Shown: piece by piece, positions 1 through 64,000 of the stretch
How positions within the stretch are numbered: the stretch's first letter is position 1
How the letters are laid out: each line of letters begins with the position of its first letter
Assembly: GCF_017569925.1 (NCBI RefSeq)
Contig: NZ_CP050854.1
Location: 4,774,001-4,838,000, forward strand
Length of the DNA: 64,000 nucleotides
Direction: 5' to 3'
Origin: Brenneria izadpanahii
Lineage (GTDB): Bacteria; Pseudomonadota; Gammaproteobacteria; Enterobacterales; Enterobacteriaceae
Made by a program: the position numbers and the translations under genes
Notes under the pieces: model-generated
Database searches by the model: none
What the model saw: the letters and a program-made list of their open reading frames with translations, nothing else
Told to the model about the DNA's origin: nothing

Positions 1-1
1 T

Positions 2-1039
2 TACGATCGGGTGGTTGAAGTCACCGGCTCTTTCAAAACCCCGATGGGCTGCCGCAGCTTCCTCGGCGTTTATGAAGAAGACGGCAAACAGATCCACGAT
101 GGCCGCAACAATCTGGGCGTAATCAGTTTGAACCTGCCGCGCATCGCGTTGGAAGCCAACGGTGATGAAACCCGGTTCTGGGAACTGCTCGACCAGCGTT
201 TGACGCTGGCGAAAAAGGCGCTGATGACGCGTATTGCCCGGCTGGAAAACGTGAAGGCCCGCGTCGCTCCCATTCTGTACATGGAAGGAGCCTGCGGCGT
301 GCGTTTAAAAGCGGACGACAGCGTAGCGGAGATCTTCAAAAACGGGCGCGCTTCCATTTCGCTGGGCTACATCGGAATTCATGAAACCATTAATGCGCTG
401 TTCGGCAATGAAGTCCATGTATTCGACAATGAAACGCTGCGTGAAAAAGCCGTGGCTATCGTCGCCCATCTGAAAAAAGCCACCGACAGTTGGAAAGAAG
501 AGACCGGTTACGGCTTCAGCCTGTACAGCACGCCGAGCGAAAACCTGTGCGACCGCTTCTGCCGCTTAGACACCGCCGAATTCGGCGTGGTCAAGGGCGT
601 AACGGACAAGGGTTACTACACCAATAGCTTCCACCTGGACGTAGAGAAAAAGGTCAACCCGTACGAGAAAATCGATTTTGAGGCGCCGTATCCGCCGTTG
701 GCCAGCGGGGGCTTCATTTGCTACGGCGAATACCCGAATCTGCAACATAACTTGAAGGCGCTGGAAGACGTCTGGGATTACAGCTACAACCACGTACCTT
801 ATTACGGCACCAACACGCCGATCGACGAATGCTACGAATGCGGCTTCACCGGTGAATTCGAGTGTACCAGCAAGGGATTCACCTGCCCGAAATGCGGTAA
901 TCACGACTCGTCCCGCGTCTCCGTCACCCGCCGGGTTTGCGGCTACCTCGGCAGCCCGGATGCGCGTCCGTTCAACGCCGGCAAGCAGGAAGAAGTAAAA
1001 CGCCGGATCAAACATTTAGGCAACGGACAGCTCGGTTAA
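2..1039 (+). CDS. nrdD: Anaerobic ribonucleoside-triphosphate reductase, C-terminal part
   Basis: This is the oxygen-sensitive class III enzyme that reduces ribonucleoside triphosphates to deoxy forms during anaerobic growth, using formate and a glycyl radical. The gene enters from the left edge, so about 345 C-terminal residues of a protein normally near 710 are visible. The coding frame is already open at base 2, so the first GTG (base 11) is not a true start. Near the C-terminus are the four-cysteine zinc site (CYEC and CPKC pairs, bases about 830-895) and the glycyl-radical loop RVCGYLGSP, whose glycine carries the radical. The last residues match the enterobacterial family closely. The activase gene nrdG follows 185 bp downstream on the same strand, as in E. 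coli. Confidence 0.97.
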   Translation, partial: YDRVVEVTGSFKTPMGCRSFLGVYEEDGKQIHDGRNNLGVISLNLPRIALEANGDETRFWELLDQRLTLAKKALMTRIARLENVKARVAPILYMEGACGVRLKADDSVAEIFKNGRASISLGYIGIHETINALFGNEVHVFDNETLREKAVAIVAHLKKATDSWKEETGYGFSLYSTPSENLCDRFCRLDTAEFGVVKGVTDKGYYTNSFHLDVEKKVNPYEKIDFEAPYPPLASGGFICYGEYPNLQHNLKALEDVWDYSYNHVPYYGTNTPIDECYECGFTGEFECTSKGFTCPKCGNHDSSRVSVTRRVCGYLGSPDARPFNAGKQEEVKRRIKHLGNGQLG

Positions 1040-1152
1040 GTTAACGCAGATCTGCGCGGCCGGCCGATATCGCCGGCCTTGTAGATCCCTCATCGCGCCG
1101 GCGGAGGCGAGAGCGCTTTCCCGACAAACAGGTATCGCTGGGGGCTTCCCCA

Positions 1153-1170
1153 CGCAGGCGGGAACCTGCG
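1153..1170. repeat. Small GC-rich hairpin in the nrdD-nrdG gap
   Basis: CGCAGG and CCTGCG flank a 6-base loop, followed by GGCATGAC. The pattern resembles short extragenic palindromes of the GTCATxCCCGC type; a related inverted repeat lies at 13543-13574. There is no T-run, so it is not a clear terminator. Confidence 0.45.
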
Positions 1171-1224
1171 GGCATGACAAGCTGAGATACATTGCTATAA
1201 GCCCATTACGACAGTAAAAACGCC

Positions 1225-1689
1225 ATGAATTATCACCAGTATTACCCTGTGGATGTGGTCAACGGACCGGGAACGCGCTGCACGCTGTTTGTGTCCGGGT
1301 GCGTACATCAATGCCCCGGTTGCTATAACAAAAGCACCTGGCGGCTAAACTCCGGGCATCCGTTTACTCAGGAACTGGAGGATCGGATCATCGCCGATCT
1401 TCAGGATACCAATATTCCCCGGCAGGGTATTACGCTATCCGGCGGCGATCCGCTTCACCCGCAGAACGTTCCCGATATTCTGCGGTTGGTAAAGCGGATA
1501 CGCGCGGAGTGTCCGAGTAAAGACATTTGGGTCTGGACTGGCTATGTGCTGGCCGAATTGACCGAACAACAACAACAGGTTGTATCCCTGATTAACGTAC
1601 TGGTCGACGGAAAGTTCGTGCAAGATCTCAAAGATCCGTCGCTAATCTGGCGAGGCAGCAGTAACCAGGTCATCCACTACCTACGTTAA
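1225..1689 (+). CDS. nrdG: Anaerobic ribonucleotide reductase-activating protein
   Basis: This radical-SAM activase generates the glycyl radical on NrdD. It is 154 residues long, the same length as the E. coli enzyme. The 4Fe-4S cluster cysteines are seen as CX3CX2C (C26, C30, C33 in the segment SGCVHQCPGC), followed by a glycine-rich SAM-binding segment LSGGDP around residue 74. It is co-directional with nrdD. The ATG at 1225 gives the family's usual N-terminus (MNYHQY). No FNR box was looked for upstream because the nrdD promoter lies outside the window. Confidence 0.97.
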   Translation: MNYHQYYPVDVVNGPGTRCTLFVSGCVHQCPGCYNKSTWRLNSGHPFTQELEDRIIADLQDTNIPRQGITLSGGDPLHPQNVPDILRLVKRIRAECPSKDIWVWTGYVLAELTEQQQQVVSLINVLVDGKFVQDLKDPSLIWRGSSNQVIHYLR

Positions 1690-1697
1690 CCTTTCAT

Positions 1698-2351
1698 CTA
1701 CAGGAATGAATTCTGCTTGCCCAGCGCACGTAGCTGCTTTGATTCCAAAACCGTCACTCTTGCTTTGGGCTCGGGAGAAAAGGCCTGATTCAATAATGCC
1801 TGAGCCACCGTTTTCCCTTCGATAGCCTGCCATTTTGCCGGGAGAATACGAAATAACGGCGCAGTCAGACTTTCCAGGGGACGGCGGACCTTTCTTTTTC
1901 CCAACAGGATTGAAGGCCGGGCCAATGTCAGATGCTGCCACCCCTGCTCGCGTAAAACCTTCTCGGTTTCGCCCTTCACCCGTGAGTAAAAGAAAAGCGA
2001 ATTCGTACTGGCGCCGAGCGCGCTAACCACCAGAAAATGTTTCGCGCCCAGCGCTAAAGCCGCTTTCGCGCCATCCACCACCAGCGTGTAGTCCACGTGT
2101 CTGAACGCCTGCTTACTGCCGGCAGCCTTGATCGTCGATCCCAAACAGCAAAATGCGATATCGATCGGATCCGTAACTTGGGAAAGCGCCACTAAAAGAT
2201 CTGGATCATGTGGATTAACCACGTTTTCTGACGGGGCCAGCGGCTCTCGGGTCGGCGCATAAATCGTTTCCACCCGGTTGTTGGCCTTTAATAGCCTTAA
2301 CAACGCATTCCCAACCAGACCTGTCGCACCCAATAGCAATATCCGGCTCAT
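1698..2351 (-). CDS. yraR: NAD(P)-binding Rossmann-fold protein, YraR-like
   Basis: A 217-residue atypical short-chain dehydrogenase. The N-terminus carries the dinucleotide-binding loop GATGLVG (residues about 8-14). A serine and a FYSRVKGE segment lie near residues 115-130, as in NAD(P)H-binding HIM1/TIP30-like proteins. In E. coli yraR sits beside yhbO-yhbP. Here a yhbP homologue lies immediately upstream on the same strand (27-bp gap), which supports the assignment. The substrate is unknown. The stop codon is 8 bp from the convergent nrdG stop. Confidence 0.8.
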   Translation of the reverse strand: MSRILLLGATGLVGNALLRLLKANNRVETIYAPTREPLAPSENVVNPHDPDLLVALSQVTDPIDIAFCCLGSTIKAAGSKQAFRHVDYTLVVDGAKAALALGAKHFLVVSALGASTNSLFFYSRVKGETEKVLREQGWQHLTLARPSILLGKRKVRRPLESLTAPLFRILPAKWQAIEGKTVAQALLNQAFSPEPKARVTVLESKQLRALGKQNSFL

Positions 2352-2378
2352 ACTTCTCCCCCTGTTACTCTCTTTCTT

Positions 2379-2885
<507 letters not shown>

Positions 2886-5195
2886 TTAAGCCGGTTTTTT
2901 ATGGCGGGCTTTCCCTGCCCGCCCCCCTCCGGGCCGCTGCGGATCGGCTTTAAAAAACGCGCCCGACGTCTTTTTATTCCGATTAACCGATGACGGCTGA
3001 CCAGCATGTTTACCGCTCTTGATGCCTTTAGCCATAGGAGAATTTCCCGACGTCTGTTTTTTTTCGGATTTATCGGATGACTGGCGGACGATGGCCGGCG
3101 AGGTAAAACGGGTCAACGCCGGACGGCTGGACGCGCGTCCCCGCGAGGCGGCGCGTTCCCCCGGCGCCTCCGCCGGGATCAGGCAGCCGGGCCGGTTGCC
3201 AATCAGGCGTTTCATTCCCATCGCGGTCAACGCTTCGCGCAGCAGCGGCCAGTTCGCCGGATCGTGGTAACGAAGCAGCGCCTTATGCAGGCGGCGCTGC
3301 CGTTCACCCCGCGGCACGACGACATCCTCGCTTTTGTAGCCCACTTTGCCGAGCGGATTCTTGCCGCTGTAATACATGGTGGTCGCATTCGCCAGCGGGG
3401 AAGGATAGAAGTTTTGCACCTGATCCAGTCTGAAACGGTTCTCTTTCAGCCATAACGCCAGATTGACCATATCTTCATCCCGGGTTCCCGGATGCGCCGA
3501 AATAAAATAGGGAATCAAATATTGCTGTTTTCCCGCCTGCTTTGAATAACTGTCAAAAAGCGTTTTGAAACGGTGATAGCTTCCCATTCCGGGCTTCATC
3601 ATTTTTGACAGCGGCCCGCTCTCAGTATGCTCCGGCGCGATCTTGAGATATCCGCCCACATGATGCTCGGCCAGCTCTTTGATATAGCGCGGATCTTTGA
3701 CGGCCAGATCGTAACGAACGCCGGAAGCGATGAGGATTTTTTTGATGCCTTTCAGACTGCGGGCGCGCCGGTAAAGTTTGATCGTCGGCTCATGGTTGGT
3801 ATCCATATGCGGACAGATCTCAGGATAAACGCAGGACGCCCGCCGACAGCTCTGCTCGGCGCGCGGCGATTGGCAGCGCAGCATGTACATATTCGCCGTC
3901 GGTCCGCCCAGATCGGAGATAACGCCGGTAAATCCGGGCACATGGTCACGAATCTCTTCGATCTCTTTGACGATCGACGCTTCCGAGCGGCTCTGAATGA
4001 TCCGTCCTTCATGCTCGGTGATCGAACAGAAAGAACAGCCGCCATAACATCCGCGCATGATATTGATCGAAAAACGGATCATATCGTAAGCGGGAATGAC
4101 CGCCTTACCGTAGGAAGGATGAGGGACGCGCTGAAACGGCAGCGCAAACACGGCATCCATTTCCTCAGTGGAAAGCGGGATGGCCGGAGGATTGATCCAG
4201 ACATAGCGATCGCCATGTTTTTGCATCAATGCTCTGGCGCAGCCGGGGTTGGTTTCGTGATGCAATATCCGCGACGCATGGGCGTACATCACCTTATCGG
4301 CTTTCACCTTTTCAAATGAGGGCAGAAGCACATAGGTTTTCTCCCACGGCTTGGGTTTCGGCGCCCGCACGCTGATCGGCCGAGCCGCATCCGGCGCCGG
4401 GCTCTCCCCTTCCGAACAAGGTAAATCTTCGCCATAAGGGTTCAAGATCGGCTCAATGCGGCCGGGCTTATCGAGCCGGGTCGAGTCCACGCCCGTCCAG
4501 CCGGGCAGCGCCGTTTTCCGCATCACCGCGGTATTGCGCACATCCTGAATATCGCTAATCGCTTCACCCGCCGCCAACCGGTGCGTAACCTCCGCCAGCG
4601 GACGTTCGCCATTGCCATAGACCAGCATATCCGCCTTGGAATCCACCAACACCGAACGCCGCACGGTATCAGACCAGTAATCATAGTGCGCGATACGCCG
4701 CAGGCTGGCCTCGATGCCCCCCAGAATCACCGGGACGTCGTTATAGGCTTCCTTGCAGCGCTGGGTATACGCCAGCGTGGCCCGATCCGGCCTTTTCCCG
4801 GCAATATTGCCGGGCGTATAGGCATCGTCATGACGTAGTTTTCGATCCGCCGTGTAACGATTTATCATCGAGTCCATATTTCCCGCCGTGACGCCAAAAT
4901 ACAGATTAGGCTTGCCAAGCCGCAGAAAATCGTCTTTCGACGTCCAGTCGGGCTGAGAAATGATGCCGACGCGAAACCCTTGCGCCTCCAGCATTCGTCC
5001 GACAATCGCCATGCCGAAACTCGGATGATCCACATACGCATCGCCGGTAACGATGATGACATCACAGCTATCCCAGCCCAACTGATCCATCTCTTCGCGC
5101 GACATCGGAAAAAACGGCGCGGTGCCGTAACACTCGGCCCAATATCGTGGGTAGGAGAATAGCTCGCGTTCGGGTTGGATCAGACTGATTGGCAT
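2886..5195 (-). CDS. ygiQ: YgiQ-family radical SAM protein
   Basis: A 769-residue member of the UPF0313/YgiQ family, large radical-SAM proteins of unknown substrate. The N-terminal half contains a B12-binding-like Rossmann region ([17 protein letters not shown], residues about 45-61). Around residue 380 is the radical-SAM cluster motif CYGGCSFC (CX3CX2C). A second cysteine group ([12 protein letters not shown]) follows around residue 455. The last 90 or so residues are rich in Arg, Lys and Ser and look disordered, typical for the family. The start ATG at 5195 gives the usual N-terminus. Several long open frames on the opposite strand are shadows of its GC-rich coding pattern. Confidence 0.92.
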
Positions 5196-5751
5196 AGAAA
5201 AATTCTTCGTTGTAAGAAAATGGGGTTTATATAACCCTGGCTAATAGCTGATAGTTTATTAATCAGGGAACAGAGGAGTGAATTATACGTGGACAAAAAT
5301 AAAGCTGCTGGTCAGAGTCACGCTGATATGCGGCGGATCAAGACTTTCGCCCTATAACTGCGCTTAATATGCGAGAACGTGCATTATTTCAGTGAATTTC
5401 CCCCGCTAAATCGCGCTTTTCTATCGTAACCCCGTTAATTTAGCGTTTTCCAAAGAACGCGAATGGCGATGGTTTAGCGCGATTCGTTCGCTGGCAGGGA
5501 AAGCGGATTGACGTGATATTGATTACTCAGGAACTCACGGGGCGGCTTAGCAGCGTTAATGCCGCTGCCGGTACAAGGAAAAAACGATGATTTCAGTCAC
5601 AGCCAATATGGCAGAGCAATACCGCCGCACACCTTTCGGCGTTCTGGCGCTGCGCGGATATCAGGAAAGCGTTCAGATATCAATCCGCTACGGCCGGGCG
5701 GGAACCGTTCGTCATTGATACCCGCCCGACAAGATTATTCTCCGCTTTGCC
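5196..5751. other. Non-coding stretch between ygiQ and the bactofilin gene
   Basis: About 555 bp with no credible gene. It should hold the ygiQ promoter at its left end and the 3' flank of the bactofilin gene at its right end. Several short copies of a GCTAAAT/ATTTAGC-like word occur between 5407 and 5490 in both orientations, but no known element was recognised. Confidence 0.4.
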
Positions 5752-6468
5752 TTACGCCAGCGGCGTGTTTCCCGCCATCGTCACAATATCTTCCTGTTCG
5801 GTCTTATCCACATAACCCAGCTTTTCCTGACCCTGCGACTCCTGTTGCAACGTATTCGACTGGCCGATGAAGACGCCGCCTTTCTCAATAGAGAGCTCAT
5901 CAGAAAAGATATCCCCGACCATCTTTCCCTGCGCCAGTATGGATACCGCGCCGGCCTCAATACGGCCTTCAACATGACCATCAATAATAATCCGCTGCGA
6001 TTTCATTTCACCTTTAACGCTGCCGGAGTGCTCCACTTTAATGGTATTTTCGCAAAACAGATCGCCGACGACATGACCTTCAACGGTGATATTTCCCTCC
6101 GTCTTCACCTTGCCGGTTATCTGCGCCTCCTGAGAAATAAAAGTGTCTTTTTTCACTCGCACAGGGCTTACTGAATTAATCAACTCCGCCGGGTTGTTTA
6201 TTTCACTAATCTCTTGTTGCTTTTCGATGGATTTTTTGTTTTTTTCAAATGAAAACATCGGCTTGTCCCTTTTAAGTTTATAAAAAACCGCCATTAGCCC
6301 CATTCCCAACATGGCGGCCAATGCCTTCCCATAAAACAGAGCGGGTAAATCCAGATAGATATCAACCAGCCAGAGCAGCACCAATAAGGCCCATACCGCC
6401 CATAGCCCCCATAACAGATTGTAATTACGCACGGTTATTGCACCGATCGGGTTGCTGGCGTGTGGCAA
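5752..6468 (-). CDS. Membrane-anchored bactofilin-family (polymer-forming) protein
   Basis: This 238-residue protein has two hydrophobic helices near the N-terminus (residues about 15-35 and 42-60), a charged linker, and a bactofilin beta-helix domain (about 105-215). The repeated hydrophobic-glycine rungs include ITGKVKTEGNITVEGHVVGD and GHVEGRIEAGAVSI. Bactofilins self-assemble into filaments that scaffold cell-envelope processes. The N-terminal helices imply inner-membrane attachment with the polymerising domain in the cytoplasm. It stands alone, divergent from scrK. No peptidoglycan-hydrolase partner is adjacent, so its local role is unknown. Confidence 0.8.
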   Translation of the reverse strand: MPHASNPIGAITVRNYNLLWGLWAVWALLVLLWLVDIYLDLPALFYGKALAAMLGMGLMAVFYKLKRDKPMFSFEKNKKSIEKQQEISEINNPAELINSVSPVRVKKDTFISQEAQITGKVKTEGNITVEGHVVGDLFCENTIKVEHSGSVKGEMKSQRIIIDGHVEGRIEAGAVSILAQGKMVGDIFSDELSIEKGGVFIGQSNTLQQESQGQEKLGYVDKTEQEDIVTMAGNTPLA

Positions 6469-6768
6469 CGATGCTTATCTTGGGTAGCGCGTACGTGAAG
6501 GTATTGGATTTAAGATCGGCGATATCACCGATATCCGATCGAATTTGGCAAGAGGTGCAGCCGCGCATATCCCTTCTCCTTTTCGCCATGGTTCCTGATG
6601 CGATGCCTGTCAGACTATTCCTTATTTGGTATCGGACGGAATCCGTTTTTATTTAACGGATATGGCGCGCTAAAAGGCATAAACCGCCTGCTTAAAGGGT
6701 GAAAATATGATGCCGCCATCACTTTTTTTACAACTTACGACTAACATGCCCCCTTAATAAGTTGCGTA
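6469..6768. other. Intergenic region upstream of scrK
   Basis: About 300 bp separate the bactofilin start from the scrK operator. It probably contains divergent promoters. No small gene with a convincing ribosome site was found; the short open frames here lack family features. Confidence 0.35.
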
Positions 6769-6793
6769 GCTAAACCGATTCTTCTATTTTAGC
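6769..6793. promoter_or_regulatory. Probable ScrR operator upstream of scrK
   Basis: The word GCTAAACCG lies at 6769-6777 and an inverted TTTTAGC ends at 6793, about 35 bp before the scrK start. The same half-site in the other orientation (CGGTTTAGC) occurs in front of scrY at 7879-7892. A LacI-family repressor, ScrR, is encoded at the end of the cluster. Assignment as operator is an inference from these shared words. Confidence 0.55.
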
Positions 6794-6827
6794 AAGCAAT
6801 TCTAATATCCCTGATAAGAGTAATTTT

Positions 6828-7763
6828 ATGGCACACAAAATTTGGGTGATGGGTGACGCCGTGGTTGATCTCATTCCAGAAGACGCAGAACGTTATCTCA
6901 AATGCCCGGGAGGCGCGCCTGCGAATGTGGCGGTGGGTATTGCCAGATTAGGAGGCCAAAGCGCCTTTATCGGCCGGGTAGGCGATGACGTCTTCGGTCA
7001 TTTTCTGCGCGACGTGCTGGCTCGGGAACAGGTCGATACGCATCGCATGATCGGAGACAGCGAGCATCGGACTTCCACCGTGGTGGTCAGCCTGGACCAT
7101 CAGGGCGAACGTTCATTTACCTTTATGGTTCGCCCCAGTGCCGATCTGTTTATACAACCGAGTGATCTGCCCCAGTTCAAACAGGGCGAATGGCTGCACC
7201 TCTGTTCCATTGCCTTATCCCAGGAGCCCTCGCGCAGCACGGCCTTCGAAGCGATGCGGCGTATAAAAGCCGTAAACGGATGGGTTAGCTTCGATCCCAA
7301 TATCCGTGAGGATCTCTGGTCCAGCGAACAAACCTTGAAACAGTGCCTGAACCAGGCTCTGGAACTGGCGGACGTGGTTAAATTATCGCGTGAAGAGTTG
7401 GCTTTTCTCAGCACAACCGACGATGTGGAACAAGGGGTCGAGCAGCTTATGCAACGCTACCCGATTAAACTGCTGTTGGTCACCATGGGCAGTGAAGGCG
7501 TTTGGCTGCACGACCGTCAGCAGCGGCGACACTTTCAGGCGCCTTATGTAACGCCGGTGGATACCACTGGTGCTGGCGACGCTTTTGTCGCCGGGTTATT
7601 GCAGGGATTGGCCGAATATGACGACTTATCGCAGCCGACTTCATGGGATAATGTGATCGAACAGGCGCAGCTTTGCGGCGCGCTGGCAACGACGGCGAAA
7701 GGCGCGATGACGGCCCTGCCTCTTGCGCAACAACTCCATTCAACCTCTCTGGCCAGACCCTAG
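6828..7763 (+). CDS. scrK: Fructokinase
   Basis: This PfkB-family sugar kinase phosphorylates the free fructose released when sucrose-6-phosphate is cleaved. It is 311 residues. The N-terminal signature GGAPANVAVGIARLGG lies near residues 26-41. The C-terminal signature DTTGAGDAFVAG lies near 245-256, with the catalytic aspartate in GAGD. It is the first gene of the scrK-scrY-scrA-scrB-scrR cluster, in the order known from plasmid pUR400 and Pectobacterium. A gap of 193 bp with its own operator-like site separates it from scrY. Confidence 0.95.
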   Translation: MAHKIWVMGDAVVDLIPEDAERYLKCPGGAPANVAVGIARLGGQSAFIGRVGDDVFGHFLRDVLAREQVDTHRMIGDSEHRTSTVVVSLDHQGERSFTFMVRPSADLFIQPSDLPQFKQGEWLHLCSIALSQEPSRSTAFEAMRRIKAVNGWVSFDPNIREDLWSSEQTLKQCLNQALELADVVKLSREELAFLSTTDDVEQGVEQLMQRYPIKLLLVTMGSEGVWLHDRQQRRHFQAPYVTPVDTTGAGDAFVAGLLQGLAEYDDLSQPTSWDNVIEQAQLCGALATTAKGAMTALPLAQQLHSTSLARP

Positions 7764-7878
7764 CCCCAGCCGTTACTCCCGCTTATCGATCCTGTTTTGT
7801 AGCCAGGATCACAGTTACTGAAACAGGTTGGTAAAGTTCCTTGCCAACCTGATATCCCCCCTATTATTTTCCCTCGGG

Positions 7879-7892
7879 AAAACCGGTTTAGC
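7879..7892. promoter_or_regulatory. Probable ScrR operator upstream of scrY
   Basis: AAAACCGGTTTAGC is a near-perfect palindrome centred on CCGG, typical of LacI-family operators, and shares the half-site found before scrK. Further TTTTAGC words follow at 7894-7900 and 7911-7917. It lies about 65 bp before the scrY start and probably controls scrYAB. Confidence 0.6.
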
Positions 7893-7923
7893 ATTTTAGC
7901 AAAAACGGATTTTTAGCATATAA

Positions 7924-9516
<1,593 letters not shown>

Positions 9517-9600
9517 GAATCATATAGCGACAAACGCCGGCTAGCTCTTCGCCAACCGGCGATGAGGATTACCTCATAGCCAATAATAAAAGGGAATAAA

Positions 9601-10971
9601 ATGGACATTAACGCCACAGCGAAAGCACTGATCCCCCTGTTGGGCGGGAAAGGGAATATCGCCAGCGCCGCCCACTGCGCCACCCGTTTGCGTCTGGTGC
9701 TTAACGACGATAGCCTGGCCGATAAAAAAGCAATTGAAAATGTCGAAGGAGTCAAAGGCTGCTTTCACAATGCAGGCCAGATCCAGATAATTTTCGGTAC
9801 CGGGCTGGTGAACAAGGTTTACGCCGAATTTATCAAAGTCGCCGGAGTCAGCGAATCCAGCAAGTCTGAAGCCGCCACGCTGGCCGCACAGAAGCTAAAC
9901 CCGCTGCAACGTCTAGCCCGCCTGCTGTCAAACATCTTCGTTCCCATCATTCCGGCGATTGTGGCGTCCGGTCTGTTGATGGGGCTGCTCGGTTTGATCA
10001 AAACCTATGGCTGGGCCAACGCCGATAGCGCAATCTTCATTATGCTGGACATGTTCAGCTCCGCCGCCTTTATCATTCTGCCTATTCTTATCGGCTTCAC
10101 CGCCGCGCGGGAATTTGGCGGCAATCCCTACCTTGGCGCGACGCTGGGCGGCATTCTCACCCACCCTGCGCTCACCAACGCCTGGGGGGTTGCCGGCGGC
10201 TTTCAGACCATGAATCTGTTCGGTCTGGACATCGCCATGGTGGGTTATCAGGGTACGGTATTCCCGGTGCTGCTGGCGGTCTGGTTTATGAGCCTGGTGG
10301 AAAAACGCCTGCGCAAAGTGGTGCCCGATGCGTTAGACATCATCATCACGCCATTCCTGACCGTGGTCATTTCCGGCTTTATCGCCTTAGTGATCATCGG
10401 CCCGGCCGGTCGTATGCTGGGCGACGGTATCTCTTTCGTACTGAGCACATTGATTACGCACGCAGGATGGCTGGCCGGGCTGCTGTTCGGCGGGCTCTAT
10501 TCCGCGATTGTCATCACCGGCGTTCACCATAGCTTTCACGCCATCGAGGCAGGCCTATTGGGGAACCCGAACATCGGCGTCAATTTCCTGCTGCCCATAT
10601 GGGCAATGGCCAACGTCGCTCAGGGCGGCGCCTGCCTGGCGGTTTATTTCAAAACCAAAGATGCGAAGATTAAAGCCATCGTCGTCCCTTCATCATTCTC
10701 CGCTCTGCTGGGCATCACCGAAGCGGCTATCTTTGGTATCAACCTGCGTTTTGTAAAACCGTTCCTGGCGGCGCTGGCGGGCGGGGCGTTAGGCGGCGCT
10801 TGGGTGGTATTCAACCACGTCAATATGACCGCGGTAGGCTTAACCGGTATTCCGGGGCTGGCGATCGTTCAGGCCGGTTCAATGCTTAGTTACCTGATTG
10901 GTATGGTCATCGCCTTTGGCGCGGCATTTACCATTTCATTACTGCTGAAATATAAAACGGATAGCGAATAA
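9601..10971 (+). CDS. scrA: PTS sucrose-specific EIIBC component
   Basis: Inner-membrane permease that imports and phosphorylates sucrose to sucrose-6-phosphate. It has 456 residues. The EIIB domain occupies about residues 1-80, with the phosphorylated cysteine at C26 in the motif CATRLRLVL. The EIIC domain (about 105-456) is strongly hydrophobic and contains the GITEAAIFG sugar-binding motif around residue 377. There is no EIIA domain, so the glucose EIIA (Crr) is presumably used, as for other ScrA proteins. The stop overlaps the scrB start (TAATG), indicating translational coupling. Confidence 0.95.
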   Translation: MDINATAKALIPLLGGKGNIASAAHCATRLRLVLNDDSLADKKAIENVEGVKGCFHNAGQIQIIFGTGLVNKVYAEFIKVAGVSESSKSEAATLAAQKLNPLQRLARLLSNIFVPIIPAIVASGLLMGLLGLIKTYGWANADSAIFIMLDMFSSAAFIILPILIGFTAAREFGGNPYLGATLGGILTHPALTNAWGVAGGFQTMNLFGLDIAMVGYQGTVFPVLLAVWFMSLVEKRLRKVVPDALDIIITPFLTVVISGFIALVIIGPAGRMLGDGISFVLSTLITHAGWLAGLLFGGLYSAIVITGVHHSFHAIEAGLLGNPNIGVNFLLPIWAMANVAQGGACLAVYFKTKDAKIKAIVVPSSFSALLGITEAAIFGINLRFVKPFLAALAGGALGGAWVVFNHVNMTAVGLTGIPGLAIVQAGSMLSYLIGMVIAFGAAFTISLLLKYKTDSE

Positions 10972-12380
10972 TGATGGAAGTCCACTTGTTAAAACGTATG
11001 GCTCACGCCCTGATGTCTAACCAGCCGCGTACCGGTGAGGATCCCTATCGTCCGTATTGGCATCTTTCACCAAACGTGGGGCTACTTAACGATCCGAATG
11101 GATTTATTCATCACAACGGGCGTTACCATCTGTTTTATCAGTGGAACCCTTTAGCCTGTGCCCACGGAGCAAAATTCTGGGGGCACTGGAGTTCAGCGGA
11201 TCTGGTTCATTGGCGGCACGAACCCGTCGCGCTGGTGCCCGGTGAAAGCTACGAAACCCATGGATGTTATTCCGGCTCCGCCGTCGTTGATAATGGCGCG
11301 ATCGTTCTGATTTACACCGGTAACGTGAAATACGGCGATGGTTCGCGCACCGCATTTCAGTGCCTGGCCAGAGAAAACGCCGACGGCGAGTACGACAAAC
11401 TGGGGCCGGTGCTGGATCTGCCCGATGGTTATACCGGTCACGTGCGCGACCCTAAAGTATGGAAACACGGCGCGCACTGGTACATGGTGCTGGGCGCGCA
11501 GGATAAACAGCTACAGGGCAAGGTACTGTTGTATCGCTCAGGCGATCTCCGCAGTTGGGATAAAGTAGCCGAGATCGCCGGCTCCCGGCTTGGCGGGCTG
11601 GGTGATTTTGGTTACATGTGGGAGTGCCCGGATTTATTCAGGCTAAACCAACAGGATGTTCTAATTTGCTGCCCACAGGGCATCCCCGCGGAAGAGGAAC
11701 GTTATCTAAACACCTTTCAATCGGGTTATTTCGTTGGGAAGCTGGATTATCAGAACGGCGTTTACCAGCATCATGGATTCAGCGAACTGGATCTTGGCTT
11801 TGAATTTTATGCCCCGCAGACCACAGAAAGCGAGGATGGGCGGCGTTTGATGTTTGGCTGGATGGCCATACCTGATGAGAACGAGTTTTTTGAACCCACT
11901 ATCGCCCATGGATGGATCCATACCATGACCTGCCCGCGAGAACTAACGTTGCGCGAAGGCAAGCTCTATCAGCATCCCGCGCGGGAGTTGCAGCAGTTGC
12001 GCACGCAGCATTATACCTGGCAGGGCGTGGCGAGCTATGCGCCGCAATTACCGGTGAATAGCGCCGAGGTTATATTAACCACCCAGGGAGAATTCCAGCT
12101 TGATATCTCCTCCATACTGGTTCTTTGCTGGGACGGCGAACGCCTGACCCTGAGCCGGCGGAATCGGCGTACCGCAGAACCGGAACATCGCTACTGGCGC
12201 GGAGAATTACACCAGTTGCAAATCCTGTTCGATCGTTCGAGCGTCGAAATCTTTATCAATGATGGCGCGGCCGTCATGTCCGCCAACTGTTTTCCTGACG
12301 GAGAGGCGACGCTTTCATTCAGCGGGCCGGGGCGATTGGCATTGCAGCACTGGCTGTTAGCGCCATGCGTGATAGAATGA
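10971..12380 (+). CDS. scrB: Sucrose-6-phosphate hydrolase
   Basis: Glycoside hydrolase family 32 invertase that splits sucrose-6-phosphate into glucose-6-phosphate and fructose. It has 469 residues. The nucleophile motif NDPNG lies at residues 40-44, RDPK near 160 and the acid/base motif ECPD near 219. A C-terminal beta-sandwich typical of GH32 follows, including FDRSSVEIFINDG. The start codon overlaps the scrA stop. Its product feeds glycolysis directly, with ScrK handling the fructose. Confidence 0.96.
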   Translation: MMEVHLLKRMAHALMSNQPRTGEDPYRPYWHLSPNVGLLNDPNGFIHHNGRYHLFYQWNPLACAHGAKFWGHWSSADLVHWRHEPVALVPGESYETHGCYSGSAVVDNGAIVLIYTGNVKYGDGSRTAFQCLARENADGEYDKLGPVLDLPDGYTGHVRDPKVWKHGAHWYMVLGAQDKQLQGKVLLYRSGDLRSWDKVAEIAGSRLGGLGDFGYMWECPDLFRLNQQDVLICCPQGIPAEEERYLNTFQSGYFVGKLDYQNGVYQHHGFSELDLGFEFYAPQTTESEDGRRLMFGWMAIPDENEFFEPTIAHGWIHTMTCPRELTLREGKLYQHPARELQQLRTQHYTWQGVASYAPQLPVNSAEVILTTQGEFQLDISSILVLCWDGERLTLSRRNRRTAEPEHRYWRGELHQLQILFDRSSVEIFINDGAAVMSANCFPDGEATLSFSGPGRLALQHWLLAPCVIE

Positions 12381-12414
12381 CATCCCTTTTCTCTGACGGC
12401 AGATAGCTCAAGCG

Positions 12415-13434
12415 GTGAAACAGACTAAACGCGTAACAATCAGCGATATTGCCACCCTCGCCGGCGTATCAAAATCCACGGCCAGCGTGGTGCTCAATGG
12501 CCGCAGCAAAGAATTTCGCGTTTCCGATGTAACCCGCGATCGCATTCTGGCCATCGCCCACGAGCAGCGTTATCAGCCCAGCATTCATGCGCGTTCGCTG
12601 CGTTCATCCCGCAGCAATACGCTGGGCTTGGTCGTGCCGGAAATGACCAACTATGGTTTCGCCATTATCTCGCGCGATCTGGAAATGCTGTGCCGCGAAG
12701 CGGGGCTACAGCTTCTTATCGCCTGTACGGATGAGAATCCCAGCCAGGAGATGATGGCGGTCAACAGTTTGGTACAGCGTCAGGTCGACGGGATCATCGT
12801 CGCGTCCAGCATGCTCAACGACATCGAATATCAGAAAATCAATCAGCAATTGCCCGTTGTGCAATTTGACCGGGTGATCGGCGAATCTGAATTACCGTTG
12901 GTAATAACCGAATCGGTGGAATCGACCGCCGAACTTGTCGAACGCGTCGCCCGCCGGCACAGCGATGAATTCTATTTTATTGGCGGCCAATCACGCATTT
13001 CTCCTACCCGCGATCGTCTGGCCGGCTTCCAGTTGGGATTACAGCGGGCAGGTATTGAGTGCCGTCCTGAATGGATTATTCATGGTAATTATCATCCCAG
13101 CTCCGGCTATGAAATGTTCGCTCAGCTCTGCGCCGAGTTGGGGCGGCCGCCCAAAGCGCTCTTTACCGCCGCCTGCGGCCTGTTGGAAGGGGTGTTACGC
13201 TATCTGAGCCAGCATAACCTGATGGAGAGCGATATCCATCTATGCAGCTTTGACGATCACTACCTGTTTGATTGTTTACCGTTGAAGATTGACACCATCG
13301 CACAAGATAGCGAACGTCTGGCGGGGAACAGTTTTGATATGATCACTACGCTGATCGAAGAGCGCCCGCTGCAACAGGATAAGCGTTATCTCCCGCCGAT
13401 GCATATCCACTGGCGGCACCCCGAATCACGCTAA
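12415..13434 (+). CDS. scrR: Sucrose operon LacI-family repressor
   Basis: A 339-residue transcription factor. The N-terminal LacI helix-turn-helix ([16 protein letters not shown]) covers residues about 9-25 and is followed by the hinge. A periplasmic-binding-protein-like effector domain (about 60-335) follows; in this family it binds fructose or fructose-1-phosphate. The start is GTG at 12415, since no ATG fits, and the ribosome site is weak. It lies 34 bp after scrB and may be co-transcribed. It is expected to act at the CCGG-centred sites before scrK and scrY. Confidence 0.92.
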
Positions 13435-13542
13435 TGCGCAACCGCTCCCCGACAATGATTTTCCCGGTCGTTCCTGCTTCTTAGGGCGTGGCGAACGGCA
13501 CTCGGATCGCCGCCTGCATGACTACCCCCCTTAACGGACGAA

Positions 13543-13574
13543 ACCGTCATTCCCGCCGGCGCGAAAATGACGGT
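13543..13574. repeat. Inverted repeat between scrR and exbD
   Basis: ACCGTCATT at 13543-13551 pairs with AATGACGGT at 13566-13574, with a GC-rich loop. It lies between convergent scrR and exbD and may act as a bidirectional stem or be a small extragenic palindrome. There is no clear T-run. Confidence 0.45.
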
Positions 13575-13605
13575 CGCAAGGTCGCCAGCAATCTGAGTCG
13601 ATTGT

Positions 13606-14028
13606 TTATTTAGCCGCTGACTCGGCGCCGACCAAACCCACTTTGAGATATCCGGCTTTGCGTAGCGCATCCATCACTCTCATCATGGTTTCATAATCCA
13701 CGCTTTTATCCGCCTGGAAGAAGATGGTGGTTTCTTTATCGCCGCTGGTTGTCGCATCCAGCGCCTGGGCCAGCGACGCTTCATTCACCGCATCATCGCC
13801 GACATACAGCTGTTTGTCGGCTTTCACCGTCAGATAGACCGGCTTTTCCGGACGAGGCTGGGGAGCCGCGGATGAAGCCGGCAAATCAACGCGGATATCG
13901 ACGGTGGCCAGCGGCGCGGCGACCATAAAGATGATCAGCAGAACCAGCATGACATCAATAAACGGCGTCACGTTGATATCATGCATTTCGCCATCTTCAT
14001 TTACACTATCATTCAAGTGAATAGCCAT
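13606..14028 (-). CDS. exbD: TonB-system biopolymer transport protein ExbD
   Basis: Inner-membrane partner of ExbB that couples the proton gradient to TonB for outer-membrane uptake of siderophores and vitamin B12. It has 140 residues. The N-terminal cytoplasmic tail is followed by one transmembrane helix (about 20-42) carrying the essential aspartate in INVTPFIDVMLVLLIIFMV. A periplasmic domain completes it. It lies 3 bp downstream of exbB on the same strand, forming an operon. Confidence 0.96.
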   Translation of the reverse strand: MAIHLNDSVNEDGEMHDINVTPFIDVMLVLLIIFMVAAPLATVDIRVDLPASSAAPQPRPEKPVYLTVKADKQLYVGDDAVNEASLAQALDATTSGDKETTIFFQADKSVDYETMMRVMDALRKAGYLKVGLVGAESAAK

Positions 14029-14031
14029 AAC

Positions 14032-15120
14032 TTAGCCCACCCGCAATTTCTGCGCCGATGAAGTGTTTCTTTCGTTGTTGCTGGCGGCGACATCCAGGTC
14101 GCGGCTCAATAACAGCAATATCTGCGCGGCGACATCGCCGACCAGAGCTTTATATCCGGCAATCCAGCGGGCGAATACGTTATAAATCACCACCGCCGGG
14201 ATTGCGGCGACCAGACCAATCGCCGTCGCCAGCAACGCTTCTGCAATGCCGGGAGCGACAACCGCCAGGTTGGTGGTCTGCGTTTGCGCGATACCGATAA
14301 AACTATTCATGATGCCCCATACGGTGCCGAATAATCCGATGAACGGCGCAACCGCCCCCACCGTGGCCAAATAACCATTCCCGCGTCCCATGAAGCGGCT
14401 GGTCGCGGCGACCCGGCGTTCCAAACGAAACGCGGCGCGCTCTTTAATCCCTTCGTCATTATCCGAAAGGGCGGACAGTGATAGTTCATTCTGCGCATCA
14501 GCCAACAGCTGTTGCGCCACGCTGCCGGTCTTAAACGCGCTGGCCGAATCCACGGCGTCATCCAGGGTTTTTGCTTGTTCCAGCGACTGATACTCACGAC
14601 GCAGACGGCGTTTGGCGCCAGACAGCTCCACGCTCTTGCTGAAGAAAATCGCCCAGGTAATCACAGAAGCCAGCAGCAGACCGATCATAACGGCTTTCAC
14701 CACGATATCCGCATGCTGGTACATGCCCCAGAAGGACAGGTCCGTTCTCATCAGGTTATCCATGCCTGGCGCCGCATTGGGCGGTAAAGAAAGCGACGAG
14801 CCGGGAGCCGACGCTTCCGGCGCCACCGGCATTGGCGCCGCGGCGGAAGCGTCAGAACCAATAGCAGGAGAGCCGGGCGCAGCCGATGCCGCAGCATCGC
14901 CCGCGGGAGAAGTCGGAGCGGCAGATGTCGATGTCGCAGCATCACTGGTATTTTCACCGGATAAAGGCGTCGTCGCAAGCGCTGCCAGCGCATTTCCACT
15001 TAGTCCCGCCGTCACAAGCAGGATAACCAACGCCCTACGGGAAAATACGCTAAATGCGCCACGTTTTTTTTGCCAGGTTGATGATACCTGTTGGGTAATG
15101 TTACTGACAGCCGTATTCAC
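14032..15120 (-). CDS. exbB: TonB-system biopolymer transport protein ExbB, long form
   Basis: MotA/TolQ/ExbB-type proton channel subunit, 362 residues against 244 in E. coli. The extra length is N-terminal: a hydrophobic stretch around residues 28-48 that looks like a signal or anchor, then an Ala/Ser/Pro-rich low-complexity region to about 110. The conserved channel part has three helices and the motif GLFGTVWGIMNSF around residue 263. Long ExbB forms with such extensions are known in other proteobacteria. exbD follows at once. A Fur-box-like site lies about 75 bp upstream. Confidence 0.93.
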   Translation of the reverse strand: MNTAVSNITQQVSSTWQKKRGAFSVFSRRALVILLVTAGLSGNALAALATTPLSGENTSDAATSTSAAPTSPAGDAAASAAPGSPAIGSDASAAAPMPVAPEASAPGSSLSLPPNAAPGMDNLMRTDLSFWGMYQHADIVVKAVMIGLLLASVITWAIFFSKSVELSGAKRRLRREYQSLEQAKTLDDAVDSASAFKTGSVAQQLLADAQNELSLSALSDNDEGIKERAAFRLERRVAATSRFMGRGNGYLATVGAVAPFIGLFGTVWGIMNSFIGIAQTQTTNLAVVAPGIAEALLATAIGLVAAIPAVVIYNVFARWIAGYKALVGDVAAQILLLLSRDLDVAASNNERNTSSAQKLRVG

Positions 15121-15195
15121 GCTGTGCCTCCACCGTTAATCCATCACAATGACACAATAAGTCAGCCTGAAATGATACCAAACCCTGAATTAATT

Positions 15196-15214
15196 GATAG
15201 TCGTTCTCATTATT
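15196..15214 (-). promoter_or_regulatory. Candidate Fur box upstream of exbB
   Basis: GATAGTCGTTCTCATTATT matches the 19-bp Fur consensus at about 13 positions by hand comparison. It lies about 75 bp upstream of the exbB start, in line with the usual iron control of exbBD. Confidence 0.5.
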
Positions 15215-15380
15215 ATTTATATGCACAAAGTCATTTCCCTGCGGTATCGCATGATCTACAACGACATTCGTATCAGAACGAAATTAACAAAAGGTATAAG
15301 CGGCCGTCAGATAGAGGAGATGATGGAATAAAGACTTATATTTCATCATGTAATAACCACATTATTCATGATCCTATACG

Positions 15381-15480
15381 CTAAATAATTCGAGTTGCAG
15401 AAAGGCGGCGACGCAGCGGGACGAAGCCCATGGATAGACCGAATAACAAAGCCAATAGACCGCTTGAAGTATGGCGAGTA
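15381..15480. repeat. Dispersed palindromic repeat, degenerate copy A
   Basis: The left half reads TAAATAATTCGAGTTGCAG and the right half AGCCAATAG...CTTGAAGTATGGCGAGTA. This is the layout of an approximately 100-120-bp extragenic palindrome common in Pectobacteriaceae and relatives. Related copies lie at 55394-55503 and 56401-56471. Assignment is from the shared end words. Confidence 0.5.
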
Positions 15481-15923
15481 ACTCGCCCCGTATGCTGCTA
15501 GCTATACCTTCAAAAGAATACTACCGCTGCGGTTTTCCGTTATGTGATCAACATTAAGTTATCACACCATTTTTAGACATATTCGCTAAAGTGATCTGAC
15601 AACATCAGAAAGGTAAATATAGATTAAAACCAATAAAAACAAAGTATTATGATTATTTTATTTTCTTGAAGTTTGTAATTATATAAATAAAACGGCATTT
15701 CACATCATGTATTGCTTTTGTGATATGAGTCATTCTTAAAAGTTGTATAATAGGTTAGCTTATCCCTGAGAATTAAGAGGGACTTCAGCAAAGATAATAG
15801 CCTATAACGGCAACCCTCTCGTCTTTCGCTATTAGCTCCTCGTCTTTCCGGATCTAATTTTAATAAAAATAATCAGTTACACCATTAAATACCACTCTAC
15901 CCACCACTTCTGGAGATAACTCA
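15481..15923. other. AT-rich region upstream of the TRAP transporter genes
   Basis: About 440 bp with no gene. At 15719-15734 there is TGTGA-N6-TCATT, close to a CRP site, which fits carbon-catabolite control of a sugar-acid or dicarboxylate transporter. A clear promoter was not assigned. Confidence 0.4.
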
Positions 15924-16904
15924 ATGAAGCTGTCAAAAATATTGATCAGCCTTTTTCTGGGTTCTGCCTCACTATTATTTACGAGCCAGACAATACAAGC
16001 GCAACAGATAAAAGCCTCAGACGTTCATCCCGAAGGTTACCCCAATGTCGTTGCCGTACAAAAAATGGGGGAAAAACTGAAAGCCGCCACAAATGGAAGA
16101 CTGGAAATAAAAACGTTTCCCGGCGGAGTGCTCGGCGATGAGAAACAGATGATAGAACAGGCGCAGTTGGGCGCTATTGATATGATCCGCGTCTCTATGA
16201 CGCCGGTTGCGGCAATATTGCCAGAGATAGAGGTATTCACCCTGCCCTATATTTTCCGCGATGAAGATCATATGCACAAAGTGCTTGACGGCCGAATCGG
16301 CGAAGAGATCAGGCATAAAATTACCAATAACAGTAAGTCGAGATTAGTTTTCCTGGGGTGGATGGATGCAGGCACCCGTAATCTGATAACCAAAGAGCCA
16401 GTAGTAAAACCGGAAGATCTCAAGGGAATGAAGATCCGCGTACAGGCCAGCCAGGTTGCCCTGGCAACCTTAAAGGCCATGGGCGTCAACGCCATCGCCA
16501 TGGGAACCAGTGAAGTCTTCAGCGGTATGCAAACCGGCGTAATTGACGGTACGGAGAACAACCCGCCGACCTATATTGCGCATAACTATATGCCGGTCGC
16601 CAAAAACTTTACCTGGAGCCGCCACTTTATCATCCCGGAGCTGTTTCTTTATTCCAAAACCAAATGGGATAAACTTTCTAAAGAAGATCAAAATATTATT
16701 TTAACACTGGCTAAAGAAGCGCAGCAGGAACAGCGCATATTATGGCAGGAATATACGCAACAATCCCTGGATAAAATGAAAGCCGGCGGCGTTCAGTTCT
16801 ATGAAATAGACAATGATTATTATTTCAAAGCAACGCAACCCGTACGCGATCAGTTCGGAGCCAAATATCAGGATCTGATTCAATCCATTGCCGACGTTAA
16901 ATAA
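15924..16904 (+). CDS. TRAP transporter substrate-binding protein (DctP family)
   Basis: Periplasmic solute-binding subunit of a tripartite ATP-independent transporter, 326 residues. A signal peptide covers about 1-26 (TIQAQQ). The mature domain carries the family pattern: LGDEKQMIEQAQLGAIDM (about 73-90), the conserved arginine in GMKIRVQ (about 171) that binds a substrate carboxylate, and GTENNPPTY near 211. The ligand is therefore an organic acid, such as a C4-dicarboxylate or a sugar acid, but cannot be named. The DctQ and DctM subunits follow directly. Confidence 0.93.
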   Translation: MKLSKILISLFLGSASLLFTSQTIQAQQIKASDVHPEGYPNVVAVQKMGEKLKAATNGRLEIKTFPGGVLGDEKQMIEQAQLGAIDMIRVSMTPVAAILPEIEVFTLPYIFRDEDHMHKVLDGRIGEEIRHKITNNSKSRLVFLGWMDAGTRNLITKEPVVKPEDLKGMKIRVQASQVALATLKAMGVNAIAMGTSEVFSGMQTGVIDGTENNPPTYIAHNYMPVAKNFTWSRHFIIPELFLYSKTKWDKLSKEDQNIILTLAKEAQQEQRILWQEYTQQSLDKMKAGGVQFYEIDNDYYFKATQPVRDQFGAKYQDLIQSIADVK

Positions 16905-16973
16905 TACGGTTATTACGCGGGTAAATAATAAAAATTATTTACCCGTTATTACCGATGGTAAACAGGTGAAAAT

Positions 16974-17480
16974 ATGGCCCGTAAGTATATCTCCATCATG
17001 GATATTCTCTATCTTATTGCCATGTGGGTTTCCGGCCTGGCGTTATTATTGATGACGCTGCTTATTCCCGTAGGCATTTTCGCACGCTATGTGCTTAATG
17101 CCGCGTTATCCTGGCCTGAGCCAATATCCATTATTTGCATGGTGACATTCACTTTCGTCGGCGCTGCCGTCAGTTACCGCTCCTGTTCGCACATTGCCGT
17201 CAGTATGCTGACCGACCGCTTGCCTGACTCAGGAAAGCGAGTCTGTCTACATTTGGCCAATATGCTGATGCTGTTAATCAGCGTCTTCATTCTTTACTAC
17301 AGCACCCTGTTATGCATGGAGCTATGGGAACAACCGGTAGCGGAGTTTCCTTTACTTTCCGCCGGTGAAAGTTATTTACCTTTGCCCATCGGCTCGCTGA
17401 TCACCCTCCTCTTTATTATCGAAAGAGTTTGCTTTGGTCCCCAGGATAAACGCCCTGTGGTGATGCTCGGCAGCTCTTAA
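16974..17480 (+). CDS. TRAP transporter small permease subunit (DctQ family)
   Basis: A 168-residue protein with four predicted membrane helices, typical of DctQ. The central helix pair around WPEPISIICMVTFTFVGAAVSYR contains the usual conserved tryptophan/glutamate and the YR-H pattern. It bridges the binding protein and the large permease. It lies 70 bp after the binding-protein gene and 13 bp before the large subunit. Confidence 0.92.
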   Translation: MARKYISIMDILYLIAMWVSGLALLLMTLLIPVGIFARYVLNAALSWPEPISIICMVTFTFVGAAVSYRSCSHIAVSMLTDRLPDSGKRVCLHLANMLMLLISVFILYYSTLLCMELWEQPVAEFPLLSAGESYLPLPIGSLITLLFIIERVCFGPQDKRPVVMLGSS

Positions 17481-17493
17481 TTCGGAGCCCATA

Positions 17494-18786
17494 ATGGATG
17501 CATTCATATTAGTGGCGGCGCTGGCGGTATTATTGGCCGTCGGCGTTCCGGTCGCCTATGCCGTAGGGCTAAGCGCCATCGTCGGCGCTTTCTGGATAGA
17601 TTTGCCGCTCGAAGCGGTGATGATCCAGATTACCAACGGCGTGAATAAATTCTCTCTGCTGGCGATCCCCTTTTTTATTCTGGCGGGAGCCATCATGGCT
17701 GAAGGCGGCATCGCCCGCCGTTTGGTCAGCTTCGCCTATATTTTCGTCGGATTTATCCGCGGCGGCCTATCGCTGGTCAACATTGTCGCCTCAACATTTT
17801 TCGGCGCGATATCCGGCTCTTCGGTGGCAGATACCGCCTCGATCGGCTCCGTCATGATCCCGGAAATGGAGAAAAAGGGCTATCCGCGCGACTTTTCCGC
17901 CGCGGTAACCGCCAGCGGTTCCGTTCAGGCGATTCTAACGCCCCCCAGCCATAACTCGGTTATCTATTCGCTGGCAACCGGCGGAACGGTGTCCATCGCC
18001 TCGCTGTTTATCGCCGGGATCATGCCCGGCTTGCTGCTGAGCCTGACGATGATGGTCATGTGCGTGGGGTTTGCCCATAAGCGCGGTTATCCCAAGGGCG
18101 AACGCGTTCCTTTTCGTCAGGCGCTGAAAATTTTTGTGGATACGCTATGGGGACTGATGACGGTCGTCATCATTATGGGGGGGATCCTTTCCGGTATTTT
18201 CACCGCAACCGAGTCTGCCGCCATCGCCTGTCTATGGTCTTTCTTCGTCACCATGTTTATCTATCGGGACTACAAGTGGTCCGAGTTTCCCAAGTTGATG
18301 TATCGCACGGTGAAAACGGTCACTATCGTGATGATCCTGATCGGCTTCGCGGCGGCATTCGGCGCCATCATGACCTATATGCAGCTCCCAAGCCGGATCA
18401 CTGACTTCTTCACCTCCATTTCTGATAATAAATACGTCATCCTGATGTGGATTAACATCATGCTGCTGCTGATTGGCACGCTGATGGATATGGCGCCGCT
18501 GATTTTGATCCTGACGCCCGTGCTGCTGCCCGTGGCGCTCTCCCTGGGGATCGATCCCGTCCACTTCGGCATGATCATGCTGGTTAATCTGGGGATTGGC
18601 TTGATTACCCCGCCGGTGGGCTCGGTGTTATTCGTCGCCAGCGCGGTCAGTAAACAGAAAATCGAACAGGTGGTTAAAGCTATGCTGCCGTTTTATTGCG
18701 GGCTGTTCGCGGTGCTGATGCTGGTGACCTATATTCCCGCCATTTCGCTATGGCTGCCGAAATTATTTGGCGTGTATACAGGGTGA
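17494..18786 (+). CDS. TRAP transporter large permease subunit (DctM family)
   Basis: A 430-residue sodium-coupled permease with about 11-13 membrane helices. Family hallmarks include the AGAIMAEGGIARRL segment near 66-80, the first re-entrant hairpin region GAISGSSVADTASIGS around 108-123 and the second near GLITPPVGSVLF around 369. It completes the three-gene TRAP operon. The next gene, valS, is convergent. Confidence 0.94.
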   Translation: MDAFILVAALAVLLAVGVPVAYAVGLSAIVGAFWIDLPLEAVMIQITNGVNKFSLLAIPFFILAGAIMAEGGIARRLVSFAYIFVGFIRGGLSLVNIVASTFFGAISGSSVADTASIGSVMIPEMEKKGYPRDFSAAVTASGSVQAILTPPSHNSVIYSLATGGTVSIASLFIAGIMPGLLLSLTMMVMCVGFAHKRGYPKGERVPFRQALKIFVDTLWGLMTVVIIMGGILSGIFTATESAAIACLWSFFVTMFIYRDYKWSEFPKLMYRTVKTVTIVMILIGFAAAFGAIMTYMQLPSRITDFFTSISDNKYVILMWINIMLLLIGTLMDMAPLILILTPVLLPVALSLGIDPVHFGMIMLVNLGIGLITPPVGSVLFVASAVSKQKIEQVVKAMLPFYCGLFAVLMLVTYIPAISLWLPKLFGVYTG

Positions 18787-18861
18787 TTGCCGGAAGAGAC
18801 GGTCTATTGAAAGCCACGCCCGATGAAGATACATCGGGCGTGTTGGCTGATATCCGTAAGA

Positions 18862-18889
18862 AAAAGGGCAACCGATATCAGCGTTGCCC
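18862..18889 (-). terminator. Intrinsic terminator after valS
   Basis: GGGCAAC and GTTGCCC form a 7-bp stem. On the minus strand it is followed by TTTTTCTT, 25 bp past the valS stop. Confidence 0.75.
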
Positions 18890-18913
18890 AATACAAACGT
18901 GAATCAATACAAA

Positions 18914-21778
18914 CTACAGCGCGGCGATGGTGGCCTGTTGCTCCAGCAATTTCGCTTTGGCCGCCGCATAGCTATCCAGTTTTTCACGCTCTTTCGCCAC
19001 CACCGCTTCCGGGGCGCGAGCCACAAAGCCTTCGTTGGACAGCTTGTTTTCGATGCGGCCGATTTCCGCTTCAATCTTGGCCACTTCCTTCGCCAGACGA
19101 TCCAGCTCCGCGGTTTTGTCAATCAAACCCGCCATCGGGATCAACAGTTCGGCGCCGCCCACCAGTTTGGTAACGGAAACCGGGCCTTTATCCCCCGCCG
19201 GCAGCAGCGTAATGCTCTCCAGACGAGCCAGCGTCTGAATAAAACCGCGGTTCTCTTCCACCCGGCGCGTCGCCTCGGCGTCGGCGTCACGCAACAGCAA
19301 TTCCAGCGGTTTGCCCGGCGCGATATTCATTTCCGCACGGATGTTGCGCACCGCGATAATCGCCTGCTTGATCCACTCCAGATCGTCCAACGCCTGCGTA
19401 TCTTCCTGCGCAGCATCAAACTCAGGGAAAGGCTGCAACATGATCGTATCGGCGCTAATGCCTTTCAGCGCTTTAACCCGCTGCCAGATGGTTTCGGTGA
19501 TGAACGGGATGATCGGATGCGCAAGGCGCAGCAGCGCTTCCAATACGTTCACCAGCGTATGACGCGTACCGCGTAATTCCGCTTCCGTTCCGCCGTTCAT
19601 CACCGGCTTAGCCAGTTCCAGATACCAGTCGCAGAACTGATTCCAGGTAAACTCATACAGAATATTGGCGGCGATATCGAAACGATAGCTATCCAGCGCT
19701 TCACGATACGCTTTAACCGTGCGGTTAAATTCCGCCAGGATCCAGCGATCGGCCAGCGACAGCACTTTATCTCCGCCGTTGAAGCCGCAATCCTGCTCTT
19801 CGGTGTTCATCAGCACAAAACGGCTGGCGTTCCACAGCTTGTTGCAGAAGTTGCGATAACCTTCCAGACGCTTCATATCCCAGTTGATATCGCGCCCGGT
19901 GGAAGCCAGCGCCGCCAGGGTAAAGCGCAGCGCATCGGTGCCGTGCGGCTCGATGCCGTTCGGGAACTGCTTCTCGGTACGCTTGCGAATTTTTTCCGCC
20001 AGTTGCGGCTGCATCATGTTGCCGGTACGTTTTTCCAGCAGCGCTTCGAGCGAAATGCCATCCACCATATCCAACGGGTCAATCACGTTCCCTTTGGATT
20101 TCGACATCTTCTGGCCTTCTTCATCACGGATCAGGCCCGTCATATAAACGGTATGGAACGGCACCTGCGGTTTGCCGTCTTCATCTTTGATGAAGTGCAT
20201 GGTCAGCATGATCATGCGGGCAATCCAGAAGAAGATAATATCGAAGCCGCTGACCATCACGCTGCTGGGATGGAACGCTTTCAGCTCCGGCGTCTGTTCC
20301 GGCCAGCCCAGCGTGGAGAAGGTCCACAGACCGGAAGAGAACCAGGTGTCCAGCACGTCTTCATCCTGATTCAGCGCTACGTCGTCAGACAGGTTATTTT
20401 CGCGGCGCACTTCCGCTTCGTCATGGCCGACGTAAACCTTACCTTCGGCGTCATACCAGGCCGGAATACGGTGTCCCCACCACAGTTGGCGAGAGATACA
20501 CCAGTCCTGAATATCGCGCATCCAACTGAAGTACATATTTTCGTACTGCTTCGGTACGAACTGAATTTCACCCTGCTCCACCGCTTCAATGGCCACTTTT
20601 GCCAGCGGCGCGGTACGCACATACCATTGGTCGGTCAGCATCGGTTCAATCACCACGCCGCCGCGATCGCCGTAGGGAACGGTCAAATCATGTGCTTTGA
20701 TCTCTTCCAGCAGCCCCAGTTCATCAAACGCCGCGACCACCGCTTTACGAGCGGCGAAACGCTCAAGGCCGCGGAACTGGGTGGGGATATCGCCGCTGTA
20801 GGCGGTACTGGCTTCGCCATTGGTATCAAAGACTTCGGCTTCCTGGCGGATATCGCCGTCGAAGGTCAGAATGTTGATCATCGGCAACTGATGACGCTTG
20901 CCGACTTCGTAGTCGTTGAAATCATGCGCCGGCGTGATCTTCACGCAGCCGGTGCCTTTTTCCATATCGGCATGTTCGTCGCCGACGATCTTGATGCGGC
21001 GGTTAACCAACGGCAGGATCACGTCTTTGCCAATCAGATCTTTATAGCGCGGGTCTTCCGGGTTTACCGCCACGCCGGTATCGCCCAGCACGGTTTCAGG
21101 ACGGGTGGTGGCGACCACCAGATAATCTTTGCCGTCAGCGGTTTTAACGCCGTCGGCCAACGGATAGCGCAGGTGCCACATGGAGCCTTTGGATTCGCGG
21201 TTTTCCACTTCCAGATCGGAAATGGCGGTACGCAGTTTCGGATCCCAGTTGACCAGGCGCTTACCGCGGTAAATCAGGTCTTCTTTATACAGCCGAACAA
21301 ACACTTCTTTCACCGCGTTGGACAGACCTTCGTCCATGGTAAAGCGCTCGCGTTCCCAGTCCACGGAATTGCCCAGACGACGCATCTGACGGGTAATGGT
21401 GCCGCCGGATTCGGCTTTCCACTGCCAGATTTTATTGATAAAGCCTTCCCGGCCGTAGTCGTGGCGGGTTTTGCCCTCTTCCGCCGCGATTTTACGCTCC
21501 ACCACCATCTGGGTGGCGATACCGGCGTGGTCGGTACCCGCCTGCCATAGGGTGTTTTTCCCCTGCATACGCTGATAGCGAATCAGCGTATCCATAATGG
21601 TTTGCTGGAAAGCATGGCCCATATGCAAGCTGCCGGTGACGTTGGGCGGCGGGATCATGATGCTGAAGCTTTCTTTGCTCGCATCGCCGTTCGGCTTGAA
21701 ATAGCCTTGCTCTTCCCAGTGCTCGTAAAGAGGCTGCTCGATATCTTGCGGGTTATATTTCGTTTCCATTATGCTCAA
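18914..21778 (-). CDS. valS: Valyl-tRNA synthetase
   Basis: Class Ia aminoacyl-tRNA synthetase that charges tRNA-Val and edits threonine. It has 954 residues (E. coli 951). The HIGH-type motif appears as GSLHMGH (about 50-56) and the KMSKS motif as [10 protein letters not shown] around residue 555. The CP1 editing domain lies between them. A C-terminal coiled coil closes the protein. The long opposite-strand frames in this region are shadows. holC lies 3 bp upstream, as in E. coli, and pepA beyond it. Confidence 0.98.
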
Positions 21779-21781
21779 AAT

Positions 21782-22231
21782 TCAGTGAGTTGGCGGCTTA
21801 GCCGTAGTCAATTGAAAGCCGACGCTGCGATAGGCCTTATAGCGGTCGCGCGCCAACTGTTTCAGGGATTCTTCGTAAGGGACAAAGTCTATCACTTCAT
21901 GGAAAGCGGTGGCAAAATCTGCGAAGTACGGCAGCAGGCTGATAAGCAGCTCCCGGGGGGCGTTTCCCCGCCGCTCCGGCCATGCCAGTTCGACCGGCGC
22001 GCCCTGACGCGGCCCCTCGCCGGCCAGATTATGCGGCACGAACGAATGGGGATCGCGTTGCCACAGCGCTTCATCCAGCCGTATGGCCTGCTGTTCATTC
22101 TCACAGGCGATCAATACGCGCTTTCCCGCGCGCCAACGTTCCGCCGCCAGATCGCATGCCAGCGCCTCAAAGGCGCTGAGCTCATCGCTTTTTCTGTCAT
22201 GTTCGAGAAGATAGAACGTTGCGTTTTTCAT
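21782..22231 (-). CDS. holC: DNA polymerase III chi subunit
   Basis: The chi subunit bridges the clamp loader and single-stranded-DNA-binding protein. It has 149 residues (E. coli 147). The N-terminus MKNATFYLLEHD and the WRAGKRVLIACENEQQAIRLDEALW segment are typical. It directly precedes valS and is probably co-transcribed with it. Confidence 0.96.
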   Translation of the reverse strand: MKNATFYLLEHDRKSDELSAFEALACDLAAERWRAGKRVLIACENEQQAIRLDEALWQRDPHSFVPHNLAGEGPRQGAPVELAWPERRGNAPRELLISLLPYFADFATAFHEVIDFVPYEESLKQLARDRYKAYRSVGFQLTTAKPPTH

Positions 22232-22308
22232 TGTTTACACTATTGATAAGGGCCGGAAACACCGGCCCGTTTGTTCAGGTACGATTCGCCGTGCCTGACG
22301 GATTGCCA

Positions 22309-23835
<1,527 letters not shown>

Positions 23836-24024
23836 TTAAAGACAAAGACGGGATCAACGGCTAGAATGTGACACTCCGTAATACTTTCCCGCCGTTGCGT
23901 TAACATAACCTGTGTTAATCTTAACGACGTAATGAATCTGCTTAGATGAGTATAAGCAGGTTCTGATAAAACAACCCAAACACAGTATGTTGTAATACAG
24001 TTTTAGCTACGAAGGTTGCCACAA

Positions 24025-24096
24025 ATGAGTATAAATGGCGAGTTAGCGAAGAAACTATCGACTTTCCTGCAAAAAGACAAGTTTTCACAGGCGTAA
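24025..24096 (+). CDS. Possible 23-residue leader peptide before lptF
   Basis: ATG at 24025, preceded by a GAAGG sequence about 9 bp upstream, opens 23 codons (MSINGELAKKL...) and stops 6 bp before the lptF GTG. The lptF start itself has a poor ribosome site, so translation through this short frame could couple to lptF. It may equally be chance. No known family was recognised. Confidence 0.3.
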   Translation: MSINGELAKKLSTFLQKDKFSQA

Positions 24097-24102
24097 TTAA
24101 GC

Positions 24103-25203
24103 GTGATCATCACTCGATATCTGGTACGGGAAACATTTAAAAGCCAACTGGCCATCCTTTTCATTCTGTTACTAATTTTCTTTTGTCAGAAATTGGTGCG
24201 GATACTGGGCGCCGCCGTTGATGGCGATATCCCGACCAATCTGGTTATTTCCCTGCTGGGATTGGGCGTGCCTGAAATGGCGCAGCTCATTTTACCGTTA
24301 AGTTTGTTTCTCGGATTACTCATGACATTCGGCCGCCTATATGCGGAAAGCGAGATCACGGTGATGCATGCCTGCGGTCTCGGCAAAAGCGTACTGCTTA
24401 AGGCGGCGCTGGCGCTAGGGGTGCTGACGGCGGCGGCGGCGGCGGCCAATGCATTATGGCTTAGCCCCTGGTCTTCCCGCCATCAGGAAGTGGTGATGGC
24501 CGAAGCCAAAGCCAATCCCGGCATGGCAACGCTGGTGGAAGGCCAGTTCCAGTCCGCTCAGGGCGGCAATGCCGTACTGTTTGTCGGCAACGTCAAAGGC
24601 TCGGAATTTGAACACGTTTTTCTGGCTCAGCTAAGGCCCAGAGGCAACGCGCGGCCTTCGGTCGTCGTCGCCGATCGCGGCCACGTCACGCAGAACGACG
24701 ATGGAACCCAGATCGTGACGCTGGACAACGGCGCCCGCTATGAAGGCACCGCGCTGCTGCGTGATTTCCGCATCACGGACTTCACCAACTATCAGGCGGT
24801 GATTGGCCATCAGTCGGTCACGCTCGATAGCAGCGACGTGGAACAGATGGATATGACCACGCTGTGGCGTTCAGATAGCCATGACGCCCGAGCCGAGTTT
24901 CACTGGCGTTTGACGCTCATCGTCTCCGTGTTGATCATGGCGTTGATGGTCGTACCGCTGAGCGTCGTCAATCCGCGCCAGGGCAGAGTGCTGAGCATGC
25001 TGCCCGCGATGCTGCTCTATCTGATTTTCTTCCTGCTGCAAAGCTCGCTGCGCTCCAACGCCAGCAAAGGGAAATTGGATCCCATGATATGGATATGGAT
25101 GACGAATCTGCTGTATCTCGGCATTGCCGTGCTGTTGAATCTCTGGGATACCGTGCCAATGCGCAAAATTCGGTCCCGTCTGACGTTGAGGGAGGCGGTC
25201 TGA
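24103..25203 (+). CDS. lptF: LPS export ABC transporter permease LptF
   Basis: One of the two permeases of LptB2FG, which extracts lipopolysaccharide from the inner membrane. It has 366 residues. There are three N-terminal membrane helices (about 12-120), a periplasmic beta-jellyroll (about 130-265) and three C-terminal helices. The start is GTG at 24103 (MIITRYL, the family N-terminus). It overlaps lptG by one base pair in TGATG and is divergent from pepA, as in E. coli. Confidence 0.97.
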   Translation: MIITRYLVRETFKSQLAILFILLLIFFCQKLVRILGAAVDGDIPTNLVISLLGLGVPEMAQLILPLSLFLGLLMTFGRLYAESEITVMHACGLGKSVLLKAALALGVLTAAAAAANALWLSPWSSRHQEVVMAEAKANPGMATLVEGQFQSAQGGNAVLFVGNVKGSEFEHVFLAQLRPRGNARPSVVVADRGHVTQNDDGTQIVTLDNGARYEGTALLRDFRITDFTNYQAVIGHQSVTLDSSDVEQMDMTTLWRSDSHDARAEFHWRLTLIVSVLIMALMVVPLSVVNPRQGRVLSMLPAMLLYLIFFLLQSSLRSNASKGKLDPMIWIWMTNLLYLGIAVLLNLWDTVPMRKIRSRLTLREAV

Positions 25204-26273
25204 TGTTTGGCGTACTAGACCGTTATATCGGTAAAACGATTTTTACCACCATCATGGCGACGCTGTTCATGCTGGTATCGCTTTCCGGCATCATCAAATT
25301 TGTCGATCAGCTGCGCAAAGTCGGCCAAGGAAGCTATTCGGCGCTTGGGGCCGGACTTTATACGCTGCTCAGCGTGCCGAAAGATATTGAAACCTTCTTC
25401 CCGATGGCTGCGCTGCTTGGCGCGCTGCTGGGTCTGGGGACGCTGGCAACCCGCAGTGAACTGGTGGTGATGCAGGCCGCGGGATTTACCCGCTTACAAA
25501 TCGCGGCCGCCGTGATGAAAACCGCTATCCCGCTGGTACTGCTCACCATGGCGATTGGCGAGTGGGTATCGCCAAGAGGCGAACAGATGGCGCGCAACTA
25601 CCGCTCGCAGATGATCTCCGGCGGCTCCATGATCTCCACGCAGAATGGTCTGTGGGCCAAAGATGGCAATGATTTCATCTTTATCGAGCGGGTGGTGAAC
25701 GACAAAGAACTATCCGGGGTCAACATCTACCACTTCGATAATCAAAACAAACTGCTGTCGGTCCGCTATGCCGCATCCGCGTTGTTTGAGGATAACCAGT
25801 GGAGGCTTTCCCAGGTTGATGAATCCGACCTCCGCGACGGAAAACAGATTGGCGGCAGCCAGACGCTGAGCGGCGAATGGAAAACCAACCTGACCCCCGA
25901 CAAACTCGGAGTCGCGGCACTCGAACCGACCGCCCTTTCCATCAGCGGACTATACGACTACGCCAACTACCTCAAGCTAAGCGGACAGGAACCCAGCCGC
26001 TACGTGCTGAGCATGTGGAGCAAGATATTTGCGCCGCTATCCGTCGCCGTGATGATGCTGATGGCGCTCTCCTTCATCTTCGGCCCGTTGCGCAGCGTTC
26101 CCGCCGGGGTACGTATCGTCATCGGCATCAGTTTCGGTTTCCTGTTCTACCTGCTAAATGAAATCTTCCGGCATTTGAGTCAGGTATACGGCATTCCCCC
26201 GATATTGGGCGCGATTCTGCCAAGCGCCGTGTTCCTGGTAATCAGCGTAGCGCTGCTGCTAAAACGCCGTTAG
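25203..26273 (+). CDS. lptG: LPS export ABC transporter permease LptG
   Basis: Second permease of LptB2FG, 356 residues. The start was set at the ATG overlapping the lptF stop (MFGVLDRYIGKT), which is the family N-terminus. An in-frame open stretch further upstream lies inside lptF. It has three N-terminal and three C-terminal helices around a periplasmic jellyroll. A strong terminator follows 21 bp after the stop. Confidence 0.97.
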   Translation: MFGVLDRYIGKTIFTTIMATLFMLVSLSGIIKFVDQLRKVGQGSYSALGAGLYTLLSVPKDIETFFPMAALLGALLGLGTLATRSELVVMQAAGFTRLQIAAAVMKTAIPLVLLTMAIGEWVSPRGEQMARNYRSQMISGGSMISTQNGLWAKDGNDFIFIERVVNDKELSGVNIYHFDNQNKLLSVRYAASALFEDNQWRLSQVDESDLRDGKQIGGSQTLSGEWKTNLTPDKLGVAALEPTALSISGLYDYANYLKLSGQEPSRYVLSMWSKIFAPLSVAVMMLMALSFIFGPLRSVPAGVRIVIGISFGFLFYLLNEIFRHLSQVYGIPPILGAILPSAVFLVISVALLLKRR

Positions 26274-26293
26274 GCCGAAACGAATACGCACGC

Positions 26294-26330
26294 AAAGGCG
26301 CTGAGCGGGAATCCCGCCCAGCGCCTTTTT
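26294..26330 (+). terminator. Intrinsic terminator after lptG
   Basis: AAAGGCGCTGAGCGGGA pairs with TCCCGCCCAGCGCCTTT around a tiny loop, followed by TTTTT-C-T. It closes the lptFG operon. Confidence 0.9.
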
Positions 26331-26483
26331 CTATCCGGCAGAAACGCGCGTCCCCGCTCCGAAAGCGCGATAACGCCTTGCCAAAGATGATTTTTTCAGC
26401 ACTTAACCCGGCACAGGGCGGAATAGAGTTGCGCACCGGTCGGCAAACGGTATAATGCACCCGTTTTCCGCATACCTCTTCGT

Positions 26484-26568
26484 GCCGAAGTGGCGAAATC
26501 GGTAGACGCAGTTGATTCAAAATCAACCGTAGAAATACGTGCCGGTTCGAGTCCGGCCTTCGGCACCA
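26484..26568 (+). tRNA. leuX: tRNA-Leu (anticodon CAA)
   Basis: An 85-base class II tRNA. The acceptor stem GCCGAAG pairs with CTTCGGC before an encoded ACCA. The anticodon loop TTCAAAA gives CAA between GTTGA and TCAAC arms. A long variable arm and the T-loop GGTTCGAGTCC are visible. It matches E. coli leuX in sequence and in position after lptG. The 3' end serves as the integration site of the island that follows. Confidence 0.97.
26551..26568 (+). repeat. attL: island attachment site within tRNA-Leu 3' end
   Basis: The last 18 bases of the tRNA (GTCCGGCCTTCGGCACCA) recur, with one G missing, at 50845-50861. This pair brackets the integrase-bearing island. Confidence 0.85.
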
Positions 26569-26581
26569 ACAGTATGTAAAT

Positions 26582-26605
26582 AGACGTCTACGGACGTCTT
26601 TTTTT
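26582..26605 (+). terminator. Terminator after tRNA-Leu
   Basis: AGACGT-CTACGG-ACGTCT followed by a T-run of seven. The downstream word TTTTTTATGCCTGAA recurs after attR. Confidence 0.75.
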
Positions 26606-26690
26606 ATGCCTGAAATCCGCGCCACACAAGGCCTTACCCGAATTTTCTGTCAACGGAAGTCAATCTGAGTCCACCCACATCAATCTGCTT

Positions 26691-26742
26691 GTGAGTATAG
26701 AACCGAGTATATATGCTGGTTCGATATTGCTTATATACTCAC
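26691..26742. repeat. Candidate integrase arm-type binding sites, left end
   Basis: Three copies of a (T)GAGTATA word occur between the tRNA and the integrase gene: GTGAGTATAG at 26691, GAGTATATAT at 26705, and the inverted TATATACTCAC at 26732-26742. Two more lie just inside attR at 50765-50785 and nowhere else was the motif noticed, as expected for arm sites. Confidence 0.6.
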
Positions 26743-26768
26743 AGCAGGATTATGGAAGGATAACCATT

Positions 26769-28028
26769 ATGGCCCTGACAGATACTAAGGTACGTTCTGC
26801 TAAACCCGAGGAAAAAGAGTATTCGCTGGTCGATGGCGACGGCATGTTTTTGCTAGTTCATCCCAATGGCTCAAAATACTGGCGCTTTCGTTTTCGCTTC
26901 GGTGGCAAACAGCACCTGATGGCGTTTGGCGTCTATCCCGAAGTTTCACTGGCGGATGCCAGACAGAAGCGGGAAGACGCCAGAAAGTTGGTTGCTGCGG
27001 GCATTGATCCGCGTGAGCAAAAACGTGCGGTACAAGAAGAACAGGCGAAGGCGGTATTCACTTTTGAGTTTGTAGCCCGAGAGTGGCACGCTACCAATCA
27101 AAAGTGGTCGGAAGAGCATAGCCGCCGCGTGCTGAAAAGCCTGGAAGATAACCTCTTCTCTGCTATCGGTAAACGCAACATTGCCGAACTCAAAACGCGA
27201 GACCTGTTAGCCCCTATTAAGGTGGTTGAACAATCAGGCCGTCTTGAAGTGGCATCACGACTTCAACAACGCACAACCGCAATAATGCGCTACGCGGTAC
27301 AAAGCGGGTTAATCGACTACAACCCGGCGCAGGAAATGGCGGGCGCTGTGGCATCAAGTAATCGGCAGCATCGTCCTGCACTGGAATTAAAGCATACTCC
27401 CGAGCTGCTTCAGCGCATCGATAGCTATACCGGCAGGCCATTAACGCGTTTGGCGGTAGAGTTGACGTTATTGATCTTTATCCGCTCCAGCGAACTGCGC
27501 TTTGCCCGTTGGTCGGAGATCGATTTTGAAACCTCAATGTGGACTATCCCTCCTGAGAGAAAACCGATAGAGGGTGTGAAGCACTCTCATCGTGGCTCAA
27601 AAATGCGTACTCCGCATTTAGTGCCCCTTTCCCGACAGGCGTTAGTTATTTTGAAGCAAATACAGCAATTCAGCGGCAACCATGAACTGATCTTTATTGG
27701 CGATCACGATCCGCGTAAGCCCATGAGTGAAAATACGGTGAACAATGCCTTGCGGGTAATGGGGTACGACACCAAGGTTGACGTCTGCGGTCACGGCTTC
27801 AGGACAATGGCCTGTAGCTCGCTAATTGAATCGGGGTTATGGTCGAGGGATGCAGTGGAGCGCCAGATGAGCCATATGGAACGTAACTCGGTACGGGCGG
27901 CGTACATCCACAAAGCGGAGCATCTGGATGAACGCAAGCTGATGTTGCAATGGTGGGCGGATTTTCTGGATGCGAATCGGGAGAAGGCGGTGAGTGCGTT
28001 TGATTTTGGGAAGTTATTGGCTGACTAA
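26769..28028 (+). CDS. intA: P4-type tyrosine integrase
   Basis: Site-specific recombinase of the P4/CP4-57 family, 419 residues, full length. The start at 26769 (MALTDTKVRSAKPEEK) is the standard family N-terminus and has a GGAAGGA ribosome site 8 bp upstream; in-frame open sequence before it is not needed. An N-terminal DUF4102 arm-binding domain is followed by a core-binding domain. The catalytic part shows the first arginine in SSELRFARW (about 245), HGFR near 342-345 and the nucleophile tyrosine in RAAYIHK near 378. The gene reads away from attL, the usual layout. The symbol intA indicates family resemblance only. Confidence 0.95.
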   Translation: MALTDTKVRSAKPEEKEYSLVDGDGMFLLVHPNGSKYWRFRFRFGGKQHLMAFGVYPEVSLADARQKREDARKLVAAGIDPREQKRAVQEEQAKAVFTFEFVAREWHATNQKWSEEHSRRVLKSLEDNLFSAIGKRNIAELKTRDLLAPIKVVEQSGRLEVASRLQQRTTAIMRYAVQSGLIDYNPAQEMAGAVASSNRQHRPALELKHTPELLQRIDSYTGRPLTRLAVELTLLIFIRSSELRFARWSEIDFETSMWTIPPERKPIEGVKHSHRGSKMRTPHLVPLSRQALVILKQIQQFSGNHELIFIGDHDPRKPMSENTVNNALRVMGYDTKVDVCGHGFRTMACSSLIESGLWSRDAVERQMSHMERNSVRAAYIHKAEHLDERKLMLQWWADFLDANREKAVSAFDFGKLLAD

Positions 28029-28164
28029 TTCATAATAAATAACAGGTTGTAACTCTGGAAAGCGTTACAACCTAATAAAGTAGAATTATTAAAAGAGCTA
28101 TTTTTTTGAACATGATTTTGACCTATAAGACTGTATACACACGCGGGTAAAGGAGGAGGCACGT

Positions 28165-30945
28165 ATGACGCCAGAAGCGAAGGCGCGCCAGATAATCGAT
28201 TCGAGGCTAGAACAAGCCGGTTGGATTATTCAGGATATGAAGCAAGTTAACCTGTCGGCAGGCCTTGGCGTAGTGATACGTGAATTCCCCACAGACAGCG
28301 GACCTGCGGATTATGTGTTGTTCATAAACCGGGATATGGTCGGCGTCATTGAAGCTAAAAGGGATAGCGCTGGTGAAAATATTACAGTGACCGAGATCCA
28401 GTCCGACCGTTATGCTTCGGCCAAACTGAAATGGCGCAAAGACTCGGCTCCTCTGCGTTTCCTATTCCAAGCTACGGGGCAAATCATCCGCTTTACTGAT
28501 AATGCTGATCCCTCCCCGCGCTCGCGCGAGATCTTCCACTTCTTCAAACCGGAAACCTTGGCAACCTGGCTGGATCAACCAGAGACCCTACGACGCCGTT
28601 TGGCCGAGCAGATGCCTGCCCTGCCAGAGCGTAACTTACGCGACTGCCAAATTAGTGCAGTAACTGGTCTGGAAGCATCATTGGCCCAGAATAAGCCGAG
28701 AGCTTTAGTACATATGGCTACTGGTGCGGGCAAAACCTTTACGGCGATCACTTCGGTGTACCGACTGCTTAAATTTGGCGGTGCTAAGCGTATTCTCTTC
28801 TTGGTGGATACTCGTAACCTCGGCAAACAAGCACATCAAGAGTTCATGGCTTACACTCCGCCGGATGATGGGCGTAAGTTTACTGAACTCTATAACGTAC
28901 AACGTTTGAATTCTCCGAATGTCGATCCCCATGCTCAGGTATGTATCAGTACCATTCAACGGATGTACTCCATCTTAAGTGGCGAACCTATAGACGAGTC
29001 GGCTGAAGATGTTTCTCTCAATGAGGTGCAACAAACCAGTCGGCAAGAAAAGTTTGTTCGCTACAATCCGCTTGTTCCGATAGAGACTTTCGACTTCATC
29101 ATTATCGATGAATGCCATCGAAGCATTTACAACCTTTGGAAGCAGGTTCTCGATTACTTTGACGCCAGTTTGGTAGGCCTGACCGCTACTCCTGATAAGC
29201 GTACCTTTGGCTTTTTTAACGAAAACATTGTTGCTGAATACACTTATGAACAATCAGTCGCTGATGGCGTCAACGTCGGTTACGACGTCTACGAAATCGA
29301 AACGGAAATAACCAAGAAAGGTTCTGAACTTAAAGCTAAAGAATGGGTGGATCATCGCGACCGGCAAACGCGCAAAAAGCGTTGGAGTGAAACTGAGGAA
29401 GATACGATTTATTCAGGGAAAGAGTTGGATCGTTCAGTAGTTAATCCCAGTCAGATTCGCAAAGTGATCCTTGCGATGAAGAATGCAGTTGAAAAACAGA
29501 TCTTTCCATCCCGGCAAGAGACACCCAAAACGCTTATTTTTGCTAAAACAGACAGCCACGCTGATGACATCATCAATATAGTGCGTGAAATCTATGACCA
29601 AGGGAATGCATTTTGCAAGAAAGTCACTTATCGATCGGACGAAGATGCGGATAGTGTCCTCAGTAGTTTTCGTAATGACTACAACCCGCGTATCGCTGTG
29701 ACAGTGGATATGATTGCCACTGGTACTGATATCAAGCCGTTGGAAGTTCTGCTGTTTATGCGTGATGTTCGTAGCAAGGGTTACTACGAGCAGATGAAAG
29801 GCCGAGGTGTGCGATCGCTCGATAGCGATAGCTTGAAGCGTGTGAGTAACAGTGCTGATGGCGATAAAAGTCGTTTCGTGCTGATTGATGCTGTTGGGGT
29901 GGAGAAATCGCTTAAAACTGAGAGCCGCCCACTAGAGAAAAAGCCGAATATTGCGTTGAAGGATCTCCTTCAGGGCGTCGCTATGGGGTGTCGGGATGAT
30001 GACACCGTTTTGTCATTGGCTAATCGTCTCATCCGACTTGCCAAACAGTTGGATGGCAAGGCCAAGGCTCGAATTGAAGAAGCTTCAGGGGGACTGAGTA
30101 TTGGTGAGCTCGGTAAAGGTTTAATCACTGCACTGGATCCCGATGCTATTGTTGCGACAGCGCTTGATATTGCTCTCGCACAGGGGCTTATCCGTAACGA
30201 AGAGACCTTATTGCCTGAGGAGATCGCTGCTGCTCGTGCTGGCCGTGTCGCTGAAGCTTGTGCTCCTTTTGATAAACCATCATTGCGTGATGCTATTGAG
30301 AACGCTCGTCGTGAGCGAGAGCAATTGATTGATCATATCAACCTGGATCAGGTCATCTTCTCTGGCTTCTCTGAACAGGCTGAGAGCCAAGCTAAAGCTA
30401 ATATTGCTGAATTTGTGAGTTATATTCAGCGGCATAAGGATGAAATTGCCGCACTTAGCTTCTTCTATCAACAACCTTACCAGCGACGGGCATTGACCTT
30501 TGACATGATCGAGGAATTGCACGAACATCTCGCCAAGCCGCCATTGATGCTGACCACTGAACGACTATGGAGTGCCTATGCGCGGGTTCAGACCAACCAG
30601 GTCAAAGGCGTTGAGCGCAAGCGCCAACTCACCGATCTGGTCTCGCTGGTCCGTTTTGCCCTGGGGCTAGAGAGTGAGCTCAAACCTTTTGCCGATGAGG
30701 TAGATAAGCGCTTCCAGACCTGGATTTTCCGCCACAACGCTCAACGTGCCAGTGCCTTTACCCCGGAACAAACCGAATGGTTGCGCCTGATCAAAGAGCA
30801 TATTGCCAGCAGTTGCAGCATTCAGCGCGATGATTTTGACTACGCCGAACTGGCCGATAAGGGCGGGTTGCAGAAGGCATGGCAACTATTTGGTAAGGAG
30901 TTGGATACCTTGATAACAGAAATGAATAAGGAATTGGTGGCGTGA
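28165..30945 (+). CDS. hsdR: Type I restriction enzyme R subunit
   Basis: Motor and nuclease subunit of a type I restriction-modification system, 926 residues. The N-terminal PD-(D/E)xK nuclease is seen as GPADYVLF...VGVIEAK (about residues 46-64). The superfamily-2 helicase follows with Walker A TGAGKT (about 187-192), DECH (about 314-317) and the arginine-finger motif KGRGVRS near 543. The C-terminal part resembles the EcoEI-R helical domain. An AAAGGAGGAGG ribosome site precedes the ATG. The stop overlaps the hsdS GTG start. It is the first gene of a coupled five-gene operon. Confidence 0.96.
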   Translation: MTPEAKARQIIDSRLEQAGWIIQDMKQVNLSAGLGVVIREFPTDSGPADYVLFINRDMVGVIEAKRDSAGENITVTEIQSDRYASAKLKWRKDSAPLRFLFQATGQIIRFTDNADPSPRSREIFHFFKPETLATWLDQPETLRRRLAEQMPALPERNLRDCQISAVTGLEASLAQNKPRALVHMATGAGKTFTAITSVYRLLKFGGAKRILFLVDTRNLGKQAHQEFMAYTPPDDGRKFTELYNVQRLNSPNVDPHAQVCISTIQRMYSILSGEPIDESAEDVSLNEVQQTSRQEKFVRYNPLVPIETFDFIIIDECHRSIYNLWKQVLDYFDASLVGLTATPDKRTFGFFNENIVAEYTYEQSVADGVNVGYDVYEIETEITKKGSELKAKEWVDHRDRQTRKKRWSETEEDTIYSGKELDRSVVNPSQIRKVILAMKNAVEKQIFPSRQETPKTLIFAKTDSHADDIINIVREIYDQGNAFCKKVTYRSDEDADSVLSSFRNDYNPRIAVTVDMIATGTDIKPLEVLLFMRDVRSKGYYEQMKGRGVRSLDSDSLKRVSNSADGDKSRFVLIDAVGVEKSLKTESRPLEKKPNIALKDLLQGVAMGCRDDDTVLSLANRLIRLAKQLDGKAKARIEEASGGLSIGELGKGLITALDPDAIVATALDIALAQGLIRNEETLLPEEIAAARAGRVAEACAPFDKPSLRDAIENARREREQLIDHINLDQVIFSGFSEQAESQAKANIAEFVSYIQRHKDEIAALSFFYQQPYQRRALTFDMIEELHEHLAKPPLMLTTERLWSAYARVQTNQVKGVERKRQLTDLVSLVRFALGLESELKPFADEVDKRFQTWIFRHNAQRASAFTPEQTEWLRLIKEHIASSCSIQRDDFDYAELADKGGLQKAWQLFGKELDTLITEMNKELVA

Positions 30946-32669
30946 GTACATTGCCAATCGGATGGGCTCGGGTTGATTTTGATGAATCGGTTGATGTCGT
31001 ATCAGATCGTGGATTTCGAATAAAACAAAAAGACTATCTAACGTCAGGAAAACTACCCGTAATTGATCAAGGTGAAGGATTCATCGGGGGCTACACAAAT
31101 GACCTTGATGCTCAAGTCATATCACCAAGTCCGCTGATCGTTTTCGGCGATCATACACGTCGTTTCAAACTAGTAACATTTCCGTTTGCTGTTGGAGCCG
31201 ATGGCGTAAAACTCTTTTCACCAATCCCTGTTTGGGAACCAAAATTCCTATTTTTACAGCTACAAAATCTCTCTATCGAAAATAGAGGGTATGGTCGTCA
31301 CTTCCAGCATTTACGCAAAAAATCACTTTTTCTTGCCCCTTTCCCAGAACAAATCCGCATCGTAGAAAAACTCGAAGAGCTGCTAACAGGTCTCGATTCT
31401 GGTATGGCCGAGCTTAAAGTTGCACAGAAAAAGCTTTCTCAGTATCGCCAGTCATTGCTCAAAGCCGCCGTCGAAGGGGCTTTGACAGCAGAGTGGCGAG
31501 AGAACAACCCACCGATCGAGAGTGGATCACAACTGTTGGAACGCATTCTGCTTGAGCGCCGCGCGCGCTGGGAAGCCAAGCAGTTGGCCAAGTTCACCGA
31601 GCAGGGCAAAAAACCACCGAAGGACTGGCAGAATAAATACCCTGAGCCGGTTCAGCCCGATACCACTGATTTACCGCAACTGCCGGAGGGGTGGGTTTGG
31701 GCGAGTGTGGAACAAATTGCTTCTGATGAACAATACAGCCTTGCTATAGGACCATTTGGCAGCAACCTTAAAGTTTCTGATTACCGTGCTTCAGGTGTGC
31801 CTTTGGTCTTTGTTCGCAATATTCGCTCCGGCAATTACGGTGGTGAGAACACCAGGTTTGTATCACAGATAAAAGCAAACGAGCTAAGTGCGCATGGTGT
31901 AATGCCGGGTGATGTCGTAGTTACAAAAATGGGCGAGCCACCAGGGGATGCAGACGTATATCCAGACGATCAGCCTCCTGCGATTATCACGGCAGATTGC
32001 ATAAAAATTCGATGCTGTGGCGAATTAATGAACCCATTATTTTTGAAAATAGCGATCAATTCGAATGTTGGAAAGCGTCAAATTGAGCCAATGACTAAAG
32101 GTGTAGCCCAAAAAAAGGTAAGCCTTGGTCGATTCAGTAAGTTAGCGGTCCCTGTACCACCAGCCAATGAACAATCTCTAATTGTGCGGATGGTTGGCGA
32201 AGCAGACAACGATGCTTTTGTACAATTAGCTGCCATCGATTTATCGCTCAAACAATGCAGCGCCCAACGCCAAAATATTCTGCGTGCCGCATTCTCTGGG
32301 CAATTAGTAACGCAGGAGCCTAATGATGAACCTGCCAGCGTGCTGCTGGAACGCATTCGCGCCCAGCGGGCGGAACAGGCTAAGCAGCCTAAACCTCGCA
32401 TGACTAAGAAAAAGGAGAGCACCACAGTGGCTCGCAAATTAATCGATGTACTCACCGAGGCTAGCGACTGGCTGCCAGCACAAGAGGCCTTTCGCCGCTG
32501 TGGGATTGCTGATGGAGCGCAAACCGAAGAGATTGAAGCGCTGTATGCCGAATTGCGCACATTGGATAAGAGTCAGCATCTATCATTCAAGGCGGTCTTC
32601 GACTTGGTTGACACACCGGAAGGCAAAAAACACCGCAAGGTCGCCGACCATTTAAAGTGGGTTGGCTAA
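30942..32669 (+). CDS. hsdS: Type I restriction enzyme specificity subunit
   Basis: Target-recognition subunit of the HsdMSR complex, 575 residues. Two target-recognition domains are visible (about 1-125 and 235-400). Each ends in a helical spacer beginning PFPEQ (about 132) or PVPPANEQ (about 405). A C-terminal extension of about 100 residues (after about 480) carries a Lys-rich linker and a small helical domain, longer than in classical HsdS. The start is GTG overlapping the hsdR stop. It is followed 3 bp later not by hsdM but by an ATPase gene, which is unusual. Confidence 0.93.
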   Translation: MSTLPIGWARVDFDESVDVVSDRGFRIKQKDYLTSGKLPVIDQGEGFIGGYTNDLDAQVISPSPLIVFGDHTRRFKLVTFPFAVGADGVKLFSPIPVWEPKFLFLQLQNLSIENRGYGRHFQHLRKKSLFLAPFPEQIRIVEKLEELLTGLDSGMAELKVAQKKLSQYRQSLLKAAVEGALTAEWRENNPPIESGSQLLERILLERRARWEAKQLAKFTEQGKKPPKDWQNKYPEPVQPDTTDLPQLPEGWVWASVEQIASDEQYSLAIGPFGSNLKVSDYRASGVPLVFVRNIRSGNYGGENTRFVSQIKANELSAHGVMPGDVVVTKMGEPPGDADVYPDDQPPAIITADCIKIRCCGELMNPLFLKIAINSNVGKRQIEPMTKGVAQKKVSLGRFSKLAVPVPPANEQSLIVRMVGEADNDAFVQLAAIDLSLKQCSAQRQNILRAAFSGQLVTQEPNDEPASVLLERIRAQRAEQAKQPKPRMTKKKESTTVARKLIDVLTEASDWLPAQEAFRRCGIADGAQTEEIEALYAELRTLDKSQHLSFKAVFDLVDTPEGKKHRKVADHLKWVG

Positions 32670-32672
32670 ACC

Positions 32673-34403
32673 ATGCGTTTAGATAAGCTCACCATAGGTA
32701 GCGCCAAAGACAGCCCAACCCACCAGTTCAAAAACCTGAAGAATGTCACCATCGACTTTGATGAAGAACATTGGGTCACCGTGGTAATTGGTTGGAACGG
32801 CACCGGAAAATCTAATGTGCTGGAAGCATTGGCTATCATCTTTCGAGATTTGATCGCCAAAAAACGCACACCCTCTTTTGCCTTTCAACTGGCTTATCGC
32901 ATGGGTTCTGACGAAAAGTTGCTCCACATTCACATTGATGCCGACCCAGATCGTGACAAAGAGCCTTTCGTAATTCATGTTGCGACGGACTTGCAGGCCC
33001 GTGGTGAGGGAACTCTGACTCCATTCATCGAAGGTGAGGAGACAGTATCAGCCTTACGTGGTAACGCCATTAAGCTCACAGCCTTCTTGAAGGCAGACAG
33101 CGATTTTCTGCCTCGTTATGTGTTCAGCTACTACTCTGGCGAAAGCCCGCGTATGCATGAGATATTTCGTCCCTACCTGGAAAGCTACGATAGCAAACTG
33201 CGTAACGGCGAAGACCCAGGTTTAAAACGGTTGTTCTATGCCATGCCGGTGCATAGTCAGTTCGTTTTGCTCGCATTTTTGATTCAACAATCAGACATCG
33301 TCAGAACCTTTCTGGATGAACACCTGGGGCTAGACCCTGATGAGGGTATTGAATCCGTACTGTTTGTACTACGTCAACCACCATGGAAATCCAAGGCTAC
33401 CGATGGCGATCCTCGTTTCTGGAATGCGCGTGGTGTAGTGCGTGACTTCTTATCGCGTCTCTATGACATCGCATTGGCTCCGATTGAAGTGTCTCGACAG
33501 GTATCGACATCAATCTGGAACAAAACGACTCTGCAGTTTAAGTATCTCTATGTGAAGGATATTGAGGCACTGCGGCGCTTGGTCGGTGATCAAGTCCCGG
33601 CCCAGTTTTTTCGGGATTTGGAGAGCACCTATGTTTCAGAATTAATTGAAGAAGTTCGCATTAAAGTTCGTCTTAAGAAAAACGATGGTAGCGTGACCTT
33701 TCGCGAGCTAAGTGAAGGTGAGCAGCAGCTGCTCACCGTCCTCGGCTTGCTTCGCTTTACCGCAGAAGATGAAAGCCTATTTCTGTTGGATGAGCCTGAC
33801 ACGCACTTAAACCCCCGCTGGAGTGTGGATTACATATCGTATCTCAAGCAGTTCATTGCGAGCGGTACTACCCATGAAGAGACCAGTCACATCTTGCTCA
33901 CAACTCACAATCCTCTAGCCATTGCCGAACTGGACCGAGAGCAAGTACAAATCTTGCGGATGAGCAAGGAGGATGAACAGCGTCGGATTGTGGCCTGTTA
34001 CCCAGAGATGGCACCTCGAGGAATGGGCTACGCAGCAATCGTGACCAGCGATATGTTTGGAATTGCTTCATCACTGGATCAACCTACACAGTTGCTGTTG
34101 GAAACACAGAGGGCTTTCGCCGCCAAATCACACCTCTCGGTAGAGGAACAGCAAGAACTGGATATCATCAACGCTCAACTAAATCGCCTTGGTTTTCGGT
34201 TTTTCCATCCTGATGACGAATACTCACGATATTTGCGACTTCGCAATGAAATCCTTATGGCTCGTTTTACGGTTACAAAACCAAGAGAGCTAGCGGATAG
34301 AGTGGTTGCTATGAGTCGGAGCGAGCGGGAGGCGCTTGCGACCGCTCTGATTGAAAAGCTGATGTCTGATGATGATGAGCAGATGGATAAGGTCGATCCA
34401 TGA
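32673..34403 (+). CDS. AAA/ABC-type ATPase (PtuA-like) embedded in the hsd operon
   Basis: A 576-residue SMC/ABC-like ATPase. Walker A GWNGTGKSN lies at residues 40-48. An ABC-signature-like LSEGEQQ lies near 345-351. Walker B with D-loop (LFLLDEPDTHLNP) lies near 369-381, and a switch histidine in LLTTHNP near 409. This is the OLD/PtuA-type architecture with a long inserted middle region. It overlaps the HNH gene by 4 bp (ATGA). ATPase plus HNH nuclease is the composition of Septu (PtuA-PtuB) defence systems and of Retron-Ec78-type effectors. The name is by analogy; similarity to PtuA was not computed. Confidence 0.8.
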   Translation: MRLDKLTIGSAKDSPTHQFKNLKNVTIDFDEEHWVTVVIGWNGTGKSNVLEALAIIFRDLIAKKRTPSFAFQLAYRMGSDEKLLHIHIDADPDRDKEPFVIHVATDLQARGEGTLTPFIEGEETVSALRGNAIKLTAFLKADSDFLPRYVFSYYSGESPRMHEIFRPYLESYDSKLRNGEDPGLKRLFYAMPVHSQFVLLAFLIQQSDIVRTFLDEHLGLDPDEGIESVLFVLRQPPWKSKATDGDPRFWNARGVVRDFLSRLYDIALAPIEVSRQVSTSIWNKTTLQFKYLYVKDIEALRRLVGDQVPAQFFRDLESTYVSELIEEVRIKVRLKKNDGSVTFRELSEGEQQLLTVLGLLRFTAEDESLFLLDEPDTHLNPRWSVDYISYLKQFIASGTTHEETSHILLTTHNPLAIAELDREQVQILRMSKEDEQRRIVACYPEMAPRGMGYAAIVTSDMFGIASSLDQPTQLLLETQRAFAAKSHLSVEEQQELDIINAQLNRLGFRFFHPDDEYSRYLRLRNEILMARFTVTKPRELADRVVAMSRSEREALATALIEKLMSDDDEQMDKVDP

Positions 34404-35203
34404 GATATATTGATATTGATGAATTAGAGTTGCCAGATGGATGGTTAGAAAAAGCGGCTACCGCCTCTGCTGCTGTTGCTGCGGGTGCTAAACCAGACGA
34501 TCATTCAGCCGTTTGGCGCGAACTCAAGGATGCTTTGGCTGACCTATTTCCCAATAAAAAATGCTGGTACTGCGAGTCTCCAGTTGATCGCGCGGACAAT
34601 GCAGTCGATCACTTTCGCCCTAAAGGAAGAGTGAGTGATGCAGCACACCCACATAACGGATATCGCTGGTTAAGTTTTGAACCTAAAAATTATCGTTATG
34701 CGTGCACGTTCTGTAACAGTCTGCGCAAAGACGTTGAAAGTGGGACTGTAGCAGGCAAAGCAGATCGTTTTCCACTGATTGTTGAAGCGAACCGTCTTTA
34801 TGCTCCAGGCCCATTGACACAGGAAAAACCCACCTTACTCGATCCCTGCGAACTGAACGACTGGGAATTAATAGGATGCAAACAGGAAAATGGGAAACCG
34901 TGTCCGACAAGCACAGACCAATTAAAAAAAAACAGAGCTGAAGTATCTATTTCTATTTATCACCTCGACTATGAACCCACTTGCAAGCAGCGACATGCTG
35001 CTGCAGTGAGTCTTATGGCTGACATTGCACTAGCAAAGCAATTTTTTGGGCAACCGGGAATGGATGATTTCTTCACTAACGTTGCGAAAAAAATAAAACG
35101 AGCAATCAGCCTTAAGGCTCCTTTCAGTGGGGATATGATTTTTCTCTTGAGGGGACAACGAGACGCAGCTCATCCCTGGATTCAAATGTTGTTGGAACTC
35201 TGA
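34400..35203 (+). CDS. HNH endonuclease-like protein (PtuB-like)
   Basis: A 267-residue protein. The HNH/zinc-finger core is seen as CWYCESPV (about 54-61), VDHFRPKG (about 69-76), then NYRYACTFCNSLRKD (about 94-109). That gives two CXXC zinc pairs and the catalytic-type histidine in DHFRPKG, a pattern shared with TIGR02646/PtuB-type nucleases. It is translationally coupled both to the ATPase before it (ATGA) and to hsdM after it (TGATATG). With the ATPase it probably forms a nuclease complex that cuts DNA or RNA on phage sensing. The substrate is unknown. Confidence 0.8.
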   Translation: MRYIDIDELELPDGWLEKAATASAAVAAGAKPDDHSAVWRELKDALADLFPNKKCWYCESPVDRADNAVDHFRPKGRVSDAAHPHNGYRWLSFEPKNYRYACTFCNSLRKDVESGTVAGKADRFPLIVEANRLYAPGPLTQEKPTLLDPCELNDWELIGCKQENGKPCPTSTDQLKKNRAEVSISIYHLDYEPTCKQRHAAAVSLMADIALAKQFFGQPGMDDFFTNVAKKIKRAISLKAPFSGDMIFLLRGQRDAAHPWIQMLLEL

Positions 35204-35204
35204 T

Positions 35205-36725
35205 ATGAACGCAAGCACCCTAGTCCAGAAACTCTGGAACTTCTGTAACACTCTGCGCGATGATGGCGTCGGTTATGGCGACTATCTGGAGCAGCTCACC
35301 TATCTGTTGTTTTTAAAGCTGGCACACGAATATGCACAAGAGCCCTATAACCACGCCACCAAAATCCCCAAAGGCTATGGCTGGAGCAGTTTGAGCAGCA
35401 AAACTGGCGAGCCGTTAGAGGCGCATTACCTATCTACTCTGCACAAACTGGGGCAGGAGCCGGGTATGCTGGGCGCTATCTTCTTCAAGGCACAGAACAA
35501 GATTCAAGATCCAGCCAAGCTTTCTCGCTTGGTACAACTCATTGATGCGGAAAACTGGATCAGCTTGGATGCCGATACCAAAGGCGATCTCTACGAAGGT
35601 CTGCTGCAAAAAAACGCTGAGGACACCAAGAGTGGTGCCGGTCAGTACTTTACCCCCCGAGCCATCATTCAAGCTATGGTCGCCTGTATGCAGCCCGAGC
35701 CGATGAAAACCATCGCCGATCCTGCCTGTGGCACGGGGGGATTCTTTCTGGTCGTCAATGAATGGTTATCAGGTACAGGTCACTGGCTGCAAGAAAACGC
35801 CGATTGGTTGCAGCGTGAAATTCCCAAGCTCAATAGGACACAAGCGCGCTTTTTGCGTGAGGGGACCTTCTACGGTAACGAGATAGTTTCCAGCACGCGC
35901 CGCATGTGTCTGATGAACCTGTTTTTGCACAATATTGGCGAGCTGTATGGCGAACCAGCGATAGAGCGTTCCGATGCCCTGATTTCAGAGCCAAAAATCA
36001 AGGTTGATTATGTGCTGGCCAATCCACCGTTTGGCAAAAAGAGCAGCATGACCATCACCAATGAAGAGGGTGATGAAGATCGTGATGCGCTGACTTACGA
36101 GCGCCAGGATTTCTGGGAAACTACCTCCAACAAGCAGCTTAACTTTCTACAGCACATCGTCAGCATGCTGAAACTGGATGGCAAGGCTGCAGTAGTACTG
36201 CCTGATAATGTATTATTTGAAGGTGGGGTAGGGGAAAAAATTCGACGGAAATTGCTGGAAAATTGTGATGTTCACACCATACTGCGTTTACCCTCAGGTA
36301 TTTTTTATGCACAAGGCGTAAAAGCTAACGTTGTGTTCTTTGACGCAAAGCCCAAAGATGGGAAAATTCATACAAAAGGAATTTGGTTCTATGATCTGCG
36401 TACTGGCAAGCATTTTACGTTAAAGACTCGTACGCTAAAACTAAATGACTTGCAGGATTTTATCGCTTGCTATAACCCAAAAAATCGTCACAAAAGACAA
36501 GAAACTGAACGTTTCAAGTTCTTCAGCTATGAAGAGCTTGTAGCTAGAGATAAGGCTAGCCTCGATATTTTTTGGTTGAAAGACGACAGCCTGGATAATC
36601 TTGAGGATTTGCCTCCACCAGATGTTCTACAGCACGAAATTATTGAACATTTAGAAGCGGCGTTAACCGCTTTCCGCGAAGTGGCTAATGAGTTACAAGT
36701 TGTATCTAAGCAGACAGATGGCTAA
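35205..36725 (+). CDS. hsdM: Type I restriction enzyme methylase subunit
   Basis: N6-adenine DNA methyltransferase of the type I complex, 506 residues. An HsdM N-terminal helical domain (about 1-130) is followed by SAM motif I DPACGTGGFF near 172-181 and catalytic motif IV NPPFG near 271. It protects host DNA when joined with HsdS. It is the last of five coupled genes and starts 1 bp after the HNH gene stop. Having hsdM separated from hsdS by two other genes is not the usual order. Confidence 0.95.
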   Translation: MNASTLVQKLWNFCNTLRDDGVGYGDYLEQLTYLLFLKLAHEYAQEPYNHATKIPKGYGWSSLSSKTGEPLEAHYLSTLHKLGQEPGMLGAIFFKAQNKIQDPAKLSRLVQLIDAENWISLDADTKGDLYEGLLQKNAEDTKSGAGQYFTPRAIIQAMVACMQPEPMKTIADPACGTGGFFLVVNEWLSGTGHWLQENADWLQREIPKLNRTQARFLREGTFYGNEIVSSTRRMCLMNLFLHNIGELYGEPAIERSDALISEPKIKVDYVLANPPFGKKSSMTITNEEGDEDRDALTYERQDFWETTSNKQLNFLQHIVSMLKLDGKAAVVLPDNVLFEGGVGEKIRRKLLENCDVHTILRLPSGIFYAQGVKANVVFFDAKPKDGKIHTKGIWFYDLRTGKHFTLKTRTLKLNDLQDFIACYNPKNRHKRQETERFKFFSYEELVARDKASLDIFWLKDDSLDNLEDLPPPDVLQHEIIEHLEAALTAFREVANELQVVSKQTDG

Positions 36726-36886
36726 GTGAAAAAATCAAGGTTAGCTATCTAGAATAACGTAGTAGCTAACTTTGAGATTCAACTTTAGTGGCTCTAGACT
36801 AGAGCACGGAAAGTCTTATGAGTTATGAACTTGCTGTTTATCAATTGGTTAATAATGGTTGGCTAATTATTAATCGTTGTGGGGTA

Positions 36887-37909
36887 TTATCTAAAGTTGG
36901 ATTGACGAGGACGACCTCGTTTTTTCGATTGATTCTTTATCATTTCTCCTCGACCAAATATTCTGGAGTTATTTGGCAGCGTTAATCGTATTATACTATC
37001 GGTTTTTGTTAAGTATTTTATGGCTATTTTTAAATTATTTCTTTTCTTGTTATCTGAGTAATGTACATTGCCGATTCCTGACCTATCGTCCTGATGATAG
37101 GCTGCATTGCAGTTGAAATAGAGCCCCATGCCATCAGTTATTTTTTGTGACCAATATACTCCAACAAGTCTAGCCAATAAAATATCATTGCGAACTTTAT
37201 TGCCATCAAAAAAAAAGCAAGTATGGTAATGAAATCCTTTAATGGAGCCAAATTCCATTTTCCACAAGTAACCTATACAATACTGAAATAATGAGTGTGA
37301 TTGTACGCTTTTCATTAATTTTTTACGATGGATTTGAGTAGTCGCCGCTGTTATTGAATTGTATTTCGACTTTAGATACGAAAGATCAACTCTGAGCACT
37401 AAGATTTTGCTATAGTTTTCAAAAAGTTCGTCGATGTAAGACAATGAACTTAAATAGTTTTTTTTAGCTGTTCGATGAAAGTTCCGTAGTTTTCTTTTAT
37501 ATTTTACTGAGTTTGATTCAACCTGAAATTGGTGTAGTAAATTATTTAGCGTAATTATGTCCGCCGGGGTTGGATTTGATTCCCCTAGCGTTCTATATAG
37601 GTTGTTATTTTTTTTAATATGAAAAAACAACTCTATTAGCGGATGGGGTTTATGATATTCGCACATGGAGTTTTTAACCTGTTCAATACAACTTATTGCT
37701 TCTAATAAAATACGGGTTGTATATTTATTATTTACTGTCGCGTTAGTGTTTAAGGATGTGTTTTCCTTTCGTACGAGTTGGTTTAATATTGACAGTATTC
37801 GTACCTGTGATTTAATGTAATCATAATCTTTTGTTATCAATAATGTTGTGTCATTGATTGCGTCGTGTAAGCATGATGATTCTAATAATGACCATTCTTT
37901 ATCATTCAT
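36887..37909 (-). CDS. YfjJ/YagK-like protein with inovirus Gp2-type domain
   Basis: A 340-residue basic protein encoded in AT-rich DNA unlike the hsd genes. Its C-terminal half contains GFHYHTCFFFDG (about residues 222-233) followed by LARLVGVYW and a KYLTKTD segment near 300, as in the YagK/YfjJ C-terminal domain family (inovirus-type Gp2). The HxH-like hydrophobic motif recalls HUH replication proteins, but a clear catalytic tyrosine was not assigned. Such genes occur in P4-like islands near alpA. A role in island replication or regulation is an inference. Confidence 0.7.
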   Translation of the reverse strand: MNDKEWSLLESSCLHDAINDTTLLITKDYDYIKSQVRILSILNQLVRKENTSLNTNATVNNKYTTRILLEAISCIEQVKNSMCEYHKPHPLIELFFHIKKNNNLYRTLGESNPTPADIITLNNLLHQFQVESNSVKYKRKLRNFHRTAKKNYLSSLSYIDELFENYSKILVLRVDLSYLKSKYNSITAATTQIHRKKLMKSVQSHSLFQYCIGYLWKMEFGSIKGFHYHTCFFFDGNKVRNDILLARLVGVYWSQKITDGMGLYFNCNAAYHQDDRSGIGNVHYSDNKKRNNLKIAIKYLTKTDSIIRLTLPNNSRIFGRGEMIKNQSKKRGRPRQSNFR

Positions 37910-38110
37910 TGTAGTAACTCTTCTACTCTCTCAAAAAGTAATGTTTATATGGATGGGTCGTGATTAAGTTATTATTTATAAGCAATTAGTATATAATAAA
38001 ATCCTAAATGCTTAAGTTGAGTATTTAAGTGGGTAATAACCATTGGAGGGGTTTCATTACAGATCTCTTACGTATAGACGGTATTCCCGGGATAATACCG
38101 TGATAGCAAG
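37910..38110. other. AT-rich gap between the Gp2-like gene and alpA
   Basis: About 200 bp of very AT-rich sequence. A GACGGTATTCCCGGGATAATACCGTG stretch near 38076-38101 contains the near-palindrome CGGTATT...AATACCG, which may be a regulator-binding site or a weak stem for alpA read-out. Confidence 0.4.
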
Positions 38111-38338
38111 TTAGTGATCTGTTAGTGATCTGTTATCATCAGGATAATGGCTATTTAGCCATCTTAGATAAATTCTTAGTTCCCAACGACTGCGGTTGCC
38201 TATTTTTATTGGCTTAGGGAAGAGACCACTAGCCATAAGCTTGTAGAAGAAGGCCCGAGAGAGTCCGGAGTGCTGACATAGATATTTCATGTCAACTAAG
38301 CGATCTGCCGGGTTTTCGTCAAGAGAGATTGCGTTCAT
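38111..38338 (-). CDS. alpA: AlpA-family phage regulatory protein
   Basis: A 75-residue excisionase-like regulator with the AlpA/MerR winged helix: YLCQHSGLSRAFFYKLMASGLFPKPIKIGNR, ending in a tryptophan-rich segment. The start at 38338 (MNAISLDENP) was chosen because GAGGTG lies 6 bp upstream; an in-frame ATG 45 bp further upstream has no such site. AlpA proteins switch on integrase or excision in CP4-57-type elements, so this is the likely control gene for mobility of the island. Confidence 0.88.
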   Translation of the reverse strand: MNAISLDENPADRLVDMKYLCQHSGLSRAFFYKLMASGLFPKPIKIGNRSRWELRIYLRWLNSHYPDDNRSLTDH

Positions 38339-38702
38339 TTTATTCACCTCGCTGTTTTTAAATTCGAGATGAAGCATAAACACTGGTAGTAAAAATTACT
38401 TGGTAAGAAATTTATCCAAAAAACTTACTAACTACATCAGCGTTGATTGCACAGTGATGTTGCGTGACTATGATTCAGGTCGCAGAGGCTTTAGCAATAG
38501 TTCTAACCATGAAAAAATTATGAAAACCGATATGATAGAAAGTGTATGTATTGCCTGAATAACTTATTATTATGGTTTCGTTAATTTTGTAGTTTTTTTG
38601 ATAAAGCCGTAAAGTAGCCTATGGGATGGACTCTTACTCTAACCGCGAAGAGAACTGCGTAAATCATGTATCTATGGAAACATGAATATAAATTACTTTT
38701 AC
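38339..38702. other. Regulatory gap between alpA and the next minus-strand gene
   Basis: About 360 bp, AT-rich, with no credible gene. In P4-like elements the alpA promoter lies in such a gap; AACTTACTAAC and similar A/T-rich words near 38425 are seen but no defined site is assigned. Confidence 0.35.
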
Positions 38703-39647
38703 CTACTTGGTGTTTTTTATTAACTCCTCAATAGTCATCGTTTTAAGATTTTCATTTTTCTGAATTGCTATTGATAGTTGTTCTAGCCTGCCATCGTTAA
38801 AAGTAAGATCAAAAGTTTTAAGTTTTGTTGCCTTGAAATTAGAACCATCAAATTCGACATATTTATTTGGCGTATCTATATCTTCAAGACTTAATAGTTT
38901 GTTGACTTGAGATAAGGGTATCTGAATGCCATTAATTCTTTGCCAAATTAATAGGTCAGCAATAGGTATTACTTGGTTTCTAAATATATCAATTATTTTA
39001 TTTTTAGGGAGCGGTTTTTCCGTGTAATTGAATTTTTTTTCTATTTTATATCTTTCTCGTAAAGTTGAAATTGTGTTTTTGAATGAATCGATTAATTGTG
39101 CATCTGTGTATCCTTCTAAATCGACATATAAATAAACATGGTCGACATAAGGCTTTTGAAGGCTTGTTAATGTATCTGCTTTATTTGGCTCATCATCGTC
39201 TGTAATGTGTTTAATATAAGGAGAATGAAAGTCACGTAATTTTAGATTTTGATAAATATTCTCAATGTGCGATACCGTTAATTCATATACTGGCGATTTA
39301 ATTTCTATGGTTCTATTTTCTATATTAAAGCATAATGATTTATTTTCTTCTTTTGATATATCTTCTAGTTGGGAGGTTTCTTGATAAGTGTTTTTTCTTA
39401 TTTCTGGTTTTCCAGAGATAATATCAATGTATGATTTTTTTATGCCAGGGAAGTCAATAAGTTCCTCATGCGAAGAAAATCCGATAAGCTCAAGACGAGC
39501 GTATAATTCATCTAACATATCCGCGATGGTTAATTTCCGAACAAAGTTGTAATTTTTTATATTAAACCAACTCACATCCTCTCGTGTGGCCTTATGTTTC
39601 TTTGTAGTGGGGGATGTTAACATTTTCGTATATATGTTTTCTTTCAT
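38703..39647 (-). CDS. Uncharacterised P4-island protein (DUF6387-like)
   Basis: A 314-residue protein in AT-rich DNA. The N-terminal segment WFNIKNYNFVRKLTIADMLDELYARLEL (quoted in parts: WFNIKNYNF, then LTIADMLDEL) fits an uncharacterised family often found in alpA-bearing islands, which I recall as DUF6387. A second block, VYLYVDLEGYTDAQLIDSF, around residue 170 and DLLIWQRINGIQIP near 233 are the most ordered parts. There is no signal peptide or membrane helix. It may be a regulator of the element; no function can be assigned. Confidence 0.6.
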   Translation of the reverse strand: MKENIYTKMLTSPTTKKHKATREDVSWFNIKNYNFVRKLTIADMLDELYARLELIGFSSHEELIDFPGIKKSYIDIISGKPEIRKNTYQETSQLEDISKEENKSLCFNIENRTIEIKSPVYELTVSHIENIYQNLKLRDFHSPYIKHITDDDEPNKADTLTSLQKPYVDHVYLYVDLEGYTDAQLIDSFKNTISTLRERYKIEKKFNYTEKPLPKNKIIDIFRNQVIPIADLLIWQRINGIQIPLSQVNKLLSLEDIDTPNKYVEFDGSNFKATKLKTFDLTFNDGRLEQLSIAIQKNENLKTMTIEELIKNTK

Positions 39648-40345
39648 TATTCTTTCCCTTTTTTATCATTTAAATATATTATTGAATTAATGTCTTGTTT
39701 TTTAAATTCCTATCTTTTGTCTAGCATTGGAGTGAACCTGTTTTTTCTGAATTTAATTTTGACTGTTGTTTTATCGCTTGATTGAGGCAGCAAATCCATA
39801 AATCATACCGTAAATACAATTTAGTATCTGCTATTTCTGCTATTAATAGCAGAAATAGCAGATACTGAACAGCATACACCACGTATGATTTAAGAGTCTA
39901 TACCAGTACAGGCTATGATGCTGTCAGTTTGGACACGAACAGCGTGCAGAAACTGGAGCATACTGGTAGCACATGAGAATGTTGAGTAAAATGAAATAGG
40001 CTAAATGGGATAGCTTCTATGTCTATCACTATGTTCTTTATGTAATGAAAAAGAGATTATAATCATTGAGTGTACGGTTGAAAGTATTCGATGATAATTG
40101 GTAAGTGATATTTTCCTCTTGGTGAAATATAACAAATTTGCGAATTTTGATATATGTACCCACCGTTTTTTTGATGATTAGCTCATCAATGTAAAATATA
40201 GTTTTGTTTTTTATTGGAAAAAATAAATACACCATTTAGACGTAATTATCAACACGGATTTTTATTATTTTATGGCCTTTGAGTTAAATAAAAAATATAA
40301 GAGTGGTGTTGTAAGTCGTGTGGTTATCTTCTCTTTGGTGAAATA
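39648..40345. other. 700-bp AT-rich non-coding region with a large palindrome
   Basis: No convincing gene. A 65-codon frame at 40038-40235 lacks a ribosome site and family features. The region holds the palindrome at 39800-39891 and two similar words, CTCTTGGTGAAATATAA (about 40115) and CTCTTTGGTGAAATAAAA (about 40331). Its place next to the primase/helicase-like gene makes it a candidate replication origin region. Confidence 0.5.
39800..39891. repeat. 44-bp perfect palindrome with outer inverted repeat; candidate origin or regulator site
   Basis: Bases 39823-39866 are a perfect 22+22 inverted repeat with no loop, built from tandem CTGCTATT words. An outer pair, AAATCATAC (39800-39808) and GTATGATTT (39883-39891), is almost symmetric about the same centre. 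It has no T-run and lies 500 bp from the nearest gene end, so it is not a terminator for either flanking gene. Confidence 0.75.
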
Positions 40346-40374
40346 AAACGCGCCTTCATTGAAGGCGCGTTTTT
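40346..40374. terminator. Intrinsic terminator downstream of the DUF3987 gene
   Basis: AAACGCGCCTTC-ATT-GAAGGCGCGTTTTT: a 12-bp stem with a 3- to 4-base loop and T-runs on both strands. It lies 22 bp after the minus-strand stop at 40396. Confidence 0.88.
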
Positions 40375-40395
40375 ACTATTGCTACGTATGGTAAG

Positions 40396-41853
40396 TCAAA
40401 ATACTGATTTATTTTGTACTTTATAGTAAACAAAAATTGTTTTTCCATATGGTGCTACTTGAATTTTTCCAGTGTCATGCAAGTATCTAAGCGCGGATTC
40501 AAAGCGTGTGTATTGGCGTAATGAGTTTGGGCCGTACTGACGTATATGGTTTTTTTTAATGGGTTGAAAGTTATTCATATGAAAACGTTCTATCAACCAT
40601 TCATAGAGCACATTAGCATCTGAGATGTACTGTGGTTCTGGGGTTAGGATTCGTAAAGCTTCACTTAGATACCACTGGCAGACGGCAACAGCATTTTCCA
40701 CGTTTTCTAATGTTATATCTCCATCTTCGTTGCTAAAATAATGAAAGAGAGCGGCCATGCGAGCTATTTTATTTCCTTCTTTGCTTGCAAAATCACGAAT
40801 AGAGAAATAGTCACCATTAACACCAACTCTACGTTCAATCTGATCACACAAATATATCCATCGATTTTTAGCGTCAGGAGAGAAATGTAATAATGTGCGA
40901 TTTTTATTCTTGGATGTAAGTGTTCCTAAATAATGGTTTAACATCTGGTTAAGACGTGAGTAATAAGGGAGAATAAGATTGTGGTAGTTATTATTCATGT
41001 TTCCTATACGGGTGCCAATTGTTGATATCGGAAAGGAAAAGAAAAAACGAGCTAAAAAGCCACTGCCCCTAACTTGTTCGTGCGCATGTTTAAGGTACTT
41101 ATGCAATGGCGCATTTTGCACCATTATATTTGCACTCAGCCGAGATCCGAATATTTTATAGCTCTCAGAATGACGACGTGTGACAGAAATCGGCATTCCA
41201 TCCCATAACTCGTTGAGCAATGCCAAATTTTTAAACGCTTGGCTGTTTATTATTTCTCCACCTTCGGATGAGTGTAGTGCTAATGATCCTCCACCTGTGT
41301 GTAATAAATGTTGCAAGGCCGCCGGTGTTATATCGTTAGCTAATAGTTGCACTTTTCTCGGTAGCTGTGGTTCATTCTGAAAATGCTCCATTAGCTGTGC
41401 TTTTACATCATCTGTTGGCAATTTTTTTCTTGTATTGTTTTTGAGGTTGTTTTTTATTGCGCTTAATTCCATTTCCCAAATATCTAATTCAAATTTGTAT
41501 TTTTTTAAATCTTCTTGATGTTTTAAATAAGCGATTTTTTCATGTTCATGAATCGGCTGCATAAATATTTTATCAACCGTTGATTTCCTTTCCCCCGATT
41601 CTGCAACTGTTAAAAAATTGCATGAGACTGGGAATGTAAGCCCATCCTTAGGGCTTACATCAATCATCCCTTGAGCTAATAGTGCTATGGGGGCCATTGC
41701 CGAAGCAAAGATAAGAGGTATTGGTGCTTGGGTTTTACTACTTACTGCACTAATAGCATCTCGGAGCACATCTGGAATTTTTTCTGAAGGAAAAGTTGGA
41801 TTTTCTAAATGAGAGTTAGGGGCTACCATATTGGTATTCGCTAAATAATTCAT
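40396..41853 (-). CDS. DUF3987 (YfjI-like) primase/helicase-type protein
   Basis: A 485-residue member of the YfjI/DUF3987 family, common in P4-like islands and plasmids and thought to act in element replication. The N-terminal block LIFASAMAPIALLAQGMIDVSP leads to a degenerate P-loop region, LTVAESGERKST (residues about 78-90). SSEGGEIINSQAF (about 192) and a C-terminal winged-helix region (about 415-480) follow. A promoter and weak ribosome site lie in the 41854-42240 gap. It is AT-rich like its minus-strand neighbours. Function is inferred from family context only. Confidence 0.75.
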   Translation of the reverse strand: MNYLANTNMVAPNSHLENPTFPSEKIPDVLRDAISAVSSKTQAPIPLIFASAMAPIALLAQGMIDVSPKDGLTFPVSCNFLTVAESGERKSTVDKIFMQPIHEHEKIAYLKHQEDLKKYKFELDIWEMELSAIKNNLKNNTRKKLPTDDVKAQLMEHFQNEPQLPRKVQLLANDITPAALQHLLHTGGGSLALHSSEGGEIINSQAFKNLALLNELWDGMPISVTRRHSESYKIFGSRLSANIMVQNAPLHKYLKHAHEQVRGSGFLARFFFSFPISTIGTRIGNMNNNYHNLILPYYSRLNQMLNHYLGTLTSKNKNRTLLHFSPDAKNRWIYLCDQIERRVGVNGDYFSIRDFASKEGNKIARMAALFHYFSNEDGDITLENVENAVAVCQWYLSEALRILTPEPQYISDANVLYEWLIERFHMNNFQPIKKNHIRQYGPNSLRQYTRFESALRYLHDTGKIQVAPYGKTIFVYYKVQNKSVF

Positions 41854-42240
41854 TTTATCACCTTTGTTTTGTCACAATGATTTATTTCGGAGTTTATTAA
41901 TAAATGAGATTTCATTTTTAATCAAAGTGTTATTAATCAAGTTTTCAGGGGAGGACATAAGTTGACTTCAGTAGACAATGGTGAACATATATGGAATGGG
42001 GGGCAGTAAGTGGCGAGTCAGGTATTGATGTTAATTCTGTGTTTTTATCTATGAATCAAAAATAAAATAACAATATATTATTTTATGGATATCGCGCATA
42101 GGCTTTGGTCATCAGGTAATTTATATGACATATCCTGTCGTCTTGGTGGATTTTATGTATAAAAATCAATCATATTAGTCGACACATCCTGTCTGTTCTA
42201 CCCATTACAGTAATCGCTCCTAAACGATTATTGAGGATAG
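41854..42240. other. Divergent promoter gap between the DUF3987 gene and the YaaW-like gene
   Basis: About 385 bp with no gene. It separates the AT-rich minus-strand block from the plus-strand CP4-57-type block and must contain promoters for both. No repeat was recognised. Confidence 0.4.
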
Positions 42241-42975
42241 ATGATGGCAGTTTATCGGCTAGATCCTGATTTGGCTTTGCTAAGCCAATGCAGTAATGAA
42301 GACCTTCAACTGCTGGTTGAATTGTTAACCATTGATAGTAAGGACGGTGAAAAACGCTGGTCGGAGACGTTAACCAGCTCAAGCGAATATCAGCGTTTTT
42401 ACCCGGATCACAGCAAATACTGGACGTCGATTGGCGCAGAGTTACAAACTTTTGGCGCAAACACGTTAGTCAGTTTGGTGCGCGGTGGACAGGGCGTTCT
42501 TTACCGTGAAATTTTGTGCGATGTCTGTGACAAGCTGGATGTTAATTACAATAAAAACAGCACGACGGAGTCGATTGAACTTAATCTGCTCATGAAAGTA
42601 CTGGAAAAAAGTCTGGACAACATGACACCAGATGAACTAGCGATGTTGTCTAAAAATATGCAACTCGATTTAACCAGCCCAACACCACAACTCATTCTTA
42701 TCGCTATACAGGCAGCCATTCGCACCTCTTCTGTTGCCGCTTTGGAACTCGCAACAACATTGGCAGCCAGCGTGATCACCGCACTCGGCGGGATCGCGAC
42801 CTGGGGTACCGTGTTCGTTGCGTCTCGCGCCCTTTCAGTTCTCGCTGGCCCCGTCGGTTTGGCGCTCAGTTCAGCCTGGATGCTGTCGGATATTGCGGGC
42901 CCTGCATACCGTGTCACGATCCCTGCCTGCATCGTTATCGCCTGGCTACGTCAGAAAAATCTTACCCAATATTGA
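42241..42975 (+). CDS. YaaW-family (UPF0174) protein
   Basis: A 244-residue homologue of E. coli YaaW. The N-terminal half matches the family pattern DLALLSQCSNEDLQLLVELL, then GAELQTFGANTLVSLVRGG (around 66-84) and YREILCDVCDKL. The C-terminal third is hydrophobic, with Ala/Gly-rich helices (about 160-225), and closes with the family block AYRVTIPACIVIAWLR. It may be membrane-associated. GAGG lies 6 bp before the ATG. It heads the plus-strand block, and a WYL regulator follows 54 bp later. The biochemical role of the family is unknown. Confidence 0.82.
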   Translation: MMAVYRLDPDLALLSQCSNEDLQLLVELLTIDSKDGEKRWSETLTSSSEYQRFYPDHSKYWTSIGAELQTFGANTLVSLVRGGQGVLYREILCDVCDKLDVNYNKNSTTESIELNLLMKVLEKSLDNMTPDELAMLSKNMQLDLTSPTPQLILIAIQAAIRTSSVAALELATTLAASVITALGGIATWGTVFVASRALSVLAGPVGLALSSAWMLSDIAGPAYRVTIPACIVIAWLRQKNLTQY

Positions 42976-43029
42976 TTTATTCCGTGTATGCCAAAAGGGA
43001 TGCACGGAATTTATACAGGAATTAAAGCC

Positions 43030-43707
43030 ATGCCTGAACAGGGAAAACGTTACGACCGGCTCGCCAGTCGCCTGGCTATTTTAGTCAGCAGGCTCTTCAT
43101 GGGGGAGTCTCTGTCAGTCAAACAACTGGCTTTGGAATTCAATGTCTCGGAAAGAACGATTCAGAGAGATTTACGACAGCGGTTACAATATCTGGATACC
43201 GAATTAAAAGATGGATACTTGCGGCTTTCTGATGCCAGGGGGCCATTTCGTACCGATCACGATATCATTACGTTTGCGCGTATTACCCATGTAGCACAAT
43301 TTTTCCCTGCACTGGATAAAAAGTTGCTTTCCGTTTTGCTGGATGCAGGACAGGACTCTCCCTATATCGTCTATAACGCGCCGCCACGAAATGTTCCTTC
43401 TTTGTTCGGTGGGTTTTATGCCATCACACAGGCTATAGTTAAAAACCGCTTAATCAACTTTTTACATAATGGTCGCAGACACATCGCCATTGCCCCCTAT
43501 CGCCTTATTTACTTTGATGGGGAATGGTATCTGGCGACAGAAAAGCAAAACCACATAAAAGTATTTAATCTGGTGGCAATTACGGATGTAGCGATGACCA
43601 TTAGTTCATTTAGTAAAAAGGAGAAAATGAGACGAATTTTCCAAGATAAACGATTCATTACAGCGTTACCACACTTTCAATATATCTGTGAACTTATATG
43701 TGAATAA
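43030..43707 (+). CDS. WYL-domain transcriptional regulator (YfjR/YafY-like)
   Basis: A 225-residue regulator. The N-terminal helix-turn-helix LSVKQLALEFNVSERTIQRDL covers about residues 25-45 (quoted here at its limit), and a WYL domain follows (about 130-190, IAIAPYRLIYFDGEWYLA). The start at 43030 (MPEQGKRYDRLA) was preferred: AGGA lies upstream, and the 14 codons before it do not match the family. WYL regulators commonly control defence and stress genes through ligand or nucleic-acid binding. It sits between the YaaW-like gene and two secreted proteins and may regulate them. Confidence 0.85.
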   Translation: MPEQGKRYDRLASRLAILVSRLFMGESLSVKQLALEFNVSERTIQRDLRQRLQYLDTELKDGYLRLSDARGPFRTDHDIITFARITHVAQFFPALDKKLLSVLLDAGQDSPYIVYNAPPRNVPSLFGGFYAITQAIVKNRLINFLHNGRRHIAIAPYRLIYFDGEWYLATEKQNHIKVFNLVAITDVAMTISSFSKKEKMRRIFQDKRFITALPHFQYICELICE

Positions 43708-43804
43708 ATAAGATGAACAATGAGTATCGTTAAACTCACTCACACTTATTAAATCACCACTTTACACAATGAGATATTATACGCGTTTTATAAGGAGTTA
43801 TTGC

Positions 43805-44170
43805 ATGAATCATTCAAAATGGTGGTTACCAGTATTATCATTACTCTTTTCTGGAGTGGTCATCGGTGCGCAAACACCGGTACCAATAACGGTAATGACA
43901 TATAACAATGTCCATGTGGCGGGAAATCGCTACGTTGATGTTGTTGTCACGGCTAAAACGGATACTGTTCGTATCAATAATATCAGTGTCAATCGTGGAA
44001 ATTGCCGTATTGGAAATCTGAAATACTTCGGCACCAGCAACAAGGAAACGATTATCCCGGCCACACTTCGCTATGGTGAATCGGTGAAAGTCCCTTTTTA
44101 CAATGATTGTGTTGCCTCAGAAGTCCAGGTGGATACTGATAAAGGCGGTTGGACATTCACTTTTGATTGA
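43805..44170 (+). CDS. Small secreted protein of unknown function
   Basis: A 121-residue protein with a signal peptide (MNHSKWWLPVLSLLFSGVVIGA, seen in two parts: MNHSKWW then a hydrophobic core; cleavage near residue 22). The mature domain is about 98 residues, beta-rich, with two cysteines (in NRGNCRIG and YNDCVAS) likely to form a disulfide in the periplasm. AAGGAG lies 9 bp before the ATG at 43805; twelve upstream in-frame codons were left out. It is followed by another secreted protein 43 bp later. Not recognised beyond its presence in CP4-57-like islands. Confidence 0.7.
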   Translation: MNHSKWWLPVLSLLFSGVVIGAQTPVPITVMTYNNVHVAGNRYVDVVVTAKTDTVRINNISVNRGNCRIGNLKYFGTSNKETIIPATLRYGESVKVPFYNDCVASEVQVDTDKGGWTFTFD

Positions 44171-44212
44171 AATAACACTTCAATATCTCACTGAAATATA
44201 AGGATACGCCAC

Positions 44213-44620
44213 ATGAAATACTTAAAAGGTGCCGTATTGGCGGCGCTGTTGTTACCCTTGGGTAGTGCTGTTGCGGCTGAGTGGACATACTGGTCATTGC
44301 AGGGATATGCAGGCGTTCATCTGAGTAATGACGATAAGCATTATCTTGAAATCAGTTGTGAATTATATTCCTCGAAACCACCTGTTTTACGTGTGCAGGC
44401 CGGGTTTAGCGGTGATTATTCTCAGCTACAGGTTGATGGGCATGAAGTATCACAACCCTTTCACTCGTTAGAACGGATAAAAACAGAATGGGAGGCATTA
44501 CGTCAGGCGAAAGTCATTCGTGTCAGTGATGCGAATGGAAAGTCATACACATTTAATGTTACAGGCAATAAAGACTTCCCCCCCTTTGGTTCTGAGTACT
44601 ATCCCTGTGATAAGGAATGA
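44213..44620 (+). CDS. Small secreted protein of unknown function
   Basis: A 135-residue protein with a signal peptide (cleavage after GSAVAA, about residue 22). The mature chain has two cysteines (in LEISCELYS and EYYPCDKE), so a disulfide is likely. ATAAGGA precedes the start. Together with the previous gene it looks like a periplasmic pair, but the two share no obvious sequence similarity. No function can be assigned. Confidence 0.7.
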   Translation: MKYLKGAVLAALLLPLGSAVAAEWTYWSLQGYAGVHLSNDDKHYLEISCELYSSKPPVLRVQAGFSGDYSQLQVDGHEVSQPFHSLERIKTEWEALRQAKVIRVSDANGKSYTFNVTGNKDFPPFGSEYYPCDKE

Positions 44621-44652
44621 CTTTCAAATATTATCGATAAAGGTCAGGCATT

Positions 44653-44866
44653 ATGTCATTACTTAAAATGTTAATTGCTGCATTAGGTAAAGTAAATTAC
44701 CTGGTATTCAAGTGCTCAAGCTCAGGATTTTGTAGCTGAGCACTTACGGCAGGCAGGTTATAATGACGAAGAAGTTGAAGCAGCCCGGGAGGCTGCTTTT
44801 TTATTGATAGGTGCAATAACCACTACAATAATGAATTTTATTCTTCGTACTGCTTTTACTGCCTGA
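44653..44866 (+). pseudogene. Broken small gene with C-terminal membrane helix
   Basis: An ATG at 44653 (ribosome site AAAGG) opens MSLLKMLIAALGKVN but stops after 28 codons at TGA 44737-44739. A second frame from about 44715 continues AQDFVAEHLRQAGYNDEEVE and ends with a hydrophobic helix at 44866. Joined by a one-base shift they give a protein of about 70 residues. A terminator-like hairpin (AGCAGCC-CGGGA-GGCTGCT then TTTTTT) at about 44777-44801 overlaps the second frame. The region may therefore instead be a non-coding 3' region. Confidence 0.4.
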
Positions 44867-44947
44867 AAGATGAAATCCATTCTTTCATTAATTATCATTT
44901 CAACAAGATGTGCCAGGGTCATTCACTCTGGCACATAAGGAGTTTTT

Positions 44948-45769
44948 ATGCCCAAGTTAGCCTCGCGCTTTGGTACGGTAAATATTATTCGCCGCGACCG
45001 TCCATTAACCCGTGACGAACTGGCGCACACGGTTCCCAGCGTATTTAGTGAAGACAAGCATGGCTCGCGTAGCGAACGGTATACCTATATTCCCACCATT
45101 ACCCTGTTGGATAACTTACAGCGTGAAGGCTTTCAGCCATTTTTTGCTTGCCAAACCCGTGTACGTGATCCGGAGAAACGGGAGCATACCAAGCACATGC
45201 TGCGCTTGCGCCGGGAAGGTCAAATTACGGGCAAACAGGTGCCAGAGATTATTTTGCTTAATAGTCATGACGGCTCCAGCAGTTATCAAATGTTGCCTGG
45301 TCTTTTTAGACAGGTTTGTCACAATGGTTTAATTTGTGGTGAATCCCTGGGTGAAGTCCGTGTTCCCCATAAGGGTGATGTGGTTGGCCGTGTTATTGAG
45401 GGGGCTTATGAGGTAGTAGATACCTTTGAGCGTATTGATGAAAAACGTGATGCCATGCAGTCATTATTATTACCACCACCGGCACAGACTGCGTTGGCTC
45501 AGGCTGCGTTAACCTACCGATTTGGTGAAGAGTATCAGCCAGTGACAGAGGCTCAAATCCTGTCGCCTCGCCGCTGGCAGGACGAAAGCAATGATCTGTG
45601 GACCACTTACCAGCGTATTCAGGAAAATTTGATTAAAGGTGGACTATCAGGCCGTACAGTTCAAGGTAAACGAGCCAGAACCCGTGCTGTCAAAGGGATT
45701 GATGGTGATGTAAAACTTAACCGCGCCCTGTGGATACTGGCCGAAAATATGCTGGAACTGGCATCCTAA
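44948..45769 (+). CDS. yfjQ: DUF932-domain protein (YfjQ/YafZ family)
   Basis: A 273-residue protein of the DUF932 family, found in nearly every CP4-57-type island and on conjugative plasmids. Characteristic blocks are [18 protein letters not shown] (about 17-34), the ARDVFACQT-like [12 protein letters not shown] (about 60-71) and [10 protein letters not shown] (about 126-135). ATAAGGAG precedes the start. It begins the conserved yfjQ-radC-yfjZ-ypjF run. The function is not established. Confidence 0.9.
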
Positions 45770-45821
45770 TTTCCCTCATTTTGTTTCATTCTCCCTTATT
45801 ACCTCACTTCAAGGACTTATC

Positions 45822-46295
45822 ATGTCATGTAATTCATTGGCAGGAAGCATTGCGTCCAGAGAGCAGCGCATCATCCAGATGGCGTTGTGCCTGCTGGAAA
45901 AACGCGTGCGTAAAAATGCGCGGCAGTTCAAAACCTCGGAGGACACCAAAAGCTGGTTAATGCTGGAGCTCAGCAGTCTGGAACGCGAAGTCTTTATGGT
46001 GCTGTATCTGGATAACCAGCATCGCCTGATAGAAAAGGAAATTATCGCGCTGGGCGGTATCAACAGCACCGAAGTGCATCCGCGTGAAATCCTCAAAGCC
46101 TCACTGCGCCATAACGCCGCTGCTGTGATACTGGCACATAACCATCCATCCAACTGGGCCGAACCCAGTCAGGCCGACCGCAACATTACTGACAGGCTGA
46201 AGGAATCACTGTCACAACTCGACGTCAAAGTACTCGACCATCTGGTGATCGGCGGCACTGAGGTGGTGTCGTTCGCTGAACGCGGCTGGCTGTGA
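45822..46295 (+). CDS. radC: RadC-like JAB-domain protein (YfjY)
   Basis: A 157-residue protein with the MPN+/JAMM metalloprotease-like fold. The metal motif is seen as [14 protein letters not shown] (around residues 106-119) and an upstream glutamate lies in [10 protein letters not shown]. Despite the RadC name, no repair role is established. Island-borne RadC genes are a fixed part of the CP4-57 module. It lies between yfjQ and the toxin-antitoxin pair. Confidence 0.92.
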
Positions 46296-46334
46296 TGACC
46301 ACACTTACCACCGTGTTTTTATAAGGAGGCGATC

Positions 46335-46670
46335 ATGCCATCGTCTGATACCCCGGAATGGGGACTAAAACGTGCTGTCACTCCGCAATTCGGAGCCAGG
46401 CTGATTCAGGAAGGTAACTATCTTCATTATCTGGCAGACCGGGCCAGCGTTGTCGGTACGTTCAGCGAAACGGAAGCCCGTTATCTGGAACAGAGCTTTC
46501 CTGAGCTGATTAAGCAGTTGGAACAGAAGCTACGCACAGGGGAACTGAATCCCCGTCAGCAGGGCTGCATCACGCTGCATTGCAACGAATGGACCTGCGA
46601 AGCCGATACGCAGGGCAGTTTTGGCTACGTGTATATTGCTATTTATCCCTCTTCGGCGGCAACACAATAA
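46335..46670 (+). CDS. yfjZ: Type IV antitoxin of the CbeA/YfjZ family
   Basis: A 111-residue protein closely following E. coli YfjZ: WGLKRAVTPQFGARLIQEGN, YLADRASVVG, GELNPRQQGC and the end GYVYIAIYPS. CbeA-type antitoxins protect cells by promoting bundling of MreB and FtsZ, opposing the toxin encoded next. A strong AAGGAGG ribosome site lies 6 bp upstream. The toxin gene follows after 69 bp. Confidence 0.9.
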   Translation: MPSSDTPEWGLKRAVTPQFGARLIQEGNYLHYLADRASVVGTFSETEARYLEQSFPELIKQLEQKLRTGELNPRQQGCITLHCNEWTCEADTQGSFGYVYIAIYPSSAATQ

Positions 46671-46739
46671 TCCGCTGCTTCTCTCCCCATCCTGAACATT
46701 TCCCTGATTTTATCGACCTAACTTGAAGAGAATATTTCC

Positions 46740-47060
46740 ATGCAAACATCACCTGCAATCCCGCCACGGGAGGATATCCCTTGCCCGTCACCTGTAGTCG
46801 TCTGGCAGCAACTTCTGACCTATCTACTGGAAAAGCACTACGGCCTCACGCTGAACGACACACCGTTCTGCGAGGAAAACGTGATTCAGGAGCATATCGA
46901 TGCTGGCATCACGTTGGTCAATGCGGTGAATTTTCTGGTGGAAAAATACGAACTGGTGCGTATCGATCGCAACGGCTTTAACTGGCAGGAGCAATCGCCG
47001 TTTCTCACTACTGTCGATATCCTTCGCGCCAGACGTGCAACAGGTTTACTTAAGGCATAA
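46740..47060 (+). CDS. ypjF: Toxin of the CbtA/YpjF family
   Basis: A 106-residue protein of the family that inhibits MreB and FtsZ polymerisation. Key blocks are [18 protein letters not shown] (about 31-48), [20 protein letters not shown] (about 54-73) and the end [14 protein letters not shown]. It is most like YpjF, which also stops shortly after this block, rather than the longer CbtA of CP4-44. The pair yfjZ-ypjF is the type IV toxin-antitoxin system of CP4-57. Confidence 0.9.
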
Positions 47061-47124
47061 AGATCCCGAGCTATTTTCCAGTAACACTACACCAAACCTA
47101 TTTATCTCTCTCCCCGATGCATAA

Positions 47125-47150
47125 TGCGCCAGCCCTCACCGGCTGGCGCA
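47125..47150 (+). terminator. Terminator after the yfjZ-ypjF pair
   Basis: TGCGCCAGCC-CTCACC-GGCTGGCGCA, a 10-bp stem, followed by TTTGCTTTT. It lies 65 bp after ypjF and argues against an earlier start for the next gene. Confidence 0.75.
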
Positions 47151-47177
47151 TTTGCTTTTATGTATGGACCACAAACT

Positions 47178-48011
47178 ATGCAAATTGAACCCGAGGTTTT
47201 GATCGAACACACCGAGCTGATTTGCTCGACCAATATCGAACGCATCGTCACCGGACGTGATGCCGCGCTGCAACAGATAGAACAACTCCTTAATCAGGTA
47301 CGAGCGATCTCCACGCTAACAGCGACTATTGGCGGCGGCACCGCTGAAGACTGGGGGCTGAAGCAGGGGCACCGCTACGATTGCTGGCTGACAGAAACGC
47401 CTGACAAGGCGATACCTGCCATCATCCGCACGTTGGATCGCAATATCTGGCGTGACCTGATGCTGAAATCAGGCATGTTGTCGCTGATGGATGCTGAAGC
47501 ACGTAGCCAGTGGCATAAAAATCTGGAGGAGGGTGAGCTACCGGCCATTAGTGCAGCCAATATCTTCAGCACATTTGAGCAACTCCACCAAAGTAAGCAG
47601 GAGGTATTTGAGCGTGGGGTGATCAATGTGTTTAAAGGGTTGTCGTGGGATTACAAAACTAATCACCCTTGTTACTTTGGCAAGAAAATCATCATCAATA
47701 ATCTGGTGACATATAACCGTTGGGGCTTTGGTCTGAACTGGGGCTGGCGACGCGATCAACTGGCCGATTTGGAAAGAATGCTGTATCTGCTGGACGGCAA
47801 ACCGATCCCCGACAATCGAGGAGATGTTACCATCCGTTTGATGGACCATATCCGTGATAATCCCCATCAGCAGGAATATGAAGATGAGCATTTTAGTGTG
47901 CGTTACTTTCAGAAAGGCACCGGGCATCTCACTTTTAAACGTCTCGACCTGATCGAAAAGATGAACGACATAATCGCTAAACATTATCCGGGGATGTTGG
48001 CGGCCAGGTGA
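47178..48011 (+). CDS. DUF4942-domain protein
   Basis: A 277-residue protein of the DUF4942 family that regularly follows YeeV/YpjF-type toxins in genomic islands. Conserved blocks are LICSTNIERIVTGRDAAL (near the N-terminus), DRNIWRDLM (around 90), WDYKTNHPCYFGKKIII (about 156-172) and LNWGWRRDQLADLERMLY (about 184). The ATG at 47178 was chosen because upstream in-frame codons run through the terminator hairpin. It ends with an extended beta region resembling a methyltransferase-like tail, but the activity is unknown. Confidence 0.8.
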   Translation: MQIEPEVLIEHTELICSTNIERIVTGRDAALQQIEQLLNQVRAISTLTATIGGGTAEDWGLKQGHRYDCWLTETPDKAIPAIIRTLDRNIWRDLMLKSGMLSLMDAEARSQWHKNLEEGELPAISAANIFSTFEQLHQSKQEVFERGVINVFKGLSWDYKTNHPCYFGKKIIINNLVTYNRWGFGLNWGWRRDQLADLERMLYLLDGKPIPDNRGDVTIRLMDHIRDNPHQQEYEDEHFSVRYFQKGTGHLTFKRLDLIEKMNDIIAKHYPGMLAAR

Positions 48012-48120
48012 GCGCATGATGTAGCAGGGATGCTGATGTTGTGCTTGCCACAGGTAGTGACGCTAATAAAATCATGCTATTTTAATAAATGTTATTAACT
48101 TCTATTAAAAGGTGATGCTC

Positions 48121-48369
48121 ATGGGACAATCCGCGAAACAGACGATCAGTGCTCAGATACCCGCCGAGCTTGCTGCTGCGGTTGAAAGCCTGGCTATTGA
48201 ACTGGATAGATCCAAAAGTTGGGTGATTAAAGAAGCGCTGACCGCAATGATTGAAGAGAGAGAGCGGCGGCATCAGCAGATTTTGAAAGGTCTTGCTGAT
48301 GTCGATGCGGGAAGGGTGGTAAGCCATGCAGATGTGATCGACTTCGCCAACAAACTGAAAAAGTCATAA
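48121..48369 (+). CDS. Ribbon-helix-helix antitoxin (CopG/ParD-type)
   Basis: An 82-residue DNA-binding antitoxin. The ribbon strand KQTISAQIPAELAAAVESLA (residues 6-25) and helix RSKSWVIKEALTAMIEE are typical, with a C-terminal toxin-binding tail. Start ATG at 48121 has AAGGTG 6 bp upstream; GTG 48112 and ATG 48115 are less well placed. The toxin gene begins 3 bp after the stop. It probably autorepresses from the AT-rich 48060-48110 region. Confidence 0.88.
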   Translation: MGQSAKQTISAQIPAELAAAVESLAIELDRSKSWVIKEALTAMIEERERRHQQILKGLADVDAGRVVSHADVIDFANKLKKS

Positions 48370-48372
48370 TCA

Positions 48373-48648
48373 ATGGAAATACGCTGGACGCAAAAGGCAC
48401 AGGATGACCTGGAACGTATTTATGGGTTTGCCAGTCAGTACAGTCGGCAACATGCTGACGAGGTGTTAGATCGCTTGATTATCGGCACCACGGGGCTTGC
48501 TGACCACCCGAGAATCGGCGTATCTCAGGCAAGATATGAACCACGCGAGGTGAGAAAGATTTTGTTTGATGATTATGAAGTTCACTATGAAATTCAGCAT
48601 GATACGATTTATATCGTCGATCTTTGGCATACACGAGAAGATCGCTGA
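48373..48648 (+). CDS. RelE/ParE-family toxin
   Basis: A 91-residue toxin of the ParE branch: MEIRWTQKAQDDLERIYGF at the N-terminus, then LADHPRIGVSQARYEPREVR, then an HYEIQHDTIYIVDLWHTRED end. In ParE proteins this fold poisons gyrase; RelE homologues cut mRNA, and sequence alone does not separate these. It forms a bicistronic pair with the antitoxin just upstream. Confidence 0.88.
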   Translation: MEIRWTQKAQDDLERIYGFASQYSRQHADEVLDRLIIGTTGLADHPRIGVSQARYEPREVRKILFDDYEVHYEIQHDTIYIVDLWHTREDR

Positions 48649-48775
48649 ATTATAATTTCATAGTGAATATCTATTTATGTAATAAAATGCCCCGTCTTAA
48701 AATCTGTACCAACGTTGCTCATGATGGGCGATCTGGCATCCAATAAACTGAATATCTGATGAATATGGAGGGGAT

Positions 48776-49693
48776 GTGGCAGAAGGTTTAAAAATGTTTT
48801 ACGCTCGTCATGAGCAAAAAAATAAAAAGATCATACATATATCTGAAATTAAACCGATAGACCGAGATTTTCTACTATGTCAGTTTTGTGATGCAAAAAT
48901 TACCTGGGTAGATTCTTATCAGCGGATGGGAAGAACTATTCCATCCTATCTCAGATTATGGCCTAAAGCTATGCACGGTGCCGAGTGCAAAAATCGAGTA
49001 AAATCAGCAGTAGATGCACTTGTCGCCCAATCTAAAAATGTTGAAGATGATAAAAGTATTTTTTTAGATAATAACACTGGCTATATATTTCGTATGAATA
49101 TACTTACTGATGCCAGTTTTGATGTCCACAGAGCTAGAACCGAGTATAACGATGCGACAGATTCCAATGATAAAAAACGTAAGATAATTCAATATATTAG
49201 CTCAGAAAAAAAGTTAGCCGACTATTTTAATTCTGCCGCTGGAATAGCAAAAATTAGAGCCAAAATTGAAGATAGCGCAGATAGAAGAGGGCTAAGTGAG
49301 CTAATAAAAATTGCACTTCATAAAAAGAATATTAGTTGGAATAACTTTTTTTATGATGAAGATAGATATCCTGTTCTTTTTAAAAATGCAGATAAAATTA
49401 ACCACCCGGTGGCGATTGCATTGACGGTTAAAAGCATCAAAAATATAAAAGCCAATTTTATTAGCTTGAAAGGTGAGGAGTGCCATGTTGAAACTAGTAA
49501 CCATCTGAAAGATTACTTTTCTCCTGAAATAAATACAAATATTGAAGCGGTGTTTGAAGGCATTCATCTTGGTGATGAATTAATTGTTGTTGGGTGGATA
49601 AAAACCTCCGTAAGAGAATGGAACAATATTACCTATAAAAATATAACGTTTAGACTCTCGCATAAAAAACAGTTTAGTAAAATCAATGAGTAA
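48776..49693 (+). CDS. Uncharacterised protein with N-terminal zinc-finger-like motif
   Basis: A 305-residue protein translated from GTG at 48776 with GGAGG 5 bp before it. Near the N-terminus is LLCQFCDAKITW (residues about 33-44), followed by AMHGAEC (about 65-71). This gives a possible CXXC...HXXXC zinc site recalling the CoiA-type N-terminus. The middle is lysine-rich and the C-terminal third looks beta-rich and OB-like (IKANFISLKGEECHV onward). The DNA is AT-rich. No family was recognised. It sits alone between a toxin-antitoxin pair and a broken regulator at the island end. Confidence 0.6.
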   Translation: MAEGLKMFYARHEQKNKKIIHISEIKPIDRDFLLCQFCDAKITWVDSYQRMGRTIPSYLRLWPKAMHGAECKNRVKSAVDALVAQSKNVEDDKSIFLDNNTGYIFRMNILTDASFDVHRARTEYNDATDSNDKKRKIIQYISSEKKLADYFNSAAGIAKIRAKIEDSADRRGLSELIKIALHKKNISWNNFFYDEDRYPVLFKNADKINHPVAIALTVKSIKNIKANFISLKGEECHVETSNHLKDYFSPEINTNIEAVFEGIHLGDELIVVGWIKTSVREWNNITYKNITFRLSHKKQFSKINE

Positions 49694-49925
49694 CTTCATT
49701 GATATAGGAGGATCGTTTCATCGCTAATGCGATTAGCCTACAACAATATGATGCAGTATCTGGTTCAACACCCTCTATTGTACCTGTATTCCTGACGCGG
49801 GTTTGCCTTCGGTTGAGCCTGTGCAGTTGAAACTACAATGTGGTTGCATATTAACCTTATTTGGTGTTTATAACACTATTACGTGTCTTAATGGTGTTTG
49901 CCGATTTCATGTAGGGTATTGCGAC
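49694..49925. other. Gap before the HTH gene
   Basis: About 230 bp with no supported gene. The HTH frame is open upstream of 49926, but those codons lack regulator features and the ATG at 49926 gives the usual XRE start. Confidence 0.35.
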
Positions 49926-50721
49926 ATGTTGCAAAACAAGATCAAACAGTTTCGTACCCAGCTATCTATCACTCAGCGTGGGCTGGCAGAAAGTGTGGGA
50001 ACCAGCCAGCAACAGATTCAGCGCATAGAGACAGGGAAAGTTGCCGCAAAGCTAGGCTTAGCGCAGATGCGCTGTTTTGAATAAGCCGTTAAGCGCAGTG
50101 TTTCCCTACGGTGATGAAGTGCTGAAGGAATTCCGTATTTACCGTACTCAGGCTGATGAAGAACTGGATAGCTGTGCTGCCAATGGCATTGAAATAGATA
50201 ACGGTATTTGGTCCGTAAAGATCTATCTGCGAGGACATCACGAGCCACTCTGGCTGCCAATATCTGCGGCTGATAAGCGTCGATTCTTTGCCTATTTTCA
50301 AGAGAAAACAGATCCAGAAATTGAGCGATTTTTTATATTCGATTCAGAACAGCATCGCTATGCGTTAAATACCCGCGAAGTGGCTTTTCACCAGTTTCTG
50401 TTTGAACCACTTACTCCTATTTACTGCGATGGGGATGAGCATGGGACTGAAGATATCTATTATAATGTCCACATTACGCTGGAAAACGGTGGCCCGATTA
50501 TCGGACTGAGTGTCGAATCGGATGAACCTGAGAACGAAGAGACAGGAGTTCTCGGTCAGTTAGACGGATTCTTTGATATGCTTGAGTCTGGTCCTGAAAA
50601 AACAGCACGTTATGTGATCACCGATATGGATGGCGAGGACGCCTTTATCCGTATTGGCTCAATCGCTATGGTGAAGGTTTCGCTTGAAGCGCTAGATCCT
50701 GTTGAAGATGACGAAGAATAA
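49926..50721 (+). pseudogene. Frameshifted XRE-type HTH gene
   Basis: The first frame (MLQNKIKQFRTQLSITQRGL onward) is a Cro/CI-type helix-turn-helix that stops at 50084. The +1 frame continues smoothly from about 50065 with CAVLNKPLSAVFPYGDE, the expected end of such a domain, and runs to 50721. It adds about 210 acidic residues of unknown fold ending EALDPVEDDEE. One inserted base, or two lost, near 50062-50068 breaks the original protein of about 264 residues. The second half could still be translated from an ATG at 50077, which overlaps the first stop, but the conserved HTH end continuing into it argues for one ancestral gene. Confidence 0.65.
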
Positions 50722-50764
50722 TTTTAATTAATTGATTTATATCGTTTTTTAAAATAAACAAGGC

Positions 50765-50785
50765 TGAGTATATATGTGAGTATAC
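50765..50785. repeat. Candidate integrase arm-type binding sites, right end
   Basis: TGAGTATATA at 50765 and GTGAGTATAC at 50776 repeat the word seen three times before the integrase at the left end. They lie about 65 bp inside attR. Confidence 0.6.
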
Positions 50786-50844
50786 AATCTAATATCACTG
50801 GTTTTTAAAATTTTATTTATCAGTTGCTTACGTTGCAAAATTCG

Positions 50845-50861
50845 GTCCGGCCTTCGCACCA
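50845..50861 (+). repeat. attR: right attachment site of the island
   Basis: GTCCGGCCTTCGCACCA repeats the tRNA-Leu 3' end with a single G deleted. A CGTATG/AGTATG word follows in both copies. Confidence 0.8.
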
Positions 50862-50878
50862 TCGTATGAAAATCAAGT

Positions 50879-50897
50879 CACCTCAGGGTGGCTTTTT
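50879..50897 (+). terminator. Small terminator after attR
   Basis: CACC-TCAG-GGTG followed by GCTTTTTT. The following ATGCCTGAA also follows the terminator after attL, suggesting that the DNA to the right is the left end of a related element. Confidence 0.55.
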
Positions 50898-51329
50898 TAT
50901 GCCTGAACTCATTGAGTACCTCATTTCCGCTCATTTTTCATTCTCTTCATATCTGTTGGTATATCGTATAAAGCGGAATACCAATACATATATCGGAAGT
51001 TCGGTTTTGAGCGGTATACGGTTTTGATCAATGTGAGTCGTTAAATGAGGTTAAATCCTGGAAGGTGGCGGTATCCGTGTATGTGCCAAATGCGGACTTC
51101 ACGCCCGGATCGGGCCGCTATGTGATGTGCTACTTACGGTTGATACTTTCCTAATGCCACATCGAGGTGTATCACCTACTGTGGGGCAATAAGCAGCCCT
51201 CATGAACCCCACTGGCGTTTTCTGTAATACTCTCAATTGACGTTAATCACCGGGCATTCGATAAAACGCCTACAACTCCGAATTGAGAGAAAGTTTGGTA
51301 TCAAACGATACCAAAAAATTTCATGGATC
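50898..51329. other. Degenerate DNA to the right of attR
   Basis: About 430 bp without a credible gene. An inverted pair CTCTCAATT (51229-51237) and AATTGAGAG (51282-51290) is present. The rest looks like decayed element DNA. Confidence 0.4.
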
Positions 51330-51800
51330 TTACCGTTCTCCCGTATTAGCTTTTTGTTGTAAACGAAGTTTAACCAATACTTGGTGCAGTTCACCTACCG
51401 TCAGGTCACGAACAGTCGAACCAGGAATTCCTCGTAACCATTCAAAAAAACGGAAAATCCCAAAGGGGTCAAAACCTTCCGAGGTAAAAAGGTACTCATT
51501 GTCTTTCATTGAAAAGAGGGTCGCTAAATTATGATCCTCAGTTTCAAAACATACTCCAAAAACCTTCTCGGCTTCTTCTAAAAGTTCGACCCCGTCATCA
51601 CCGGTGATATGGAGATCTTCTTCAATATAAGTATTCTCATCGATATGCTGTTTACGCAACGCTGCATGCTCACGTATAAAGCTGATAACTTCTAAAAGGG
51701 AGGGGCTCATTGGTAATAATTCATGATGAAAGATACTCTGAGGATACTCGTAAGGCAGGCCTTGATTCAAGGTCTGAATCATCATGACTTTGGTCGTCAT
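51330..51800 (-). CDS. DUF1493-family protein
   Basis: A 156-residue acidic protein. The central part carries the DUF1493 pattern, VISFIREHAALRKQHID then YIEEDLHITGDDGVELLEEA (about residues 55-75) with FGVCFETED following, an acyl-carrier-protein-like layout without a confirmed phosphopantetheine serine. The C-terminus ends in a helical DLTVGELHQVLVKLRLQ. The family is common in enterobacteria and of unknown role. It lies between attR and an IS remnant. Confidence 0.75.
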   Translation of the reverse strand: MTTKVMMIQTLNQGLPYEYPQSIFHHELLPMSPSLLEVISFIREHAALRKQHIDENTYIEEDLHITGDDGVELLEEAEKVFGVCFETEDHNLATLFSMKDNEYLFTSEGFDPFGIFRFFEWLRGIPGSTVRDLTVGELHQVLVKLRLQQKANTGER

Positions 51801-51839
51801 CTTTCAATCGGCAGTTTTAACCACTAATGACCGTTACCA

Positions 51840-52339
51840 ATTTCCTCTCTTTGCTCAAAGCAGCCCGCGTTACTGCCAGGGAAATTAAGTGATTATAGCT
51901 GCTGCGATGAACACCGAACACGTGGCAGAGTGTTGTCACAGGATAATGTGCTCTGAGTTTCCCGATTATCGAGAACTGTTCAGGGAGTCTGACATCAAGA
52001 GCGCGGTAGACTTTTTTAATATTTCATTCTAAATTTCAATACGTTGTAGTTTTTTCTTCAACTCGCGAATTTCAATTTGCTCCGGGGTAATGGGAGAAGC
52101 TTTCGGTGTTTTTCCCTGTCGTTCGTCCCGTAATTTTCTGACCCATCGGGTCATTGTTAAAAGGCCCATATCCATGGCTTTTGCTGCTTCAGCAACGGTG
52201 TAGCTCTGATCGACAACCAACAGAGCCGCGTCACGTTTGAACTCTGCACTAAAATTTCTTTTTTTCATTGGATCACCTGTTGGATCACCTGTGTTGTTCT
52301 GAGGTAAGCATATCACCTCTGTTCAGGTGGCCAAATTCA
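51840..52339 (-). mobile_element. Truncated IS3-family insertion sequence
   Basis: OrfA starts at 52268 ([20 protein letters not shown]) and is the helix-turn-helix half of an IS3-family transposase. An amber codon at 52029-52031 replaces a glutamate, and the frame then continues NEILKKSTALLMSDSLNSSR to its natural stop near 51950. OrfB begins in the overlapping frame (IIGKLRAHYP, then HVFGVHRSSYN) but is lost after about 60 codons near 51840. The right end, CAGGTGGCCAAATTCA, finishes at about 52339 and abuts an integrase fragment. The element is dead. Confidence 0.8.
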
Positions 52340-52455
52340 GTGTGCCACTTCATACCGCTAAGCCTCGCGAGAAAGCCTGTAAGCTCGCGGATGCGCATGG
52401 CCTGTATCTTTTGGTGAGCCCTGACCGCTCTAAGCGCTGGTACCCTACCAGATGA
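52340..52455 (+). pseudogene. N-terminal fragment of a second P4-type integrase
   Basis: Read in frame from about 52341, the segment gives TAKPREKACKLADAHGLYLL and VSPDRSKRWY before a stop at 52453. This matches the arm-binding domain start of P4-type integrases (compare KVRSAKPEEKEYSLVDGDGM of the intact gene). The first codons were removed at the IS junction and the rest is missing. It marks a second, decayed integration event at this tRNA. Confidence 0.75.
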
Positions 52456-52603
52456 ATAACCCACTACGTCAATATGGTTCTGGCTGGACGCTTACCAGTG
52501 TAATACGACTTCCGGTTTACTTTGCATGATGGTTCCCAACATCATGTCCTGAGCGATGGAAAACGCCATAAATTTATGCCATTTTCCTCGCATTACCTCG
52601 CCA
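52456..52603. other. Short unassigned stretch
   Basis: About 150 bp between the integrase fragment and the yjhP stop. It includes the original yjhP 3' end lost by frameshift (see that gene). Nothing else recognised. Confidence 0.4.
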
Positions 52604-53338
52604 TTAGCGCGAACACCCCCATCCCAAATATTCACGCGTGTACGTGACGTGGCGTTTAGGCGATATCGTCAATTGTGTCCGGACTTCTTGCGCGAGGTCG
52701 TCGTCGGGGTTTGCCTCTAACCATCGGCGCATGGTAAGCCACTTAGCCGCTTCGTATCTGTCCCAGCCTTCCTGGTCGGCCAGAACCATTTCCACAACGT
52801 CATAGCCGAGCCCGCCGAAAGAGGCGACAAGTTCAGGGAGCGTGAGAAAGTCGGAGATAGAATTGGCACCGCATTCTCTAGCCACATCTTCAGTCGGCGG
52901 CAACTGACGCCACCAAGGCTCGCCGATAAGGATAATCCCGCCAGGCTTAAGACTCTTTGTCAGAAACTCGATGGTTCCGGCGACGCCTCCGCCAATCCAG
53001 GTGGCGCCGACGCAGGCTGCCACGTCGCATTTTTCGTTAGCTACATAGCCGGTGGCGTCACTATGAATGAAATCGACGCGATCGGCGACACCAAGCTCCT
53101 CTGCACGTAATTTGGCCTGCTTACTGAATAATTGGCTCATGTCTATGCCGACACCGGTAATGCCGTGATCGCATGCCCAGGAGCAAAGCATCTCGCCCGA
53201 GCCGCTACCGAGGTCGAGCACGCGCGTGCCCGGTTCCATGCGTAACACGTTGCCGAGAGTGGCGAGCTTCTCGGGTGTGAACGGGTTATGGATGCGGTGA
53301 GCGCTTTCGCTGATATTGAAAATACGTGGGATGTCCAA
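52604..53338 (-). CDS. yjhP: SAM-dependent methyltransferase YjhP
   Basis: A 244-residue class I methyltransferase closely like E. coli YjhP (MDIPRIFNISESAHRIHNPF). SAM motif I is LDLGSGSGEML (about residues 41-51). It starts at TTG 53338 with AGGA 8 bp before it; no ATG fits. The C-terminus ends ...LGWGCSR, where the E. coli protein continues GWGVFAL. Adding one G to the G-run at about 52617-52621 would restore VFALMAR and a stop about 18 bp later, so the tail has probably shifted by one deleted base. The methyl acceptor is unknown. It forms a unit with the next two genes. Confidence 0.88.
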   Translation of the reverse strand: MDIPRIFNISESAHRIHNPFTPEKLATLGNVLRMEPGTRVLDLGSGSGEMLCSWACDHGITGVGIDMSQLFSKQAKLRAEELGVADRVDFIHSDATGYVANEKCDVAACVGATWIGGGVAGTIEFLTKSLKPGGIILIGEPWWRQLPPTEDVARECGANSISDFLTLPELVASFGGLGYDVVEMVLADQEGWDRYEAAKWLTMRRWLEANPDDDLAQEVRTQLTISPKRHVTYTREYLGWGCSR

Positions 53339-53394
53339 TTCAGAATTCCTTCTACTGAGTTATTTAATAAGGGGTTATCCCTCAGTGGCTGTGG

Positions 53395-54234
53395 TCACTT
53401 CTTTTCCGCCAGCAGTGCAAACATTTTTCCTTCAAACGTCTCACTGACCGGCCATGCCGTAGTGTCCGGTCGAAGGATCACCGTGTAACCGCAATCACTG
53501 AGAAGACTGACATACTCTTCATCATGCCAGGCCGTCATCTGGCTACCGAAACGCGTGGCGTTACCGTTTTCTTCTATGGCCCAGAACAACGTTGAGCTGG
53601 TCTGGGTCCCTTCATCCCAGGCGTGTTCCGTCAATAGCAGATGAGGGCAGGCAAGGAACAGCCCCTGCGGGCAGCGTTGCCAGCCCGGTTCGGCCATACC
53701 CTGGCGCTTTACTTCATCGAAGGTGTGCACTTCTATGAGCAATTTGCCGCCCGATACCAGCCACTGTACACAGCGGTTGATGAGTGTGCGGACATCCGCC
53801 GCGCTAAAGACATTCAGTTCGCCAAAAGTCATCATGATGAAATTGAACTGATTCTCCGGGAAGTACGTCCGAATATCCTGTTGCAGGAATTCAATGCTGA
53901 GCTCTGCGGACCGTGCCTGCTGACGGGCCCAGAGGATGGAGGCTGGCGAAAAATCCACGCCCGTGCAGCAAAAGCCGCGTTCCGCCAGCAAGCGGAGGTA
54001 AAAACCGGGGCCGCAACCGAGATCCAGAATGCGTGCGCCAGCCGGTAGTCGGCTGGCGATCCACGCTACCTGTTGTTCAATTACCGCCAGCTTGCGGCTG
54101 GCCCAGTCATGATCCTGCGACAGATGGTTCGCCAGCATGCGCCGGCTAAACGCCGGATCGTCCCAGGGAATTTTGCTTTCATCGGGTGATAGCCTTATGG
54201 GGCTGGAGCCAGAAACAATCGTGCTTATATCCAT
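53395..54234 (-). CDS. SAM-dependent methyltransferase in place of YjhQ
   Basis: A 279-residue class I methyltransferase. SAM motif I is ILDLGCGPGFYLRLLAE (about residues 71-87), motif II GVDFSP (about 94), and a C-terminal beta extension follows. The ATG at 54234 has AAGGAG 7 bp before it; a longer upstream reading crosses the yjhX stop. It begins 10 bp after yjhX and ends 56 bp before yjhP, so the three are probably one operon. In E. coli this slot holds yjhQ, an acetyltransferase that is the antitoxin of YjhX. Confidence 0.85.
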   Translation of the reverse strand: MDISTIVSGSSPIRLSPDESKIPWDDPAFSRRMLANHLSQDHDWASRKLAVIEQQVAWIASRLPAGARILDLGCGPGFYLRLLAERGFCCTGVDFSPASILWARQQARSAELSIEFLQQDIRTYFPENQFNFIMMTFGELNVFSAADVRTLINRCVQWLVSGGKLLIEVHTFDEVKRQGMAEPGWQRCPQGLFLACPHLLLTEHAWDEGTQTSSTLFWAIEENGNATRFGSQMTAWHDEEYVSLLSDCGYTVILRPDTTAWPVSETFEGKMFALLAEKK

Positions 54235-54244
54235 GACACACTCC

Positions 54245-55393
<1,149 letters not shown>

Positions 55394-55503
55394 ATATACC
55401 CGATAGATTTCAAGTTTCACCAAGTCAGCGACCAAACGACAAATTCATCGGGAACGAATTTGACCAGCCAATGCAGATGTAGTTTGAAAGATGAAGGGTA
55501 TAA
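55394..55503. repeat. Dispersed palindromic repeat, copy B
   Basis: ATATACCCGATAGATTTCAA at the left pairs with TTGAAAGATGAAGGGTATA at the right (imperfect inverted repeat), with AGCCAATGCAG inside the right half. The element is about 110 bp and lies directly upstream of the lactonase gene. Copy C lies just after it. Confidence 0.7.
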
Positions 55504-55597
55504 CCATCAGGACGATAAGTTGCAATTGTATTTATTGCTGATGTGAAGACTCTATTTTATTTATATGAAAATCAACAAGCACTAAAAGGATAATAGT

Positions 55598-56389
55598 ATG
55601 AATGAAATACGCTTGTACATGTTTCAATCCGGTTCGCTGAAATGTAAGCTTCATAATATAAAGATGAACCAAGGCGCCAATACTGATTACGAAATTCCGG
55701 TCCCATTTTTCCTGTTAACCCATCCTAAAGGGCATACCTTGATTGACGGCGGAAACGCCGTAGAAACCGCCGTCAATCCCCGCGACTACTGGGGCGATAT
55801 TACGGATGTTTACTGGCCGGTGATGTCGGAAGAACAAGGCTGTGTCGCCCAGTTGGAGAAACTCGGCATTGATCCGCAGGATGTGCGATACGTTGTGCAA
55901 TCTCATCTACATCTTGATCATACCGGCGCTATAGGACGTTTTCCAAATGCGACGTATGTGGTGCAACGGCGGGAATATGAGTATGCATATACGGCGGACT
56001 GGTTTGCCGCCGGGGGCTATATCCGCAATGATTTCGATCGCCCTGGGTTGAAATGGGAATTTCTCGATGGGGAAATTAATGATTTCTACGATCTGTACGG
56101 TGACGGCTCATTACGTACCATCTATACGCCGGGTCATTCGCCGGGACATCAATCAGTGCTGCTTACTCTGCCGCATAGCGGTTCGTTTTTGCTGAGTTGC
56201 GACGCAGCCTATACCACCGATCACTGGGAAGAGCGCGCGCTACCTGGTTTCCTGACCTCGGCAATAGAGGCGGTACGCTCAGTACAAAAATTACGGAGGC
56301 TGGCTGAAAAGGCTGAAGCCACCGTCGTTACCGGACACGATCCCGACCAATGGTCAACATTCAAGCATGCTCCCCAATATTATGATTAA
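55598..56389 (+). CDS. attM: N-acyl homoserine lactonase family protein (AttM/AiiB type)
   Basis: A 263-residue metallo-beta-lactamase-fold hydrolase closely resembling Agrobacterium AttM (BlcC) over its full length. The dizinc motif HLHLDHTGAIG (HXHXDH, residues about 107-117), HSPGH (about 186-190), the bridging aspartate in SCDAAYT (about 209) and TGHDPD (about 246-251) are all present, so it should be active. These enzymes open the lactone ring of acyl-homoserine-lactone quorum signals, and AttM also acts on gamma-butyrolactone. AAAGGA lies 8 bp before the ATG. It stands alone, bracketed by repeat copies B and C. Confidence 0.92.
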   Translation: MNEIRLYMFQSGSLKCKLHNIKMNQGANTDYEIPVPFFLLTHPKGHTLIDGGNAVETAVNPRDYWGDITDVYWPVMSEEQGCVAQLEKLGIDPQDVRYVVQSHLHLDHTGAIGRFPNATYVVQRREYEYAYTADWFAAGGYIRNDFDRPGLKWEFLDGEINDFYDLYGDGSLRTIYTPGHSPGHQSVLLTLPHSGSFLLSCDAAYTTDHWEERALPGFLTSAIEAVRSVQKLRRLAEKAEATVVTGHDPDQWSTFKHAPQYYD

Positions 56390-56400
56390 TGCGCCAACGG

Positions 56401-56471
56401 GCGAGGCCCAGGGAAGGGCCGAGTAATCAGGCAGCCAACGTGCCGGCGACTTGAAAGATGAAGGGCATAAG
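56401..56471. repeat. Dispersed palindromic repeat, partial copy C
   Basis: CAGCCAACGTGCCGGCGACT then TTGAAAGATGAAGGGCATA matches the right half of copy B (AGCCAATGCAG...TTGAAAGATGAAGGGTATA). The left half is degenerate or absent. It begins 12 bp after the lactonase stop. Confidence 0.65.
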
Positions 56472-56713
56472 TAACTTGTCCTTAAATAAACAGAGAATGT
56501 CTCCATTTAATAAAAAGAGCCATATCAATTAGTTGATAATGAACTCTGGTTCAAGGGAGACGGTATTCGCGTTGTGTAATTCGAAATCGCACGGCGCGTT
56601 ATTACACCCACCTGAAAACCTATCCGGGGCGGTTACAGCAGAACCATCGGGAATCATTCTTGGGATTGCCGCCTGTTTGCCCCATTACACATTACCTTTT
56701 GTAGAAGAACGTC

Positions 56714-57127
56714 ATGCATCCTTTCATCACCGGTATCTGGCATCAGGCGCGAGCCTTTTTGCTGATTTACGCTTGCTTATTTCTTGGAATCGGTATTGCG
56801 GCGCTGCTGCCGATAACCCTGCCGGGCAGTATTGTCGGTATGCTGATTCTGTTTACGCTGTTGTCCTTACAAATCATCCCTCCGGTATGGGTAAAACCGG
56901 GGTGTCATTTACTGATCCGCTATATGGCTTTGCTGTTTGTGCCAATTGGCGTAGGCGTCATGCAATATTTTGATTTATTGCGGGCGCAGTTCGCTCCGGT
57001 GGTCATTTCATGCGCCGCCAGCACCCTGATTGTGCTTATCACGGTAGGTTGGTGCTCACACGCGGTGCACAGAGAGAAAATATCGCTCAATAACACGGAA
57101 GAAAAGAAAGGAATAAAGCATGCTTAA
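56714..57127 (+). CDS. yohJ: CidA/LrgA-family membrane protein YohJ
   Basis: A 137-residue UPF0299 protein with four membrane helices, close to E. coli YohJ ([20 protein letters not shown] and [11 protein letters not shown] are essentially shared). It belongs to the holin-like CidA/LrgA group. Its exact role in enterobacteria is unsettled; a link to autolysis or small-acid transport has been suggested for the family. It overlaps yohK by 8 bp. A longer frame upstream of 56714 in another register is not coding. Confidence 0.94.
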
Positions 57128-57812
57128 TGATATCTGGTGGTCGCTGCCGGCAACGCTGATAGTCTTTTTTCTGGTGCGTTGGGCGGCGATAAAGCTGAAC
57201 AATCCGCTATTCAATCCGTTATTGATTTCGATGGTCGTACTGATTGTTTTATTGAGTCTTACCAAGATGCCTTACCCGCGTTATTTCCAGGGGAGCGAGG
57301 TACTCAACAGCCTGCTGCAACCCGCCGTGGTGGCGCTGGCCTATCCGCTGTACGAGCAGTTGCATCAAATTAGAATGCGCTGGAAGTCAATTATCAGCAT
57401 CTGTTTTCTCGGTAGTGTGGTGGCGATGGTTTCCGGTACATTGATAGCATTGCAGTTGGGCGCCACGCCCGCGATTGCGGCGTCCATTATGCCGAAATCC
57501 GTCACCACGCCGATCGCGATGGCCGTCGGCGGCAGTATTGGCGGTATTCCCGCTATCAGCGCGGTTTGCGTGATCTTCGTCGGGATCCTGGGAGCGGTCT
57601 TCGGGCATATTATCCTGAATGCGTTGCATATCCACACCAAGGCATCGCGCGGTTTGGCGATGGGCTCAGCCTCCCACGCATTGGGAACCGCCCGCTGCGC
57701 CGAGTTGGACTACGAAGAAGGGGCGTTCAGTTCCCTTGCGCTGGTCATTTGCGGGATTATTACTTCGTTGATTACGCCTTTCCTATTCCCGGTTTTGATA
57801 GCAATGCATTGA
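57120..57812 (+). CDS. yohK: CidB/LrgB-family membrane protein YohK
   Basis: A 230-residue membrane protein with about six to eight helices, close to E. coli YohK. Conserved blocks are [20 protein letters not shown] (about 62-81), [20 protein letters not shown] (about 122-141) and [20 protein letters not shown] (about 186-205). It is translationally coupled to yohJ. Confidence 0.95.
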
Positions 57813-57855
57813 GCGATATGAATATGACAGTATAGAAATTAAAGGCAATAACACG

Positions 57856-58221
57856 ATGTCTTCCCCAACGGCAGTAAAAATATTAATCGCACAGGCCGAA
57901 ACCCTGACCAATGCAGGGCTTCACCGACGGGCTGTCCGCCTGTGGCGTAATATCGCCATCCATCCTGACGCCACTGAAATGCAACGGGAGCAGGCCTGGC
58001 AGCGCGTGGAAAAGATTCAGATGGCGATTGCCGAAATCCAGAAAATCACGGCGCAAAAAAAGCATCAAGAAATGGAGATGAAAAAAGAGCGGCTGGAAAA
58101 AGACCGGCTGCGCATTCTGGATTTGTTTTCTCAGGGCTACACCCCGGTGCAAGTGCGGATGATGACGGGGCGATCCCGCTCTTTTGTTTCCGAGTGCCGT
58201 AAGAAAGTACGCCGCATCTGA
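57856..58221 (+). CDS. Small PerC/ANR-like regulator
   Basis: A 121-residue protein. The N-terminal motif ANAGLHRRAVRLWRNIA-like (here LTNAGLHRRAVRLWRNIAIH, residues about 14-33) resembles the PerC/ANR regulator core in which a helix of AxRLW form precedes a REW-type end. A charged helical linker (about 55-90) follows. A C-terminal helix-turn-helix-like segment, LFSQGYTPVQVRMMTGRSRS, occupies about 91-110. It is probably a DNA-binding regulator. The gene lies between yohK and a convergent AraC gene. Family placement is by eye. Confidence 0.6.
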   Translation: MSSPTAVKILIAQAETLTNAGLHRRAVRLWRNIAIHPDATEMQREQAWQRVEKIQMAIAEIQKITAQKKHQEMEMKKERLEKDRLRILDLFSQGYTPVQVRMMTGRSRSFVSECRKKVRRI

Positions 58222-58257
58222 GATAACGTCCATCCGCCCTCATCGGCTGGTCCCCGT

Positions 58258-59061
58258 TTAATACCGGGTCGGCGGCACGCCGAACATCTTCCTGAACGCA
58301 TTAGAAAAAGACGAAGTGCCGGCATAGCCAAGATCCAAGGCCACCTGGGTTACGCTGCGGTTATTTTTCAGCATAATCACCGATTCCAACAGCCGCATGC
58401 GCTTCTTCCACTCGCTGAAAGCCAATCCCGTTTCCTTTTTGAAGTGGCGCGAAAAGGTTCGTACCGACATCCCGGTTTTGGCCGCCCATTTATCAATACT
58501 GTGGTCTTCATCCGGCGTTTCCTGAAATTCCCGGCATACCCGCATCAAGGTCGGCGACGTGGGCCACGGCACCGAAAAACCGGCGTCCGGCAATTTCTGT
58601 ATTTGCGCGATCAGGACATTGACCAGCATGCCGTCATCCCCGTCGCTGTCGTACTGTTCGGGCACATGTTCGGTCGCATAATGGATGAACTCCCTGATGA
58701 AGCTGCTAATCAGCACCACTCGGCAACTGTTGTGATTGAGTGCCACGGAATCCTGTTCGATGTATAGGCTTTCCAATAATACATCGCTGGTGGTCAGAAT
58801 ACGGTGCGGCACATTCGCCGGGATCCATATGCCGTAGAAAGTCGGCACGATCAGCGTCTTCCCTTCAATCTCTACCCACATCCCGCCTTCGTATGCATAC
58901 AGAAACTCGACAAACGGGTGCTGATGCCGGCTGACAAGAACGCCCTTTTCCAGCAAGCAAGTACGAAAATAGACGGAACGCGGCAGCGCCTGTCGTTCTG
59001 GTACCGAAACAAGCTGGCTCACCGCATCCTCATTGAGGGTTAATCGGGACATGCGTGACAT
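58258..59061 (-). CDS. AraC-family transcriptional regulator
   Basis: A 267-residue regulator. The N-terminal cupin-like sensor (about 25-110, with SRHQHPFVEFLYAYEGGMWV) is typical of AraC_binding proteins. The C-terminal double helix-turn-helix (about 165-265) shows KWAAKTGMSVRTFSRHFKKE and QVALDLGYAGTSSFSNAFRK, ending MFGVPPTRY. The start was set at ATG 59061 (MSRMSRLTL); 64 upstream in-frame codons do not look like protein. It is divergent from cfa with a 118-bp gap, but no link to lipid genes is implied. Confidence 0.85.
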   Translation of the reverse strand: MSRMSRLTLNEDAVSQLVSVPERQALPRSVYFRTCLLEKGVLVSRHQHPFVEFLYAYEGGMWVEIEGKTLIVPTFYGIWIPANVPHRILTTSDVLLESLYIEQDSVALNHNSCRVVLISSFIREFIHYATEHVPEQYDSDGDDGMLVNVLIAQIQKLPDAGFSVPWPTSPTLMRVCREFQETPDEDHSIDKWAAKTGMSVRTFSRHFKKETGLAFSEWKKRMRLLESVIMLKNNRSVTQVALDLGYAGTSSFSNAFRKMFGVPPTRY

Positions 59062-59179
59062 AGTGTGGCCGTTAATCAACAGAACTTGTCCTTTTATGAT
59101 AACAGCGGTCGGCTTAATTTGCCCGATAATAAGCCACCTTACTTGAGGCTCGAAGAAAGAACAGGGATTGGAAGATATT

Positions 59180-60328
59180 ATGAGTAATGTATGTGCGGCC
59201 GAAGGCTGTAGTGACAAAAGCGAATGGCTGCGTATCGCCGATGATATGCTCACTCAGGCCGGTATCACCATTAATGGCTCCGAACCCTGGGATATTCAGG
59301 TTAAAAATCCGCATTTTTTCAAACGAGTATTACAGCAGGGGTCGATTGGGCTGGGGGAAAGCTACATGGACGGCTGGTGGGATTGCGACAGGCTGGATAT
59401 GTTCTTTCAGCGCATATTATGCGCCCACCTCGATGAAAAAATGCCTTCCCGCATTAATGACATCCTGCGCGTCGCCCTCGCCCGGCTAACCAACCTCCAG
59501 TCGAAAAAACGCGCCTGGATTGTGGGGAAAGAGCACTATGACCTGGGCAACGACCTGTTCTGCCGCATGCTTGATCCTTACATGCAGTATTCCTGCGGCT
59601 ATTGGAAGCAGGCCGACAACCTGCACAATGCCCAGCGGGATAAACTCGATATGATTTGCAAGAAGCTACAGCTCAAACCAGGCATGACGCTGCTGGATAT
59701 TGGCTGCGGCTGGGGCGGACTGGCGGCCTACGCGACGCAGCACTATGGCGTGACCGTTCATGGCGTAACCATCTCCGCCGAGCAGAAAGCCTTTGCGGAA
59801 GCGAGCCACAAAGACCTGGACATCCATATCCTGCTGCAGGATTACCGCGACCTACAGCAGCAATATGACCGCATCGTATCCGTAGGCATGTTTGAACACG
59901 TCGGCCCGAAAAATTACGCCGCTTATTTTGACGTGGTTGACCGCTGCCTGAAGCCGGACGGCATTTTTCTGCTGCATACTATCGGCTCCAATAAAACGGC
60001 GCATAACGTCGATCCGTGGATTAATAAATATATTTTTCCCAACGGATGTCTTCCCTCAATAAAACAGATTGCCGGCACGAGCGAAAACCATTTCGTCATG
60101 GAGGATTGGCATAACTTCGGTTCAGACTACGATAAAACGTTAATGGCCTGGAATGAGCGTTTTCTCGCGGCGTGGCCTGAGATAAAAGATAATTATTCCG
60201 AGCGCTTCAAAAGAATGTTTGTTTATTATCTTAACGCCTGTGCCGGGGCATTTCGCGCCAGAAACATTCAGTTGTGGCAAATCGTCTTTACCCGCGGTCT
60301 CCAGAATGGATTACAGGTGCCTCATTAA
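59180..60328 (+). CDS. cfa: Cyclopropane-fatty-acyl-phospholipid synthase
   Basis: Adds a methylene bridge from SAM to unsaturated acyl chains of membrane phospholipids, protecting cells in stationary phase and acid stress. It is 382 residues, exactly the E. coli length when started at ATG 59180. SAM motif LDIGCGWGGLA lies near 170-180 and the bicarbonate/active-site region includes FEHVGPKNY near 237-245 and the C-terminal YYLNACAGAFRAR. It follows E. coli Cfa closely throughout. Confidence 0.97.
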   Translation: MSNVCAAEGCSDKSEWLRIADDMLTQAGITINGSEPWDIQVKNPHFFKRVLQQGSIGLGESYMDGWWDCDRLDMFFQRILCAHLDEKMPSRINDILRVALARLTNLQSKKRAWIVGKEHYDLGNDLFCRMLDPYMQYSCGYWKQADNLHNAQRDKLDMICKKLQLKPGMTLLDIGCGWGGLAAYATQHYGVTVHGVTISAEQKAFAEASHKDLDIHILLQDYRDLQQQYDRIVSVGMFEHVGPKNYAAYFDVVDRCLKPDGIFLLHTIGSNKTAHNVDPWINKYIFPNGCLPSIKQIAGTSENHFVMEDWHNFGSDYDKTLMAWNERFLAAWPEIKDNYSERFKRMFVYYLNACAGAFRARNIQLWQIVFTRGLQNGLQVPH

Positions 60329-60361
60329 CCGGCGAGGGTAAATCGAGGCGCCATCTCAGTT

Positions 60362-61465
60362 TTATTGCGCTCTGCCCAAACACCGCTGACGGCGCTCATC
60401 GACCCGTTTGGCGAACCAGGCCGTCGTCAGCTTCCGGGTGATTTTGGGGCTTTCCAGCGTGATGCCCGGCAGGATTTCTCGCGGCGCTCTTCCGCCTGCG
60501 TTACGATCCGCCAACGCATAGACGCGTTCATATAATCCGGTTTTCTCAAAATCCAGCGTATCGCCCTTCTCCAACGCCCGACGGATCGCGCTGTCGCTCA
60601 TATCCAGTTTTTTCCCTAGCGAACGCACCGCCAGTTCGGTCGCGCCCGCTTTATCCGATCCGTAATTGATTAAATCGCCATCCAGCGCCAGAGAAATACC
60701 GCTCAGGCGGCTGACCGCCCGCTGAAACGCCGCATTGCGGCTGGCGTACCATCCGGCATTGAAATCCGCAAAGCGGTAAATCGACTGTGGATAATTGGCC
60801 GGATAGCCCAGCAGATGCATAATGCCGAAATACATCCCGCCGCGGCGGCTGAACACTTCACGGCGAACGGAGCCGTCTATCGTATATGGATAGCCTTTGG
60901 CGTTGGCTTCGGCAAAGGCGATGCTCACCTGCATCGGCCCGCCGGTATGCACCGGATTCAAACGCCCGAATAGTCTTTGCCCCATCGGTACCATCTCGAT
61001 GAAATCATCAAAGATGGCGCTTAATTCTTTCTCGCTACGCACTTTGTCCAGCCGTTCGCTGTAACTCTTGCCGTTAGGGGATTTGATCAGCAGCGCGGTA
61101 CGCACCAGAAAAACCGGGATATGCAGTTGCCCGGCGCGGCGCTCGATCTCCTGCCAGGCGATTTTCGATAACCCCGGCACCTGCGGATCGGCCTTGAACG
61201 TCGATTCCTGTTCGGTGACCGCCAGTACCGAACACAGGTTTTCATTGTTGGGCTCAAGGCCTTGCGCGGAAAACGCCGCGGCGATATCGGTCGCCCAGCC
61301 CTGACGATCGCTGACGTTGGCAGGCAACAATTTCAGCAACTGCGCGCGAACATCCGCCGGACGCGGCTCCGGCGTTTGAGAGGTTTTGTCGGCGCAGCCG
61401 GCCAATACGAATAAAGCAATCAAACACAGCGGACGAAACAGGGAGGAAGGACTCGTTTTCGGCAT
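60362..61465 (-). CDS. yaiW: Outer-membrane lipoprotein YaiW (DUF1615)
   Basis: A 367-residue DUF1615 protein (E. coli YaiW 364). The lipobox LAGC is seen with cysteine at residue 24 (FVLAGCADK), so it should be a lipoprotein. The domain contains EQESTFKADPQVPGL (about 91-105) and GGMYFGIMHLLGYPANY (about 208-224), a lytic-transglycosylase-like layout. In E. coli it affects peptide import through SbmA. It is convergent with cfa. Confidence 0.92.
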   Translation of the reverse strand: MPKTSPSSLFRPLCLIALFVLAGCADKTSQTPEPRPADVRAQLLKLLPANVSDRQGWATDIAAAFSAQGLEPNNENLCSVLAVTEQESTFKADPQVPGLSKIAWQEIERRAGQLHIPVFLVRTALLIKSPNGKSYSERLDKVRSEKELSAIFDDFIEMVPMGQRLFGRLNPVHTGGPMQVSIAFAEANAKGYPYTIDGSVRREVFSRRGGMYFGIMHLLGYPANYPQSIYRFADFNAGWYASRNAAFQRAVSRLSGISLALDGDLINYGSDKAGATELAVRSLGKKLDMSDSAIRRALEKGDTLDFEKTGLYERVYALADRNAGGRAPREILPGITLESPKITRKLTTAWFAKRVDERRQRCLGRAQ

Positions 61466-61590
61466 CTTATTTCAAATTAGCAACATATGGGTAGCCAAGA
61501 CGTTAACGCACCCAGAGTAGATGATCCAGTCTGGTGGTTGGCTTTTTCACCATCGATGACCGAGGCCGCTACACACGAAAAATAGCATCA
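61466..61590. other. Short gap upstream of yaiW
   Basis: Holds the yaiW promoter and junction with the IS1 scrap. Nothing further recognised. Confidence 0.35.
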
Positions 61591-61770
61591 CTGCAACATC
61601 TGACAGATAAGATTTTCACGCTGCGAATTGAGCGTCATAATCTTAATTTACGGCACCACATTAAACGTAACGCAAGGAAAACCCTCTGCTTTTCCTGTTC
61701 CTTTGCAATACATGAAAAAGTGATTGGGGCTTACATTGAAAAACACAATTACGACGTATTTGAGTCATAA
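61591..61770 (+). mobile_element. IS1-family transposase, 3' fragment
   Basis: The segment LQHLTDKIFTLRIERHNLNL, then RKTLCFSCSFAIHEKVIGAY and IEKHNY, is the C-terminal end of an IS1 InsB-type transposase (DDE domain end). About 60 codons remain. The rest of the element is missing upstream and no terminal repeat was found, so it is an inactive scrap. Confidence 0.8.
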
Positions 61771-61792
61771 CCCTTTTTAGCGGGCGTTAGCG

Positions 61793-62083
61793 CTATACGT
61801 TACGTTTCGACTGTATAATTGCCCGGAAGTCGGCAAAAAACTGGCTGACATCGTCGATTTCCACCTCTGGATGAAACGTCTGCATAAACGCATCGTCCAG
61901 TTCACCGGGATGCCGCGCCTCAAATTCATCCATTTCAGCAATCAGCGCGCACAGGAAACCCTCTGATGCATCGGCCAGGTAATATTCTACTTGCCCTTCA
62001 AAGGAGTCCGTGCCGGCAATAATGTCAATATCCTGATTGAAATAGGCTCCGATGAGATTGCTTAGTAATGGGTAATCATCCAT
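61793..62083 (-). CDS. cdiI: Contact-dependent inhibition immunity protein (CdiI family)
   Basis: A 96-residue acidic protein. YPLLSNLIGAYFNQDIDII (about residues 4-22) followed by a LIAEMDEFEARHPGELDDAF helix is the CdiI_2-type immunity pattern. These small proteins bind and neutralise the toxin tail of CdiA. It starts 7 bp after the stop of a toxin-tail remnant, the normal CdiA-CdiI arrangement, but there is no full cdiA or cdiB upstream. Confidence 0.75.
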   Translation of the reverse strand: MDDYPLLSNLIGAYFNQDIDIIAGTDSFEGQVEYYLADASEGFLCALIAEMDEFEARHPGELDDAFMQTFHPEVEIDDVSQFFADFRAIIQSKRNV

Positions 62084-62090
62084 ATAGTCA

Positions 62091-62345
62091 CTATGTAGGG
62101 TATGCGGTCAGAATATAATATGGCTTACCATGATACGTCTGGTATTCCAGCACGACTTTAAATGTGGATGTCCGCACAGTTTCCGTCGAGCCCCGACGAA
62201 TATAGATGCCAACGGGATAGTTTACAGCATGAGTAATGTCCAGCGGACGATGTGGATAGTGACTCGATAATCCCCCTACTTTTGCGAACCGCATTCCAAA
62301 AAGCGTTACAACCGTGCTGTAAATCCATCCAGCCTCTTTTGCGGC
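62091..62345 (-). pseudogene. Orphan CdiA C-terminal toxin tail, RNase A-like
   Basis: The frame opens right after a stop at about 62346-62348 and runs about 84 codons. It ends VGIYIRRGS, then FKVVLEYQTYHGKPYYILTA and YPT. The VVL...YYILTAYPT finish matches the RNase A-like toxin domain found at the end of CdiA and other polymorphic toxins. No signal or delivery domain is attached and the N-terminal toxin part is missing, so it is most likely a displaced and truncated module kept beside its immunity gene. Confidence 0.65.
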
Positions 62346-62396
62346 TTACGCCGTCCCGTTTCAACAACAGAAAGCGGGAACAGCCGTTGAGCATGG

Positions 62397-62819
62397 TTAT
62401 GACGGCGGATAAAACAGCATCCCCTGATAAGGCTTCTTCCGGCAGGCGGCCAGCCGCTGCCGGATATCCCCTACATGAATTTCCAGCTTATGGCCGTCGG
62501 GATCCAGAAAATAAAATGAATCCCCTTCGCTGCGGTTCACTTTCCACACGGTGACATTCACAGCGTCAAGGCGGGCGCAAAACACGGCAAAATCCCGCTG
62601 TTCGAGACTGAACGCATAGTGCGTATAGTCACTGCAATCCGCCGATAAACGCTGGCGGCTTTCATCGTAGGAAAGGCATAGCCATAGGTCGCCGCACGTC
62701 AGATACGCGCCGCTATCCCAGCGTGCATGCAGCGTCATCTGCAATACGTTTTGATAGAAATCCACACTGACCGTTAAATCGGTTACGGCTAACGTCAAAT
62801 GATTCAGGCCTTTAAGCAT
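62397..62819 (-). CDS. fosA: FosA-family glutathione transferase
   Basis: A 140-residue VOC-fold protein closely matching chromosomal Fos[49 protein letters not shown] (substrate and metal region), [15 protein letters not shown] (metal ligand Glu near 112). FosA opens the fosfomycin epoxide with glutathione. It lies alone just beyond the CdiI region, so it may be chromosomal or acquired. Key metal ligands (His7, His67-region, Glu113-region) are present by eye. Confidence 0.92.
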
Positions 62820-63010
62820 AGGGGCACCTTACGAAGATTCGACACGGGTTATTAGCTTACCAAGTTCTTCATCGCAGGATATTACGACTATTCCTTCCGG
62901 GTAAAAAACGCCAAAATACCATACGGTTATCCAAACCATCGGCATAACAAAAAGCATAATTTATCTATTACACTGAACAGGTTGTCTCATCTTTAACAAG
63001 GAGGTACGGT
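62820..63010. other. Divergent promoter gap
   Basis: About 190 bp between fosA and the membrane protein gene. The AAGGAGG ribosome site of the latter ends at about 63005. No other feature. Confidence 0.4.
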
Positions 63011-64000
63011 ATGACAATTGAAATTGAAGAAAAAAACGCCGAGCTTGTTACCACGGCGAAAAAACTTTTACCCCTGGTATTCAAGTCTTCATTATCCATA
63101 ACGGTGTGTTCTGTTTTCGTTATCTGGTTTTATCTTTCTACATTAGGCCGGCTGGATGTGTTCGTAGAGGCCATTGGATTTGCTACGTTATTAGGTATCG
63201 TGTTCGGCTTTACTATCGTAGCGTTTGCTGTGATCTGCATCTTGATATTTATATCATCGCTTATGCTCGTGAGCATTGTTACCGGATACGAAAACACAAT
63301 ATGTAATTATTCACTTTTGAAACATAACATTATCAGAATTTGTCTGTTAAACGGCTATTTATTCGGTCCAATAGTTATCGGTTTCTTTTACCTGTATGAT
63401 TTAGCGGGAAAAAATGGGGTTTATTTTTTCTTGGCTGGCTCTGCCCTGATAATTATAGTTTCTTATTTAGCAACCTATTTTCTTTTTCATCGGTCTCAAT
63501 ATAATCGCAACAACCACACCAACCTCAATAGCGCCCCTCTATTGAATATTCTGATGCCGCTGTCCCTTATCATTCCCGCACTGACACAAATCATCCCACT
63601 TTCTCTCTTACTATCAAAAATCAGTTTTCAAGCACAGGATGGCGATCTTGAACAAGGGGTTTCGACTGCAATAATCTCTATTATTTTCGCGATAATTTCA
63701 TTTTTACCCGGCATACTTTTCATTAGCGGATTTAAGAAAGGCAATTTGCTGAAAAGCACAATATTAGCCTTCATGATCATTCCCTTCTGCATTATATTAT
63801 TAACTTTCTTTATTCCCATCCTACCATTGATGATCACCAATATGGCGATGAACCTGGCGGGTATTGCCGACTGGCGCACCCATCAGTACACAATGAGAAA
63901 CGAGGTTTACCCACACAGTATGTTTCCCGGCCAACAGTGGAACACACGCTATTACTCTGACATCCCCGACCGCTTTTTCATCACCGGTATTGCCATGTTT
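63011..64000 (+). CDS. Multispanning membrane protein, cut by the window end
   Basis: An ATG at 63011 with AGGAGG 5-7 bp upstream opens a frame that stays open to base 64000 (330 codons seen, no stop). The protein is very hydrophobic. A short charged N-terminus (MTIEIEEKNAELVTTAKKLL) is followed by about seven to eight predicted membrane helices to about residue 285, then a soluble stretch with ADWRTHQYTMRNEVYP and a tail. The DNA is AT-rich relative to fosA. No family is recognised. Context to the right is outside the window. Confidence 0.75.
   Translation, partial: MTIEIEEKNAELVTTAKKLLPLVFKSSLSITVCSVFVIWFYLSTLGRLDVFVEAIGFATLLGIVFGFTIVAFAVICILIFISSLMLVSIVTGYENTICNYSLLKHNIIRICLLNGYLFGPIVIGFFYLYDLAGKNGVYFFLAGSALIIIVSYLATYFLFHRSQYNRNNHTNLNSAPLLNILMPLSLIIPALTQIIPLSLLLSKISFQAQDGDLEQGVSTAIISIIFAIISFLPGILFISGFKKGNLLKSTILAFMIIPFCIILLTFFIPILPLMITNMAMNLAGIADWRTHQYTMRNEVYPHSMFPGQQWNTRYYSDIPDRFFITGIAMF

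Follow-up and report, generated by a model that had tools for sequence, protein, structure and literature searches.

A PtuA-PtuB-like gene pair embedded in a type I restriction-modification operon of Brenneria izadpanahii, and an HsdS tail that tracks PtuA

Introduction

Does an ATPase-nuclease pair of the Septu kind that lies between the specificity and the methyltransferase gene of a type I restriction-modification operon work with its host complex, or is it merely lodged there? This question is posed by a locus of Brenneria izadpanahii contained in a stretch of 64,000 nucleotides (contig NZ_CP050854.1, positions 4,774,001 to 4,838,000), the whole of which we refer to as the window. To our knowledge, the sensor of Septu-type nuclease effectors is clear only where they have a partner, for instance a retron. 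Defence genes embedded in type I operons have already been published, namely TgvAB, DarTG2 and RloF, as the accessible parts of the reports state (PMC11411939, PMC12255303); PrrC is a further published case. The TgvAB system from a type I operon of V. cholerae protects, according to the accessible text, as two genes alone (PMC11411939), and embedding therefore need not mean coupling.

Results

The five-gene operon hsdR-hsdS-ptuA-ptuB-hsdM spans positions 28165-36725 of the window, with junctions that either overlap or leave gaps of 1-3 nt (Table 1). The five overlapping or near-overlapping genes that a previous sequence-only reading had described proved exact to the base, both in the ORF coordinates and in the junction DNA: hsdR and hsdS overlap by 4 nt (GTGA), 3 nt separate the TAA of hsdS from the ATG of ptuA, ptuA and ptuB overlap in ATGA, and ptuB runs into hsdM through TGATATG. 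In 23 of 24 further loci with junction data, the hsdS-ptuA junction ranges from a 4-nt overlap to a 7-nt gap, the exception (L017, -65) being one for which the longest possible start was taken. Both Pfam and PADLOC find the type I restriction-modification trio complete in the window. HsdR (Pfam EcoEI_R_C, 138 bits, and ResIII, 124 bits; PADLOC REase_I) carries, by script, a nuclease-like D..E.K stretch, GAGKT and DECH; HsdS matches Methylase_S in Pfam and Specificity_I in PADLOC (287 bits); and HsdM, which possesses an NPPF motif, matches N6_Mtase (225 bits) and HsdM_N in Pfam and MTase_I in PADLOC (647 bits). Promoter-like sites were uninformative (11 vs 10.9 expected by shuffling).

Table 1. 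Features of the operon and its island in the window
Feature	Position	Strand	Description
tRNA-Leu (caa)	26484..26568	+	ARAGORN, Rfam
Tyrosine integrase of island	26691..28028	+	Pfam Arm-DNA-bind_3, Phage_int_M, Phage_integrase
hsdR	28165..30945	+	926 aa, EcoEI/EcoAI-like restriction and translocation subunit
hsdS	30942..32669	+	575 aa specificity subunit, GTG start
HsdS C-terminal tail, residues 492-575	32415..32666	+	Predicted winged helix
ptuA	32673..34403	+	576 aa ABC/SMC-like ATPase
ptuB	34400..35203	+	267 aa HNH nuclease-like protein
hsdM	35205..36725	+	506 aa N6-adenine methyltransferase subunit

The integrase of the island, which is 99.8% identical in the Pectobacterium locus L001, adjoins the tRNA-Leu (caa) gene, the probable integration site. 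No second attachment copy of the tRNA end was found inside the window, where the only match measures 15 nt. A single block, from the start of hsdS to inside hsdM, distinguishes the window from L001.

On sequence and on modelled structure, the middle pair are homologues of PtuA and PtuB, with a predicted anti-phage activity. Their resemblance to PtuA/PtuB, as claimed by the sequence-only reading, was borne out by the PADLOC Septu profiles (PtuA1 PDLC00302, 1208 bits; PtuB1 PDLC00330, 335 bits), by sequence matches in the PDB, which for PtuB comprise profile matches to both retron PtuB and Septu PtuB, and by the predicted fold of PtuA, which is of the Septu type and lies closest to Septu PtuA together with retron PtuA. 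Identity with the solved PtuA chains is only about 12-21%; among the near neighbours of the PtuA model in fold is AriA, whose structure was solved with Ocr. Scripted motif searches located Walker A (GWNGTGKS) at residue 40 of PtuA, LSEGE at 346 and LFLLDEPD at 369, and these ATPase motifs are conserved across 19 sequences. PtuB carries CWYC, DHFRPK and CTFCN, with H71, R73, P74, K75, N97 and N106 invariant across 21 sequences. Four Pfam families score over their cut-offs for the ATPase (AAA_21, AAA_15, SMC_N, ABC_tran), no PrrC-type family being among the Pfam matches, and the HNH protein has no Pfam match. A housekeeping family, which by the sequence-only reading would have spoken against the proposal, is not favoured: SMC/RecF was rejected, as SMC_N barely passes the Pfam cut-off (40.5 of 40 bits) vs the 1208 bits of the PtuA profile.

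The pair resembles Septu (E. coli 8EEA, EcB88) in that an ABC/SMC-like ATPase and an HNH protein are adjacent and overlapping and are scored as PtuA1/PtuB1 by PADLOC, but differs in not standing alone. Retron I-A (Ec78/Eco7, Ec83) possesses the same effector pair, there solved in complex with the retron module. We rejected this identity for the window: no reverse transcriptase was present among the 9 proteins scanned between 26.7 and 41.9 kb, no retron RNA was found, a tRNA being the only Rfam match between 26 and 56 kb, and the NCBIfam retron models stayed below cut-off (PtuA 48 of 500, PtuB 17 of 150). The MADS and TIGR04435 restriction-associated ATPases likewise accompany type I-like M and S proteins. 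MADS was rejected, its models falling far below cut-off (MAD2 103 of 720, MAD3 36 of 420 and MAD5 23 of 400 bits), and the window ATPase scores 136 against a TIGR04435 cut-off of 300. L113, which is a true member of TIGR04435, likewise comes after an HsdS, here with a 97-residue extension.

The gene for HsdS lies directly upstream of ptuA in all 29 other loci found with PtuA. This includes 26/26 loci among genome contigs, in a search that required one of six exact peptides and hence reaches close relatives; the single PtuA match among 5,426 E. coli genomes searched at the DNA level, a set in which an hsdR DNA search gave no match; and the two other PtuA matches in a sample of 398 genomes (E 1e-25). 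The association with hsd genes is consequently not the rare and random one that the sequence-only reading had allowed for; chance neighbourhood is rejected, and, the hsdS linkage being systematic, its proposal of one functional unit is likely to be right. The same count sets these loci apart from a stand-alone two-gene Septu. At one further locus (L094), a partial PtuA-like match precedes hsdM, and no HsdS was found there with the HsdS query.

A second layout consists of hsdM-hsdS-ptuA-ptuB, its flanks being free of hsdR; it occurs in several proteobacterial families, and the HsdMs of 11 such loci form one clade with a support of 100. Where HsdM is less than 50% identical to that of the window, hsdR is present in 4 of the 17 PtuA-like-linked loci and absent from 13. 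A flank rule, under which hsdM needed 4 kb or more of sequence upstream and at least 2 kb downstream, removed L017 and L021, which have hsdR, and L024, which lacks it, from the linked loci; it gives 2/14, vs 25/25 for PtuA-free controls, which also needed a detected hsdS and no PtuA-like match; this contrast is largely that of one clade, and its linked side includes L113, L039 and L104, found through HsdM. At HsdM identities of at least 50%, the window's own layout, hsdR accompanies 13/14 loci with PtuA vs 14/15 without. L004 was scored hsdR-positive though only a remnant of hsdR is left. Since PtuA makes no difference to the frequency of hsdR in the window's layout, PtuAB is no general replacement for HsdR; since relatives keep hsdM-hsdS-ptuA-ptuB without a flanking hsdR, HsdR is dispensable for the association. 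Other candidate genes in hsdR-less loci are a Fic gene that overlaps hsdM (L016) and, in L024, a DUF4357 gene between hsdM and hsdS.

Alignment reveals a C-terminal tail of about 80 residues on HsdS proteins encoded beside PtuA. Its AlphaFold2 model (pLDDT 84) consists of three helices followed by two strands. No Pfam family matches the tail above cut-off; at E values up to 1, only weak matches appear (Sua5_C in 11/25 members, best E 0.0086), and the two found for the window's own tail are both under their cut-offs. Sequence comparison with the PDB gave a best E of only 0.079, and Foldseek one of 0.01, with none reaching 0.001. The winged helix of ScpA in complex with an SMC head is one of many folds with which the tail ties; regulators of the MarR, Fur and PadR types rank on a par with it. 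Winged helices are widespread, and DNA binding is frequent among them.

The tail was found in 0/56 control HsdS proteins without PtuA, a few of which (e.g. L114) run up to the edge of their contig, where a gene further on could be missed. In the eight PtuA-like-linked HsdS of the same pool it was strong in four, weak in two and undetected in two, which have 97-98 residue extensions. Seven of the 71 HsdS rows had been removed from this pool as duplicates, the near-copies L030/L031 and L105/L106 were kept, and extension length was measurable in 7/8 linked and 44/56 control proteins. Searches driven by the tail point the same way: all three loci recovered from viral contigs are PtuA-linked (two share an identical HsdM), as are both strong matches in the 398 genomes, 203 of which possess the HsdS domain. 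Three weak matches in that sample (21-24 bits) were dismissed as chance, the host proteins having no similarity to the queries. Among 369 genomes of the class, the tail was found in its own genome only, and a plasmid search gave no match; the tail of G408, with E 2e-5 in its own locus, was missed by the genome-scale search. Divergent PtuA clades retain matches of graded strength (L083, E 2e-5; L104, 0.0021; L039, 0.011), none was obtained for L113 and L067, and alignments of the divergent tails are ambiguous on homology. We make no claim that the tail is common to every PtuA-like ATPase.

Pairwise distances were compared in 24 operons, without L019 (a copy of L008), L083, L084 and loci missing one of the four proteins. 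Divergence of the tail follows that of the PtuA core and not that of HsdM: tail and core correlate with r 0.87, a value that shared recombination tracts could raise because just 3 nt lie between the tail and ptuA, and the partial correlation given HsdM is 0.81 (0/2000 permutations as high), whereas that of tail and HsdM given the core is only 0.13. The PtuA C-terminus follows PtuB at 0.95, and the HsdS body follows its own tail at only 0.49. Tail and PtuA stay together on three HsdM backgrounds, and across the two layouts the HsdS bodies share about 24% identity.

Discussion

We lean towards a reading in which PtuA-PtuB is a tethered effector of the type I methyltransferase complex, and the HsdS tail, which the sequence-only reading had overlooked, is the strongest clue that suggests a physical coupling of HsdS and PtuA. 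The tail would dock on the ATPase head of PtuA, PtuA would hold PtuB, and HsdS-HsdM would supply the signal, most likely by the complex binding foreign, unmodified DNA or by its capture through a phage anti-restriction protein. PtuA would then switch, and PtuB would cut nucleic acid, either phage DNA or host tRNA. We infer docking, trigger and target alike. If the tail docks PtuA, then PtuAB would constitute an extra, and sometimes the main, effector arm of the type I methyltransferase complex: here it would stand next to HsdR as the second arm, and in the hsdR-less relatives it would work without HsdR. A bolder version, which we put forward tentatively and with considerable doubt, makes hsdM-hsdS-ptuA-ptuB a distinct kind of restriction-modification system, with a kleisin-like winged-helix dock on the specificity subunit that receives the SMC-like ATPase, PtuAB in place of HsdR as effector, and the five-gene operon of the window as the both-armed form.

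The pair might instead be an independent Septu that gains co-transfer and co-expression inside an hsd operon while PtuAB senses the phage itself. TgvAB can act alone from a type I operon, as the accessible part of PMC11411939 states, in PADLOC the pair passes for an ordinary PtuA1/PtuB1, and the hsdS-hsdM slot of related operons is filled by many unrelated genes. However, such a Septu would not predict a PtuA-only HsdS tail that tracks the PtuA core, nor a long-lived hsdR-less clade that keeps hsdM, hsdS, ptuA and ptuB, and we hold this explanation to be unlikely. In a further alternative, the tail would serve HsdS itself, as a winged helix that binds DNA or acts in autoregulation, and its link with PtuA would reflect hitchhiking on one recombination block. 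The ties of its fold with many DNA-binding regulators and the single block by which the window and L001 differ are in keeping with that idea, but tail and PtuA remain together on three HsdM backgrounds despite the low identity of the HsdS bodies, and an autoregulatory domain should turn up on some PtuA-free HsdS proteins, vs none of the 56 controls; we regard it as very improbable.

The sequence-only reading had proposed a PrrC-like firing of the pair when the restriction complex is blocked. In this scheme, the R-M-S complex would keep PtuAB latent and release it upon binding by an inhibitor such as Ocr or Stp. The gene list given for PrrC170 in the accessible text (HsdR, HsdS, PrrC, HsdM; PMC11555353) would put that effector after hsdS and in the same slot, inhibition of EcoprrI by Stp activates PrrC according to the accessible part of PMC12707154, and AriA is a fold neighbour that was solved with Ocr. 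The nuclease of the window differs from PrrC in being a separate HNH protein, and the hsdR-less operons contain no restriction enzyme in the operon, though their M-S complex could still be sensed. Because the association persists where hsdR is lacking, PtuAB cannot in general serve to guard HsdR, although it could guard the M-S complex; overall, we judge the scheme improbable.

TgvAB, RloF and DarTG2 belong to other effector families, and the accessible text of their reports mentions no HsdS tail. We found no earlier description in the literature of either the HsdS tail or the hsdR-less layout; a preprint (10.1101/2024.01.29.577857) may cover Septu systems that lie within type I operons. Should PtuAB have HsdS as its partner, the self/non-self rule of this effector would be readable as DNA methylation at a defined site. 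A tethered PtuAB would also offer an explanation of how a second nuclease can be enlisted by a type I complex, and the hsdR-less operons would then be working immune systems and not the leftovers that they appear to be.

Results

Read in order, the junctions of the five genes are a GTGA overlap, a 3-nt gap, an ATGA overlap and TGATATG, exactly as the sequence-only reading had given them, from the hsdR/hsdS overlap onward. With a tyrosine integrase and a tRNA-Leu gene ahead of it, the run therefore probably heads the cargo of an island. The seed of the PADLOC model that also matches the HsdR N-terminus perhaps contains HsdR-like sequence, which would explain this match.

Coordinates of features in the window, its source genome and related loci (L-handles, collected relatives; G000, the source genome within the 398-genome sample)
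Source	Position	Orientation	Feature	Remark
Window	28165-36725	five genes, same direction	hsdR, hsdS, ATPase gene (ptuA), HNH gene (ptuB), hsdM	ORF calling
Window	26691-28028		tyrosine integrase	precedes five-gene run
Window	26484-26568		tRNA-Leu gene	precedes five-gene run
Window	28165-28563		HsdR residues 1-133	also matched by PADLOC PtuA model PDLC00302, 66 bits
Window	36887-41853	minus strand	A-T-rich island part, GC about 0.33-0.36	YagK/YfjJ-like, DUF6387, DUF3987 proteins
Own genome	G000:C1:4151573-4152691		second HsdS-domain gene	outside window
L026	7797-9627		HsdR, HsdS, PtuA fragments	abutting, resembling the outcome of large deletions
L004	6540-7247		235-aa HsdR remnant (query residues 1-57, 565-687, 864-926)	following S-A-B-M run otherwise intact
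L084	8227-9947	reverse-complement coordinates	PtuA split into two reading frames	tail-bearing HsdS and PtuB open
L017	8630-9439		PtuB homologue lacking two of four zinc-finger-like cysteines	EHFRPK kept
L113	10413-14810		TIGR04435 ATPase (453 bits, above cut-off) after HsdS with its own 97-residue extension	357-aa gene without NCBIfam match follows
L016	4346-5893		Fic gene overlapping hsdM start	hsdR-less operon
L024	4058-4987		DUF4357 gene between hsdM and hsdS	hsdR-less operon

A PtuA scan of the genome collection (84,980 species), restricted to loci with one of six exact peptides, yielded 26 loci with best segments 53-92% identical. In all 26, hsdS lies directly before ptuA, and PtuB follows in 23; the remaining three are at a contig end (L007, L015) or fragmentary (L026). 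The sole E. coli match in a DNA search of 5,426 genomes and both other PtuA matches among the 398 sampled genomes are hsdS-linked as well. The link thus extends to 29/29 PtuA-driven loci besides the window and is systematic, and the survey bears out the earlier view that the pair is no chance neighbour of hsd genes. The five-gene order (R-S-A-B-M, by initials of hsdR, hsdS, ptuA, ptuB and hsdM) likewise recurs as one of two repeated layouts, with 1-2 kb separating ptuB and hsdM in L003, L013 and L020. The other, M-S-A-B, has a different HsdM type that shares about 37% identity with the window's; in L014, L017 and L021 an hsdR lies upstream. At L094, found via HsdM, a partial PtuA-like match lies ahead of hsdM, and HsdS was not found with the query used.

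The HsdS tail (residues 492-575, a predicted winged helix) is likewise tied to PtuA. Searched alone against viral contigs, it recovered three loci, all R-S-A-B-M, two of them sharing an identical HsdM. An HsdS domain is present in 203 of the 398 sampled genomes, and two tail matches there are strong, in the source genome and in G668, each preceding PtuA; three weak matches were dismissed as chance. In collections gathered via HsdM or plasmid and E. coli matches, the tail was found in none of 56 PtuA-free HsdS (best E 0.74), while the eight PtuA-like-linked HsdS gave four strong matches, two weak and two none, the last two still bearing extensions of 97-98 residues. Extensions span 97-114 residues in the seven linked HsdS measured and have a median of 28 in the controls (44/56 measured), where six exceed 60, a figure to be read with the motif being matched elsewhere in some control HsdS.

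Distances were compared across 24 operons, window included, taking the first 430 residues as the PtuA core. From one layout to the other, identity is 24% for HsdS bodies, 40% for HsdM, 47% for tails and 68% for PtuA cores. For the distances, r is 0.87 between tail and PtuA core (partial 0.81 given HsdM; as high in 0/2000 permutations) and 0.95 between PtuB and the C-terminal part of PtuA. Because these values exceed those within proteins, only 0.49 for HsdS body against its own tail and likewise for PtuA core against its own C-terminus, the units of inheritance span gene borders, pairing the tail with the PtuA core and the PtuA C-terminus with PtuB. For tail against PtuB the value given the PtuA core is -0.11. 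This pattern is that expected of a chain HsdS tail - PtuA - PtuB, as judged from sequence distances; closeness on the DNA accounts for part of it. The closest relative is Pectobacterium L001. Its integrase and hsdR DNA match the window's at 97-99% identity; in 250-nt steps the values drop to 41-89% from about 30.85 kb and do not recover (96-98%) until 36.35 kb, a point within hsdM, so that the recognition-effector block is divergent as a unit.

No HsdR-like gene was found within about 5 kb or more on each side of nine M-S-A-B operons (L008, L016, L018, L019, L022, L025, L032, L083, L084), nor at L005 (S-A-B-M); at L007 and L024 a contig end or short contig limits this absence. Where HsdM is <50% identical to the window's, hsdR accompanies 4/17 PtuA-like-linked loci; with at least 4 kb upstream and 2 kb downstream of hsdM, the figures are 2/14 linked versus 25/25 PtuA-free controls (Fisher 2e-8, loci not independent). 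At >=50% identity, hsdR frequency did not differ (13/14 linked, 14/15 controls). An HsdM tree (quick method, SH-aLRT support only) unites 11 R-less M-S-A-B members in a single clade (support 100), with members from Comamonadaceae, Lysobacteraceae, Phyllobacteriaceae, Roseobacteraceae, Caulobacteraceae, Stappiaceae, Sphingomonadaceae, a Rickettsiales bin and E. coli. Other R-less loci, L005, L039 and L104, are placed elsewhere in the tree.

Nine whole genomes (seven M-S-A-B, plus L005 and L004) were searched for hsdR. An HSDR_N match was absent from three (L016, L024, L025), and at E 1e-10 the HsdR queries from the window and L021 reached a relative in the L008 genome alone, besides the remnant in that of L004. 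Even the window's HsdR only narrowly gains an HSDR_N match (25.0 against 25.1), and total lack of HsdR in those genomes is therefore not certain. Family matches are good for HsdM of six R-less operons and HsdS of three. PtuAB is the effector pair common to hsdR-less operons, not always the sole candidate; L008 carries a RelE gene ahead of hsdM. The near-identical M-S-A-B operons of L008 (Comamonas) and L019 (Luteimonas), with HsdM 99.8% identical, reflect either recent transfer between families or contamination.

Discussion

Embedded defences are reportedly the subject of a preprint. Our HsdM survey found DUF3800, Schlafen AlbA_2, DUF4917/PDC-S21, HEPN and TIR genes in the hsdS-hsdM slot, and plasmid operons hold DUF262, HIRAN or GIY-YIG genes there (L064-L078, L034, L037 and L038 for both sets); elsewhere it is empty, hsdS directly preceding hsdM (e.g. 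L078, L089-L093, L096). TgvAB (PMC11411939, which also cites RloF) and DarTG2 (PMC12255303) are defence genes inside type I operons, and PrrC stands together with HsdR, HsdS and HsdM (PMC11555353). Given these published cases and our survey, this kind of slot is already known. L113 is possibly a sister system.

Within the matched parts of papers on Septu and HsdS, the present arrangement is not described. Together with searches for an HsdS winged helix or C-terminal extension, these matches likewise held neither the tail nor the hsdR-less layout; the closest parallel there is BREX BrxX, reported to have a winged helix following its spacer (PMC12839542).

The operon arrangement is real, not chance. 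Gene order, tail, co-inheritance and the hsdR-less layout are the observed basis of a model in which the HsdS tail would dock PtuA, the M-S complex would supply the signal and PtuB would cut. PtuAB may guard the M-S complex in a PrrC-like manner; the hsdR-less layout agrees best with firing when unmodified DNA is recognised. The finding is more interesting than the PrrC analogy, and the small tail domain makes the coupling testable; the varied hsdS-hsdM accessory genes are a possible source of new effectors.
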